Assembly (NCBI RefSeq): GCF_026914185.1
Contig: NC_070567.1
Location: forward strand, 3,560,001 to 3,624,000
DNA length: 64,000 nt
Source: Puccinia triticina
Taxonomy: Eukaryota; Basidiomycota; Pucciniomycetes; Pucciniales; Pucciniaceae
Direction of reading: 5' to 3'
A program made the translations under genes and the position numbers. Shown here in pieces: positions 1 to 64,000 of this stretch; the stretch's first letter is position 1, and each line of letters opens with the position of its first letter. Under the pieces are notes generated by a model. The model had not been told where the DNA came from, did no database searches, and saw nothing but the letters and a program-made list of their open reading frames with translations.

Positions 1-2
1 CG

Positions 3-1067
3 CCCCGGCAGTGGAACCAGGAACTGCACTCTGGTCTGGTGGGTTTGGGTCTATCTCAGTCTTGGTACGACCCTACTCTCTACTTCCGTCTGGAGGCCGG
101 CAAACTCATAGCAGCGGTTACTGTACATGTGGACGACCTGACCATCGTTGGCGAACCAACCTACGTGGATTCTCTCATCAAATCCCTTGGCGCTCTGTTC
201 ACGATAGGTGCGGACGAGGAGTTGCACCACTTCTTGTCGATTAAGATCACGAGGGATATTGAAAATCGACTCCTCTTCATGTCACAGTGCCACTACATTG
301 AAGACTTAATTCCTCGGTTCCTCCCCAACGGTCCAACCTCTGTTTCGGCCCCCACGGATTCCGGTTTCAAGAACCTTTGCCGGAGACAACCAAATGAACA
401 ACCTTCTCCGGGACCATACAACCAAATCATTGGGTCCCTTTTATGGGTGGCGCAATGCACGCGTCCGGATGTTTCCTTTGCCGTGAACAAGCTATCACAA
501 TTCTTGAAGGACCCCTCCGCCTCTCATTGGACAGCAGCGGTCAGGGTTCTTAACTATCTAGTGTCCACCAAACACCTTTGTCTACGGCTCGGCGGGTCTC
601 TTGTCTGTAGTGGGTATTCCGATGCAGATTGGGCTGAAGATAGGGAGGATCGTCGCTCAACATCTGCGTACACATTCAGGATTGGCGATGGTGCTATTTC
701 CTGGAAATCTCGGAAACAAGCGACTGTCTCATTGTCGAGCACAGAGGCTGAGTACAAGGCCTTGTCTGATTCCTGCAAGGAAGGCATTTGGCTTTGGAAC
801 ATCCTCACTGAAATTCGCCTTTGTCCTCGAGAAGCGTTGCCGCTCCATGTCGACAACGAAGGGGCCGAAGCCCTAGCCAACAACCCCGAACATCACTCAA
901 GAACAAAACACATCAATGCAAGGTATCATTTTGTTCGGGAATGCGTTAAGGATTCAAGAGTCAAGATCTTCCATGTCTCGACACACGACATGCTAGCAGA
1001 TATGCTGACAAAACCCCTCTCCCGAGTTCTTTTGGAAAAACACCGGGCCCGGTTTGGAGTTGTGTAG
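3..1067 (+). CDS. Copia retrotransposon Pol, C-terminal part (reverse transcriptase end and RNase H)
   Basis: The frame is open from the left edge of the window to the TAG stop, so the start lies outside. The residues WNQELH and GLSQSWYDPTLYF belong to the Copia reverse transcriptase; the catalytic box reads HVDDLTIVG. The connection domain has CTRPDVSFAVNKLSQFL. RNase H follows, with YSDADWAEDREDRRSTSAY, SLSSTEAEYKAL, the DNEGAEALANN block, HHSRTKHINARYHFVRE and the terminal DMLADMLTKPL. All blocks are in order with no stop or frameshift, so this part of the element looks recent. The role is copying genomic RNA into cDNA in cytoplasmic particles. The protein differs clearly from the Pol at 55 kb, so it is a different Copia lineage. 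A poly-T run (about 1068-1086) separates the stop from the 3' LTR. Confidence 0.95.
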   Translation, partial: PRQWNQELHSGLVGLGLSQSWYDPTLYFRLEAGKLIAAVTVHVDDLTIVGEPTYVDSLIKSLGALFTIGADEELHHFLSIKITRDIENRLLFMSQCHYIEDLIPRFLPNGPTSVSAPTDSGFKNLCRRQPNEQPSPGPYNQIIGSLLWVAQCTRPDVSFAVNKLSQFLKDPSASHWTAAVRVLNYLVSTKHLCLRLGGSLVCSGYSDADWAEDREDRRSTSAYTFRIGDGAISWKSRKQATVSLSSTEAEYKALSDSCKEGIWLWNILTEIRLCPREALPLHVDNEGAEALANNPEHHSRTKHINARYHFVRECVKDSRVKIFHVSTHDMLADMLTKPLSRVLLEKHRARFGVV

Positions 1068-1150
1068 TTTTTTTTTTTTTTTTTTTGTATCTCCAAAATT
1101 TTTTTTCCCTGTCCTCAGTAGCTTCATCTCTTTTCCACTCGAGTTCTCAG

Positions 1151-1466
1151 CAAGAGGGGGTGTTGAGAATGCGCATCTAGTGCTCATCTCATTTTTCTGT
1201 TTCCTGCCTCAATCTCTCATTTCACTTTCATGTCACATGTCTTTCACTTCTTCTTTTTCATTCTCACTCGTGTATTTAACCTGGGGCAGCTTGTGTTGGA
1301 AAGCCTTTCTTCATCCTTTCCAACACACCATCGACTCCTCTCTGCTGTCCCAGGTTAGTCATTTCTCTCTGTTTCTTCTTTTCTCTTTTTCTCTTTGTCA
1401 TTGAAATAAATCATCCTTTCCAACACACCATCGACTCCTCTATGCTGTCCCAGATTTATCTCAACA
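1151..1466 (+). mobile_element. Copia 3' LTR with polypurine tract
   Basis: The polypurine tract CAAGAGGGGG (1151-1160) lies directly before the LTR, which runs 1161-1466 (306 bp). It starts TGTTGAGA and ends TCTCAACA, a perfect 8 bp terminal inverted repeat. Inside, a 43 bp segment occurs twice, at 1311-1353 and 1411-1453, nearly identical. The first copy is followed by GTTAGTC and a pyrimidine-rich linker. The 5' LTR is outside the window, so LTR divergence and the target duplication cannot be checked. Confidence 0.9.
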
Positions 1467-1492
1467 GCGGCGGGTACCAATTGCCATCTCTA
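1467..1492 (+). mobile_element. Right end of a hAT-type non-autonomous element, cut by the Copia insertion
   Basis: Directly after the LTR comes GCGGCGGGTACC and then TTGCCATCTCTA. The same GGGTACC-rich end closing in TTGCCATCTCTA terminates the complete hAT element at 14343-16346. The Copia element therefore seems to have landed near the right end of another member of that family, most of which lies to the left of the window. Confidence 0.55.
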
Positions 1493-1715
1493 GCCCCAAG
1501 GTACATGGCACCCACATGTTTCTGACCAACAAAAAAAAAATAAAGATTATTGGATAGTCAGTTTTGGAGCATCACTGAAAGGCAATAATCATTAAATGAG
1601 CTGTCTACCTTTAAATCATCCCGGTAACTGTCTTGAACGGCAGTATAGAGCATATGAATTGATCTCAAAACTACCTTTGCCGACAGCATGTGCTTAACAA
1701 CCCGCAAGATTACCA

Positions 1716-2265
1716 GATGTAAACCACAAGTTTGCAAGATGTAAACCACAAGTTTACAAGATTTAAACCACAAGTTGACAAGATGTAAACCACAAGTTTA
1801 CAGCATGTAAGCCACAAGTTTACAAGTTGTAAACCACAAGTTTACAAGTTGTAAACCACAAGTTTGCAAGTTGTACACCACAGGCTCACAAGTTGTAAAC
1901 CACAAGTTTACAAGTTGTAAACCACAGGTTTACAAGACCTAAACCAGTTTAAAAGATGTAAACCACAATTTTACATGATGAAAACAACAATTTTACCAGA
2001 TGTAAACCACAAGTTTACAAGAGTAAACCACAATTTTACAAGATGTAAACCACAGGTTTACAAGATCTAAACCACAAGTTGACAAGATGTAAACCACAAG
2101 TTTCCAGCATGTGAACTACAGGTTACAAGACCACAAGATTACCAGATGTAAACCACAAGTTTGCAAGATGTAAACTACAATTTTACAGCATGTAAACCAC
2201 AAGCTTAAAGGTTTTAATCCACGGTGTACAAGTTGTAAAACACAAGTTTACAGCATGTGATAAGT
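1716..2265 (-). repeat. Degenerate 21-22 bp minisatellite (reverse orientation)
   Basis: Diverged units of the form CCACAAGTTTACAAGATGTAAA follow each other, with substitutions and small indels. The unit contains TTTACA and TGTAAA as an inverted repeat, so each can fold on itself. This is the opposite strand of the array at 3.3-8.8 kb. The short open frames here come from the repeat. The bases 1493-1715 hold nothing I recognise. Confidence 0.85.
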
Positions 2266-2690
2266 TCAGGCTGAAAGAAATTGATTTCAGTAAAAACAAA
2301 AATAAGATAGAAAACAATGATGATTGATTTTTACCTGAAAGAAAAAGGAACAAAGTTGAGATGAGAACACATGGGCTAAGATAATAAATGAAGAGTTAGC
2401 TAATCATGGTCAACAGGATAGATGAGAAAGAAAGATAAAAGGATAAACCTGAGAATTGAGCCGCCTAGACTAGTGACCTTGACAAGGAACCACACTATGA
2501 TTTGGTGTTTGACTAGCCCCTGGCTGGAAGGAAGGTGTCAAGATGCAGGAAAGGAAATTGGTGACTGTCAACTGGATCAAGGAGTAGCGCTCAACTGCTT
2601 TCAATTTGAAACCTTCACACCCGTTGACATCATTGAAAACAAGTTTGAAGTCACAAGCTGTATCACTGTGCACCCACATATTCTAACAGC
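2266..2690 (+). repeat. Unique spacer within the minisatellite, inverted copy at 12.15-12.62 kb
   Basis: About 425 bp without minisatellite units. It is the diverged reverse complement of 12153-12617; for example ACTTGGTCAAGGTCA-type and GACAGTCACCAATTTCC-type blocks are shared. Both copies are bounded by minisatellite. A 105-codon frame (2422-2739) runs into the repeats, matches no family I know, and is not open in the other copy. Confidence 0.7.
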
Positions 2691-3914
2691 ATGTAAACTA
2701 AAGTTTACAACATGTAAACCACAAGGTCCCAAGATGTAAACCACAGGTTAACAAGATCTAAACCAAAAGTTTAAAAGATGTGAACCACAATTTTACATGA
2801 TGCAAACAACAATTTTACCAAATGTAAAGTACAAGTTTACAAGACAAAAACCACAAGTTTACGGCAGGTGAACTACAGGTTACAAGATGTAAAGCGCAAG
2901 TTTACAAGATGTAAACCGGTTGTTTACATCTTGTTAACCTGTGGTTTACATCTTGGAAACCTATAGTTTACATCTTGTAAACTGTAGTTTACATGCTGTA
3001 AAATTGTGGTTTACATCTTGTAAACTTGTGGTTTACATCTTGTAAACTTCTGGTTTACATCTTGTGACCTGTGGTTGACATGCTGTAAACTTGTGGTTTA
3101 CCTCTTGTAAAATTTAAACCACAAGTTTACAAGACGTAAACCACAAGTTTACAGCATGTGAACTACAGGTTACAAGATGTAAACCACAAGTTTACACATG
3201 TGAACTACATGTTTCAAAATGTAAACCACCAGTTTACAAGATGTAAACAACAAGTTTACAAGATGAAACTTTTTTTTACATTTTGTTAACCTGTGGTTTA
3301 CATCTTGTAAACTTGTGGTTTACATCTTGTAAACTTGTGGTTTACATCTTGTAAACTTGTGGTTTACATTTTGTAAACTTGTGGTTTACATTTTGTAAAC
3401 TTGTGGTTTACATCTTGTAAACTTGTGGTTTACATCTTGTAAACTTGTGGTTTACATCTTGTAAACTTGTGGTTTACATCTTGTAAACTTGTGGTTTACA
3501 TCTTGTAAACTTGTGGTTTACATCTTGTAAACTTGTGGTTTACATCTTGTAAACTTGTGGTTTACATCTTGTAAACTTGTGGTTTACATCTTGTAAACTT
3601 GTGGTTTACATCTTGTAAACTGGTGGTTTACATCTTTTAAACTTGTGGTTCACATCTTGTAAGCCTGTGTTTACAACTTTCAAACTTGTGGTGTACAACT
3701 TTTAAACTTGTGGCTTACATCTTGTTAACCCTTGTGGTTTACAACTTGGAAGCTGGTGGTTTACATCTTGTAAACTTGTGGTTTATATCTTGTAAACTTG
3801 TGGTGTACATCTTGTAAACTTGTGGTTTATATCTTGTAAACTTGTGGTTTACATCTTGTAAACTTGTGGTTTACCTCTTGTAATCTTGTGGTTTACATCT
3901 TTTAAACTTGTAGT
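2691..3914. repeat. 22 bp palindromic minisatellite with strand switches
   Basis: The unit is GTTTACATCTTGTAAACTTGTG and variants, with the core TTTACA-TCT-TGTAAA. Orientation changes three times: reverse to forward near 2920, forward to reverse near 3110, and reverse to forward near 3270. From about 3290 the units are very homogeneous, which suggests recent expansion. The array was split at 3919 by a solo LTR and resumes at 5627. Confidence 0.9.
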
Positions 3915-3919
3915 TCACA

Positions 3920-5621
3920 TGTCAGCCTACGTGATGCCAAGGACAAACCCTTCTAGCTACACGTGGTGCAAGAATAAGATAAAAGAGTATAATACTCTAA
4001 GACAAAAGTATAAGGGATAATTCCAATGTATATGTTGGAAATTATGGCGTAAAATATATGAAAAAATGGCGTAATTATATTAATAAAATTAATGTAATTA
4101 AATAAAGAGGGGCCTGATAAAATCAGGGGTGTTTAATCTGAAGAAAATGTGGCCAATGGCCTGGGACTGAAGAATGGTGAGCTGGAGAAGATCAGGAGCA
4201 CAGAATGCTCAGGGACTCAGAACAGCAGATCAGAAGTCTCCAGAGGAGCAGGTCTGACTACTATGGGCTTGGAACTAAGTGCGGGTTGTATTTCATGAGG
4301 GGAAGAATGAAATACATGGAGAAAAAGGGGCCTAAGAGGGGCCTAGGGGGCTAAAGGACCCTGATGGAAAGAAAAGGAACAAAAAGGAAATAAACCCTCT
4401 TCTGGGCATGGGGCATAATTCTAACATAATCCCTCAAAAGCAAACACTGGGGCCTGTAAACAGGTGTTGTTTAAATCCCAGCAAGGAATGGCGGAGAATC
4501 TCAAGAGAAAGGGTTTGAACTTACTAGTAAAAAGCCCTTAAAGTCTTGAGGTTCTTCAGGGTAGAAACTGGGCAGTTGAAAGCGCTTGAAGAGGTTTATT
4601 CTGAAGGCTGGGTGGACACTGGGCAGTTTCTGGCGACAAAATGAGGCTAAAAACAACTACTAAGGGACTTACCAGGCTAGAAACAGGCTATTGAGCACGT
4701 GTTGAACGTGGGTAAATTCAAGTAGGTATGTAAAGCGTGAGGAAAGGGCTTTTTGGGCGGACAGAGGGCTCTTTAAATACCTTTTACAGCCCTCTGGGGC
4801 GCGCAGGGGAGCCTCAGGGGCACTGGCCAACTAGTGGGCGGCTGCAAACAGGTTTTTTGCCGTGATGATGGCGCCATAGAGGCTTGAAACCCTTTGGGGG
4901 TGTGCCAAGGGAGACTAAATCAGTATTTTGATACCTCAGTTCAACCTTGCTACATGTGTGGTATAGAAGGGGCTGAGACGTGTGGCCATTTGTTCCAGAA
5001 TGGGCCACAGTATTCCCCAATCTAGTGTACTTTGCATGTACTAGTCCTTCTGCTGTGTCAGGAATATTCTGTTTACATCCATTTAACATCATTACATATG
5101 TACAGCTTATGTAATGTGTGTAGTGTTTCACGTGGAGGGGCAGACTTGATTTCCCTGGTGGTTGTGCTGTAATGTACAGGTAGCCCTTTTGGGGTTTCAT
5201 TCATGTTTGGAGCTCTGTGCCGTCTTTGGGTGTAGTGCGCAGGACGCGGGTTTAGATTTAACTCACCCTAAGTTGGGCTATCTTCTAAACTAAACATCAC
5301 ACTTCAGTTTCATGGTTATTGAAGTGTTATAAGCATATGTATATGTGTATATAAGCATACAGGTGCATTCACACGGGACGTGGTGCACCTGTTAAGCTTC
5401 GAAGTCAATTTACACAGGGAAGGAATAACAATTAAGGGTACCTTGAAGTGAGATACCCTAGGTTTAATTAGGCTTAGATTAAGAATATTGAGTAATATTC
5501 CAGGTTTTATATGTGTAAGTATAAGTAATGGTAGTATTAATGTCTCTTTCTTATGTAATGATATTTCTTGTTTGCTTTTGATATTATGTCACGGTGGCTC
5601 TGACATAGTAGCCAGCTGACA
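3920..5621. mobile_element. Solo LTR (1702 bp) with 5 bp target duplication
   Basis: The element starts TGTCAGC and ends GCTGACA, a 7 bp terminal inverted repeat with the TG...CA form of LTRs. It is flanked on both sides by TCACA (3915-3919 and 5622-5626). Removing it with one TCACA rebuilds a continuous minisatellite unit (GTTCACATCTT), so it inserted into a pre-existing array. A CTTTAAATAC TATA-like box is near 4770. There are no coding domains, hence a solo LTR left by recombination between two LTRs. The length suits a Gypsy-type LTR, but the family is not proven. The short frames inside match nothing. Confidence 0.88.
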
Positions 5622-5626
5622 TCACA

Positions 5627-8600
5627 TCTTCTAAGCCTCTGGTTTAGAACTCTTAAACTTGTGGTTTACATCTTGTTAATCCTTGTGGTTTACAACTTGG
5701 AAGCTTGTGGTTTACAGCTTGTAAACTTGTGGTTTACAACTTGTAAACTTGTGGTTTACAACTTGTAAACTTGTGGTTTACATCTTGTAAACTTGTGGTT
5801 TACATCTTTTAAACTTGTGGCTCACATCTTGCAAACCTGTGGTTTACAACCTGTAAAAAACCTGTGGTTTACAACTTGTGAACTTGTGGTTTACATTTTG
5901 TTAATCCTGGTGGTTTACAACTTGGAAACTTGTAGTTTACAACTTGTGAACTTATGGTTTACAACTTGTAAACTTGTGGTTTCCAACTTGTAAACTTGTG
6001 GTTTACAACTTGTAAACTTGTGGTTTACAACTTGTAAACTTGTGGTTTACAACTTGTAAATTGGTGGTTTACAACTTGTAAACTTGTGGTCTACAACTTG
6101 TAAACTTGTGGTTTACAACTTGTAAACTTGTGGTTTACAACTTGTAAACTTGTGGTTTACAACTTGTAAACTTGTTGTTTACATGCTGTAAACTTGTGGT
6201 TTACATGCTGTAAACTTGTGGTTTACATGCTGTAAACTTGTGGTTTATATCTTGTCAACTTGTGGTTTACATCTTGTAAACTTGTGGTTTACATCTTGTA
6301 AACTTGTGGTTTACATCTTGTAAACTTGTGGTTTACATCTTGTTAACTTGTAGTTTACATCTTGTAAATTGTAATTTACATTTTGTAATATGTAGTTTAC
6401 ATCTTGTAAACTGTAGTTTACTTCTTGTAAACTGTAGTTTACATGCTGTAAACTTGTGGTTTACAACTTGTAAACTTGTGGTTTACATGTGGTAGAATGG
6501 TGGGTTACACATTGAAAACATGTGGTTTATATGTTGTAAACATGTGGTTTACATGCTGTAAACATGTGGTTTACATGCTGTAGAATGGTGGGTTACATGT
6601 TGAAAACTTGTGGTTTACATGTTGTAAACAGGTGGTTTGCATGCTGTAAACATGTGGTTTGCATGCTGTAAACATGTGGTTTACATGCTGTAAACATGTG
6701 GTTTACATGATGTAAACTGTAGTTTACATGCTGTAAACTGTAGTTTACATGCTATAAACTTGTGGTTTACATGCGGTCAACTTGTGGTTTACATTCTGTA
6801 AACTTGTGGTTTACATGCTGTCAACTTGTGGTTTACATGCTGTAAACTTGTGGTTTACATCTTGTAAACGGTAGTTTACATGCTGTAAACTTGTGGTTTA
6901 CATTTTCTAAACTTGTGGTTTACATCTTGGAAACTGTAGCTTACATGCTGTAAACTGTATTTTACATGCTGTATACTTGTAGTTTACATCTTGTAAACTG
7001 TAGTTTACATGCTGTAAACTTGTGGTTTATATGCTCTAAGCTGTAGTTTACATGCTGTAAACTTGTGGTTTACATGCTGTAAACTTGTGGTTTACATCTT
7101 GTAAACTGTAGTTTACATGCTGTAAACTGTAGTTTACATGCTGTAAACTTTTGGTTTACATGCTGTAAACTTGTGGTTTACATGCTGTCAACTTGTGGTT
7201 TACATGCTGTAAACTTGTGGTTTACATCTTGTAAACTGTAGTTTACATGCTGTAAACTTGTGGTTTACATTTTCTAAACTTGTGGTTTACATCTTGGAAA
7301 CTGTAGCTTACATGCTGTAAACTGTATTTTACATGCTGTATACTTGTAGTTTACATCTTGTAAACTGTAGTTTACATGCTGTAAACTTGTGGTTTATATG
7401 CTCTAAGCTGTAGTTTACATGCTGTAAACTTGTGGTTTACATGCTGTAAACTTGTGGTTTACATCTTGTAAACTGTAGTTTACATGCTGTAAACTGTAGT
7501 TTACATGCTGTAAACTTGTGGTTTACATGCTCTAAGCTGCAGTTTACATGCTGTAAACTTGTGGTTTACATGCTGTAAACTTGTGGTTTACATCTTGTAA
7601 ACTGTATTTTACATGCTGTATACTTGTAGTTTACATCTTGTAAACTGTAGTTTACATGCTGTAAACTTGTGGTTTATATGCTCTAAGCTGTAGTTTACAT
7701 GCTGTAAACTTGTGGTTTACATGCTGTAAACTTGTGGTTTACATGCTGTAAACTTGTGGTTTACATGCTGTAAACTTGTGGTTTACATGCTCTAAACTGT
7801 AGTTTGCATGCTGTAAACTTGTGGTTTACATCTTGTAAACTGTAGTTTACATGCTGTAAACTTGTGGTTTACATCTTATAAACTTGTGGTTTACATCTTG
7901 TAAACTGTAGTTTACATGCTGTAAACTTGTGGTTTACATCTTGTAAACTGTAGTTTACATGCTGTAAACTTGTGGTTTACATCTTGTAAACTGTAGTTTA
8001 CATGCTGTAAACTTGTGGTTTACATGCTGTCAACTGTAGTTTACATGCTGTAAACTTGTGGTTTACATGCTGTCAACTGTAGTTTACATGCTGTAAACTT
8101 GTGGTTTACATGCTGTAAACTTGTGGTTTACATCTTGTAAACTGTAGTTTACATGCTGTAAACTTGTGGTTTACATCTTGTAAACTGTAGTTCACATGCT
8201 GTAAACTTGTGGTTTACATGCTGTCAACTGTAGTTTACATGCTGTAAACTTGTGGTTTACATGCTGTAAACTTGTGGTTTACATGTTGTAAATTGTAGTT
8301 TACATGCTGTAAACTTGTGGTTTACATGTCGTAAACTGTAGTTTACATGCTGTAAACTTGTGGTTTACATCTTGTAAACTGTATTTTACATGCTGTAAAC
8401 TTGTGGTTTACATCTTGTAAGCTGTAGTTTACATGCTGTAAACTTGTGGTTTACATCTTGTAAACTGTAGTTTACATGCTGTAAACTTGTGGTTCACATC
8501 TTGTAAACTGTAGTTTACAACTTATAAACTTGTGGTTTACAACTTGTAAACTTGGGGTTTCCATACATCTTGTAAACCTGTGGTTTACATACATCTTGTA

Positions 8601-8835
8601 AACCTGTGGTTTACATCTTGTAAACCTGTGGTTTACATCTTGTAAACCTGTGGTTTACATCTTGTAAACCTGTGGTATACATCTTGTAAACCTGTGGTTT
8701 ACATCTTGTAAACCTGTGGTTTACATCTTGTAAACCTGTGGTTTACATCTTGTAAACCTGTGGTTTACATCTTGTAAACTTGTGGTTTACATCTTGTAAG
8801 CCTGTGGTTTACATCTTGTAAACCTGTGGTTTACA
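5627..8835 (+). repeat. Large 21-22 bp palindromic minisatellite array
   Basis: More than 140 units of GTTTACATSTTGTAAACTTGTG type (S is C or G). Sub-blocks differ in the loop: ACAACTTGTAAA near 5.7-6.2 kb, ACATGCTGTAAA near 6.2-8.4 kb, and ACATCTTGTAAACCTGTGG near 8.58-8.83 kb. Larger blocks also repeat, for example 6.84-7.15 kb and 7.2-7.5 kb share the same run of variants. This indicates higher-order duplication inside the array. No genes. Confidence 0.92.
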
Positions 8836-8859
8836 AATCTCAAGAAATCCGCCATAGCC

Positions 8860-9265
8860 AACAATGGGAAGTTACTTACGTTACGTTATCCAGCGGGATT
8901 TTTGTAACGTAACTTCCCACCTTTACCAGATAACGCGTTATTGTTATCTGGTGAAATATTCCTGCGCTATTTTGGATAACGTAACAGAGGCGAATTTCCG
9001 CCTTGATGCCGCAAAAAATAACGCCAATAATGCGCTAACCGCGTTATCTGGCGTAAAAGCACCGTAAAATAGGCAAAAAACCCACGTTATCAGCACATTA
9101 TCCTCCTCAGATTGCGGGGGATAACGCAACGTGTCTAATAAAACAGAAAAAAAATCAAAAAATAACGTAACTAAAACAATGCTGCCGTTAGCGCAAGGAT
9201 AACGGCACCAATTTAGTTACGTTATCCGTTACTTTTTGTTACGGATAACGTAACTTCCCATTGTT
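8860..9265. mobile_element. MITE, 406 bp, with 9 bp target duplication (Mutator-like)
   Basis: The terminal inverted repeat AACAATGGGAAGTTAC is perfect over 16 bp at both ends. GCCATAGCC is duplicated at 8851-8859 and 9266-9274. The interior is full of GTTATC/GATAAC subrepeats (TTACGTTATCC, ATAACGCGTTAT). There is no transposase, so movement would depend on another element. A 9 bp duplication is typical of Mutator-like elements; I infer that class from the length only. Confidence 0.85.
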
Positions 9266-9274
9266 GCCATAGCC

Positions 9275-10110
9275 ACACCTTCCCTTAATAGTCCACACTC
9301 TTATATCTTTTTCTTGTTCCCAGAGAGGCAGCCCATTAAAGCAATCTTCCCTCTCCAGCTCTATTCATCCCAGGAGTAGTTCCACACCGTTGGTCCTACG
9401 TTTGACTATCAAATTTACACAAGAGCCAACTTTTATTCTGGTGGCCAGCTAAAAAAATTGTTGCACTTATTTTCCACCTAAAATCCACTACACCTGACTT
9501 CTTGGCTTCTGTTTATTGATGGTTGCCATTTTTATCATGGACTAAGATGAAGAACCAATCAATGTAGTACATCACAAATATATAAATAATAATAAGCACA
9601 AGCCAAACAAAGCAAAACTGCAACAAAAAACTGAAGCAGTAACAATACATAATGCACATGGGGTGAATGTGTGTGGTTCCTCCCATGATGGTGGCTGCCC
9701 CAGTCTTTTTGGCTTCAATTTTGGAACGGAGTGTTCTGGCGGTCTAGTTAGATAGAGTTTCCATGTCTGGGAAAAAGGCGGAATGACTGTGTCAGGTGGC
9801 TGAAGAGAGCGTTGGTGAAGGGTGGCCAAGGGAAGGGGAGATTAGTTGGTGTTGGAATAAACAATTGTTTTGTTTTGAGGGAAAGCTTTGTGGTATAAAG
9901 GATAGTGAAAAATAGTTCAGCCAGAGATGTAAGAGACTTTAAATGGTGGACTGAGGTTGGATGACAGACAAGAAACCAATCTCTCTTGAGAGGGTGGTTT
10001 AAATACCTGGTCCATTGCCCTTCTGTTAGGTACTTGACGGGCTTCCTCAGGGGACACTGCCTTGGGGGCACAACTCCTAGGCTCCCTAAACCGTAATGCA
10101 TCCAAGCGCT
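9275..10110. other. No recognisable gene or repeat
   Basis: Low-complexity to ordinary sequence. Minus-strand frames of 62-117 codons (for example 9748-10101) have no recognisable domain and overlap each other in several frames. I see nothing supportable. Confidence 0.5.
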
Positions 10111-10555
10111 TTAGAGCATTTCCACCGCAGGCGGTATTTTTGGGGCACTAAAATTTGATCTCTGGCAGTGCGCAGCCAGTTTTAGCGCCCCAAACTGCTG
10201 CAGCATACACCGCGAGAGTCTGTAAAAATTCATGAAAGGCATATGTCGCCCCCGGTCCACTCCCCCGTCAAATCCACCCGGTTATTGAAGGGAGTTCTCT
10301 TGTTGATGATCGGAACAAAGTGGGTTGTTCCGGTCATTGTGGGGAGTATATACCCCTCTCAATAACTGGAACAAAACGGCCATCAAGGGGAGTAAATATG
10401 TACCTCCCTCGATGAGGTCGGTTGCTGTTCTGGTCATTGAGAGGCCCTCCCCTCAATGACCAACCTGTTCCGGTCATTGAGGGGAGGACCTCTTGATGAC
10501 GTGTCCATTCCAGTCATCAAGGACACCTCTTGGTGACTTTTTGATGAAAAAAGCT
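10111..10555. repeat. Diverged repeats with GGTCATTGAGGGG motif
   Basis: After a TTTTAGAGCATTTCC segment, short units built around CCGGTCATTGAGGGGAGG and TTGATGAYCGGAAC recur at irregular spacing in both orientations. They resemble, at lower similarity, the GATGACCGG array at 14.5-15.1 kb, and may be a decayed relative of it. Confidence 0.45.
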
Positions 10556-11570
10556 GGCCGGTGTGGTATGCTTTATGGTTGCCCATCTAACCCATTTTAA
10601 AATTTCCTTTTTTCTCATATGTACACTCTCAAATCAACCAATACGGCGACACCATTGGATTCTACGGCCAAAACTACACAGGACATCATGGACAACACAC
10701 CTTACACCCCTCTGGATCAGAAGATACAACCCCTTCAAGACACCATCAGCCAGTTTCACACACTAACACCATACTCAGGTCATGTAATCCGTTACATGAA
10801 CCACACTTACCCAGGACATGTAATCAGTTACATGTACCACCCTGACAGTATGTCTACCCTTCATATATCCTTTACCTCATCAGCTGCACTCATTTCATTG
10901 TGCTATGCACATGTCATGCAGTGTCATGCAGTGTTATGCACACTTGATGCAGGCTTGTGCAGTCTTATGCAGGTGCATGCAGACTAGTGTAATAGGGGCT
11001 GCGGTCTGAAAGTTGACAGATGACATCATGCAGGTGTCAAGATAGCAAGAACCCCTCATGCAGCTTGCAGATGACATCATTTGACAGGCCAGGCCAGCTA
11101 AAACACCTCACCTCCTGTCTCTCACTAGCTAAATTCTCTCATATGACATCATGACCTCATGTGACCTGTCAACCACCAGCCAAAATACCTCATTGTAGTC
11201 TTCAGGGCAGCTAAAACCCCTCATTCTCTTGTTCCCCTGGAGCTAAAATCACTCACTCTTTTCTATTTAAGGAGGCTCTCCTCCCCCCAGTTGTAATTTC
11301 TCTCAGCAAACTACTTGCACTCAGCTTACCCCATAACAGTACAATACTTGCTCACTCTACAGTATTAGCCCCACTCTATATTGTGGTTTTACACCCTTAC
11401 ATACAAATTACAACCTCATTACAACACTTACACATCAGCTACATCACCATAACCCTTAAGCTACCTGCTCAAATTAGGCTATCTTTTGATACACCTCCAC
11501 TATCACTACATAAACCTTCCAATCGTAGATTAGGGGGCTTGTTTTAGTGTCTAGTGACCCAGGAAAGGCA
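10556..11570 (+). other. LTR-like region, boundaries unresolved
   Basis: Contains tandem CATGTAATC..TTACATG and CATGCAG direct repeats (10.77-10.98 kb). It then has a promoter-like stretch with CTATTTAAGG near 11264 followed by a C-rich segment and TTTCTCTCAGC. The composition is that of an LTR or a retroelement leader. I could not find matching TG...CA ends with a target duplication. A frame at 10619-10987 is not recognisable. Confidence 0.3.
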
Positions 11571-11639
11571 GAGGTAACCTCATTCATCCCTTTCCGCACT
11601 CAACAAAAGGTTCTCAGGAACACTTTTGAGCTTTACACC

Positions 11640-11775
11640 AGTACTGTGGTACCCGCCTAAAAGACCCGTGGTACCCGCCAGGCGGTGCTGGATGTGGTGC
11701 CGGGTGCCTGTTTTTGGCAAAAACTGCGCGGTTACCAGCGGTGTAAATGGTACCTGGGTACGTTTTGACATTCTC
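11640..11775. mobile_element. Degenerate hAT-type terminus with GGTACCCGCC repeats
   Basis: GTGGTACCCGCC occurs twice, followed by a GGGTACG..TTGACATTCTCT end that resembles the TTTGCCATCTCTA terminus of the element ending at 16346. Ends and target duplication cannot be defined. Confidence 0.35.
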
Positions 11776-11779
11776 TGAT

Positions 11780-12150
11780 GTGAACTACAGGTTACAAGAT
11801 GTAAACCACAAGTTTACAGCATGTAAACTACGGTTTACAAGATGTAAAAGATAATTTTCCAAGATTTAAACTATAACTTTCCAAGATGTAAACCACAGTT
11901 TAACAAGATGTAAACAACAAGTGGTTTAAATCTTGTAACCTGTAGTTCACATGCTGTAAACTTGTGGTTCACGTCATGGAAACTTGTGGTTTACATCTGG
12001 TAAAATTGTTGTTTGCATCATGTAAAATTGTGGTTTACATCTTTTGAACTGGTGGTTTAGATCTTGTAAAAATGTGATTTACATCTTGTAAGCTTGTGGT
12101 TTACATCTTGGGACCTTGTGGTTTACATGTTGTAAACTGTAGTTTACATG
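11780..12150. repeat. Degenerate 22 bp minisatellite, both orientations
   Basis: Reverse-type units up to about 11920, then forward-type units such as GTGGTTTACATCTTG to about 12150. This is the third block with a strand switch. It abuts the inverted spacer copy at 12153. Confidence 0.8.
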
Positions 12151-12152
12151 CT

Positions 12153-12617
12153 GTTGGAATATGCGGGCGCGCAGTGGTACGGCTTGTGACTTTAAACTTG
12201 TTTTCAATGACGTCAACGGGTGTGAAGTCTTCAAATCAAAAGCAGTTGAACGCTACTCCTTGATCCAGTTGACAGTCACCAATTTCCTTTTCCCTCATCT
12301 TGACACCTTCCTTCCAACCACCGGCTAAGTCAAACACCAACTCATAGCGCGGTTCCTTGTCAAGGTCATTAGTCTAGGCGGCCCAATTCTCAGGTTTATC
12401 TTTTTATCTTTCTTTCTCATCTATCCTGTTGACCATGATTAGCCAACTCTTCATTTATTATCTTAGCCCAAAAGTCCTAGTTTTATGTTGTTTTAGGTTC
12501 TCCTGTGTTCTCATCTCAACTTTGTTCCCGTTTCTTTCAGGTAAAAATCCATAATCATTGTTTTCTATTTTATTTTTGTTTTTACTGAAATCAATTTCTT
12601 TATGCCTGAATTTATCA
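12153..12617 (-). repeat. Inverted copy of the 2266-2690 spacer
   Basis: Reverse complement of 2266-2690 with scattered substitutions and small indels. It ends in CTGAATTTATCACATGCTGTAAAC, entering minisatellite exactly as the other copy does. The two copies are 10 kb apart in opposite orientation. Confidence 0.7.
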
Positions 12618-12845
12618 CATGCTGTAAACTTGTGGTTTACATGCTGTAAACCTGTGGTTTACAAGGTGTAAACCTGTGGCTGTGGTTTACATGCTGTAAA
12701 CCTGTGGTTTACATGCTGTAAACCTGTGGTTTACATGCTGTAAACCTGTGGTTTACATGCTGTAAACCTGTGGTTTACATGCTGTAAACCTGTGGTTTAC
12801 ATGCTGTAAACCTGTGGTTTACATGCTGTAAACCTGTGGTTTACT
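12618..12845 (+). repeat. 22 bp minisatellite, homogeneous block
   Basis: About ten near-identical units of TTTACATGCTGTAAACCTGTGG. It stops abruptly at the hAT transposase remnant. Confidence 0.88.
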
Positions 12846-13921
12846 AAATGCTGACAATGCCTCAACCAATGCATCTATGGTGGCCGCTATGAAAAAGTTT
12901 TGATGGTCTTGTTTCAAAGGCAAACCGCATTGGATCAGGTGTCTTGCACATATACTTAACCTGATTGTCCAATCAATCCTGTGGCCATTCAAGAATCTCC
13001 AAGATAAAACACCTGGTAAATGGGCGATCAATATTGAAACAGACGAGGGGGAAGATGATGCTGCCAAAGTTCTGACAGTGAAGATTTGGAAGGATTGAAC
13101 CGCAATGATGAGTTGGATTCTAGGTTATCTATGGCTGAAATTGAGGATTTGAGTGATGAGGATGAAGATAACAAGCTCTACACTTTGGTATCATGCAAAC
13201 AAAGCTTGAATAAGGTAAATGATTCACCTCCAAGCAAGAGCGAGTTCCACAAACTCACCTCATTTCTTTCTAGTTCCGTGACATAGCTTGGAAGCTACGC
13301 AGATCTCCGAATTTGAAGGGCAAATTCATCAAACTATGTGCAGAAATGGATTGCTCGACACCTCACAGCATTCCAAGAGACATCCAAACACTATGGAACT
13401 CCACCTTTGCTCAGCTCAAAGGAATAATCCAATGTGAGAAAGCGATGTGGGTAACGGGTCACATCTCTGATGAAGTCATCACAAAAGCTGATTATAATTG
13501 CAGCAGCTTCATCTGGCAGAAGGACCACAAATTTGGAATGCCTTGACGCTATCACATTGGCGAGGTCAATATACACTTGGCACACAACCTCGTTGCCATA
13601 TTGCAGATATTCTACAAACAAACACTCCAAATTTCTGTGTCTGGATCTGCTTGACTGACACATATCATTGTCTTCATAGATGAGATAACCAAACATTTTC
13701 AAATTTGTTCAACGTAGACAGCAAAAAATACCCACTTGTACTCCAAAACGCTTGCCAACTTGGCCTTCAGCTTAATAATAAATATTATAAACTTCCTGAC
13801 TGCTTGCCTTTGTATTGCATCGCCATGGGTTTGTATTACTTCTGTCTCAATCCCATCTGAATATGCTTACCTTGTGAACAGTACTCCACCCATCCCTCAA
13901 AGACCAGTATTGTGAGATTGC

Positions 13922-14118
13922 TGTTAAGTGAAACAGGGGTCGCAGGACTGAGGTTCACGGACAGAGTCTTGTGACACTGGGAGCTGTTCACTTAGGAGAC
14001 AATGTGGATTGTGTTCAGTAAGGAGAGAGCTCCAGGATCAGAGGTCACACAGACTAAATACAACACCAAAGCGTAACTATAGTAGAAGCATAGTGTACTA
14101 GGTATAAGCATCTCAACA
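13922..14118. mobile_element. Short solo LTR (197 bp) with 5 bp target duplication
   Basis: Starts TGTTAAG and ends TCTCAACA, with the same ATTGC duplicated at 13917-13921 and 14119-14123. Removing it joins the hAT transposase sequence GAGATTGC to TGGATGGGAAAAG (EIAGWEKNWIDEA), which confirms the insertion. Probably Copia-type given its size and ends. Confidence 0.85.
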
Positions 14119-14525
14119 ATTGCTGGATGGGAAAAGAATTGGATCGATGAAGCCCTTCGGCTGACACAAGATATGTTCAATACATTCTACAAGCCTCCAC
14201 TCAAAGCTCTCCCCTTGAGTCAATCAACAAAATAAAGCAAGGTTGGATCATTTAGATAATCAAATGCACTCCTGACTTGCTTGGCTGACAAATGACAATT
14301 TCAGTGCAAAACTGGACATATTGCTCAGCTCACATTGCCTGCTAGAGATGGCATATGGCACCCGGGTACCTGTGGCGGGTGCGGGTACCCCCCTGTTTTT
14401 TCACAAATTCCTCACACCCGCACCCGCACCCGGCACCCGCCATGGGAGGTACCCGGGTGCAGAGGGGGAGGTACCCGGGTGCCAGGCACAGGTACCCGGG
14501 TATCACCTTTGGTGGCCGGCTGAGA

Positions 14526-15105
14526 GGTGTTGTAGCGCCTTCAATGACTGGCTGACCGGTCATTGAGAGATTTTATCCTCCTCGATGGCTGGCTGATCGG
14601 TCATCAAGAGCCTTTATCCTTTTCGATGACCGGTCAGCCGATCATCAAGAGGTTGTATCCCTTTCGATGACCGGTCAGCCGGTCATTGAGAGTGTAGCCT
14701 CTTCGATGACCGGTCAGCCGGTCATCGAGAGTGTAGCCTCCTCGATGACCGGCCGACCGGTCATCGAGAGGTTGGAGGCTCTTCGATGATCGGCTGAACG
14801 TTCATCGAGAGCTTTTATCCTGTTCAATGACCGGTCAGCCGGCCATCGAGAGGTTGTATCCCTTTCGATGACCGGTCAGCCGGTCATCGAGAGATTGTAG
14901 GCTCTTTGATGACCGGCTGAACGGTCATCGAGAGATTTTATCCTCCTCGATGGCCGGCTCAGCCGGTCATCAAGAGTGTAGACTCTTCGATGACCGGCTG
15001 AGCGGTCATCGAGAGGTTGTAGGCTCTTCAATGACCGGCTGAACGGTTATCGTGGCTTTTATCCTCTTCGATGACCGGTTCAGTCGGTCATCAAGAGGTA
15101 CACCC
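14526..15105. repeat. Palindromic minisatellite, CGATGACCGG...CCGGTCATCG
   Basis: Roughly ten units of about 55-60 bp. Each holds an inverted pair such as GATGACCGGTCAGCCGGTCATC, separated by a short spacer (GAGAGGTTGTATCCCTTT or similar). The unit can form a strong hairpin. The array lies wholly inside the non-autonomous hAT. Confidence 0.85.
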
Positions 15106-15346
15106 GGGGAGTCCTTCCAGGAGGATATCTCGAGGAATCCTCGTGGATTCCCCGTAGTGCCCCTGCGCGAGGTCGGACCAGCGGCTGCTGGTCCATGTCA
15201 GAGTGTAGGGGTGACACGTTTGTGATATGTTCAGATCTTAGCTTGTACCAGTCAGCTATACATGCGCCGCAGTTAGTTAGTCATACGCCGCAGCACCTTG
15301 TACATAGTTTATCTACCACCACGCGAGGTACCGGTTTCTCTTCCTC

Positions 15347-15491
15347 ACCGATTTGGGAAACCGGGACCGGACGCAGCGGTAGCTAACCGCCAGACACGGG
15401 ACATCTGCAGGTTAGTGTGGAAATTCAACCGATTTGGGAAACCGGGACCGGACGCAGCGGTAGCTAACCGCCAGACACAGGACATCTGCAG
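15347..15491 (+). repeat. 64 bp direct repeat with CAG|GTTAGT spacer
   Basis: Copies at 15347-15410 and 15428-15491 differ at one or two bases. Both end in ACATCTGCAG. The 17 bp spacer begins GTTAGTGTGG, which resembles a splice donor after CAG. Confidence 0.85.
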
Positions 15492-15673
15492 TGTTGCCCG
15501 TTTACTTCTTCACAGTCCACACGTTCACGTGACCTCCACCAAGTGGATCACGGGGGCACCTCGTGATGGCCCCGAGGATTCCACGGATGCTTACAGATGT
15601 GTACCCGTGGAATCCACGTGGCCACGTAGGCGGGGCTGAAAAATATAGCGGGAGGAGCCCGACAAAAATTGTC

Positions 15674-15745
15674 ATGATTGGGACTCAAACCCACACCAAG
15701 CACAGGGAGCCTGGGTGAGAGGGAGTGCTACACAACGCAGCCATT
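15674..15745 (-). other. tRNA-like sequence (SINE head or decayed tRNA)
   Basis: Read on the minus strand it has TGGCTGCGTTGTGTAG (A-box-like) and, about 45 bp on, GGTTTGAGTCCC (one mismatch to the B-box consensus GGTTCRANTCC). No clear acceptor-stem pairing or CCA is visible, so it is not called as a functional tRNA. It could be the head of a tRNA-derived SINE. Confidence 0.35.
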
Positions 15746-16890
15746 TCACATTCCTGTATCCCGCTTTTTTACACGATATCAACCCCCTAAACGATGGTTT
15801 GCAATCGTGTTTGCGACAGGTTTTTTTCTTAAGTTTTTTTGTTCAAGTTTTTTTTTCCTCTCTTCAAAATTGAGTTTTGTCGGACTTTCAAAACCTCAGG
15901 ACCAGCCTGAGGTGGTCTTGGCTGGAAGTAAAAAAAAGAAAAAATGCCGTGGAACCGACGTGGGCAACGAGCTGACGTGGTCTCCACGTGTGCCAGGAAG
16001 GCACATTGTGGAACCGACGGGGAAAAGTGTGAAGCCCATCGGTTCCACGTGGAAAAATAGCGTTTTGTAGAACCAACGAGCTTACCAAGGGGTTACCGAG
16101 CCGATCCTCGTCGGCTCCACGGATTACCCTCCTCTTGTCGGTTCCACAAACGGGCGGGGCAGGAAGTACCCCCGCCGTGTATCCTCTTCGATGACCGGCT
16201 GACCGGCAGGTACCCGTCCAGGTACCCGCCGTCCTTCCCACCAGAATTCTGGACACCCGCACCCGCACCCGGCACCCGCCGGCGGGTACCTGTAGGGCCA
16301 AACGGGTACCGGGTACCCGGCAGCGAGTACCCGTTTGCCATCTCTATTGCCTGCCCAATTGGGTCAATCCTCAACTGATCCAATCGCACTCTGGCTCTGT
16401 CCTGGGCTCATTTTAGACGACGGCTCCCCAATCAATGCACTTAAGTGGTGGATCCAACAAAAGCGCACTGGAAATACCCACAGTGGGCTCGTCCAAATGG
16501 TCCTTGATGTCCTCAGTTGCCCAGGTAAGTCATTGTAAATTGTCATCATTTTTGGCTGCATATCTGATTGTTCTTCAATCTAGCCACTTCTGTCAATGTT
16601 GAGCAGGCTTTCTCATTTGGAAGGGATTATGTATCCAAAAAGAGGCACCGCCTCAGTCCCGCTTCTATCAGCAGGGGGATGTCAGTCGCTTTCTTCTCAA
16701 AAAACCACTTGATCCTCCCCGGAATTCTCAGCAAGTGGAAGGATGGGCTCCACAATGAAAAAAGGGTATATCAAAGAGAAACATTAAGTATCAAGTGTGA
16801 TCATGCAACTCAATTTTCATTACAAATTTTTATCTACAATCAAATCTTGTACATACAATCAACAAAGCTTTGTATGAAAAAAATTTAACT

Positions 16891-17103
16891 AACAAATAGT
16901 CGCTCCAGAATTGAAGAAAAAGGCTGAATTTGTGTCAAATACAGTGAGGGTACCTTGCGCACTTGCTGCGGGTACTGGCAGTACCTGTCCCCAGGTGTTG
17001 GCAACAAGTCCAGGTACCTACATTTTTACAAAATCACGGCATGTACCCGGACGCACCACAGGTAATCTCTAATGTAAAGCATCTGTTATGCAGATGGATT
17101 TTT
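16891..17103. other. GGTACC-rich fragment related to the hAT termini
   Basis: GAGGGTACCTTGCGC, GGTACTGGCAGTACCTG and CAGGTAATCTCTAATG resemble the subterminal repeats of the hAT at 14343, but no clear ends are present. Confidence 0.3.
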
Positions 17104-18013
17104 GAATGCTTTAAACCTGTGTTTTACATCTTGTAAACCTGTGGCTTACATCTTGTAAACCTGTGGCTTACATCTTGTAAACCTGTGTTTTACATCTTGT
17201 AAACCTGTGGCTTACATCTTGTAAACCTGTGGCTTACATCTTGTAAACCTGTGGCTTACATCTTGTAAACCTGTGGCTTACATCTTGTAAACCTGTGGCT
17301 TACATCTTGTAAACCTGTGGCTTACATCTTGTAAACCTGTGGTTTACATCTTGTAAACCTGTGGCTTACATCTTGTAAACCTGTGGCTTACATCTTGTAA
17401 ACCTGTGGTTTACATCTTGTAAACCTGTGGTTTACATCTTGTAAACCTGTGGTTTACATCTTGTAAACCCGTGGTTTACATCTTGTAAACCTGTGGTTTA
17501 CATCTTGTAAACCTGTGGTTTACATCTTGTAAACCTGTGGTTTACATCTTGTAAACCTGTGGTTTACATCTTGTAAACCTGCATCTTGTAAACCTGTGGT
17601 TTAAATATTGTAAGCTCACGGTTTGCATCTTGTGACTCTGACCTTGTGGTTGACATCTCACAAACTTGTGGTTTACATCTTGTAATCTTGTAAATTTACA
17701 AGGTGTAAACCACAGTTTACAAGGTGTAAGCCACAGTTTACAAAGTTTAAACCACAGTTTACAAGGTTTAGACCACAGTTTACAAGGTGTAAACCACAGT
17801 TTACAAGGTTTAGACCACAGTTTACAAGGTGTAAACCACATTTTACAAGATATAAACCACAAGTTTACAAGATATAAACCACAGGTTTGTAAGATGTAAG
17901 CCACAGGTTTACAAGATGTAAACCACAGCTTTATAAGATGTAAACCACAGGTCTATAAGATGTAAACCACAAGATGTAAACCACAGGTTTACAAGATGTA
18001 AACCACAGGTTTA
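17104..18013. repeat. 22 bp palindromic minisatellite, CTTACATCTTGTAAACCTGTGG type
   Basis: About 22 highly uniform forward units to 17600, alternating GTGGCTTAC and GTGGTTTAC variants, then a strand switch near 17690. Reverse-type units (CAAGGTGTAAACCACAG) continue to about 18013. The overlapping frames in both strands are repeat products. The 170 bp to 18187 are AT-rich with repeated ATAAAATCATAAAA. Confidence 0.9.
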
Positions 18014-18187
18014 CTAGATAATTAGGGTGTTCAAAGTTGAAATCATAAAATTTTCAATGCATAAAATCATAAAATCATAAAACTTTCAAGTGATGATTTC
18101 ATATTTACCATTCTAGAAATGTTGTTTTAATTTGAGTGCTTGGGTGCAACATATTTTTTCAGCTTAGAATTTTATGATTTTATGAGT

Positions 18188-18690
18188 TTGCAAGGTGTCA
18201 ATCATAGTTCACAAGGTGTAAACCACAGTTTACAAGGTGTAAACCACAGTTTACAAGGTGTAAACCACAGTTTACAAGGTGTAAACCACAGTTTACAAGG
18301 TGTAAACCACAGTTTACAAGGTGTAAACCACAGTTTACAAGGTGTAAACCACAGTTTACAAGGTGTAAACCACAGTTTACAAGGTGTAAACCACAGTTTA
18401 CAAGGTGTAAACCACAGTTTACAAGGTGTAAACCACAGTTTACAAGGTGTAAACCACAGTTTACAAGGTGTAAACCACAGTTTACAAGGTGTAAACCACA
18501 GTTTACAAGGTGTAAACCACAGTTTACAAGGTGTAAACCACAGTTTACAAGGTGTAAACCACAGTTTACAAGGTGTAAACCACAGTTTACAAGGTGTAAA
18601 CCCATGTTTGCAAGGTGTAAACCACTGATTACAAAATATAAACCACAAGTTTACAAGTTGTAAACCACAAGTTTACAGCATGTAAACAAC
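18188..18690. repeat. Near-perfect 21 bp minisatellite array
   Basis: About 20 copies of CAAGGTGTAAACCACAGTTTA follow with almost no variation from 18218 to 18600. Because the unit is 21 bp, frames stay open on both strands, giving repeats such as QGVNHSL (plus) and NCGLHLV or KLWFTPC (minus). I do not regard these as genes: there is no codon bias signal and they exist only because of the unit length. The uniformity implies very recent expansion. Confidence 0.9.
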
Positions 18691-19320
18691 AGTTTCCAAT
18701 TATTCTGGTGACGAGCACACATCAGGTCTCCACATGTTTTTTAATGAATTCAGAATAGATTTGAAGTATTTTGGGCCACGCAAGTCCAGCTTGTATGACT
18801 TTGAATTCCGTCAACAAACAAAGACTCCCAATGTATTAGAACAGCTTGCCTCATCTTTTCTTGGGGAAGGGGTCCTGCATACTATAGGAACAAGGGTCAG
18901 AGTTATTAGGCATGACTCACATCGTCGTAAAAGTCAATTAGCTTGTCTTGCATCCGCATTGCCCAAACATCGAACTAATCATGGTTGAGAGGGGATTAGA
19001 TCAACCACATTAACAAAAGATGGCAGTGCAGAAAGGAAAATAACGTACAATAGAAAACTGTCCACAAATGAGAAAAAGAGATTCAGGAATGTAGCTAGAT
19101 TTTCTAGGATTTGAAGAGTTTGAAATCCCCGCGCAAATAGCAAAAGCCAAGACGAGGAAAAAAGAAGCGGCGAAGAGGGTGTACATGGAAATAGTTCAGA
19201 GCAAAGGATTCCTTCCAAGGAAGACGCAACTGGCTGCCAATCGGGCGAAGACCAGACAGAAGAGTATCAAACTAAGATGGTCGGGATAAAATCACCCAAT
19301 CAATGGAGGGGACAAAGGAA
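18691..19320. other. No recognisable gene
   Basis: A plus frame of 84 codons (18734-18988) and a minus frame (18979-19218) have no recognised motif. The stretch lies between two minisatellites. Confidence 0.45.
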
Positions 19321-19329
19321 TCAGCTAGC

Positions 19330-19640
19330 CGGGGGGAAACCCTCTCGGAGAGCTGGATACCCTTAACCAGCTCAACGCGAGGAAATCATCCCGGCGAGCT
19401 GGATACAGGTATCCGGCTCGCCGCGAGGAAATCATCTCGCTGTAACCAGCTCACTCCAGCTAGCCGGAGAGTTTCCTCTCGGCAAACTGGCAGCTATCCG
19501 GGAGGAAGCCCTCTCGGAGCAGGCAGCTATCCGTGAGGAAGCCCTCTTGGCGAGCTGGCAGCTATCCGGGAGGAAGCCCTCTCGGCGAGCTGGATACCCG
19601 TGCCAAGCTCGCCGAGAGGGCTTCCACTTGTAGCTGCCAG
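19330..19640. repeat. Minisatellite, GGAAGCCCTCTCGGCGAGCTGG type
   Basis: Several units of roughly 40-45 bp with GAGGAAGCCCTCTCGGCGAG and CAGCTATCCGG. CTCGGCGAGCTGG is partly self-complementary with the inverted CCAGCTCGCCGAG near 19605. The same motif forms a larger array at 31.3-32.0 kb. Confidence 0.85.
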
Positions 19641-19654
19641 CTTGGGCAACGCGG

Positions 19655-20107
19655 GGTTGATTAACTCGTCGGACATCTCTGGTCCGACGAGTTGAACCTG
19701 TCGAGTTGAGATGTCCGACAAGTCAAACTTGTCGGACTCACACCCGTCGGACAAGCTAGTCCGACCGGTGAACCTGTCGGACAGGTCTGTCCGACTGGGG
19801 AACTCGTCGGACATACAGGTCCGACCAGTGGGAGCCGGTCGGACAGACATGTCCAAAATCTCCTCAGACGATGTGGTCCGACCAGCCAGTCCAAGGGAAG
19901 CTCGGGCTGCGCTGTCCGACTGCAGAGCGGTCAAACAAGTCCGATGGGTGGTCGGGCCAAGCTGCTCGAGGACCCGTCGAGCAGAAATGTCTGACTTCTG
20001 CTCGAACGGGGGGATCCGACGGGTGGGCTCGACCACCCGTCGGACGGCCATGTCTGACAACTGGTCGGACATGCCCGTCCAAGCTCTTGCCGGACAAGCA
20101 TGTCCGA
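19655..20107. repeat. Palindromic minisatellite, GTCGGACA...TGTCCGAC
   Basis: Units of about 40 bp contain the inverted pair GTCGGACA and TGTCCGAC, with variable loops (GGTC, TCTG). Overlapping frames on both strands are repeat artefacts. It directly follows the CTCGGCGAG array. Confidence 0.85.
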
Positions 20108-21143
20108 GGGGATAATTCATGCAGTGTAACTGTGTCTCAGAGGGTTGTTACTATCAAGATGATGGTGTAAGATGCAAAGGATGGGCCAATGGGTTCGTGG
20201 TAAGACCTGTAAAAGGTTTCACTCTATCAGTAATCTTGACTGAGAGGCTTGCTCAATTAAGGCGCATCCAGATCAACACGGGGTGTTAATAGGCATCCAA
20301 GGAATAACTCAACTTGGGTTCGTGGTTTTACCTATAGAAGGTAAGGGTAATCAAGAGTTGAGAGTATTCCTGAATTGAAAGATGGGTGAGAATGAAGGCA
20401 CTGTTTAACTATGTATGTGTTAAACCTTGCTATAATAATATTCTGAGGGATAAACAGTCCTGAGGGGCGTGTTTATATAGAGGGGAAAGAGCAGGAGGGA
20501 ATATGAGGCGCTTGGAGGCGCTTCAGGACCAGGGGGGAACTGGAAGCGCTCAAGGGAAGCAGATCCTCATGAGGATCAACATTGGAAATGATCAGGGCAG
20601 TGTAATGATCAGTACTGATCCTGGATCAGTAGCTGTGCACACTAGCTGATCATAACCAATCAATGATTCCATTCAGTGCTCTTTGAATTGGATTACATCA
20701 TGTATTGTTTATGTAATTATATCATAACCAATATATTATGTAAATGGGGACTGAGGCGTAACAGGGGATAAATGAGTGATACCTGTCTTGGGGTATTTCA
20801 CGTGTACAGTAATATTACAATGTATTGTAATCTTACTGTTGCACGTAACTTAACTCTCATAACAACAGTACATTATGGCAACTGTATTTAACTATGGTTA
20901 TCTATGATGTATGTATAACAGGAGTACATTCTTAAGCTTGTATCAAATGATATACATATGTAATAAAGGTGTAAAAGGAATGTACTATATGTAATGTGAA
21001 CAATTGCAGGTACTTGGTACGTGTAAGGTACTGTGACATGTACTCTGTGGCTGACAGCTCATGCCTTGCATTTTTCCAATGATATACACTTGCACTCCCG
21101 GAATAAATTTAACATCGTTGTCTAGCAATACATCACTCATATT
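20108..21143. other. LTR-like DNA, boundaries unresolved
   Basis: The composition resembles the 1.7 kb solo LTR: a TTTATATAGAGGGG box near 20470, GCGCTTGGAGGCGCTTC, and AT-rich repeats of TATGTAAT. No matching ends with a target duplication were found. A TCATGC occurs near both sides (20118, 21059) but does not fit TG...CA ends. Probably a truncated retroelement LTR. Confidence 0.3.
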
Positions 21144-21556
21144 CACTACAAACATGGATGAATTTGGGAAGGCATATATTGATCTTTTTTTTTTTTTGAA
21201 ATTTCTCTTTAATTGTATTCCTTCCTGCAACATCATAACCCTTCTATCATTTCTCTTTCTCTTGATTTCTCCCTGTCTTAGTTTTTGACCATAGTAAAGG
21301 CTTCATTTTGTTGCCAGATAAAATAGGTCATTTTTACATACTCATATGAATTATTCCTGAGAAAAAATAGTCTGTTAAGTCAGGCAGGGAGAGGGCAGGG
21401 GGGAGGAGGAATGGTGAGGCATGAATTATTGTCACTTGAGCCTTGCAGAAGTGTTGAAATCTACTTTCCAAAAAAAAAAAAAAAAAAAACAATCAGTCTC
21501 AATATATCATGCTACATCAATTTTGTTGAAATTTAATGCCTTTAATATATGACTCA
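21144..21556 (+). repeat. Duplicated gene tail and leader of the 174 bp satellite, copy 1
   Basis: The first 40 bp (reading TNMDEFGKAYID) match 37634-37673, the tail of the unrecognised gene. A poly-T run and about 360 bp follow, matching 40590-40975 with few differences. Copy 1 lacks the short segment between two ATTGATC repeats that copy 2 has. It continues, past Helitron H1, at 27188. Confidence 0.85.
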
Positions 21557-22308
21557 TCTGAGTTTATTAAAGACAGACAATCACAAAAACAAAAATCAAG
21601 AGTTTCCCCTACAAAATAATCAAAATAAAAAATAAAAATAAAAAACAGCCCAAAAAAACACGCAGCCCAATACCCATCCTCTTCTACACAGCGGGACAAG
21701 TGGGATGTCAGCAGGGCGGCCGACCGGACGCCAGGAGGGCCCTGCAGTCGTCGGATGCCCTGATGGCGCCGTTCTGCCACACGCCGCCAGGACGCCATCC
21801 AGCCACGCCCTGCGGCCATCTCGGGTGACGCACCTAGGGCAGCCCAGAGGGGCGCCAACCCGACCAAGGCGCAGGGGGAGCGACCTCAGGGCTCCATGGC
21901 TGGATTTCCTGCGGGCGTCCATGCTGAGATCGTCGGGACATCGGTCTGGGGGATGGCCTCAGGCCGCCTACAGGTATGCGAGGTAGACGTGCTCTTTGAC
22001 GGCATGCTCCCGCCTCTAGGGCCACCGGGATGACATGCCTTGAAATGCCTCAGGGTCCGCCGTTGGCTAGCAGGCAGGCGCGCACGTGGGGACTCTATTG
22101 AGGCCACAAAGAATGTCAGCCTTAGAGTCATCACAGCTGACCTAAAAGCTGCCTGTTCTACCTTTGTTACATATAAATTACTTTATATCTTTTTCATCTT
22201 AAGAGATATCCCTGTTTTGACTTCATATTCTGTTTCCTCATGCAATTTTAACCCTAGTTACAACTTACCAATTCATTGTAACTATACTCCTTCCCTGAGT
22301 TACTGAGT

Positions 22309-23110
22309 TGTAGCGCCCTTGCGCAGTTGTGACGTGTCAGCGCTACTAGGCGCGCCAAACCACATGTACATATGTAAATTACATAAGCAAACTGTGAAAA
22401 TTTTCGTAGTCAGGATCCCCCTTGCCTGAGGCGGATCCACAGACTTCAGCACACCAGAACCACCACCCAGATAACTCCAGGATCACCACCAAAGAGCCTA
22501 CTATACTCCCAGTATACCTACCGTCACAGGCGCCTAGGATATTGACAGTAAGTAACCTCTTTCACTGAACCTTGTTTATCTCAGAGGTACAACTCTGTGT
22601 CTTGCTGGATCTGCCTTTTCTTCTTGCTTTGCTTCCTCCTTGATCACAGGGCTGTCCCTCCAAATCTATAGGCCTTTGCCTCCATCTTGATCACAGGGCT
22701 GTCCCTTCTTATCATCAGGCCTTTGCCTCAAAATCTAGGTTCAGGGCTGTCCCTCAGGTTTCCCATTAAGAACCTTGACTGTCCAGAGAGAAGTCTAAAA
22801 AACTGTGGCTGGATTAAGACTTATCTAATCCAGATACCCTCCTGAGAGGAAGCTGTAGCACTTCTTGCACAGATTAGCAGCACTCTTCTGAAGAGTGGCA
22901 TTGCCAGTGGACGTGCATTCCTACTAGAATAACCTAGTACTTCTCTTCCTTCTTATCCTGCTTGGTTTCTCTCTCTCTTTCTCTTTTTCTATTATAGTTG
23001 TAATTTCTTTATCTCAAGAAATCCAACTATTGCCCCCCCATTTCTTGTGTCCTGCTGTCACTATAGAGACTCAGGCTCACAAAGAACGTCCAGGGTGCCA
23101 ACACCTCACG
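22309..23110 (+). other. LTR-like or leader sequence inside H1
   Basis: Begins TGTAGCGCCCTTGCG and carries a GTAAGTAACC...TTTATCTCAG pair that could be an intron (about 22549-22604). It also has CTTGATCACAGGGCTGTCCCT repeated twice. Ends are not defined; possibly a fragment of another retroelement carried in the Helitron. The 170 bp on either side hold nothing clear. Confidence 0.3.
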
Positions 23111-23373
23111 GGCAATAACACACAGGGTAAATGTGTGGAGGTATCTCTTATAATTTTCATTAGCAGAACATCAATCTCAACAAAGGTACCAGATGAAATG
23201 GCAGATTAAGACAAAAAAAATGAAACATGAAAGATATAGGGATATGAACAAAAGGGCGAGTTGTGATGAGATCAAGAACAAGAGCTGATAACTTTGATAG
23301 CGCTAAAAATGAAACCTCCATGATGAGTATCACAAAGAGGAAACCTAAAGGGAGCTTGTTCAGGGAGCTTTGA

Positions 23374-24209
23374 GAAGGGTGTTCAAGAAGATCTGCTCGA
23401 CCTCCCAAGCCCCCTCCCACAGCATGACCCAACAGGAGAGAGCGTTCCCCTTCGCAGTCTTGGCCTCGATCTGACGGGCCAGCTCTCGACGACTCCTGAC
23501 GAGCGCCACATCGCCGCTGTGTATGTGTGTGTGGAAAGAGTCTTCAGACAACAGCAAAGATGGCTGAGAGATCAGCAGACTCACAATTTGAGCACCCGGC
23601 TGATCGGACAGTAGTCATTGTCCCCGTCGCCGACGTATGCGATCCGGTCGAACAGCTTGGAGGGCCCGCGGCGTTCCAAGTAGGCAATCAACTTGGCAGC
23701 TGTCGTAGAGAAAGAAACAAATAATAAGAAGCGGATTTGCAGAGAGGGGGGGTAAGAGGACGGGGGGAAAGACCTTTGCACATGTTGGCGCTGCAGCCAA
23801 GGGTACAGCCGTGCTGGCTCTCCTGAGCATCGACCCGGCGACGGAGGAGCAGCCGGTCAGCGTTCTCCGGGTCCCAGCGGGCCGGGTTGGTGATCACTGC
23901 GCCGTCGAAGCGGGCCCAGAGGCCGTGGTGTCTGAGGACGAGCTCAATAAACATTGTATTTGAGTTCGAGAGGATCAGCAACTCGCTCGCTGTCTCGGCC
24001 GCCCCACTCTCTTCTCCTTCTTCGAGCGTCCGTGAGAGCGCCTTGATCGCCCGCTTCATCGCCGGATGCTGCTCACAGTACAGCCCGAGCATCAGCAACC
24101 GCTTGTCTGCTTTCCTCTGAGCTATTTACCAGGGGTAATGTCCCAAACGCTTCCGTGATCTGGGCCTGTGTAAATCCCCGATCGGCTAAACGTAGCAAGC
24201 AATCAGCCC
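23374..24209 (-). pseudogene. PHOSPHO-type (putative phosphatase, HAD superfamily) gene, 5'-truncated, captured by H1
   Basis: Read on the minus strand, exons line up with the PHOSPHO1/PHOSPHO2 phosphatase family (phosphoethanolamine, phosphocholine or pyridoxal phosphate hydrolases). Exon 1 (about 24209-24142) gives LRLADRGFTQAQITEAFGTLPL. After an intron comes HPAMKRAIKALSRTLEEG, ILSNSNTMFIELVLRHHGL and VITNPARWDPENADRL, then CTLGCSANMCKG, the family's cysteine-rich block. The next exon reads AKLIAYLERRGPSKLF and IAYVGDGDNDYCPISRVLKL, the HAD motif with GDG-ND. The last exon (about 23520-23374) holds GDVALVRSRRELARQI and ends in a natural TGA. The first HAD motif with its catalytic DxD is missing, so the product cannot be active. 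Introns are retained, so it was captured as genomic DNA. Confidence 0.8.
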
Positions 24210-25438
24210 TGCAATTATCAGATACAAAAAAAATGATCAGGAGGTACTTGGCAAGGCAAAAGCAGGCTGAGGAGGGGATTGTTACTAGGTTGGACTTACC
24301 TGGGGGGTGTGGGGACTTACCTTAGAAGTAGGGGGCAGGGGTGGATTTATTGGGAGTTACTGGCGCGCAGCAGAAGGGGCTAAGGTCCATGCTAGGCGCC
24401 CCCTCCCCACTCAACAGCTAGGTGGACTCCCATACGAACCCTGAGACCGGACACCTAGCCGAACTACAAACCACGATACACGCACGTACGACGAGGCGGA
24501 ATTACGCAATATGGCCCGGGACCGAGGACCGCAGACAAACCCACATGCGGACTAGAGGACCGACCGCAGAGACGCCCAAGGGCGCTCCAGGGCAGACGGG
24601 TGAGTACTTAAGCCACTGGTACGTCCAGCGGCTTCCGACTCACCAGTCTCACTCAGTCCTTCGTTCCCGTCTCAGAGCGCGTATCGCACATCGCTGTTCC
24701 CCTTTCTTTCGACCTCCCACCCTCCCTTCAAGTAAGAGGGGAAGGGGACTAGGCCCCTATGTCCTTAAAGAAGAAGGGGGCCTCCATCTTAGGAGGGCCG
24801 GTAGGGGCTTACATTAGGCCCTCCTCAAAGAAGCCTCCGGCTAAGCGCTCAAAGCTGTCTCGCGGAGGACTGGCCACTCGCCGCCTGACGCGCAATGTGC
24901 GCGCAGACGCGCTGGGCAGAAAGCTATGGGAACCCCACGCTTTGCCCAGCCTCGAGGGGCCGCCTCACGCAGTCGACCCACACATTGGGCGACTTGGAGC
25001 TACACACGGCAACGTGACGCTCGGGTCGCCCTAGGAGGACAAGCGTAGGGAACCCCCCACAACTTGTCACTCCGAAGAATGTACAGCTAGGCGCCGCTCT
25101 CATGGATTCATGATATTGGAGAAGTTGCTCGTATGGGGGGAAAGGCTTGTATGGGGGGAAAGTCGGGGGAAAGTTTTCGGGCAGACAAGAGATGTGTTGA
25201 CTTGGAGCAAGGTGATACATGCAATATATATCACCAGGTCAGGGTTAGGTCTGGGGCAGGGAAGCCGGGTCAAGGACCACCAACACTGCCCAGCCTCATC
25301 CATGCGGCAGGCCTGCCGGAGCCAAGCCGGCTGGATGGCGGCTCATAGGCCCTTTGATTGCCCGCACCTGGACGGGGAGCCCATTGGGTGTCCTAGCCGC
25401 TCCAGCGACCCCAGGACGCAGTGGCGGCTGCCCATAAC
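24210..25438. other. Helitron H1 interior, no recognised gene
   Basis: GC-rich. A plus-strand frame at 24422-24817 and others in overlapping frames have no recognisable domain. Repeated GGGGGAAAG stretches occur near 25135. Perhaps promoter or untranslated cargo. Confidence 0.35.
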
Positions 25439-26490
25439 CACAATGTCGGGTTCAACTCATTTCGGGCTAATGTTCGAGGTGCTGCTAGGTGAGTCTTTTG
25501 TTTTTGTTTTTGCGCGCATCGACCAGCGTCATCTGATGGGACTCGTCGTCGATCTTCTCTTCGCCCTGACTGGCCTCCCTGTTTCTCCGGTTCCCAAAGA
25601 TCCCGTTCAGCCTTGTCCATCTTCCAAGGCCCCCAGCGCCCTTCCGCCAGTCATTGTGTTCTTCCGCCGATCCAATGCTTGCACTCGGCCTTGACGTTGG
25701 CCAACACAATCATCTCGGCGATTGTCCACCACACACCGCGCCTTCGCACTTGGTAAGATCCATTGGCTCCTGGGAGTCGAGCCGGTGACTGTTTTCAGTC
25801 TCTATCGCGGCGATGAATCATGTGAACAGGGATCTCAAGGGTGATGGGGAGAACTTGGGTTTAGCATTGGGCCTCAAAAAAGACAGGTGAGGCGACATTG
25901 GTAAAGTCTGCAGGCCATCCAATTCCTCTGTTTTATTGTTCAGTACTGGAATTCCTGGTGGCCGCATTGCAAAATCCTGAAGCCTTCTTGGAATATTCTT
26001 TTCGCCCCACACCACCAGCACCAACAGAACGGCCGCTTTGGGGCGCCGTTCGCAGCCGACGCCGCGTGTCGTGAACTCGCTGTGGTACGAATGGACGAGC
26101 GGACCTATGGAGATGTTGGACATGAAGGGCGTGGCGGACGACAGGATGGACTTGATCCGGCCGCACATCAAGCGCGCCATGGCGTTCATCGAGGCCTGTC
26201 GCGTCGCCGGGGGAAAGGTGCTCGTGCATTGCCTCGTCGGCGTCAGTCGCAGCGCCTCCATCGTCATCGCACACGTCATGAAACATTGCCGGCTTGACCT
26301 CACGTCCGCGTACCTCATGGTCCGCTCCCGCAGACTCAACATCCTCCTTCAGCCAAACCACCTCTTCATGTGGAGCATCAAACGGCTCCAAAACGACTTG
26401 GTCGCCTCCGCCGCTGCCAATGCTTGTACCTACAGGCCCATTAATTCCAGATTAGTCATGAAAGCTGTACAATCATTTTACGCAATTTAA
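25439..26490 (+). pseudogene. Pps1-like dual-specificity phosphatase fragment in H1
   Basis: The last exon (about 26038-26490) reads VNSLWYEWTSGPMEMLDMKGVADDRMDLIRPH and IKRAMAFIEACR, then the signature VHCLVGVSRSASIVIAHVMK (HC-x5-R-S) and AYLMVRSRRLNILLQPNHLF. WYEWTSGP and LNILLQP are typical of the fungal Pps1 group of phosphotyrosine/phosphoserine phosphatases. The catalytic Cys and Arg and a likely general-acid Asp are present. A possible first exon, MSGSTHFGLMFEVLL, at 25443 is followed by GTGAGT. The N-terminal part of Pps1 is absent, and the frame runs out in RLVMKAVQSFYAI, so this is a captured C-terminal piece. The same block is at 60193-61735 in H2, about 98% similar by eye. Confidence 0.8.
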
Positions 26491-27162
26491 CAACATACAT
26501 TTCAGCTTGCACTTAACTTCTTGAGGACATCATCCATCAAGGCTCAAGACCAAGCACAAAAGTATCATCTCCAAACATAGTTTGGTATCCAAACTGGCTA
26601 TGTTTGGATATAAATTTGAGCCAATAGCATGTAAATCACAAACAAATTGTACGCAGGTAGCCTCTTTGGTGGTTGAATAACTTCTGTGTTGTTTAATTTG
26701 AAAGCACTTCCTCAAGAGCATGGTCCTTGGGATCAAGCATTAATTTTCAAGGAACCAGCTCAACTCCATGTGAAGTTGCAATAAACATATTGTAGCACCT
26801 AAGGAAACTAAGCTACCAACACATAATTGTGCCCTCATATTCCCTCATGCCATGAATAGCTAGGTCACAAGCAATCCTAAATCAGAGAGTTGATGATAGT
26901 AGGAAGTTCAAGACCAATCTATAAAGAGGCGTAGAAAAAAATGTTGATTTTTATTGAACTTAATTCAGGTGGGTGGGTGGGTACTGGGTAGGGTGGTCCT
27001 CCCCAGGGAGGGAAACTCAGGGGAGGTGTCTCAAGGGAGATGAAGAGTGGGAAGTCTGAGAGATTTGGGGGCTGCATGGGCCATGTATGTGGTGTGAACT
27101 TCACACCACATACTTGAAGGGAGATTAAGCACAAGACGATAGGACTGAACCTGAAATCTGCA
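26491..27162. other. 3' part of Helitron H1
   Basis: AT-rich sequence shared with 61243-61735 of H2 to about 26985 (GTGGGTGGGTGGGTAC), then unique to the hairpin. No gene seen. Confidence 0.5.
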
Positions 27163-27187
27163 GCGGCGAAGCCGCCTTGGCCTCTAG

Positions 27188-29038
27188 TCATATCCAATAT
27201 CCTAAATTTATACTAGGCCTGAGATTGATTTAACGTTTGTACCAGATTTGAGTAAGGTGTCTTTTGCTTCTTTTGTTCAATCAAAGACTAATGGGAGGTG
27301 TTTCCCCAATATATTCAATGGGTCAACTGATGTTATGCCAAAATCTGAGGTTCAACATTTTTGAATCTAAATAGATTGATTGAGTCTGGTTGGTTTGAAA
27401 CTATTCCCTAAAATTATCAGGCAGTGTTTTTTGTGCTTCTGCCACTGTGTCTCAACCAGGGCTAAGATTTATTTCATGATATTGGTACAATGAGGATCAG
27501 CAATATCTGAACAATAATTTGAAAATTTTTTGGTCTATGAAAGTCCCAAAATGTTGCAGTTACAGTCTGATCAGTGTGAAATATTGCCTAATTCGTTGGT
27601 TTTGTTGTGTTTCTACAACTATATCTCAACTAGCAATGGGGATGAATTCATGATATTGGTACCATAATTATGAGAAATCTGAAAGATTAATTTGGTAAGG
27701 CTTTTTGCCAATGAAAATCTCCCAATGTAGCAGCCCCATTTGATCAGTCACAAACTATTGCCTCATTTTTTGTGTTTCTGCCATTATATCTCAACCAGGA
27801 ATGTTGATTATTCCATTATATTGGTACCAGAATGTTCATCAATTTTCAAATAGTATTTTGGTGTAGCTTTCATGGATTGAAAACCCAAAACCAAGCGGCT
27901 AAAGTCTGATGAGTTTCAAAATATTGCCTAATTGGGTATTTTTTGGTGTTTCTGCCACTGTATCTGAACCAGGGCTAACATTTATTTCATGATATTGATA
28001 CCATTGTAAAAAGAGATGTTGAGAGAGTAATTTGGGTCAGCTCTTGACCACAAAAATCCCAAAATGTTGCAGCTACAGTCTCATGAGTCTCAAAATATCA
28101 CCAAATTGGGCTTTTCTTTCTGTTTCTGCCACCATATCTCAACCGGGAATGGTGATTATTTCATGATATTGGGATCAGAATATTTTTCCACTTCCAAAGA
28201 TTATTTTGGTATAGCTTTCATGTATGGAAATGCCAAAAAGGAGCTGCTACAGTCTGATTAGTCTCAAAATATTGCCTAATTGGGTATTTTTGGGTGTTTC
28301 TGCTAGTGTATCTCAACCCGCAATGGGAATGATTTCATGATGTTGATATCAATATGATAAGAAACTTTGAGAGATTAATTTGGGTCAGCTCTTGACCATG
28401 AAAATCCCAAAATGAGGCAGCTACAGTCTCATGAGTCTCAAAATGTCACCAAATTGGGCTTTTCTTTCTGTTTCTGCCACCATATCTCAACCAGGAACAG
28501 TGATTATTTCATGATATTGGTACCAGAATATCCATCCATTTCCAAAGTTTATGTTGGTATAGCTTTCATGTATGGAAATGCCCAAAGGGAGCTGCTATAG
28601 TCTGATGAGTCTCAAAATATTGCCTAATTGGGTATTTTTTGGTGTTTCTGCCACTGTATCTCAACCTGCAATGGGAATGATTTCCTGCTATTGATACCAT
28701 TATGATAAGAGATGCTAAGAGATTAATTGGGGTTGGCTCTTGACCATCAAAATCACAAAATGTGGCAGCTACAGCCTCAAAATATCATCAAATTAGGTTT
28801 TTCTTTGTGTTTCTGCCAATTTATCTCAACCAGGAAAGGTGATCATTTCATGATATTGGTAACAGAATATTCATACATTGCCAACTATTATTTTGCTATA
28901 GAGTTCATGGATTGAAATCCCAAAAAGCAGCTGCTATAGTCTAATTAGTCTCAAAATATTGCCTAATTGGGTATTTTATGGTGTTTCTGCCACTGTATCT
29001 GAACCAGGGCTAACATTTATTTCATGGTATTGATACCA
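27188..29038 (+). repeat. 174 bp tandem satellite, copy 1
   Basis: TTTCTGCC-type landmarks recur at about 27436, 27610, 27775, 27949, 28123, 28297, 28471, 28645, 28810 and 28984. Spacing is 174 bp, with two intervals of 165. Alternate monomers are more alike: one has ATTGGGTATTTTTTGGTG, the other TTGGGCTTTTCTTTCTG. A 348 bp dimer is therefore the higher-order unit. The 62-65 codon frames at 28064 and 28412 exist because 348 is divisible by three; they are not genes. The array is bounded by Helitron ends on both sides. Confidence 0.93.
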
Positions 29039-29066
29039 CTAGAGGCCAAGGCGGCTTCGCCGCTGC
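29039..29066 (-). mobile_element. 3' terminus of a reverse-strand Helitron (H4)
   Basis: CTAG (29039-29042) follows an A, and 29051-29063 is GCGGC-TTC-GCCGC. These 28 bp are the exact reverse complement of the H1 end. The body of H4 must lie to the right. I found no matching 5' end (reverse complement of TCCAAGTTTATTAAAG), so its extent is unknown or it is truncated. Confidence 0.85.
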
Positions 29067-31170
29067 AAACCCCATCACAGCAAGAGGCCACCAAGCTCAA
29101 ATTCAAACCTGAAAATTTTTCCATAGTATTTCTCCCACTTTTCAGTGGAGGAACACTTTTCAACAAAGCAATTGTACCAGGTATGTACAGGTTCCTATGA
29201 ATTTTTTATAGCCAGAGGTCTGGGGGAAAAGCTTTGGCACCACCCTAAACACTTGATAGGGGACTCTACCATTGCATAATTTTGCAGAACAGCTTGGGGG
29301 AACTTGACAAAGACCCATAAGTTTGAGAAAATCAAGTTCTGCTTTCTTCTTATTTGAAGTATGGATCACAAATAAGTCAGTTCAAAAGATTCAAGGGGAC
29401 TCATTCAACATTCACCACAGTTCAACACATCTGAGAAAACTCAAAAAAAGAAAAATAACCCCCAATCAGGACAGGCCTCATTTTGATTTTTCTTCTTCCC
29501 TCAGGATGCATGCCATTGCAGCCAAAAAAACCAACTAATCTCCAGCATCAGAAAAAATAAAATAAAATTGGCAGGTCGAAGGAGTCACAAATAACATAAT
29601 GTGGGGCAAGTGGGGGGGAGGGGAGAAAGAAAGGCAGAATTCACTAAACAGAGCATCAGTGCAGTTCAAAACATAGCTAAACTTCAATCAAATATATAGG
29701 TTGGTTGGCTGAGACACAGTAGCCACTGAGTTTAGAGAAGAACACAATGTTGTGCCCTTTTGTCCAACCTGAGCCAGGTCAGTTGCCCAACCACACAAAA
29801 GCAATGGTTTGATTGAGTCATGCAACCCCTTTGAGAATCCTAAGCGTCCCAGAGGTGCAGCCAAATCAATCCAGTGAGGCTGGACTTGAAGGAATGTGAG
29901 CTGTAAGATGGGAACAACTTCAAGCTTTGGTGAAAGGGTGTTGATTTCAGTACACAAGTGTAACTTTTTGTCCCAAGTAAAGTGCTTCGTCCACCATCCT
30001 TGCTTCAATTTCTTGGATGCTGATGCCAAGCTGTTAGTCCAATCACTTCAGGCTGCAGGGCTGGGCCCCAGCAAATACAGTCTTGGGCTCAACAGGCTGG
30101 AGTTCCTGTGCTTTTGGCGGAGGTGATGACCTTAATGGACAAGGTCACATTTGTGTAGTGCAGCTCATGAATGATGTGGCAGGCATTGACAACATGCCTT
30201 AGGCTTGTCTTGGAATGGTTGATGAATTACTTGACTGCTTTTGGCCTGAAGGCTTTGGGGAGCGAGATGATGACAAGAAAAGGTTGCTCAAAAGTGTCAA
30301 AAATCTAGCTTCTGGACAACGGGATGCATGAAGTTGGCCATTTTGCCCATCTCCTAAGATGTGTGTTGATTGCTGAGGTACCTTCATAGCCGGACTTATC
30401 CTGGTACATGGGCTTGTTGTCACCAGAAATGGAATTTTCTTCTTAATAGTAAACAAGTCTGGAAAAAAAGGAATTGCCTCAAGAGTGAGATGAGAGTCTC
30501 TTCAGGCAAAAAGCAAAGGATCCTTTTTGAATGAAGGGGTGGGCTCAACATAGATCACCGATCTTCTCAACCTTGCTTCCAGTTATGCCCAAGCTCAACA
30601 ATTCTGCCAGAAGAGCCTTGCAGTTATCAATCACCGCTTGCACTTAATCTACAAATCTAGACGCGCTTAATCTACAAAGCTAGACGCACTTAATCTACAA
30701 ATCTTGGCTTAGCCACTGCTATGGCCACAAATTTGTGATTGTGTGGCCCGTCCTGGCAGCCCGCAAACACCGCCTTCTAGATTCAATCCTTAATTGTTTC
30801 ATTTTTATCCTTTCAGAAACATATCAGTCTTGACTGTGGTCATTGTGACATTTTGTGTTTGTCTTTATCACCACATCATACTCCTCAAAGGGGTTGGTTT
30901 CCACTGGTTTGCCTATTAGTCCTGAGATATGGGCCATCTAGATTGTCAAACATCAAAATATAACAAAAAAAAGCTGTCATATCAAGGGGTGGAATGTGCT
31001 AGACTGAAATCAATCATAAAGAAAACACTCTTGCAATCAGAAATATACCCCAAGCATTTGTAGTCCCAATCGCCAGGATAAGTGCTGGCACTGAGCTAAA
31101 TATCAAAAAAAAAGTGTTGTCAATTTCAGTTGCACACAAATGAACTCATTACGTTGGGTAGACCGCTTAA
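29067..31170. other. Probable H4 interior, no recognised gene
   Basis: Minus-strand frames near 29688-30029 and 30199-30456 read MASASKKLKQGWWTKHF and YEGTSAINTHLRRWAKWP (in a second frame), with stops and shifts between them. I do not recognise a family. They may be one decayed captured gene on the minus strand. ACTTAATCTACAAATCTAGACG repeats occur near 30645-30700. Confidence 0.35.
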
Positions 31171-31172
31171 AG

Positions 31173-31305
31173 ATGTCACTTGATACCCGGGTACCCGTCA
31201 CAGGTGTGGGTACCTCCCCAAAAAAACCACTAATTCTCAGCACCCGCACCCACACCAGCACCCCTCTGAGGAGCAAGAAGCAGGTACCCGCGGGTGTGGA
31301 GATTT
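31173..31305 (+). mobile_element. Left end of a hAT-type non-autonomous element
   Basis: GATACCCGGGTACCCGTCAC, then GTGGGTACC and CACCCGCACCC, match the first 150 bp of the hAT at 14343 with many substitutions. The terminal inverted repeat is degenerate (TAAAGATGTCA). A minisatellite follows, in the same relative place as in the 14343 element. The right end is not found. Confidence 0.5.
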
Positions 31306-31309
31306 TTTG

Positions 31310-32030
31310 TGGCTAAGTAAGCAAGGAAGCCTTCTCGGCCAGTTGGTGTATGTATACCACCCTGCCGAGAGGAAGCCCTCTTGGCGAGCTGGTGTACGTG
31401 TTCCAGCCCACCAAGAGGAAGCCCTCTTGGCGAGCTGGTATATCTATACCAGCCAGCCGAGAGGAAGCCCTCTCGACGAGCTGGCGTGAAGCCCTCTCGG
31501 CGAGCTGGCGTATGTATACCAGCCAGCCGAGAGGAAGCCCTCTCGGCGAGAGGAAGCCCTCTCGGCGAGAGGAAGCCCTCTCGGCGAGCTGGTGTATGTA
31601 TACCAGCCAGCCGAGAGGAAGCCCTCTCGGCGAGCTGGTGTATGTATACCAGCCAGCCGAGAGGAAGCCCTCTCGACGAGCTGGGGTATGTGTAACAGCC
31701 AGCCGAGAGGAAGCCCTCTCGGCGAGCTGGTGCATGTATACCAGCCAGTCAAGAGGAAGCTTTGGCAAGCTGGTGTCCGCATACAAGCCCGCCGGGAGGA
31801 AGTCATCTTGGCAAGCTGGTGTACATTATACATACCAGCCCGTCAAGAGCTCTTGGCGACAAGCTGGTGTGTGTGTACCCACTTGCCAAGAGCAATCTAT
31901 CTTGGGGAGTTGGTATATGTATACCAGCTCGCCAAGATGAAGCCCTCTCGGCGAGCTGGTGTATCATACCAGCCCGTCCAGAGGAATCCCTCTCGGCGAC
32001 GAGCTGGTTCATGTGTACAGCAAGTCCAGG
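31310..32030. repeat. Minisatellite, GAGGAAGCCCTCTCGGCGAGCTGG type
   Basis: About 15 units of 48 bp (a few shortened to 18 bp near 31540-31590). Each has CTCGGCGAGCTGG and CCAGCCAGCCGAG, an interrupted inverted repeat with GTATGTATAC in the loop. It shares its core with the 19.3 kb array. Frames of 100-230 codons on both strands are repeat artefacts. Confidence 0.88.
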
Positions 32031-32590
32031 AAAGCTTGCGGGTCCGGCAGCCTGAAAATCGACCAAACAACTTTGTCGATTTCAGCCACCGGACCTGTAT
32101 GTCCTTCCAAACCTTCCGAGTCTTCCACCTTCTTCCACCTCTGTCCCCCCCAATTGCCCCCCCCCCCTCCAGCAAAAATGCCCTCCGCCCGACCAGACCC
32201 ACCCACCATCCACCCACCCGCAATCCCGCCAGCCAGCCAGCCAGCCAGCCACCCGCCGAACCCAAAAAGATTTTGCGCTACCGGTGAGCAGCCGCAACAA
32301 ACTCAGCCCCCATTCCCACCCATCCACAGCTGACCATGATCAATCCCTGCGCTCTGTTCCCCCTGGTTCCTTCGCCCGGCATCCAGACCCGCACAAGCCG
32401 TTCAACCGCACCGCCAACGATTTCGCTTGGGTTCATTTTTATTTGGAAAAACTACTGGTCTGTCCTCTCTTCCCCCCCCCCCCCCCCCCTCCCCCCCACC
32501 TTAGTCCGGCACCGGCTGACTTCCTTGGTCCTTCAGAAAATGCCAAACCAAGTTCCACCCAACACTTGATTCACCCTCACCCGCGGCACT
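32031..32590 (+). other. C-rich upstream region of the unrecognised gene
   Basis: Contains GCCAGCCAGCCAGCCAGCC and long C runs (32155, 32472). It could be the promoter and leader of the gene at 32591. No confident start codon can be picked. Confidence 0.35.
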
Positions 32591-32907
32591 TTGGAGCCGC
32601 TGCCGTTCTCAAATGTGCCCGGCGAGCCCCAGGAGTTCTACCTGGGGCCCTCCCAGCCCCCGGACTCGCAGGCTGCAGGCTGCAAGTTATTTTACAAGGG
32701 ATCACCCACCCAGCCCAACTCCTCTATCAATGTGACTGGCGCCGCTAGTGCTACGGACCCGCCCCTCCAGCCACGTAACATCACCATCGAGCACTGCCTC
32801 TTTCAGCGTACGGTTGCAGGCCAGCTGGCCATGGCAAATCCAAACACGGTCATCCACACAAAGCAAGGCCTCGCAGACGTCCAAAAGCATTGGGAAAAGG
32901 TCACCGC

Positions 32908-35900
32908 TAGGGTTGCTAATTGGGCTGGGCTGGCTCATGGGCAACCCGCGCCGCAGATGTCGGGCTGGTCTGGATATGATTTTTTATGTATCCCACGCTG
33001 AAATGGGCCAGCCCATGGGCACCTGAGGTTGTATTCCGGGCTTCGTGCAGCCCATTGTAGCCCACAGTGTACTGTGTGGGCATCGGTCACCGTTTCTGGT
33101 TCTCAACCTCTCAACACTAGCCTCAAAAACCATGGAGTCCATCACAAGTTCCAATCCTACCCCTACACCCACCCAGTCTTCAGCTCAGCCTCAGCAAACT
33201 TGTATTGAAAACAACACCGGCAAAAGCACCAAGAGACGCCAACATACCAGCAAAGTTTGGGATCACTTCACTGTCGAAGGTATTCAGGTTTCCTCTAATG
33301 ATCCATTAACCGTATGCTGATGGCGAATTGAGCATACTGTATCTTTTTTGTTGTCTATGTTGTCTAGGTTTAGATGAGCTTGCACGGGCCATCTGTAAAT
33401 ACTGCGAGAAAGTCTTTACTGCGCGTGCATCTGCAGGAACGAGTCACCTGCAACGCCACCTTTTCAGTTGCACAGAGAGTCCACTCTTTCAAGAAAACAT
33501 TGAATCGGGTCCCAACAAATGGGAGTTCTCACAAGAAAACTCTCGCGAACTTTTGGCGCAAATGATAATCGTTCACGAGTATCCTTTCCGGCTTGTGGAA
33601 CACGAGTTCTTTAGAAAGTTTGTCTCCTCTTTACAACCTGACTTCAAGTTGATCAGCCGACAGACGGTGCGCAATGATTGCTTGAATATATAAAATCAAA
33701 TGAAACTTTTGATAATGGAAGAAATCTCAGCCGTTTGTCGAGTCGGATTGACCACTGATTTGTGGACTTCAAGAGATCAGACCGGATACATGGTGGTCAC
33801 GGTACACTTCTTTGATGACAACTGGGAGCTGAAGAAACGAATTGTGGGATTCAAACCTCTTTCTTCACCACACACTGGGGTTGCAATCGCCAATCGCATC
33901 ATTGAAACCATGTTGGAGTGGAATCTGCAAGAGAAATGCACCTTCATCACTCTTGACAACGCTGCAACCAACGACTCAGCGGTCCGAAGGATCCAGAAGC
34001 TAGTTTCCGAACGATGTCCTCTGCGACTAGATGCTAACGGAGCTTATTTCCATATCCAATGTGTCGGCCATATTATAAACCTTGTTGTGAAGGATGGACT
34101 CCAATCTGTTAATGAGGAACTAGCTAAGCTTTGTGCCTCAGTGAAGTACGTTCAAAGTTCTCCTGCTAGAAAACAAGCCTTTGATGAAGCTGTAGACTCT
34201 TGTGGTATAATCTCGGACAAACAGCCGACACTTGATGTTGCTACACGATGGAACTCGACATTCTTCATGATTGACTCGGCTTTGCCATTCAAGCTGGCAT
34301 TTGAAAAGCTGTCTATGACTGAATCAGGCTATGATTCATATCCCACCCCAGCTGAATGGGTGCAACTGAGAAATATGCAAGACTTCTTGGGGATTTTTCA
34401 GAAGGGTGAGCTATCTTCCAGCCGAGATTAAAGAAAGATTAAAAAGATCAAATATTAAATCTTCTTCTCTTCCTTATTTCTGACAAAGCTACTGCCGATC
34501 TCTCTGGTACTCAGTACCCAACCTTGAAATTGGTCTTCAAGATAATGACGAAGCTGGAGAAATACATTACTAAAGCTCAAAGAGAAAGTGTTATACAAAC
34601 AATTGAACTCGCTGCCGAACCTATGCTCGCAAAGTTCAACAAGTATTGGCACCCCCTGCAAACTTTTGCTTCCCTAGCAATAGTTTTTGATCCGCGCTAC
34701 AAACTCAACTTCCTCTATTTTTACTTTTCTGACGAGCTCAAACACAGTCAAGAGGCATGCGAATTCCAAGTAGCTCATATCAGAGAACTCTTGTACGACT
34801 GTTTTTCTGGCTACGCACCCAAGCATGAAAAATTGAACCCCCTAGAGAAGGCTGTGGATACAGCGACTTCGCAAAACCCTCTTGATGATGATCACAACGA
34901 CGACCAATTCCATGCGTTTCTGGCTTCCGCTAAAGGCACCAGCCACACCTTGTATGTGAATGCCGAGCTTGATCTATACCTCAGGCAACCTACTGTGATA
35001 GTTCCCAAGGGAAATCACTTTAAAATCCTCAACTGGTGGAAAGCCAACCAGGCCGAGCTACCTCATCTCTCCGAACTGGCCAGGACAGTGCTGATGGCAC
35101 CGATGACCTCTGTAGCTTCGGAATCTGCTTTCTCAACGGGTGGTCAAATTCTCGATGAATTCAGAAGTCAACTTAGTATACCCATTGTTGAGGCATTGAT
35201 CTGTGCCCAAGATTGGTTGAGATATCCAACAAACATTTGCAACGATCACATAGATGACCTTGAAGTTTTATAATTACTCATACTATTACATTTTGTTTCA
35301 CTTATCTATCTGAAATAAAAGTTACCAAGTGAGATCAACAATGGGAGAAGCGACCAGTTGGCCTGAAGCCAACAACACTGTGCCCCACGCCGTTCGATCT
35401 GGCGAAGTACTCAAAGAACGTCTTTCAAACCTAGAAAAAAAGAGGAAATTCACTTGTTAATCAAAGTCGGCACGGAACAAGAATCTGCTCTTACTTTGTC
35501 TGCGGGCCAGTTGCCAAATTGACTAGATTGATTCGCCATGTGGACAGCGGAGATTGTCCTGATGAGTCTGATGTTGGTCAGGTGGGATCGAGAAGCGGCG
35601 GGTGGTGGCGTGGAGCGTGGTCTGGCGAGTCTCGAGAACTGGGGAAACACTGGTTTCATCCAGCTCGGCTTGAGATGTCCGCTGGCGAGTCAACTGTTTG
35701 TCGTTGGTTGAAGTGGGATGGTATTGGTCACCATCCTGGTGTCCTATGATCCATGCGGGTCTTGGGCCTGACCCAAGTCCGACCAAACTGAAATGTGGCC
35801 CAACCCAGCCCATCTGCTCATGATTGGGGCATTCCAAAGAATCCCCCGGTCCTAGCCCACTCCATGTGCCCCGAACTCTTGTCGGGTCAAAGCAAGATAT

Positions 35901-35938
35901 GTGTGGGCCAGTTTGGGCCGGCCCAATTAGCAACCCTA
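32908..35938 (+). mobile_element. hAT element (3031 bp), nearly intact, with 8 bp target duplication
   Basis: Terminal inverted repeats TAGGGTTGCTAATTGGGC and GCCCAATTAGCAACCCTA enclose a three-exon transposase. The flanking 8 bp are GTCACCGC (32900-32907) and GTCACCAC (35939-35946), alike except for one base. It inserted into the unrecognised gene. Region 35274-35938 holds GCCC-rich subterminal repeats such as GGGCCTGACCC and TGGCCCAACCC. Confidence 0.9.
33132..35273 (+). pseudogene. hAT (Ac-type) transposase with BED zinc finger, one in-frame stop
   Basis: Exon 1 (33132-33279) begins MESITSSNPTPTPTQ and leads into the BED finger, completed in exon 2: HFTVEGLDELARAICKYC and SHLQRHLF (C-x2-C...H-x4-H type). 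Two GT-AG introns (33280-33367, 34406-34488) keep phase. Exon 2 carries LTTDLWTSRDQTGYM, the first acidic region, FITLDNAATND, CVGHIINLVVKDGL and DVATRWNSTFFM. Exon 3 has FDPRYKLNF, NWWKANQAELPHLSELARTV and the dimerisation block SVASESAFSTGGQILDEFRSQL. Predicted length is about 656 aa, a normal size for the family. The only break seen is an in-frame TAA at 33691-33693 (NDCLNI-stop-NQMKLL). The protein would bind the element's ends and cut them in the nucleus. Loss of function appears recent. Confidence 0.88.
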
Positions 35939-37684
35939 GTCACCACTAACGGCACCGCCGTCTTGTCAACGGTTGTCCAGCGGGTCGCGTGGGCCCAGTT
36001 CTGATTGGATGTTGCAATGGCGCTGGGCAAGACCAAATTGCACCTCGGGACCCACATCGACCTGATGGATGCGAATGGTCTGATCAAGTGGCAGGGGGCA
36101 GTCAAGAAGCACACCGTCTTTGGCGTTGGACGGAACACGGTAATTGCGTCCGACACAGATTTCGAGGCCTACGTGGATGCCATCCTAGCTAACCCAACCT
36201 CGGAGGTCATCATCCGGGTGATCATGGCCGACCCCCGCCGAACCGCCAAGGAGTGTGAAAGTGTGAGTTCTGCGGGGCTCTCTTTCTATTCCGCCCCCTT
36301 CCTCACCCCCTGACATGCGTCTTACTTGCGGTGCAGGAGTGAGCCCAGTCTGATGCCCTGGCAATAGCCTATGGGTCCAACAACGACCGATTGGCGCTCG
36401 AGAGGACCAGCGCGCGGGTGGCCCACAACGTAAGTCCTGCGGTTCTTGTACAACCAATCCTGCGGAAGGGCTGATTTGTTTGGTTGGTCAGCCCCATGCA
36501 GATGTAGATGCCCAGGAGCGGATGAGGATCACCCAAGAGCTGTACAAATATCACCGTCAGCTCTACAGGGGGAATTGGGAGTCAATACGCATCAAGGACC
36601 CTGCTGACCCCGCGAGATCCTTCCGTGTCACCGCTGATGGGTACAAGACGTGGAGCATGGCAATCATGCACGGTGCGCGCGGCGTTGATCAGGATAACCC
36701 CCCAAAAACCAATCAGTTTATCTCAGAGAACAAGATTTTCTACTCGTTGGCAGAGTTGGCAGCCCAGGCAACCAATTGGCTGTCCAAGCACAAGTCCGCC
36801 GCTGGTTCCCAAGACAATACGCCGGCCTAACCACCGACCCGCCCAGCCGGACCGCCGCCCCATTTTATCTCCACCCTGGCTGTAGCCAAGCCGCCGCCTC
36901 GGCCGCCCGTTTTCGCGTTGGTGGGCCAATCGCCTGCGCTGGCAGCCAACCCCAGCAGGGCCACGTTGCCTCCCGCTGGTGGGGGATCAACACCAGCAAC
37001 CCCTGTGTATACCCCGGCCCGAAGAACAGCCTTTGGCCGGTACCTACCTCCGCGGCTGGTATCATCTGCCCTGGGAGCGCAAGCCAGCCCACCCGCGCGA
37101 GTCCCCAAGCCCTTGGCGTCGCCCACGAAGGCTTCTGGCCCCCCCTTGATCCCAACCCTCATGGGGGCGGAGGGGGGGCCTGACGAGCTCGATATTTCGG
37201 TCCCGGAGGATCACCCTTTCAGCCCCGAACCATCCGTGTGCATGTGTTTGAGCCGTCAAAACAGCCTGGCAAGCACCGAGATCAAGATACTCCTGCCGCC
37301 ACAGGCTGACGAGGATTGCCCGGGCTATGTCCATCAATTGCCCGCAGCCCACATGGGGATGGTATTGCGCACACCATCAGCCGCCTCAACTTTGGGAGAC
37401 CCAGATTGCCAACCCGGGCCCGGCCGGTTTTGCCGACTCATAAGACTCCTGCGTCTGGTTCCCGCTTGGATTCAATGGTGTCCTGGATCACTGAGTCTGT
37501 CCCCACGTCCAACTACCCGCTCAATGACGCGGGGAAGGCCCTCACGATTGAGGGGTTCCTGGACTTATCGTGTTTTGACAAGTCCGATGTGATCACCCGC
37601 GGCTTACTTGCCATGTCCCACATCCGCCAATGCACTACAAACATGGATGAATTTGGGAAGGCATATATTGATCAATATGGCATA

Positions 37685-40572
37685 TCCAAGTTTATTAAAG
37701 ACACAGATTTGCCAGAACCTTAAAAAAAAATTCAAGGGTTCTACCTACAATTTACAAAAGTGAAAACAGATTTGCCAGAACCTTAAAAAAAATTCAAGGG
37801 TTCTGCCTACAATTTGAAAAAGAAAAAAGGCATGGGTACCCCGAAATCACAAAACCATAAAGCAACGACTGCAAACTTCATACAATTAAAACAAAAAGAA
37901 ACAACTCAAATAGCCTTCCAACTCCAGCAAAAATGCTGTGCCACAGGCTCAGCCCCCAGCCCGCGTCAAGCGCACGGTTCAAAAGGACTGGACGTGAAGG
38001 CCCCCGGCCCGCAGCAAAGGCTGCAAACCAGTGGGGGGCCCACTCTTTGCCCTTCAAACTGCGCACATGCAACAGCGGAAGGGTTGAGGGAGATGGATAG
38101 CCATATTTGCAGCATCACCAAGCTCCCTGGGGAACACACAACCATTGGCCGCTCCTACTTAAGCACTCGAACGCTCGACTTGCCCACTCACCTGCTGAAC
38201 CCTTCGTTATCAATACTCCACCTGCAACACTCAACCCGCGCCAGAAACCCTCGCCTTGACAGCCAACCCTGAACCAAACTCCAATCAGCCCCCCCCCTGG
38301 ATTTGATACAATCAGCCCCTTCGGACCTCAAACCAGGACCCACGCACACAAACCCAGGCCCAGAACAATACCGCCCTTGTATACAGATCTCAGCCCACGA
38401 CAGGAAAACCCTTCCCCTTCGCCAGGCCCAGTCTGTTACCACGGTTTTTCAGGCAAACCAAGAATACCGCCACCCGCCTCCTGAACACCGCTAAGCCAGG
38501 GCCTTGTAACCTAGCCATTGAAGATGTGCCCAGCCAGTCAAGCTGGCATATTTTTTGTGGATACGTTGGTCTGGGTGTGAGTGTAACTATGCCGAATGTT
38601 TACAATCTTGTCACAGCGGCCGCTTGACCATACTGACTAGCCAGCGTTATTGCTTGCACACCCAACTTTAACTTTGTAGGAAACATCATCTATCATCAAG
38701 TCGACAACGTTTGGCAGCGTCAGCATTGTTATGTCAACCCCCGTCTCCCTCCCCTTAACAAAATCGAGGATAACCAGGCCGCCTGCGGCCCCCTGAGACG
38801 CCTACGGCAACCTGATTTGTTATCTGGACCGGTTAAAAAATAAGTAAACTCGAGCTTGGCTGGTAAAAACTGTTGACCTAACCAGATAAATCAACAAACT
38901 CGCGTGGCGAACCCTCTTACGGCCATGCTCTCAGTCGTCAGTGAATTCATGGTAACCAAGACGACTAGCAGGATTCGAGAAACTGGGCGACACTGACCTG
39001 TTTTTGTAGCGCGGAGAATCAAGAATTGAGCGCACTTACCATCATGAGTGGCTAACATCACCATCTCGATTTGCGGTCCGTGAGTCGATGATAACGGGCT
39101 AATGCGTCGTTGGATTGCCTACGGCCTAACCTTTGTTCTACCGACTGATTCATATATTAAACATGGCCTTTCACTGAGTCCGAGCTGGGTATTTTGGTGA
39201 GCATGACGACGCCATAAGGACAAGCCATTCCTCTCCACCAGCGGGAGATACCGCGAGCTGCGACACTACATTAATGTCAAGTAACCCCTGCGCCCTAATT
39301 CCAGACAACACAGCCTATATACTCTCTTAATCCTTCATTATCGATGTCTTCATCTTGATCAGCGCAACTCAAATCCCGTAGGACATCACACAAACATAAA
39401 CTATGTTTCAAAGCAACCGCGCGCTGAGATTGAAAAGAAGCTCACTTGGCAGGACTGACCGCCTGAATTTTTGGGTCAATATTTTTGTGGAGGATGACAT
39501 GAGTTGACATAGCCTTGCCCCTTCGAACCTAGCTGATACTCGTTCTCTGATTTCAGACAATATCAACAGGCTGGGTGTCATGGAGAATAATCTTCTCTGG
39601 GCTTCTCCCAGGTCAAGTGCGCCTGGGGCGATGCCATTCTTTCCTGTGAGCCTCAGTGTAAGCGTTTTCAGCGGGAAAAACATAGCTTCTGGAGTTACTC
39701 AATGAAGGGCTCAATTTGTGGATTCAGTCACAATGGATCACTTAAACTTGAATTCAGGTCGGCGACTCCTCTCCCAACAGACAGGATGACAACTCACTCA
39801 GGGTTTAAACAAGTGAGACCCTTCCCTAATTGCTTACGTGTGAGTTGTGTGGGAATTAAAATTTAATTTCCCTAAAGGTAGTCTTGGAGCGTGTCTTGGG
39901 CGCAATTGATTCTGATGATTGACTTCTCTTTACCAATATTGAGAGAGGAGAGATACCGGTGCATAATGTTATTACTAATTTGACTAATCTACCGATGAAG
40001 ATAAGAAAGTTTTTGTCAAAATGAGCCTCTTCTTTTGCATCCACAAAGGCAAATGTTGATTGTTGTAGGAGAGGGTATACCCCAAGTTATAACACTCGGT
40101 TCTTACATTTCACTTTCTATCAAGGGAGACAGCTACTTAAATTTTCATAGTTGCTGCGGACAGGTGATTTTCCTCAATGGCGGGCTGCAGAAGAACTGGC
40201 ACAAAGACTATTCCTCATCTATATAGCAAATGTTTTAGAAATTAGCCTTTTGAGATAGGTGAATTGCTTGCCCTTGACATTATCATGTGTGCATAGTTTA
40301 GCCAAGTCTATATTGCAATTATGATAAAATGTCTGACCCATCCCAGGCAACCTTAGGCAAGCCGTCAGGGATTCATAGGAAGGTGGTGAGGAGGGGTGGT
40401 GTTGAGAGTTATCTGTGTCATGCTGCAGCTACATTAAATTAAGGCAATTGCTCTGATTGTAGATTGTTTGTTTGGCTTGGAGCATCTGTCTGGACTGAGG
40501 TGAGCTCTTTCCCATGACTGAAGTTTGGCCTGGGGCATGTACCCACAGCGGCGAAGCCGCCGTAGCCTCTAG
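37685..40572 (+). mobile_element. Helitron H3 (2888 bp)
   Basis: Starts TCCAAGTTTATTAAAGACAC after GGCATA and ends with GCGGC-GAA-GCCGC (40548-40560) and CTAG (40569-40572), followed by T. Joining the flanks gives GGCATA-TGTTGATC, which continues the gene tail and satellite leader. Near the 5' end, TTCAAGGGTT and AAACTGCGCACATGCAACAGCGG are shared with H2 and H5. Internal frames (37814-38272 and others) show no known domain, and no helicase is present. A short duplication of GATTTGCCAGAACCTTAAAA occurs at about 37707 and 37769. The interior 38.5-40.5 kb holds nothing I recognise. Confidence 0.92.
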
Positions 40573-42841
40573 TGTTGATCAAATTATATTGATCTTTTTT
40601 TTTTTTTTTTTAAATTTCTCTTTAATTTTTTCCCTGCCTGCAACATCATAACCCTTCTATCATCTCTCTTTCTCTTCATTTCCCCCTGTCTTAGTTTTTG
40701 ACCATAGTAAAAGCTTCATTTTGTTGCCAGATCAAATAGGTCATTTTTACATACTCATATGAATTATTCCTGAGAAAATTAGTCTGTTAAGTCAGGCAGG
40801 GAGGGGGAGGGGGGAGGGGGAATGAGGAGGCATGAACTATTGTCACTTGAACCTTGCAGAAGTGTTGAAATCTACTTTCCAAAAAAAAGGAAAAAAAAAG
40901 AAAAACCAATCAGTCTCAATATATCATGCTACATCAATTTTGTTCAAATTTAATGGCTTGAATAAATGACTCATCATATACAATATCCTAAATTTTGACT
41001 AGGCCTGAGATTGATTTAACATTTGTACCAGATTTGAGTAAGGTATCTTTTGCGTATTTTGTTCAATCAAAGACAAATGGGAGGTGTTTCCCCAATATAT
41101 TCAATGGGTCAACTGATGTTATCTCAGAATCTGAGGTTCAACATTTTTTGAATGTAAAGAGATTGATTGAGTCTGGTTGGTTTGAAACTATCCCCTAAAA
41201 TTATCAGGCAGTGTTTTTTGTGCTTCTGCCACTGTGTTTCATCCAGGGCTATAATTTATTTCAAGATATTGGTACCATGAGGATCAGCATTATCTGAACA
41301 ATAATGTGAGAAATTTTTGGCCTATGAAAGTCCCAAAATGTTGCAGTTACAGTCTGATCAGTGTGAAATATTGCCTAATTGGTTGGTTTTGTTGTGTTTC
41401 TACAACTATATCTCAATTAGCAATGGGGATGAATTCATTATATTGGTACCGTAAAAATGGGAAATTTTGAAATATTAATTTAGGAAGGCTTTTTTCCGAT
41501 GAAAATCTCCCAATGTAGCAGCCCCATTTGATCAGTCAGGAACTATTGCCTCCTTTTTTGTGTTTCTGCCATTATACCTCAACTAGGAATGTTAATTATT
41601 CCATGATATTGGTACCAGAATGTTCATCCATTTGCAAAGAGTATTTTGGTGTAGCTTTCATGGATTAAAATCCCAAAACCAAGTGGCTAAAGTCTGATTA
41701 GTTTCAAAATATTGCCTAATTGGGTATTTTTTGGTGTTTCTGCCACTGTATCTGAACCAGGGCTAACATTTATTTCATGATATTTATACTATTATAATAA
41801 GAGATGTTGAGAGATTAATTTGGGTCAGCTCTTGACTATGAAAATCGCAAAATGAGGCAGCTACAGTCTCATGAGTCTCAAATTATCATCAAATTGTGCT
41901 TTTCTTTCTGTTTCTGCCACTATATCTCAACCGGGAATGGTGATTATTTCATGATATTGGTACCAGAATATTCATCCATTTCCAAAAAATAAATAGGTAT
42001 AGCTTTCATGTATGGAAATACCCAAAAGGGGCTGCTATAGTCTGATTAGTCTCAAGATATTGCCTAATTGGGTATTTTATGGTGTTTCTGCCACTGTATA
42101 TCAACCTTCAATGCAAACGATTTCATGATATTGATACCATTATGATAAGACATGCTGCGGGATTACTTTGGGTCAGCTCTTGACCATGAAAATCCTAAAA
42201 TGAGGCAGCTACAGTTTCATGAGGCTCATAATATCACCAAATTGTGCTTTTCTTTCTGTTTCTGCCACCATATCTCAACCTGGAATGGTGATTATTTAAT
42301 GATATTGGTACCAGAATATTCATCCGTTTGTAAATATTATTTTGGTATAGCTTTCATGTCTGGAAATGCCCAAAAGGAGCTGCTATAGTCTGATTAGTCT
42401 CAAGATATCACCTAATTGGGTATTTTTTGGTGTTTCTGCCACTGTATCTCAACCCGCAATGGGAATGATTTCATGATATTGATACCGTTATGATAAGAGC
42501 TTTTGAGAGATTAATTTGGGTCAGCTCTTGCCCATGAAAAACCCAAAATGTGGCAGCTACAGTCTCATGGGTCTCAAACAATCACCAAATTAGGTTTTTC
42601 TTTGTGTTCCTGCCACTATATTTCAACCAGGAATAGTGATCATTTCATGCTATTGGTACCAGAATATTGATTAATGTCGAAGGATTACTTTGGTTTAGAG
42701 TGCATGGATTGAAATCCCAAAAAGGAGCTGCTATAGTCTAATTAGTCTCAAAATATTGCCTAATTGGGTATATTGTGGTGTTTCTGCCACGGTATCCGAA
42801 CCAGGGCTAACATTTATTTCATGATATTGATACCATTATAA
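40573..42841 (+). repeat. Satellite leader and 174 bp tandem satellite, copy 2
   Basis: A poly-T leader (40590-40977) matches 21184-21556. From 40978 about ten 174 bp monomers follow with the same A/B alternation as copy 1. The order of distinctive monomers at the start is the same in both copies (for example TGTTGTGTTTCTACAACT as second unit), so the whole block was duplicated. The frame at 40995-41198 and others are not genes. It is cut by a mariner-type insertion at 42844. Confidence 0.92.
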
Positions 42842-43233
42842 TACTATGCATCTACAGAAAACTGTCCTATATTATCATTTCAGCTGTCCAGTTATTCCAA
42901 ATTCATGTCCACATTTTCAATATTGAATTCCTCTCTTTTACTATTCTTGTCCTGTTTTGTATTATTTCTGTCCCATGATTCAAAAAAGTTGGTCTCTTTT
43001 TCAAAAATTCTTGTCCTGATCTTGATTTTTTTTTGTCCTCAAATTAACCAGAACTTGTCCACATTTTCAGGAAGGTTTATTTTTGAAATTATTTTTTTAA
43101 CATTAGTTAATACTTGTCATGGTAAAGGTAAGCTATCTAAAAAAATTGTTAAATGGTGTAAAGGCTATGCATAGCTGTCTTTTGCAGCTTTTGGGTACAT
43201 ACTGAAGCACATTTAAAAACAAAAACTAATAAT

Positions 43234-46200
43234 CTACGATGCTTGGAAATAATTTCCTGGGTCTTTTATGATGTTCCCATCCATAGGTTGCATCTCACTA
43301 CATGCCTTATAGAATTTCTGGCAGTGAACAAAGCAATTTTGACAGATTTCAGAGGTCATTTTTTCATTGATAGCTTCACGAATTGCTGCTGCAAGCTCAT
43401 GGCGGGATTGGATATCTTTGTGTTTGACGTGAGTCTTGATAATGTTGAAGGTAAGTTCAATTGGGTTGAGCATTGGCAAGTATTTTGGTAAGAATTCAAT
43501 TTCGATTTTTTTTTGCTTTCTTTGAGAAGATTGGTGACCCGTTGAAAGTCCTCACCACCATGAATCCTAGCGTTTTCCATTATTACAAGCGTCCCAGATG
43601 CGCAGTGGTCTCGCAGTCTGAGTAGGAAATTACAAATGTCGTTTGCCGTTGTCCCTTGCTTTTTTTTTCCATCTTCATTCAACAATTCGTAGTATGGAAA
43701 GCCGCTAGTTGACATTGAACCCACCAGATTGATCATGCTACCGCGAGCGTTAATCTTGATCTGGGCAGCTTGACCTACATTACATATCAAAAAGTTAATT
43801 GATTGCTTTCATTTCAAGCAAGCAATAAAAATTTTTCAGACGTGGAAAAACCTACCTGAGAGTGCATAGCCACGAGATGCTTGAGTTTCCGAGTTGAAAC
43901 CAGATTCATCAACATATACAATCTCGCGTCCAACATCAGTCGCACGTCTGAGAACAAAGTCGTGTCGTTGTTGGAGGAAGCCTGCCTCATTCCACTTCCA
44001 AGGGACTGGTGTAACCGTCTTCCAGGTTACATCAACTGACTTAAGTGTTTTGTGAATTGTAGGAGTGGATATTTGTACATCAAATTCATCCAAGTATATT
44101 AAAGTCTCAGGTTTGTAGAAAAAAAATTCAAGGGTTTCCCCTACAATCTGCCAAAACACAAAAAAAAGGTCACAGGTTCCCCTTACATCAAGACAGGGAT
44201 CACAGAAGCCGCAATTACCATACAAACAGACTAATTACACAATAATCCCACACAATTGTATTAATGCACACTGGAGACCCAAAAATGCCGCACCCAGCCA
44301 CCTAGCGCAGCAAGCTGACGCACCATGGCCCAACACCCATCCCTGTCTAGCAGGGTTAAAAAGCGTTGGGAAGAGGACCCCCAGCCCAAAAGCACAGGGG
44401 GGCCCCCGAATATCCCCTGCCGGACTGCGCAAATGCTACAGCGGACAGGGGTGAGACGACCTTTCAGCTGGAAAACACAGCCTTCGAGTCATCTGAGGAA
44501 GCAAATCCTGCTTTGGGCCTCCTTTTATAGCACATCCAGCCGCCTCGGACCCCACCAACCGCTTGCAATCACTCCGCCAATCCATCGCTACGCCGCTCCC
44601 CTCGCAACCCGCCGCCTCCTGGCCAAACAATCTTCTCCCCTGACCGCACGTTGACAAAAGATCAAACCCTGCGCCCTCCCCACCACAGCATTCCGCGATC
44701 CGTTCCCAAACCGAACATGTAAACCCAAGAATCACACCTTGCCTCGCCACCCCCCGGCCATTGCCTCGCCAACCACCCTGAATTTCCACCGGTCTCAACC
44801 ATCGAACCCAGCAACGGGCTTAACCAAGCCACCTACCCACTAAACCCATCAATTATCTATTGTAATTCACTCTACCACCGCCAAGCCCACCGTCACCACG
44901 CATTCTTCAACGTGTATGCCCCTGTGAACGTTGACCCTATCAACCATTAGGGTTTCTTGGGGGGTGGTTTGAAGTGTTCTGTTGGCCTGGGTCATGGTAA
45001 TGGGAAACAAGATGATTGCTGTTGGGTTCTATTGGTCGGTGGGGTAGCGGAGATGGTGTCAGGATGAGGGGGTAAAGTTGTGGAGTGGGTTTGACTTATA
45101 CCTTACCGTGAGTCGGCTCGAGCTCGAGGGTCCCGCCTGGTTCATCTTGAGTGGGGAGGACCGTCTGGTATTAGCTGCAGTGGTCGCATCTAGCCTCGTC
45201 TTTGTGGCCGGGCGCAGTCGGTTTGGCCTGCACCAGAAAAAAAGTCATGTGAATCCATGTCAAGTGACGTGCAGTGAGATGACCTTTGACTCTGGCGAGA
45301 CTCCGCTGGTATTCCACTGTATGCAATTGTGTCTAGCTGTTCAGCTGTTGCCCTGATCTCAGCTGAACAAACCAGTAACACCCTGAGCAGGTGCAAATGC
45401 TGAACAATCCCCAGCTTGTCTGAGGAACGCTTCCTGCCTCTCAGGCCGTGTATGCAGCATCCTGCAGCATCTCGAGAGGGTCATTATGCGAGTTCGGAAC
45501 CAGTGGACCGGTGTGCGAGGATAGGGCTCTTAGTTGCAGTGGAAGGGGAGCTTGTTGGGAGCAGGGGTGTTGTTGTCGGAGGAGTTGGAGACAGTAAGGT
45601 CAATGTTGTTGTTGAGCGGGAAATTAACTGCTGGCTGGCTTGTGTGGTGCGTGGGGCGCAGAGGTTGAGAGCTTGTGGGAGGAGGGCCAGGGAAAGCGGA
45701 GCTAGACTTGGGCGTGGGCAAGGCCAAGGAGCACGGTGCTTGGGTTACACTTTAGGGGCCTGATGACAGTTCCAGGCTGTGGATGCGCAAATTTCTTTAT
45801 GTGTTTCCTCAGAAAATGATGAGCGGCCCAACCAGGGTGTTCTTGCTCAACCTTTTTTCAGGAGGGCTGAGGTCGATTGAGGTGGGCTCAGTGGGGTCAA
45901 GCTAAATCCATAATTTGGAATCTATTGTCTTTGAAAGGTGAAACTTCACTTCACTTGACATGTAGTCAGTCAAAATTTTTCCCGGTGCTGAGATAGCAAT
46001 ACTTGCCTGGGTATTGCAGCGTACAAGGGTTGTCTGGCTTGGGCTAAATGGTCTGGTCATTCGTGTAGTGATGGCGCAGGCTCATGGGGAATTTGATTGG
46101 CCGGTCCTCGGTGCGCGTATGGGTAGGGAGTGGTCATGGTTTCGCCGGCGGTGGCCGCCGGGGATATTCGGTGACGCGGGGACCCCGAGGCTGACTTTTT

Positions 46201-46869
46201 GCGGGGGAGGGGTCTAAGCTTGGGGGGAACGGGGGTTTGGCGTGGGGTGCGGTGTTGCCCCGCTGCGGCGGAGCCGCTTGGCCTCTAGTCCTTCACTAAT
46301 TTCGCGAGGTCGGAAAGAGTTGATTTTGGGTCTTCTTCCAGGTGCAGAAGAATGGAAACCAAGATATCACTGGTGATCTTGGACTTAGGCCCACAGCGAT
46401 TCAGTGAAGCGTTGGGTTTCCCCTCTCGTGCATTGCTGACTATTGGACGAACTTGCCGGTCGGAAATTTGAAAGTCTTTGGCGACCTCAGTTTGTTTCTT
46501 GTTTTGATCAAAGATTGAGCGTTCCACAAGGTTACAGACGTCTCCACTAATTGGCTGGTGGGGCCTTCTCTGGTGACTAGAGCGAGATTTGGCAGTTTTC
46601 TGCTTCTTCTTATTCTTTTCAAGGTTCTGATAAGCCTTGCTGAGCGACTGGCTGGAAAGCATCTTGCAATGGGCCTCTTGAATTGCCGACGAGTGTAACT
46701 CAATCTCGGCTTGCAAGCGCTTTGCTTCTGCGTCGTGTGTCGCAAGATCAGATGCCATGGCAGCATCGTTTGAAATCAACGGTCCAGCTTCACCATCATC
46801 TGGTCCAGAATTGGGTGGATCGTGCCCAGTAGATCCCGATTTTGAGCTCGGCATGCTTTTGGAAAGCAA
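43234..46869 (-). pseudogene. Tc1/mariner-type transposase, interrupted by a Helitron
   Basis: On the minus strand the N-terminal part (46869-46289) begins MLSKSMPSSKSGSTG and has a helix-turn-helix region (DQNKKQTEVAKDFQISDRQV). It then runs to DLAKLVKD. H5 lies between that and EFDVQISTPTIHKTLKSV (44088 down). The catalytic parts follow: YVDESGFN, an 81 bp GT-AG intron (43855-43775), GQAAQIKINARGSMINLVG, VIMENARIH and LPMLNPIELTFNIIK. The second motif has Glu where the family has Asp (DNARIH), so catalysis may be lost. A frameshift in an A-run near 43510 separates KESKK from the LNPIE block. Length without the insert is about 460-500 aa. Confidence 0.88.
44089..46288 (+). mobile_element. 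Helitron H5 (2200 bp), inside the mariner transposase
   Basis: Starts TCCAAGTATATTAAAG after AAATTCA and ends GCGGC-GGA-GCCGC (46265-46277), CTAG (46285-46288), then T. Removing it makes the transposase frame continuous (AKLVKDEFDVQI), proving exact A|T insertion. The 5' region has TTCAAGGGTTTCCCCTAC and GACTGCGCAAATGCTACAGCGG, as in H2 and H3. Frames inside (44325-44654, 45416-45763) have no known domain. No Rep or helicase. Confidence 0.93.
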
Positions 46870-47217
46870 CAGGTGTGAGCTGCATGGTTATGTAGACCAG
46901 ATTCAGACACCTGAGCACTTACTTGGCAATAATTCAAATACTCATGGGATCCAAAAAAATCGGTTGTCTTGTTTTCCTTGACCAAGGTGATGTACTTTGA
47001 GGGTGAGGAAAACTCAGACCCTCAGCTGGCTCATGACTGCTTCGGGCAAAAACTGTACAGGATTCTCAACACAGCAGGCCGTGTTGACGAAAACCTTTTG
47101 GATCACTCTTAATGGTTCTTGACCGTTTTTTTCAATTTACTGTCCGGGATTCACCCGGGTTTCCAAAAAGGACACCTGTGAGTAAAAATCCGGACAGTTT
47201 TCTGTAGATGCATAGTA

Positions 47218-47400
47218 AGACATGTTGAGAGAGCGATTTGGGTCAGCTCTTGACAATGAAAATTTCAAAATGAGGCAGCTACAGTCTCATGAGTCTCAAA
47301 ATATCACCAAATGAGACTGTAGCTGCCACATTTTGGGATTTTCATGGTCAAGAGCTGACCCAAATTACTCTCTCAACATCCCTCATTATAATGGTATCAA
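47218..47400. repeat. Head-to-head junction of the 174 bp satellite
   Basis: Forward satellite (47218 to about 47310, ending ATATCACCAAAT) passes straight into reverse satellite (GAGACTGTAGCTGCC...). About 85 bp on one side is nearly the reverse complement of the other, so it can form a long hairpin. From here the array is on the minus strand. Confidence 0.85.
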
Positions 47401-50294
47401 TAGCATGAAATCATTCCCATTGCGTGTTGAGATAAAGTGGCAGAAACACCAAAAGATACCCAATTAGGCAATATCTTGAGACTAATCAGACGATAGCAGC
47501 TCCTTTGCGGCATTTCCATACATGAAAGCTATACCAAAATAATCTTTGCAAATGGATGAATATTCTGGTCCCCATATCATGAAATAATCACCATTCCCAG
47601 TTGAGATATGGTGGCAGAAACAGAAAGAAAAGCACAATTCGGTGATATTTTGAGCCTCATGAAACTGTAGCTGCCTCATTTTGGGATTTTCATGGTCAAA
47701 AGCTGACACAAAGTAGTCCCGCAGCATGTTTTATCATAAAGATCAATATAATGAAATCATTCGCATTGCAGGTTGATATACAGTGGCAGAAACACCATAA
47801 AATACCCAATTAGGCAATATCTTGAGACTAATCAGACTATAGCAGCTCCCTTTGGGCATTTCCATACATGAAAGCTAAACCAAAATAACCTTCGCAAATA
47901 GATGAATATTCTGGTCCCAATATCATGAAATAATCACCATTCCAAGTTGAGATATAGTGGCACTTACAGAAAGAAAAGCCCTGCAATTTGGTGATTGTTT
48001 GAGACCCATGAGACTGTAGCTGCCACATTTTGGGTTTTTCATGGTCAAAAGCTGACCCAAATTAATCCCTCAACATTTATTATTATAATGGTATCAATAT
48101 CATGAAATAAATGTTAGCCCCAGTTCAGATACAGTGGCAGAAACACCAAAAGATACCCAATTGTCAGACTATAGCAGCTCCTTTGGGGCTTTTCCACACA
48201 TGAAAGCTATACCAAAATAATCTTTGGAAATGTATCAATATTCTCGTACCAATATCATGAAATGATCACCATTCCTGGTTGAGATATAGTGGCAGAAACA
48301 CAAAGAAAAACCTGATGTGGTGATTCTTTGAGACCCATGAGACTGTAGCTGCCACATTTTGGGTTTTTCACGGGCAAGAGCTGAGCCCCTCAACATGTCT
48401 TATCATAATGGTATCAAGATCATGAAATAATTTGCATTGCGGGTTGAGATACAGTAGCAGAAACACCAAAAAATACCCAATTAGGCAATATTTTGAGACT
48501 AATCAGACTATAGCATCTCCTTTTGGGCACTTCCATACATGAAAGCTAAACTAAAATAATCTTTGGAAATGAATGAACATTTTGGTACAAATATCATGAA
48601 ATAATCACCATTCCTGGTTGAGATATGGTGGCGGAGACAGAATGAAAAGCCCAATTTGGTGATATTTTAAGACTCATGAGACTGTAGCTGCCTCATTTTG
48701 GGATTTTCATGGTGAAGATCTGACCCAAATTAATCTCTCAACAGGTCTTGATATAATGATATCAATATCATGAAATAAATGTTAGCCCCGGTTCAGATAC
48801 AGTGGCAGAAACACCATAAAATACCCAATCAGGCAATATTTTGAGACTAATTAGACTATAGCAGCTCCTTTTTAGGATTTCAATCCATGAACTCTATACC
48901 AAAATAATTTTGGAAATTTATCAATATTCTCGTACCAATATCATGAAATGATCACCATTCCTGTTTGAGATATAGTGCCAGAAACACAAAGAAAAACCTA
49001 ATTTGGTGATTCTTTGAAACCCATGAGACTGTAGCTGCCACATGTTGGGTTTTTCATGGGGAAGAGCTAACCCAAATGAATCTCTCAAAGTCTCTTGTCA
49101 TAATGATATCAATATCATGACATCATTCCCATTGCGGGTTGGGATACAGTGGCAGAAACACCAAAAAATACCCAATTAGGCAATATTTTGAGACTAATCA
49201 GACTATAGCAGCTGCTTTTGGGCATTTCCATACATTAAAGCTATACCAAAATAATCTTTGAAAATGGATACATATTCTGGTACCAATATCATGGAATAAT
49301 CACCATTCCCGGTTGAGATATGGTGGCAGAAACAGAAAGGGAAGCCCAATTTGGTGATATTTTGAGACTCATGAGACTGTAGCTGCCTCATTTTGGGAAT
49401 TTCATGGTCGAGAGCTGACCCAAATTAATCTCTCAATATGCCTTATCATCATGGTATCAATATCATGAAATCATTCCCATTGCGGGTTGAGATACAGTGG
49501 CATAAACACCAAAAAATACCCAATTAGGCAATATTTTGAGACTAATCAGACTACAGCAGCTCCTTTTGGGCATTTCCATACATGAAAGCTATACCAAAAT
49601 AATATTTGGAAATGGATGAATATTCTGATACCAATATCATGAAATAATCACCATTCCTGGTTGAGATATGGTGGCGGAAACACAAAGAAAAACCTAATGT
49701 GGTGCTTCTTTGAGACCCATGAGACTGTAGCTGCCACATTTTTGGTTTTTCAAGGTGAAGAGCTGACCCAAATTAATCTGTCAACATGTCTTGACATAAT
49801 GGTATCAACATCATGAAATAAATGTTAGCCCCGGTTCAGATACAGTGGCAGAAACACCATCAAATACCCAATTAGGCAATATTTTGAGACTAATTAGACT
49901 ATAGCAGCTCCTTTTTGGGATTTTAATCCATGAAATCTAAACCAAAATGATTTTTGTAAATGTATCAATATTCTTGTATCAATATCATGAAATGATCACT
50001 ATTCCTGGTTGAGATATAGTGGCAGAAACACAAAGAAAAACCTAATTTGGTGATTCTTTGAAACCCATGAGACTGTAGCTGCCACATTTTGGGTTTTTCA
50101 TGGGCAAGAGCTGACCAAAATTAATCTCTCAAAATCTCTTATCATAATGATACCAATATCATGAAATCATTCCCATTGCGGGTTGGGATACAGTGGCAGA
50201 AACACCAAAAAATACCCAACTAGGCAATATTTTGAGACTAATTAGACTATAGCAGCTCCCTTTTGGGATTTCAATCCATGAAATCTATACCATA
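47311..50294 (-). repeat. 174 bp tandem satellite, reverse-oriented array
   Basis: About 17 monomers with the same A/B dimer structure. Minus-strand frames at 49203-49391 and 49551-49739 are 348 bp apart. One dimer near 48380 has a deletion (GCTGAGCCCCTCAAC) that also occurs in 59042-59403. The array is broken at 50295 by the H6 insertion. Confidence 0.92.
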
Positions 50295-51323
50295 ATTAAA
50301 AACAGATAATTGCGTGGATATGACTTTTTTTTTTTTGGCAGCAGTCTCCCTATGGAAGCTCCAACCAAAAAAAGTCAAATATCAACGCAATCACCTGTCT
50401 GAAGGCACAATTGCAGGGGAGACGATGATTTGGTTGGAGCCAATCAATACACCCCAGCGGCCTTGGGATATTGCTGGTCTGTGTTGCCTCCTTTTATGTC
50501 ATTTGAAAATGCGCTCAGCATGCCCGTGTCATCTCGCCGCCACACAATCTGTTGCATTTTTCCTAAGTCCGGTACCTGGCTTTTGGTGCCGCTCAGTTTC
50601 CTTTTGTGTCTTGTGCATTTCCACCTGCTAAAACAGGCAGTTCACACTTCCTTTTTTTTCCGTTATCTAAAGAGTCGATGCTCCCAGTCACCAATCAAAT
50701 TTCCTAAATAATAACCTCTTTTTTCCTACATCCTGAAAGCCTGATCTCTTCATTATTCACATTTCTTTATACGGCTTGGCCTCAGTTGCTTTGCCAGTGC
50801 TTTCGTCTGCCCGTGAGAAATACTAGCTATTTTTGTGTTCATGAACTGCTGCATTTGCTTTATTTGTCCCGGTACTGTCTGCTCCATTTGCTTTATTTGG
50901 CCCGGTACTGTTTGCTTTTCCAGTAGTGCTCGTGAATTATGCCTAGGGGCTTTTGTTTTGATCTCCTCAAGCGAATGGGTGCCATTTCTTTTCCCGTTTC
51001 CTTGATCTGCATAAGTCAAGATACTTCTGGTGCTTTTCAATCTATAACCTCGGCTGTGCATGTTACCAAAGCTACATATCCTTGCGGGGGAACGAGCTGG
51101 GCACCAAGAGTTCCCCTCTGTCCATCGAGGCAGCTAAGTGGGTGGCCCTGAGTAATCAAAGCTGAGTAGGGCTCGGACCGACACGGCGGAGCCCGACTCA
51201 TATATCTACCGTTGCTTGTTGTCCCTTTGTATCACATCCTCGTTTTTACTCTTTGTGTCTCTATTACGTTCAGCATTTACATTTGTTCCTCGTCGTCCTT
51301 ATGCCACTCGCGCCATGACACTC
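50295..51323 (+). other. Left part of the H6 insertion, no recognised gene
   Basis: The satellite stops after CTATACCA; AAAACAGATAATTGCG follows. Frames on both strands (50314-50631 plus, 50753-51061 minus) show no known domain. AGGCAGCTAAGTGGG and a TATATCTACC near 51200 might belong to the promoter of the recombinase gene that continues at 57188. I see no Helitron-type TC start at the junction. Confidence 0.4.
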
Positions 51324-51328
51324 AATCC

Positions 51329-52223
51329 TGTTAGATTATGAATATTTACTCATCTCATTATGAATACGCAGCAAATATTTTCAATTCTCACCAGCATCCG
51401 GAAAATACCGATCGAAACCCTAACCCCACTTTCAACCGTTCATCAAAAGCGAATCAAGCTCGCACACCTTACCGGTCTTTTCCTCAAGCGTTTACATCAT
51501 TATACTCGTGAGGAAGAGACTAGTAAGCACATCGACATCACCTCAATCCTCAAAAACCAAGAATATTCAAACTAACAAAACTTTCCTCATCCCTACTTCC
51601 CCTTTTCTCTTTTTCACACCTTCCTATAAAATCAGATATTCATCTCTCTTGTGCGCGTCCCTCAAACATCATCAAAACCAAATCAAAACAATCCCTGCGT
51701 CGCCGCAGGTATGCACATATAACTTTTCTATCATCTATTTATTTACTCATAACCTAATAACTTATTTCTTAATCTTTTGTTCTCTCTTTATGTTGTTTTT
51801 CTCATTTAGGTGTGTTGCTGGAGCATTAAGCTGTGTTGTCGAGAGTCTTCACTTACTTAGGTTAAATCATCATCATCTCAGGTTCGCTATTTTATATTAA
51901 AATTGTTTTTCTTACTTCTTGTGTCGTCATAATAAAAATTACGCGTTTACATCATTATACTCGTGAGGAAGAGACTAATATTCATCTCTCTTGTGCGCGT
52001 CCCTCAAACATCATCAAAACCAAATCAAAACAATCCCTGCGTCGCCGCAGGTGTGTTGCTGGAGCATTAAGCTGTGTTGTCGAGAGTCGTTACTTACTTA
52101 GGTTAAATCATCATCATCTCAGGTGTGTTGCTGGAGCATTAAGCTGTGTTGTCGAGAGTCGTCACTTACTTAGGTTAAATCATCATCATCTCAGGTCACT
52201 TTGTGTTCTTCTAAAAATTTACA
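51329..52223 (+). repeat. Copia 5' LTR (895 bp) with a spliced tandem copy
   Basis: Up to 51881 it matches the 3' LTR. Then a 59 bp linker (51882-51940) is followed by a second copy (51941-52122) and a third, short copy (52123-52194), and the normal LTR end. The second copy lacks 51523-51635 (GTAAGC...AATCAG, 113 bp) and 51709-51809 (GTATGC...TTTAG, 101 bp). Both are exact GT-AG intervals with CTAAC-type branch sequences (51573; AACCTAATAAC near 51747). The joints are GAGACTA/ATATTC at 51977/51978 and CCGCAG/GTGTG at 52050/52051. A TATA box TATAAAAT is at 51625-51632. Confidence 0.93.
51625..51632 (+). promoter_or_regulatory. LTR TATA box
   Basis: TATAAAAT, repeated at 56897-56904 in the 3' LTR. 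It lies just inside the 3' edge of the first presumed intron, so transcripts starting at this TATA would skip that intron, while any starting upstream could splice it. Confidence 0.5.
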
Positions 52224-52241
52224 TGGTAGCGAGAGTTCAAA

Positions 52242-53384
52242 ATGGCCAACAGACCACAATCAGAACAAACGCGAATTGCCAATCTCCAAAAGGCAGCCGC
52301 TAAAAACGCTATAAGTCGAGGAGGACTTGTTTTGGGAACCGATCAAGCACATGCATTCGCAATGTCATCCACCTTAAACAAAATTAAAGGAATCGAAGAC
52401 TTGACGGATGACAACTATTCATCCTGGTCCAAGCAAATTACAGGAGCTCTGAAGATCATCTACTTCGACCCCTATCTTCAAGATAAATATTATGAAGATT
52501 ATGCTGTAGGACCCGAAATCAACAAGATAAATCGCAGATGCATCCTTGAGTTCCTCTTTTCCCGAATGGATGAAGACAACTCCAATCGTTTCCGAGCCGG
52601 GATCCTAGATGTTGAAATAGCAAAAATTCAAGAGATGATTGAACCGACTGAAGAAGAATTAGAAGCCAACCCAGACGCACAAGCAAGACCCGGGAAAATG
52701 GTTCCAGAAATGGAGCACGGACCCGCACACCTATGGACAATCGTTAGAGATTTTCACCAAGCCGACAACGAAGCCAACATATATTTGATAAAATCTAAAA
52801 TTGAAAAGTTTAAACAGGACTACAAGACATCAATCTCCAGCCACATCGACAGTTTCCTTAAGCTGAAAAACGAATTCCTAAATCGAGGTGGTAATTTTGA
52901 CAAATCTTACCTCGGAAGACAATTGCTTCATTCTCTACACAGCAGCCACATGCCAGAAGTCCGTAACATTCTGCGAACTATCAAACCCATCACTAGTCAA
53001 GCAGTTATCGCAGCGCTCAAGCAATATGAGGACGAAAACAGCGAGTTCGATTTCACATCTGGTAGCAAACTCAGCGAAGGCATCAGCAACCTCAAAATGG
53101 CTAACAACACATTCAAACGAGACGCCGACAAACCCAAGTGTACTCCGACAAAATGTATAGGCCCTCACCCAGCGGCCAAATGCTTCAAGCGACCGGAAAA
53201 TGCCAAAGCACAGCGAGAGTGGTTCGAATCACGTGGCCTCAATCCTCCGAAGAACCACGCAAACCTAGCTAGAGCAAGTGAATCTGCCGAGCAAGAACCA
53301 GCTAATGTTCCAGTCAACGTCGCTAGTCATACTAGTACATCAACTGCTCCCAAGAAGAACTATGTATTTGCGGCATACAGTTAA
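52242..53384 (+). CDS. Copia Gag-like polyprotein region, ends at an in-frame TAA
   Basis: 380 aa, beginning MANRPQSEQTRIANLQKAAA 18 bp downstream of the primer-binding site. Residues about 50-75 (LTDDNYSSWSKQITGALK) and later FKQDYKTSISSHIDSFLKLK and RQLLHSLHSSHMPEV are the Gag pattern of Copia (UBN2 type). The zinc-knuckle-like end reads CTPTKCIGPHPAAKCFKRPE. It would form the virus-like particle. The frame ends at TAA 53382-53384 after FAAYS, and the protease follows at once in the same frame. The stop may be decay (a C-to-T change of CAA would suffice) or, less likely, a readthrough site. Confidence 0.9.
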   Translation: MANRPQSEQTRIANLQKAAAKNAISRGGLVLGTDQAHAFAMSSTLNKIKGIEDLTDDNYSSWSKQITGALKIIYFDPYLQDKYYEDYAVGPEINKINRRCILEFLFSRMDEDNSNRFRAGILDVEIAKIQEMIEPTEEELEANPDAQARPGKMVPEMEHGPAHLWTIVRDFHQADNEANIYLIKSKIEKFKQDYKTSISSHIDSFLKLKNEFLNRGGNFDKSYLGRQLLHSLHSSHMPEVRNILRTIKPITSQAVIAALKQYEDENSEFDFTSGSKLSEGISNLKMANNTFKRDADKPKCTPTKCIGPHPAAKCFKRPENAKAQREWFESRGLNPPKNHANLARASESAEQEPANVPVNVASHTSTSTAPKKNYVFAAYS

Positions 53385-56300
53385 GAAGCCAATCTAGTTC
53401 ACCCGAAATTCAAAGCCATATGGGACACGGGAGCTTCTAGTCATATGTTCAACGAATATTCCTTCTTCAAGAACGTCAAGAACACGTCGATACAACCCAA
53501 ATTAATCATGACGGCCGGAGCCAAAGAACTCAAAGTTGAAGCTAGCGGTGATGTCGTCATTAAAGGCGTTACTATTGAACAATTTACTCTTCGAAACTCA
53601 CTCTATATTCCTTCACTTTGCAACAACCTCATCGCCGCCGGAGCATTGAAACAAAAAGGAGCAATAGAAGTAGCCGATCCCAGCGACTCAAAGAAGTTCA
53701 TCATTGCTTTTGACGATCAGACATTCCTTTGTGGCAGATACGTCAACAATTTAATGGTGGTCAAAATCGAGCCGGTTAGCGACATTTCAACTCACTCTTT
53801 GAATGAATCTGAAGCTGACCTGAATGCCTGCAATGTAGATCACAATAGGCTAGGACACTTGAATCCCACTTATCTCAAACGGACTCTTGTGACGAACTCG
53901 GTCCCCAACGTTGATTGCGACACTTGTAAATTGAGTAAATCGACGAAGCTCCCATTCTCCGGCAATAAGCCACTCTCCAAAAACCCTCTAGACAACATTC
54001 ATATAGAACTTAGCGGAATTATAAGAGCACCTTGTATTTTCAACCACTCATACTTCATGTTAATAGTCGATGAATATACTAGAATGGTCTTTATCTACTT
54101 TTTGAAATCAAAAACCAAAGAGGAAGTTTTCAACGCAATCAATTCTTTCATCACCCGAGCCGAACGTCACTGTGAGAAGAAAGTAAAGATGATCACTACG
54201 GATGGGGGGAGCGAGTTTATCAATTCACTTCTTATACCTTTTTGCGAATCACTCGGTATTATTAAAAACACCACGGCGCCATACACCCCCCAACAGAATG
54301 GTCTAGTGGAGCGTTTCATGAGAACAATCTCGACCAAGGCACGGGCTTTAATGCTACAAAGTGGAGTTCCAACTCGATACTGGAGCCTCGCATGTGATGC
54401 AGCTGCATTCATTCAAAACCGTATCTTCAACCGCTCGCGAAATGGACTCCCCGAATTTGCTTATGAGTTATGGTTCGGCCACAAACCCAATCTGAAATAC
54501 ATCCGAACTTTTGGATGCCTCGCCTACATCCACAACCGAAAGGAGCTCATGGACAACAAGTTCAGCGCTACGGCACGGAAAGGTTTCCTCGTTGGATTTG
54601 ATGATTTCAATCAAAATTATCTCATCTTCAATTATGAAAATCAAAAGATCATTAATACTCATGATGTCGCCTTTGATGAGAACACCTTTCCAGAACGCGG
54701 CGATGATGACCCTGATCAATTTATCATTGAGTCGGATGAAAGCGACAACGAAGTGCAAGCACCAAGTCCAAATGAGCATGATAACCGATCCATCTCCAAA
54801 GAATCTGAAGACAACACTTTTGGAAATGTTCCTACCGCCGAGCCATCTACGCCAAACGCCCCCAAAATTAAGGTGATCCCTCCCAAACCGCCTATTACTC
54901 ACCCAGATCACCCTAACTATGTACAACGCTCAACTAGGATCAGTCAACTCCCCAGCCAAGCGTATCTTGCGGAAACTAAATCACAAGCCAACTGAACCAC
55001 ATCCAATGATCCCAAGTACGAGCCAAAACGCTTCAAGGACATCCAAAACTCTGACTTCAAGCAACAATGGATTGAAGCCTGTGACAAAGAAATAGCGGGT
55101 ATGAAATCAAAAGGCGTTTTCAGTCTCACAGTTCGACCTCGTAATCGGAAAGTCATCAAGGGAAGATGGGTGTTTAAGGTCAAGACGTTACCCAATGGCA
55201 GCATTTCAAAATACAAAGCCCGTTTTGTCGCCAAATTTTACACGCAAGAAGAAGGCGTCGATTACGATCAGACCTTTTCGCCTACAGGGAAGCCATCTTC
55301 TCTCCGACTAATTGTGGCGCTCGCTTCGCGGAACAACTGGGAAATTGAGCAAATGGACGCCGTCGCCGCCTTCCTCAACAGTGATCTCGATGAAGAGATT
55401 TATCTTGAGCAACCCGAAGGATTCAAGCAAGGGGGTAAAGACAAAGTATGGAAACTTCATAAATCCATATACGGTTTGAAGCAATCTGCCCGCCTATGGC
55501 ATTTGGAAGTGGAAAAATATCTGAATCTCATTGGTTTCAGAAAGACCGAAGCCGACTCCTGTGTTTTTTATCGATCAAGAAACAACAAAGAAAGTATAAT
55601 TTATTTGCACGTTGACGACATGATCATTACCGGCAATGAAATTTCTTCCGTCAAAGCCGAAATCAAGCAAAAATGGGCTATGGAGGATTTGGGAATTGCG
55701 AAGTTCGCCGTTGGCATTGAAATTGAGCGCGATGGACACGGCAACTACTCACTTCATCAACAAGGGATGATCCAGAATGTCCTGGAAAAATTTGACATAG
55801 AAAATTGTAAGCCTGCCAGTACCCCTTTTGGTTACAACGTCAAGCTTGTCAAATCTACGGAAAAAGAATCTCTGGAATTCGTCAAGATAAATCAGCGGTA
55901 TCAAAAAGCAATAGGATCCTTAATGTATATCGCCATCTGCACCAGGCCGGACATAAGTTTTGCTGTTGGAGTCTTATCTCGATTCCTGGAGAAGCCAAAT
56001 CAAAAGCATTGGGACGCATTCATTCACGTCCTGCAATACCTCAAGGGAACAATTTCTCTAAAAATTGTCTATCAATCCGACAGAGGTGATTTGTCTGCCA
56101 ACCCTGGATGGGCTTTTCCTGAAATAGCCAGCGACGCGGATTGGGCCGGTGACAAATCTAGTTTGCGGTCAACAACGGGATATGTCTTTAAATTCATGGA
56201 CAGCGCGATCAGCTGGCGAAGTCGCTTGCAACCAACTGTTGCATTATCATCGACGGAGGCGGAATATCAAGCCATAACCAAAGCGGGACAGGAAGCCCTA

Positions 56301-56606
56301 TGGCTTGCAAAATTAATGAGACAACTAAACATCCCAATCAAAACTCCGCTTGAAATGATTTGCGACAACCTCAGCGCTATTCACCTCGCCCAGAACCCGG
56401 TACACCACGGACGCGTCAAACATGTTGCTATAGAACACCTTTGGATACGGGAACACGTTCAGGCCGGCACATTCAAGATGAAACACGTCTACACCTCAAA
56501 TATGATCGCCGACATTCTCACCAAGAATCTTGGAAAATCCCCCTTCATCAAATTTTGCGACATGATTGGATTGAAAGATGCTGTTCAAATTGAGGGGGAC
56601 TGTTAG
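53385..56606 (+). pseudogene. Copia Pol: protease, integrase, reverse transcriptase, RNase H, one in-frame stop
   Basis: Same frame as Gag. Protease: WDTGASSHMF (53421 on). Pre-integrase zinc motif: HNRLGHLNP and CDTCK. Integrase: IHIELSG, TDGGSEF and NGLVERF; the usual first Asp (HxDLSG) is Glu here. TGA at 54993-54995 follows SQAN; a C-to-T change of CGA could explain it. Then reverse transcriptase: QWIEACDKEI, GVDYDQTFSP, YGLKQSARLWH, and LHVDDMIITG. RNase H: SDADWAGDKSSLRSTTGY, SSTEAEYQAI, and NMIADILTKNL. It ends at TAG only 6 bp into the 3' LTR. With two stops (with Gag's) the copy is probably dead, but the rest is well preserved. Confidence 0.93.
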
Positions 56607-57182
56607 ATTATGAATATTTACTCATCTCATTATGAATACGCAGCAAATATTTTCAATTCTCACCAGCATCCGGAAAATACCGATTGAAACCCTAACCCCA
56701 CTTTCAACCGTTCATCAAAAGCGAATCAAGCTCGCATACCTTACCGGTCTTTTCCTCACGCGTTTACATCATTATACTCGTGAGGAAGAGACTAGTAAGC
56801 ACATTGACATCACCTCAATCCTCAAAAACCAAGAATATTCAAACTAACAAAACTTTCCTCATCCCTACTTCCCCTTTTCTCTTTTTCACACCTTCCTATA
56901 AAATCAGATATTCATCTCTCTTGTGCGCGTCCCTCAAACATCATCAAAACCAAATCAAAACAATCCCAGCGTCGCCGCAGGTATGCACATATAACTTTTC
57001 TATCATCTATGTATTTACTCATAACCTAATAACTTATTTCTTAATCTTTTGTTCTCTCTTTATGTTGTTTTTCTCATTTAGGTGTGTTGCTGGAGCATTA
57101 AGCTGTGTTGTCGAGAGTCTTCACTTACTTAGGTTAAATCATCATCATCTCAGGTCACTTCGCGTTCTTCTAAAAATTTACA
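56601..57182 (+). repeat. Copia 3' LTR (582 bp)
   Basis: One simple copy, without the duplication seen in the 5' LTR. It keeps both GT-AG intervals at 56795-56907 (113 bp) and 56981-57081 (101 bp). CACGCGTTTACATC here matches the start of the spliced copy in the 5' LTR (ACGCGTTTACATC), whereas the first copy of the 5' LTR has CAAGCG. Confidence 0.95.
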
Positions 57183-57187
57183 AATCC

Positions 57188-58360
57188 CTCAAGCTCGCTG
57201 TTTCCCTTCTCAAAGATAATGGAATTCTTATCAAACAGGTCCATGCCCCACACCCCATCACTAGTAGACCTCGTGATGCTTGGGGGCTGGAAAGAAGCGA
57301 CTCTGATCAGCTACAATTGTGCAATAAATAAATTCTTCAAATTCTGTGACTCTTGTGACGAGCCCCTCGGCACACTCCCCACCTCGGGAGAAACTCTTGA
57401 ACATTTTTGCGTGGGGCAGGTCACAACTACTACATAAAGAACGGTGGAAATATTGAAATCCTCATTGTTGCGCAAGTAAATATCCGGCCTCAAGGCCTGG
57501 CACATCTTCCACTCCGCGACGTTCCCGACTTGGAACAAAGCCCAGATTGAACTAATTTCTAAGTCGTCGGCACGGGTCGACGCCACGTTGACCAAAAGGG
57601 AAACAAAACCCCCTGTCATATTGTGGCAGCTTATTGCCATAGCAAACATCCGTTTTGGGAGTAGCAATTTCGACCGTGCCGTGGCAGATTTGGCCTTTGT
57701 AGCATTCTGGGGCTTGGCCTGCCTGGGAGAGCTGACATACGCAAAGCAACACGGCCAGCTCTCCTGGGCGACGTCTCTACTGACGACGGAAGTCACCTTT
57801 TTGGTAGACGACGCCGCGGGAGAAGTAGCAACCCTCACTTTGCGTTTGGCGAAAACGGCCAAGCCAGAGACGCTGCAACTCATTGTCCTCGCCAAACAGG
57901 CAGGCATATTATGCGCCGTAGACGTGCTGAAGAGACTTCTGGCGGAGTTTGGTTCCCCAAGAACCTTCCTGTTTGGCTACCAACAAGGCCAACTTTACCT
58001 CCACCTCACCAGATGCAAAGTCCTCACCCACATCCAGGCCGCTCCCATGGCAAGGCGTCCTAGGCAATATTTTCCGAGTAGGCAGAGCTTCCCCAAGGCA
58101 CCCGTTGGGCATGACCGCGGAAGAAATTTGTGCCCTAGGCCGCTGGAATTTCAGATGTTACAAGTTGTAAACACGGCCATATGGGCCGTGGGATCTGAAA
58201 CGCACATGTTGTGTTCTCGCAAACTTCAAGGGAGATGGGTTGGAGATTGCGGGTTTTTGGCGCCTTCTTTTCATTCCTGCAGCATTTTTTCCGGAGTTTG
58301 TGGGTTCATGCGCGGCTCAGGCTCCCTCAAAATCCCTGAGTGGTGGGTGGACGCTTGAAA
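57188..58360 (+). pseudogene. Tyrosine recombinase-like gene, decayed
   Basis: The N-terminal core-binding part reads MLGGWKEATLISYNCAINKFFKFC (57270 on), then SGLKAWHIFHSATFPTWNKAQ after a TAA at 57477. The catalytic domain has DRAVADLAFVAFWGLACLGELTYA; the usual Arg (LxRLGEL) is Cys. A frameshift near 58040 moves it to frame GNIFRVGRASPRHPLGMTAEEICALGRW, where the His-x-x-Arg box has Asn for His. In CYKL-stop-TRPYG, TAA (58168-58170) replaces the residue where the nucleophilic Tyr is expected. The family includes Crypton-type and other mobile recombinases. All four key positions that I can place are affected or doubtful, so it is dead. The 5' part lies before the Copia insertion (up to 51323). 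Confidence 0.7.
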
Positions 58361-58499
58361 CCCAATCTTTTCCTTTGTTGCAGTAGGTACGCTGGTGGTA
58401 TGCCACAAAAGCCTGACAAAAGGGACAGGCCTGTGCAATGGGAGTTGACTGCTGGTTACCAGCGTTCAACCACATGTTTTAAAATTTCATGTAATTACG

Positions 58500-58779
58500 G
58501 GCCTAACTGCAGGGATTGGAAATTGCTCTGCCAAAATTCACCATCATCCATGAACCGGATGAGGTGTTTGCTACCAAATTTTCACAATATCAGTTCCTGG
58601 TAGCCCTGGCTTTTGCGATGAATTTATACAAGGCTCAGGGTCAGACCCTGGGGCGTGTTGGAGTATTCTTGCCAAATCCAGTGTTTGCACATGGCCAGTT
58701 ATATTTTGCTTTGTCAAGACCACCAAACCTTCAAGGTTTAATGGTAGGCTTAGTTGAGACAAAGCCAAATTATATTTAA
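58500..58779 (+). pseudogene. Helitron helicase (PIF1-like), C-terminal tail
   Basis: QFLVALAFAMNLYKAQGQTL, RVGVFLPNPVFAHGQLYFAL and SRPPNLQGLMV form the last conserved motifs of Helitron-type PIF1 helicases (the usual form is FAMTINKSQGQ and FSHGQLYVALSR). The N-terminal Rep (HUH) domain and the rest of the helicase are absent, so only the tail remains. Upstream 58385-58500 has CFKISCNYGPNCRDWK in another frame and no other helicase motif. The tail lies 260 bp before the H6 terminus, as in autonomous Helitrons. Confidence 0.82.
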
Positions 58780-59016
58780 CCTCAAATTTCATTCATTTGG
58801 AACTTTTCAATGATGCAGTTAGGAGATTGGTTTGGTATTTGAGAATGGCCCTAGCGTGAACAGGTGTGGGGGCATTTCATTGTTCATGGTATATTTTTGT
58901 TGACTTGAGTTTTTTTTACTGTATTTGTACTCTTGTTTTGTGAGTTTTTCTGTGAACTTTAGCTATATGCATTTGCGATTGGTGTGCACTGAAAAGAGTG
59001 CGGCTTGGGTGTGGCC

Positions 59017-59041
59017 CGCGGCGGAGCCGCGAGTTCCCTAG
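59017..59041 (+). mobile_element. Helitron H6 3' terminus
   Basis: Stem CGCGGC-GGA-GCCGCG, 6 bp spacer and CTAG before T. The loop is the same as in H5 (GGA), but the tail GAGTTCC differs from the TTGGCCT of H1, H4 and H5. It may be the sequence that the helicase of this group recognises. Confidence 0.85.
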
Positions 59042-59403
59042 TAATCTTTGGAAATGTATCAATATTCTCGTACCAATATCATGAAATGATCACCATTCCT
59101 GGTTGAGATATAGTGGCAGAAACACAAAGAAAAACCTGATGTGGTGATTCTTTGAGACCCATGAGACTGTAGCTGCCACATTTTGGGTTTTTCATGGGCA
59201 AGAGCTGAGCCCCTCAACATGTCTTATCATAATGGTATCAATATCATGAAATCATTTGCATTGCGGGTTGAGATACAGTGGCATAAGCACCAAAGAATAC
59301 CCAATTATGCAAAATTTCAAGACTAATCAGACTATAGCAGCTCCTTTTGGGCATTTCCATACATGAAAGCTATACCAAAAGAATCTTTGAGAATGGATGA
59401 ATA
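59042..59403 (-). repeat. 174 bp satellite between H6 and H2
   Basis: Two monomers, almost identical to 48219-48580, including the same internal deletion near 59205. This suggests a local duplication before the insertions. Confidence 0.9.
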
Positions 59404-60192
59404 TCTGAGTTTATTAAAGACAGACAATCACAAAAACAAAAATCAAGGGTTTCCCCTACAAAATAATCAAAATAAAAAAATAAAAAATAAAAAACAGCCC
59501 AAAAAAACACCCAGCCCAATACCCATCCTCTTCTAGAGAGGGTGCAAGTATTGGGCAGATGACCCCCAGCGCGCCGCATTTAAGGCAAGTTGCAAAGTGG
59601 GGTCATCACCTTTCACCCTCAAACTGTGCAAACGCAGCAGCGGAGGGGCTTGAGTCAACTCACTGACTGGAAGTGCAGCACAGCGAGTCGACTGGCGATT
59701 CCACTTTGCCAGAGGCCGCTCTATTTATAGGCGCACCCTCCACCCTCACTTCTCTTTCCTGACCGTCACCCATCGCAAGAAAACACCAAGACTGCCACCG
59801 CAAGCCTCCCGACCGTTGCAAGATACTCGGCAAACTAGGACTCCTACCAACAAGCACCCTTAAATACACTTCACCCCAGCCACAATCTACCGCGGCGCTG
59901 GGAAGCCCATAATCCGATGGTGCTGGGCTCACCATTGAGAACACAACCAGGTCTCCAGGACCTATGTAACCTCCAACCAGCCAGTGTTAGACTGGGCTTG
60001 CACGTGCACGCGAGCCCAGTCGTAGACTGAGAATCCCCGCCAGATGTCTGGAATCCCGCTGGCGGCTTCAATCCCGCGCGACTTTCACTTGTCCGATATC
60101 CCCACCCATCACTCCACACCGCCCGTACACTCCAAATCTTGTGCCTTCACTCCAAACCCCACCGCCGCCAGCCATCACACAAGATCACCCGA

Positions 60193-61242
60193 CAATGTCG
60201 GGTTCAACTCATTTTGGGCTAATGTTTGAGGTGCTGCTAGGTGAGTCTTTTGTTTTTGTTTTTGCGCGCATCGACCAGCGTCATCTGATGGGACTCGTCG
60301 TCGATCTTCTCTTTGCCCTGACTGGCCTCCCTGCTTCTCCGGTTCCCAAAGATCCCGTTCAGCCTTGTCCCTCTTCCAAGCCCCCCAGCGCCCTTCCGCC
60401 AGTCATTGTGTTCTTCCGCCGATCCAATGCTTGCACTCGGCCTTGACGTTGGCCAACACAATCATCTTGGCAATTGTCCACCACGCACCGCGCCTTCGCA
60501 CTCGGTAAGCTCCATTGGCTCCTGGGAGTCGAGCCGGTGACTGTTTTCAGTCTCTATCGCGGCGATGAATCATGTGAACAAGGATCTCAAGGGTGATGGG
60601 GAGAACTTGGGTTTAGCATTGGGCCTCAAAAAAGACAGGTGAGGCGACATTGGTAAAGTCTGCAGGCCATCCAATTCCTCTGTTTTATTGTTCAGTACTG
60701 GAATTCCTGGTGGCCGCATTGCAAAATCCTGCAGCCTTCTTCGAATATTCTTTTTGCCCCACACCACCAGCACCAACAGAACGGCCGCTTTGGGGCGCCG
60801 TTTGCAGCCGACGCCGCGTGTCGTGAACTTGCTGTGGCACGAATGGACGAGCGGACCTATGGAGATGTTGGACATGAAGGGCGTGGCGGACGACAGGATG
60901 GACTTGATCCGGCCGCACATCGAGCGCGCCATGGCGTTCATCGAGGCCTGTCGCGTCGCCGGGGGAAATGTGCTTGTGCATTGCCTCGTCGGCGTCAGTC
61001 GCAGCGCCTCCATCGTCATTGCACACGTCATGAAACATTGCCGGCTCGACCTCATGTCCGCGTACCTCATGGTCCGCTCCCGCAGACTCAACATCCTCCT
61101 TCAGCCAAACCACCTCTTCATGTGGAGCATCAAACGGCTCCAAAACGACTTGGTCGCCTCCGCCGCTGCCAATGCTTGTACCTACAGGCCCATTAATTCC
61201 AGATTAGTCATGAAAGCTGTACAATCATTTTACGCAATTTAA
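60193..61242 (+). pseudogene. Pps1-like dual-specificity phosphatase fragment in H2
   Basis: Second copy of the block at 25439-26490. The frame 60688-61242 gives VVNLLWHEWTSGPMEMLDM, the signature VHCLVGVSRSASIVIAHVMK and LNILLQPNHLF. Compared with H1, differences include K-to-E in IKRAMAF, K-to-N in GGKVLVHC and T-to-M in LDLTSAY; the key Cys and Arg are kept. The shared block continues to 61735. Two different Helitrons carrying it means either one captured from the other or both descend from one capture. The N-terminal part is missing, as in H1. Confidence 0.8.
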
Positions 61243-62340
61243 AAACATACATGTCAGCTTGCACTTAACTTCTTGAGGACAGCATCCATCAAGGCTCAAG
61301 ACCAAGCACAAAAGTATCATCTCCAAACATAGTTTGGTATCCAAACTGGCTATGTTTGGATATAAATTTGAGCCAATAGCATGTAAATCACAAACAAATT
61401 GTACGCAGGTAGGCTCTTTGGTGGTTAAATAACTTCTGTGTTGTTTAATTTGAAAGCACTTCCTCAAGAGCATGGTCCTTGGGATCAAGCATTAATTTTC
61501 AAGGAACCAGCTCAACTCCATGTGAAGTTGCAATAAACATATTGTAGCACCTAAGGAAACTAAGCTACCAACACATAATTGTGCCCTCATATTCCCTCAT
61601 GCCATGAATAGCTAGGTCACAAGCAATCCTAAATCAGAGAGTTGATGATAGTAGGAAGTTCAAGACCAATCTATAAAGAGGCGTAGAAAAAAATGTTGAT
61701 TTTTATTGAACTTGATTCAGGTGGGTGGGTGGGTACACCTCGGGGGCAGTTCGATATCCCAGGTACGGCCTCCTGCCGAACATCCTGCGGATGATCCTCA
61801 ACAGCAAGAGTGACATCCCAGGATCATCCAAATCCAATTTATAACGGTCAACCCAGTGATGTCCCCTCATGGTGTCCCCAAGGCAGCTTGACAGGGCATC
61901 CCACAACCAACCACGAGTTGCCTACAGGATAGTGTCCCCTACCAACGATGAGAAATAGCCAGCCACCAGACACCCCCAAAGGCGAGGGTCTCGGCCGTGA
62001 TGCGCACTAACACGCAGCATCCAGCCATCCTGGATTTAGCCCCAGTGCACCCCACAGCCACCCACCAGGTGGGAATTAGTGTACGTTTCCGGGTTACCAC
62101 CTTGCTGCTTGGGACCAAACAGGAGGTGTACACCTTGCAGGGTACAGAATCAAATTTGTACATTATTCACAAAATCATACAGTAACGAAAGACTTGATAT
62201 GATAGACAAACAGGATGTATTTATAATTTAGGCACTAAAAAATAGCGAGGAAAGTGACAAAAGAAGACCATATAATCAAAAACTGGACCCGACCAGCGGG
62301 TCTCTGGAGGTCTCTGGCCAGCCGCCAAGGAAAGCGTCGT
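61243..62340. other. Shared 3' block, then no recognised gene
   Basis: 61243-61735 matches the H1 sequence 26491-26985. From 61736 it is unique; GCAGTTCGATATCCCAGG and frames at 61703-61906 (minus) and 61997-62185 (plus) have no recognisable domain. Confidence 0.45.
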
Positions 62341-62344
62341 TGTT

Positions 62345-64000
62345 TCACACTTGTGCCACATCTTCTTTGTCAAGGTTTAAGTTGTCGGCAGTAATTCGTG
62401 CCATGTGAGCTCGTACTTCTTCCTCAGTCGGGAGAGAGATTGACTCGCGGTCCAATTGAGACATCGTTGTATGGCCAAATGTGTTGCGGTCATAGTCCAA
62501 CACCAGCTGGAAGAAGCTGGAAACAGGCACTGTAGGGCACCGTAACCAGTTAATCTAAGTATTGCAACCAATATAATAGCTTTAAGACTCACGAGGTGCG
62601 ATATTCCCGCCCCTTCTCATCCAACTCCCGCAAATGTGAATCTATATTGAGCCACTGCCGACCGGTGTCCCTTGGCCCCCTGCTGACCAACTGTCCAATT
62701 GTGTGGATGCGCAAGTATGCAAGTCGGGCCTTCATGTGGGTTTGATGTCCGCGAGGTGCATTTTGCTCTCCCGCTGGAACGTTGCGTTGATTGTTTGGGA
62801 GCAGTGGAAGCAAGCTGGTCTGCATCTGAAAACAGAAAAAGGGGGCAAAAATCAGCCTCAACATATGAGCGGCACAGCGACCCCGACATACCTCAGCAAG
62901 CAAGGTAGAGATTGTCGGAACAGGTCGGATGTCTTCCCAACCCTCGGTGTTGTGGATGTCAGTCAGGAGCTGAAATATTCGAGATTAGACACTCGTCAGT
63001 TGCATCTGCTTGCAAGTCATTGGCCCGGCGAGCTGCTCACCAAGTCTCTCATTTTCCCCCTGCTATTTCTGAGCTTGCTTCTGACGAACCTCTCAACACT
63101 AGCCACAGCTGAAGGCTCCGCCTCGTTGTAACCATGTGGCAAGTAATCAAGCCTGAATTGGACTGGCTGGGCATTGATTCTGTCCTGCTCGGATGTTGCG
63201 AACATCAGAAGATTACACCAAAATCAAACAGCCACCAATGGACATACCAATACAAGCGATAACAATCCCCTGACATTGTGGCGGTGGTTACCACGTGGGA
63301 GGTCCGAACTATACATCTTCAGATTTTTGCTCATCAGGAGCTCACGAATACTTCTCTTGACAAATTCCTGTACATTTACACATAATACGTGTTTGTCACA
63401 AAGAGGTGTCAGCGTGGGGCATTTTTGGGTTTCAAGATTCAAACAAAGCTTTACACACGCTGAAGACAGGAACATAGTGGAAATCGTTGGTTCGGACAGT
63501 TGGTGGAGGCTGCATCACGGCTTGGACTCGGGCAAGATTTGCTTGCTGTCTAGCTTCATCAATCGCTTGGCGGATAGACATCTGACTGTACATCTGAACT
63601 GCCCATTGACGAGGGGGGGGCACCTGAAAAAAACACCGAGTGGAATCAACATATTTTTCCAAGGGTTGGACTTGCAATGCAATCTATTTATGTACTCACG
63701 TGCACCAAGTTCTCCGCCAGGTCGGCGTAGCCACCTCGAAGCTCAAACACGCCCTCGAGTTCGCCAAGGAATGCATCGGTGACCGGTTCATTGTCTTGGA
63801 GCATGGTGAAAGGGACATTTGGGAAAGTCGGAATAGCTGGCAGACCCACACGTCGAGGTGCTTGTCCCCCAGTAGCGACACTTCCTGGAACTGGTGGAAT
63901 CGCAGCTGTGCATTCCGAGTGAGAAAACTACACCCAAGGGGAACAGAAAAATGGGCATACCTGGACGTGCAATATCAGTGGAGCGCCTTGCCCCAGGAGT
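62345..64000 (-). CDS. Unrecognised multi-exon gene, 5' end outside the window
   Basis: At least seven exons on the minus strand with clean GT-AG introns. In order they read AIPPVPGSVATGGQAPRR...GELEGVFELRGGYADLAENLVH (63905-63702); VPPPRQWAVQMYSQMSIRQAI...FHYVPVFSVC (63629-63455 region); EFVKRSIRELLMSKNLKMYS (63367-63293); DRINAQPVQFRLDYLPHGYNE...KMRDL (63182-63043); LLTDIHNTEGWEDIRPVPTIST (62970-62893); MQTSLLPLLPNNQRN...REYRTS (62826-62593); and PVSSFFQLVLDYDRNTFGH...KEDVAQV to TGA. The joint before the last exon is one base out of phase, so there is a shift or a splice I have not found. I recognise no domain. Coherent exons suggest a real gene, perhaps captured by H2 in reverse orientation. 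Confidence 0.6.

What the first reader, a model, noticed from the sequence alone, without database searches (positions are those of the whole stretch)
51329..52223. An LTR carrying a spliced copy of itself
The 5' LTR of the Copia element contains a second copy of LTR sequence in which two intervals are missing. Both missing intervals, 51523-51635 and 51709-51809, are still present in the first copy and in the 3' LTR. Each begins GT (GTAAGC, GTATGC), ends AG, and has a CTAAC/CTAAT-like branch sequence; the joints are exact. The simplest reading is that LTR RNA was spliced and then reverse-transcribed back into the LTR during replication, perhaps by template switching. The spliced copy matches the 3' LTR variant (ACGCGTTT) and not the adjacent first copy, which fits a separate RNA donor. 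Introns inside an LTR, and their removal fixed in DNA, would be an unusual retrotransposon feature.
Basis: partly seen in the sequence, partly recalled or inferred. Interest (0 to 1): 0.88.

Follow-up and report, generated by a model that had tools for sequence, protein, structure and literature searches.

The report
Retrotransposon LTR rewritten from spliced RNA
A family of jumping genes carries two introns inside its terminal repeats and, beside them, an intron-free copy of the same stretch that seems to be re-made from spliced RNA again and again, which would let an RNA-copied element keep introns that it should normally lose.

Summary
In the host genome (G000, unnamed, 122.8 Mb) I compared 53 LTRs with the order U3 - A (exon 1, intron 1, exon 2, intron 2, exon 3) - A-rich spacer - B (spliced exons) - tail. 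The intron-1 gap is GT..AG in 49 of 53. In 49 of these LTRs, forming 21 groups, A exons differ by a median of 34% between LTRs, while A and B of one LTR differ by a median of 1.6%; own A and own B are sisters in 21 of 21 group representatives. So B is recurrently copied from A's spliced RNA. Inferred mechanism: strong-stop cDNA from the spliced 5' leader is joined to the RNA 3' end, while A is inherited unspliced from the 3' LTR. A conserved 21-bp hairpin pairs U3 with the intron-1 donor (96.4% of 840 cells); it can form only where U3 is transcribed, i.e. at the 3' end, which would explain why only the 5' copy is spliced. It does not explain intron 2. No RNA data were available. I found nothing like it in ten literature searches.

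The parts
51324..51328 (.). target-site duplication AATCC, left
   Evidence: read; right copy 57183-57187
51329..51485 (+). U3 of the 5' LTR, up to the presumed start site
   Evidence: D1; the end is set by where A-B homology begins, no RNA evidence
51468..51488 (+). left arm of the hairpin
51486..51522 (+). exon 1 of copy A
51507..51527 (+). right arm of the hairpin: end of exon 1 and intron-1 donor GTAAG
51523..51635 (+). intron 1 (GTAAGC..CTAAC..CAG)
   Evidence: exact gap in B
51636..51708 (+). exon 2 of copy A, ending in a 5-bp stem CTGCG/CGCAG
51709..51809 (+). intron 2 (GTATGC..CTAAT..TAG), holds two ATGs
51810..51881 (+). exon 3 of copy A
51882..51940 (+). spacer; begins GTTCGC (proposed donor of a third intron), holds AATAAA 51931-51936
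   Evidence: donor and poly(A) roles inferred
51941..51977 (+). copy B: exon 1'
51978..52050 (+). copy B: exon 2', joined exactly to exon 1'
52051..52194 (+). copy B: exon 3 twice (52051-52122, 52123-52194)
52195..52223 (+). tail (end of U5) of the 5' LTR
52224..52235 (+). presumed primer binding site TGGTAGCGAGAG
   Evidence: read; also behind other 5' LTRs; tRNA not tested
52242..56606 (+). copia gag-pol region, three ORFs in one frame (52242-53384, 53445-54995, 55101-56606) parted by stops
56601..57182 (+). 3' LTR, short form: U3, exon 1 (56758-56794), intron 1 (56795-56907), exon 2, intron 2 (56981-57081), exon 3, tail; no spacer, no B

Best explanation
The LTR holds an intron-bearing leader (A) and a processed copy of it (B), and B is recurrently re-made from A through spliced RNA, probably at or near every replication cycle. 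Shown: the layout, the intron removal in B, the joint evolution of A and B in 21 groups, the conserved hairpin. Inferred: (1) transcription starts at exon 1 of A in the 5' LTR and the leader is spliced (introns 1 and 2, and a third intron that begins at exon 3|GT and removes the spacer and old B); (2) the RNA ends a little way into exon 1' of the 3' LTR, behind the A-rich signal, so that a short stretch of exon 1 is the terminal repeat R; (3) minus-strand strong-stop cDNA from the spliced 5' end transfers to that 3' end, giving U3-A(unspliced)-spacer-B(spliced)-tail, which is copied to both LTRs; (4) in the 3' copy a hairpin of U3 with the exon-1 end hides the intron-1 donor, whereas the 5' transcript lacks the U3 arm and is spliced. 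The introns so lie in a part of the LTR that is inherited from the unspliced 3' end.
For: Intron-1 gap GT..AG in 49 of 53 LTRs, unambiguous in 47; intron 2 in 47 of 50. A-B divergence median 1.6% against 34% between LTRs in 49 LTRs; at 12175 site comparisons where group representatives differ in A, both Bs follow their own A in 91.5%; own A and B sisters in 21 of 21 representatives. In 7 elements only 0-4 A-B differences of about 190 sites are common to both LTRs. By spacing and strand, 10 elements have B in both LTRs, so it is made before integration. B begins at the same exon-1 point throughout, never with the hairpin's U3 arm. AATAAA within 25 nt before B in 34 of 53. Exon 3 is followed by GT[TC]NG[CT] in 50 of 53 (the motif searched). 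L101 has A-spacer-B-spacer-B, as expected if the third intron is not removed. Hairpin: 96.4% of 840 cells paired, 43.0-54.5% when slid; one pair is CG in 26 and UA in 14 rows; window 3' copy z -8.75, without the U3 arm -0.23. B has 3 ATGs where 61.2 are expected, intron 2 has 41 against 17.6.
Against: No RNA evidence for start, splicing or poly(A) site. Intron 2 is kept in A too, but its donor shows no end-specific pairing (0.58 and 0.58). The intron-1 donor pairs above 0.9 in only 28 of 40 U3-including RNAs and in 8 of 40 start-site RNAs as well. Against shuffles the hairpin's number of pairs with two-sided change (3 against 2.1, 142 of 500 reach it) and of pair types (15 against 15.1) is not raised, since the right arm hardly varies. 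The second exon 3 of B should be older than the first and is not (60 against 58 differences). Intron 1 is also ATG-poor (2 against 12.4), so the ATG pattern is not simply exon against intron. In L030 and L084 B keeps the last 26 and 18 nt of intron 1, joined behind AT instead of AG. Two elements have no B in either LTR (L079/L080, L105/L106), so B is not needed in every cycle.
Confidence: 0.68

Rival explanations
1. Occasional re-capture: B is usually inherited with the LTR, is often lost by recombination between like exons of A and B, and is regained now and then by a strand transfer from a spliced leader. Same chemistry, low frequency.
For: Short LTRs without spacer and B are common: 23 of those read, in the combinations that A x B recombination gives (both introns kept 13, only intron 1 kept 8, none kept 2, only intron 2 kept 0). 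Two elements are short in both LTRs.
Against: A-B divergence at birth is 0-4 of about 190 sites in 7 elements, and no A/B difference is shared by more than two elements in cluster 10 (8 elements), so B is young almost everywhere.
Confidence: 0.17
2. One ancient capture of a spliced leader; since then B is inherited in DNA and kept like A by gene conversion or template switching between the exon copies.
For: The order of parts is the same in all groups, as expected of one origin; A and B exons are long enough to recombine, and short forms show that they do.
Against: Needs conversion in 21 of 21 groups that never carries an intron into B and never leaves old differences. L101 and the donor-exact odd joints of L030 and L084 look like RNA processing.
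Confidence: 0.11
3. One reading: a single template switch onto spliced LTR RNA in this element.
For: Exact joints; A and B of this element differ at one exon-3 site in both LTRs.
Against: The layout is shared with dozens of LTRs in other groups.
Confidence: 0.03
4. Ordinary deletions in a duplicated LTR, without splicing.
For: Intron 2 has AGGT at both ends, so that gap alone could be a short-repeat deletion.
Against: The intron-1 gap has no such repeat and is GT..AG in 49 of 53, although the intron sequences differ between groups.
Confidence: 0.01

Closest known systems
Ty1/copia LTR retrotransposons
   Same: gag, integrase before RVT_2 reverse transcriptase, TG..CA LTRs, 5-bp target duplication
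   Different: usual LTRs hold no introns and no processed copy of their own leader (recalled)
Intron-bearing LTR retrotransposons: Ogre, EVADE
   Same: LTR retrotransposons with functional introns (PMC12786077, passages seen)
   Different: there the introns serve subgenomic RNAs of the coding region; here they lie in the LTR leader and a spliced copy is stored beside them
Retroviruses with a short R behind a U3 poly(A) signal (MMTV R 15 nt; signal about 20 nt before the start site in some)
   Same: poly(A)-like signal directly before the presumed R (PMC12789967, passages seen)
   Different: here presumed start and poly(A) site lie in two different copies of exon 1 inside one LTR
Retroviruses with a splice donor in R, e.g. 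HTLV-1 and foamy viruses (recalled)
   Same: donor in the transcribed part of the LTR
   Different: no complete intron inside the LTR and no stored spliced copy
Penelope-like elements
   Same: retroelements that can move intron-containing sequence (PMC3846280, passages seen)
   Different: another class of element; the paper discusses antisense or unspliced templates

Membership tests
Ty1/copia | copia-type gag and RVT_2, integrase upstream of reverse transcriptase | tested here: met
   Retrotran_gag_2, rve, RVT_2 in this order
Ty1/copia | LTRs TG..CA, 5-bp target duplication | tested here: met
   TGTTAG..TTTACA at both ends, AATCC on both sides
Ty1/copia | primer binding site for a host tRNA next to the 5' LTR | tested here: inconclusive
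   TGGTAGCGAGAG at 52224, repeated behind other 5' LTRs; no tRNA compared
Ogre/EVADE-like intron-bearing retrotransposons | intron in the internal coding region used for subgenomic RNA | not tested
   only LTR introns were examined
Short-R retrovirus type of LTR | poly(A) signal just upstream of a short R | tested here: inconclusive
   AATAAA within 25 nt before B in 34 of 53; RNA ends unknown
Penelope-like elements | Penelope-type RT with GIY-YIG endonuclease, pseudo-LTRs | tested here: not met
   RVT_2 and rve instead, true LTRs with 5-bp TSD

The most novel reading that the evidence does not exclude
An LTR retrotransposon that keeps introns through RNA-based replication: its LTR encodes an intron-bearing leader inherited from the unspliced 3' end, while in each generation the spliced 5' leader is written into the same LTR as a disposable copy that supplies R and U5. 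A hairpin whose left arm lies upstream of the start site makes the same sequence spliceable at the RNA 5' end and protected at the 3' end.
Probability: 0.42. Interest if true: 0.95.

Novelty: new variant of a known kind. Interest (0 to 1): 0.85.

Why it matters
Introns are expected to vanish from anything copied through spliced RNA. A family that has kept LTR introns across many diverged groups, and stores the spliced leader beside them, would be a DNA record of splicing and of first-strand transfer in each lineage, and would suggest how a retroelement can have cap-proximal introns without losing them. The hairpin makes a sharp, testable claim about why identical sequences at the two ends of one RNA are treated differently by the splicing machinery.

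Tried and rejected
Rejected: a single event in this element; ordinary deletion; old B with separate descent. The order of intron loss in short LTRs was first taken as support for strand transfer into A exons and then dropped, because A x B recombination gives the same set and within-element cases exist (L077 short, L078 full). The prediction that the second exon 3 of B is older failed. A parent with an AG acceptor for the odd joint of L030 was sought: 14 of 14 sites found read TTTAT. The exon-1/donor pattern had 0 matches in viral contigs. The host name was not established: 18 contigs and size suggest a rust fungus to me, which is inference; the P. triticina paper (PMC9927501, passages) did not settle it. 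Literature: ten full-text term searches listed nothing that I recognised as introns kept in an LTR beside a spliced copy; I saw listings, and passages of four papers. Subscription papers and preprints are not held.

Full report
Observation. The 5' LTR is 895 bp (51329-52223); the 3' LTR is 582 bp (56601-57182), has both intervals and no second copy. AATCC flanks the element. The ORFs carry copia gag, integrase and RVT_2 domains.

Anatomy. I call the first copy A (exon 1, intron 1, exon 2, intron 2, exon 3) and the second B (exons 1', 2', 3', 3''). Between them lies a 59-bp spacer with AATAAA directly before B. A-B homology begins at or within a few bases of ACGCG in nearly all rows, and the pyrimidine-rich U3 arm upstream of it in A was not seen before B, as expected if B begins at an RNA 5' end.

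Genome. Searches with the 5' LTR, the 3' LTR and part of B gave 47, 83 and 57 matches (lower bounds by the tool's own word). The exon-1 end plus donor occurs 99 times with up to 2 mismatches, the reversed control pattern 0 times (at least three of the 2-mismatch hits are spliced copies). I fetched L001-L110, many covering the same place, and took the 53 LTRs with both A and B for a spliced self-alignment (recounted). The first gap is GT..AG in 49 of 53 (not L030, L068, L073, L084), without shift ambiguity in 47 of the 49. The second is GT..AG in 47 of 50 (not L006, L008, L082); L051 (B cut short), L073 (A damaged) and L096 (A itself lacks intron 2) show no second gap. I saw no B with a whole intron. 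By spacing and strand, ten elements have B in both LTRs (L009/L010, L013/L051, L014/L021, L015/L016, L019/L023, L066/L067, L071/L072, L073/L074, L075/L076, L081/L082), two in one LTR (window element; L077/L078) and two in neither (L079/L080, L105/L106).

Joint evolution. For 49 LTRs (L020, L051, L071, L073 left out as damaged or cut) the A exons form 21 groups at 10% divergence. Between LTRs A differs by a median of 34%; A and B of one LTR by a median of 1.6%, at most 7.4%. Own A is the nearest or tied nearest A of B in 30 of 49; in the other 19 the nearest A belongs to another LTR of the same group, as expected if A and B come from different parental LTRs. Among 21 representatives own A and own B are sister tips in 21 of 21. 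In 7 elements the A-B differences common to both LTRs, hence present at birth, number 2, 1, 0, 0, 0, 2 and 4 of about 190 sites. In cluster 10 (8 elements) some A-B differences, mostly C/T, are shared by two elements, none by more. B is thus young in each lineage and copied from a spliced form of A.

Mechanism. The simplest route is first-strand transfer. Strong-stop cDNA from a spliced 5' leader ends at the start of exon 1. If the RNA ends a few bases into exon 1' in the 3' LTR, the cDNA end fits that RNA end, and transfer gives U3-A-spacer-[spliced leader]-tail, which plus-strand synthesis copies to both ends. Spacer and old B must leave the 5' leader, or the LTR would grow. A GT[TC]NG[CT] follows exon 3 in 50 of 53 (the motif was the search term, not found in L051, L093, L098), and L101 has A-spacer-B-spacer-B: this fits a third intron that is usually removed. 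Exon 3 is doubled in B with exact edges in 41 of 53; its origin is unexplained, as the expected age order was not found (58 and 60 differences).

Why A keeps its introns. The end of U3 and the end of exon 1 with GTAAG form an inverted repeat. Of 42 loci folded 40 show it; L090 and L103 do not and were left out of the alignment. On 40 sequences 96.4% of 840 cells pair, against 43.0-54.5% with slid partners; three pairs have two-sided changes, one of them CG in 26 and UA in 14. Shuffles are exceeded for cells paired, cells changed on both sides and covariation score (0 of 500 each), not for number of pairs with two-sided change (142 of 500) or pair types (383 of 500). The window's 3' copy folds with z -8.75, the 5' copy -6.69; without the U3 arm z is -0.23, and around B +1.12. 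An RNA that starts at exon 1 lacks the U3 arm, so the donor would be free at the 5' end and buried at the 3' end (mean pairing 0.62 and 0.89). Intron 2's donor shows no such difference (0.58, 0.58), and L096 has lost intron 2 from A. A DNA-level role of the inverted repeat cannot be excluded.

Use of the leader. Over 21 representatives B has 3 ATGs where 61.2 are expected from base shuffling; intron 1 has 2 against 12.4, intron 2 41 against 17.6, the spacer 8 against 11.7. The spliced leader looks like a translated 5' UTR, and splicing of intron 2 removes upstream ATGs; the low count in intron 1 is not explained by this.

Short forms. Of the LTRs that I read, 23 lack spacer and B: both introns kept in 13 (L003, L037, L044, L053, L079, L080, L086, L087, L103, L105, L106, L108, L109), only intron 1 in 8 (L007, L046, L061, L062, L077, L089, L102, L110), none in 2 (L065, L070), only intron 2 in 0. 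L027, L039, L043, L083, L085, L088, L090 and L095 are interrupted or damaged and were left out. Recombination between like exons of A and B gives this set, so it does not test the transfer model; the elements short in both LTRs show that a short form can also pass through a cycle.

Novelty. Ten full-text searches listed nothing that I recognised as this arrangement. The element is a copia retrotransposon; the LTR layout is a new variant as far as these searches go.

Noticed in passing
window 49000-50296 and 59048-59380: Tandem array of a 174-bp (348-bp) unit on one side of the element, with related copies on the other side.
   Followed up: no
window 60688-61242 (+): ORF with HCLVGVSRS, resembling the HC-x5-R signature of dual-specificity phosphatases (recalled, not searched).
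   Followed up: no
L030, L084 (copy B): B keeps the last 26 or 18 nt of intron 1, joined exactly at the exon-1 donor but behind AT, not AG; no AG-bearing relative found for L030.
   Followed up: partly
L101: LTR with A-spacer-B-spacer-B, and exon 3 doubled in A as well.
   Followed up: partly
L075, L076: A run of 13 A stands directly before B, possibly a poly(A)-tail remnant.
   Followed up: no
L008, L027, L089: LTRs hold nested inserts with inverted ends, MITE-like.
   Followed up: no
L004, L005 (G000 C10:1937221-1943314, minus): One LTR is split in exon 3 by about 5.2 kb, with a 6-bp overlap of the two parts that could be a target duplication; B there has three exon-3 copies.
   Followed up: no
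window 51694-51708 and relatives: A 5-bp stem ends exon 2 directly at the intron-2 donor in 28 of 31 distinct sequences, with CTGCG/CGCAG replaced by CTGCA/TGCAG in some.
   Followed up: partly
window 52242-56606: gag-pol of this copy is broken by stops into three ORFs of one frame.
   Followed up: no
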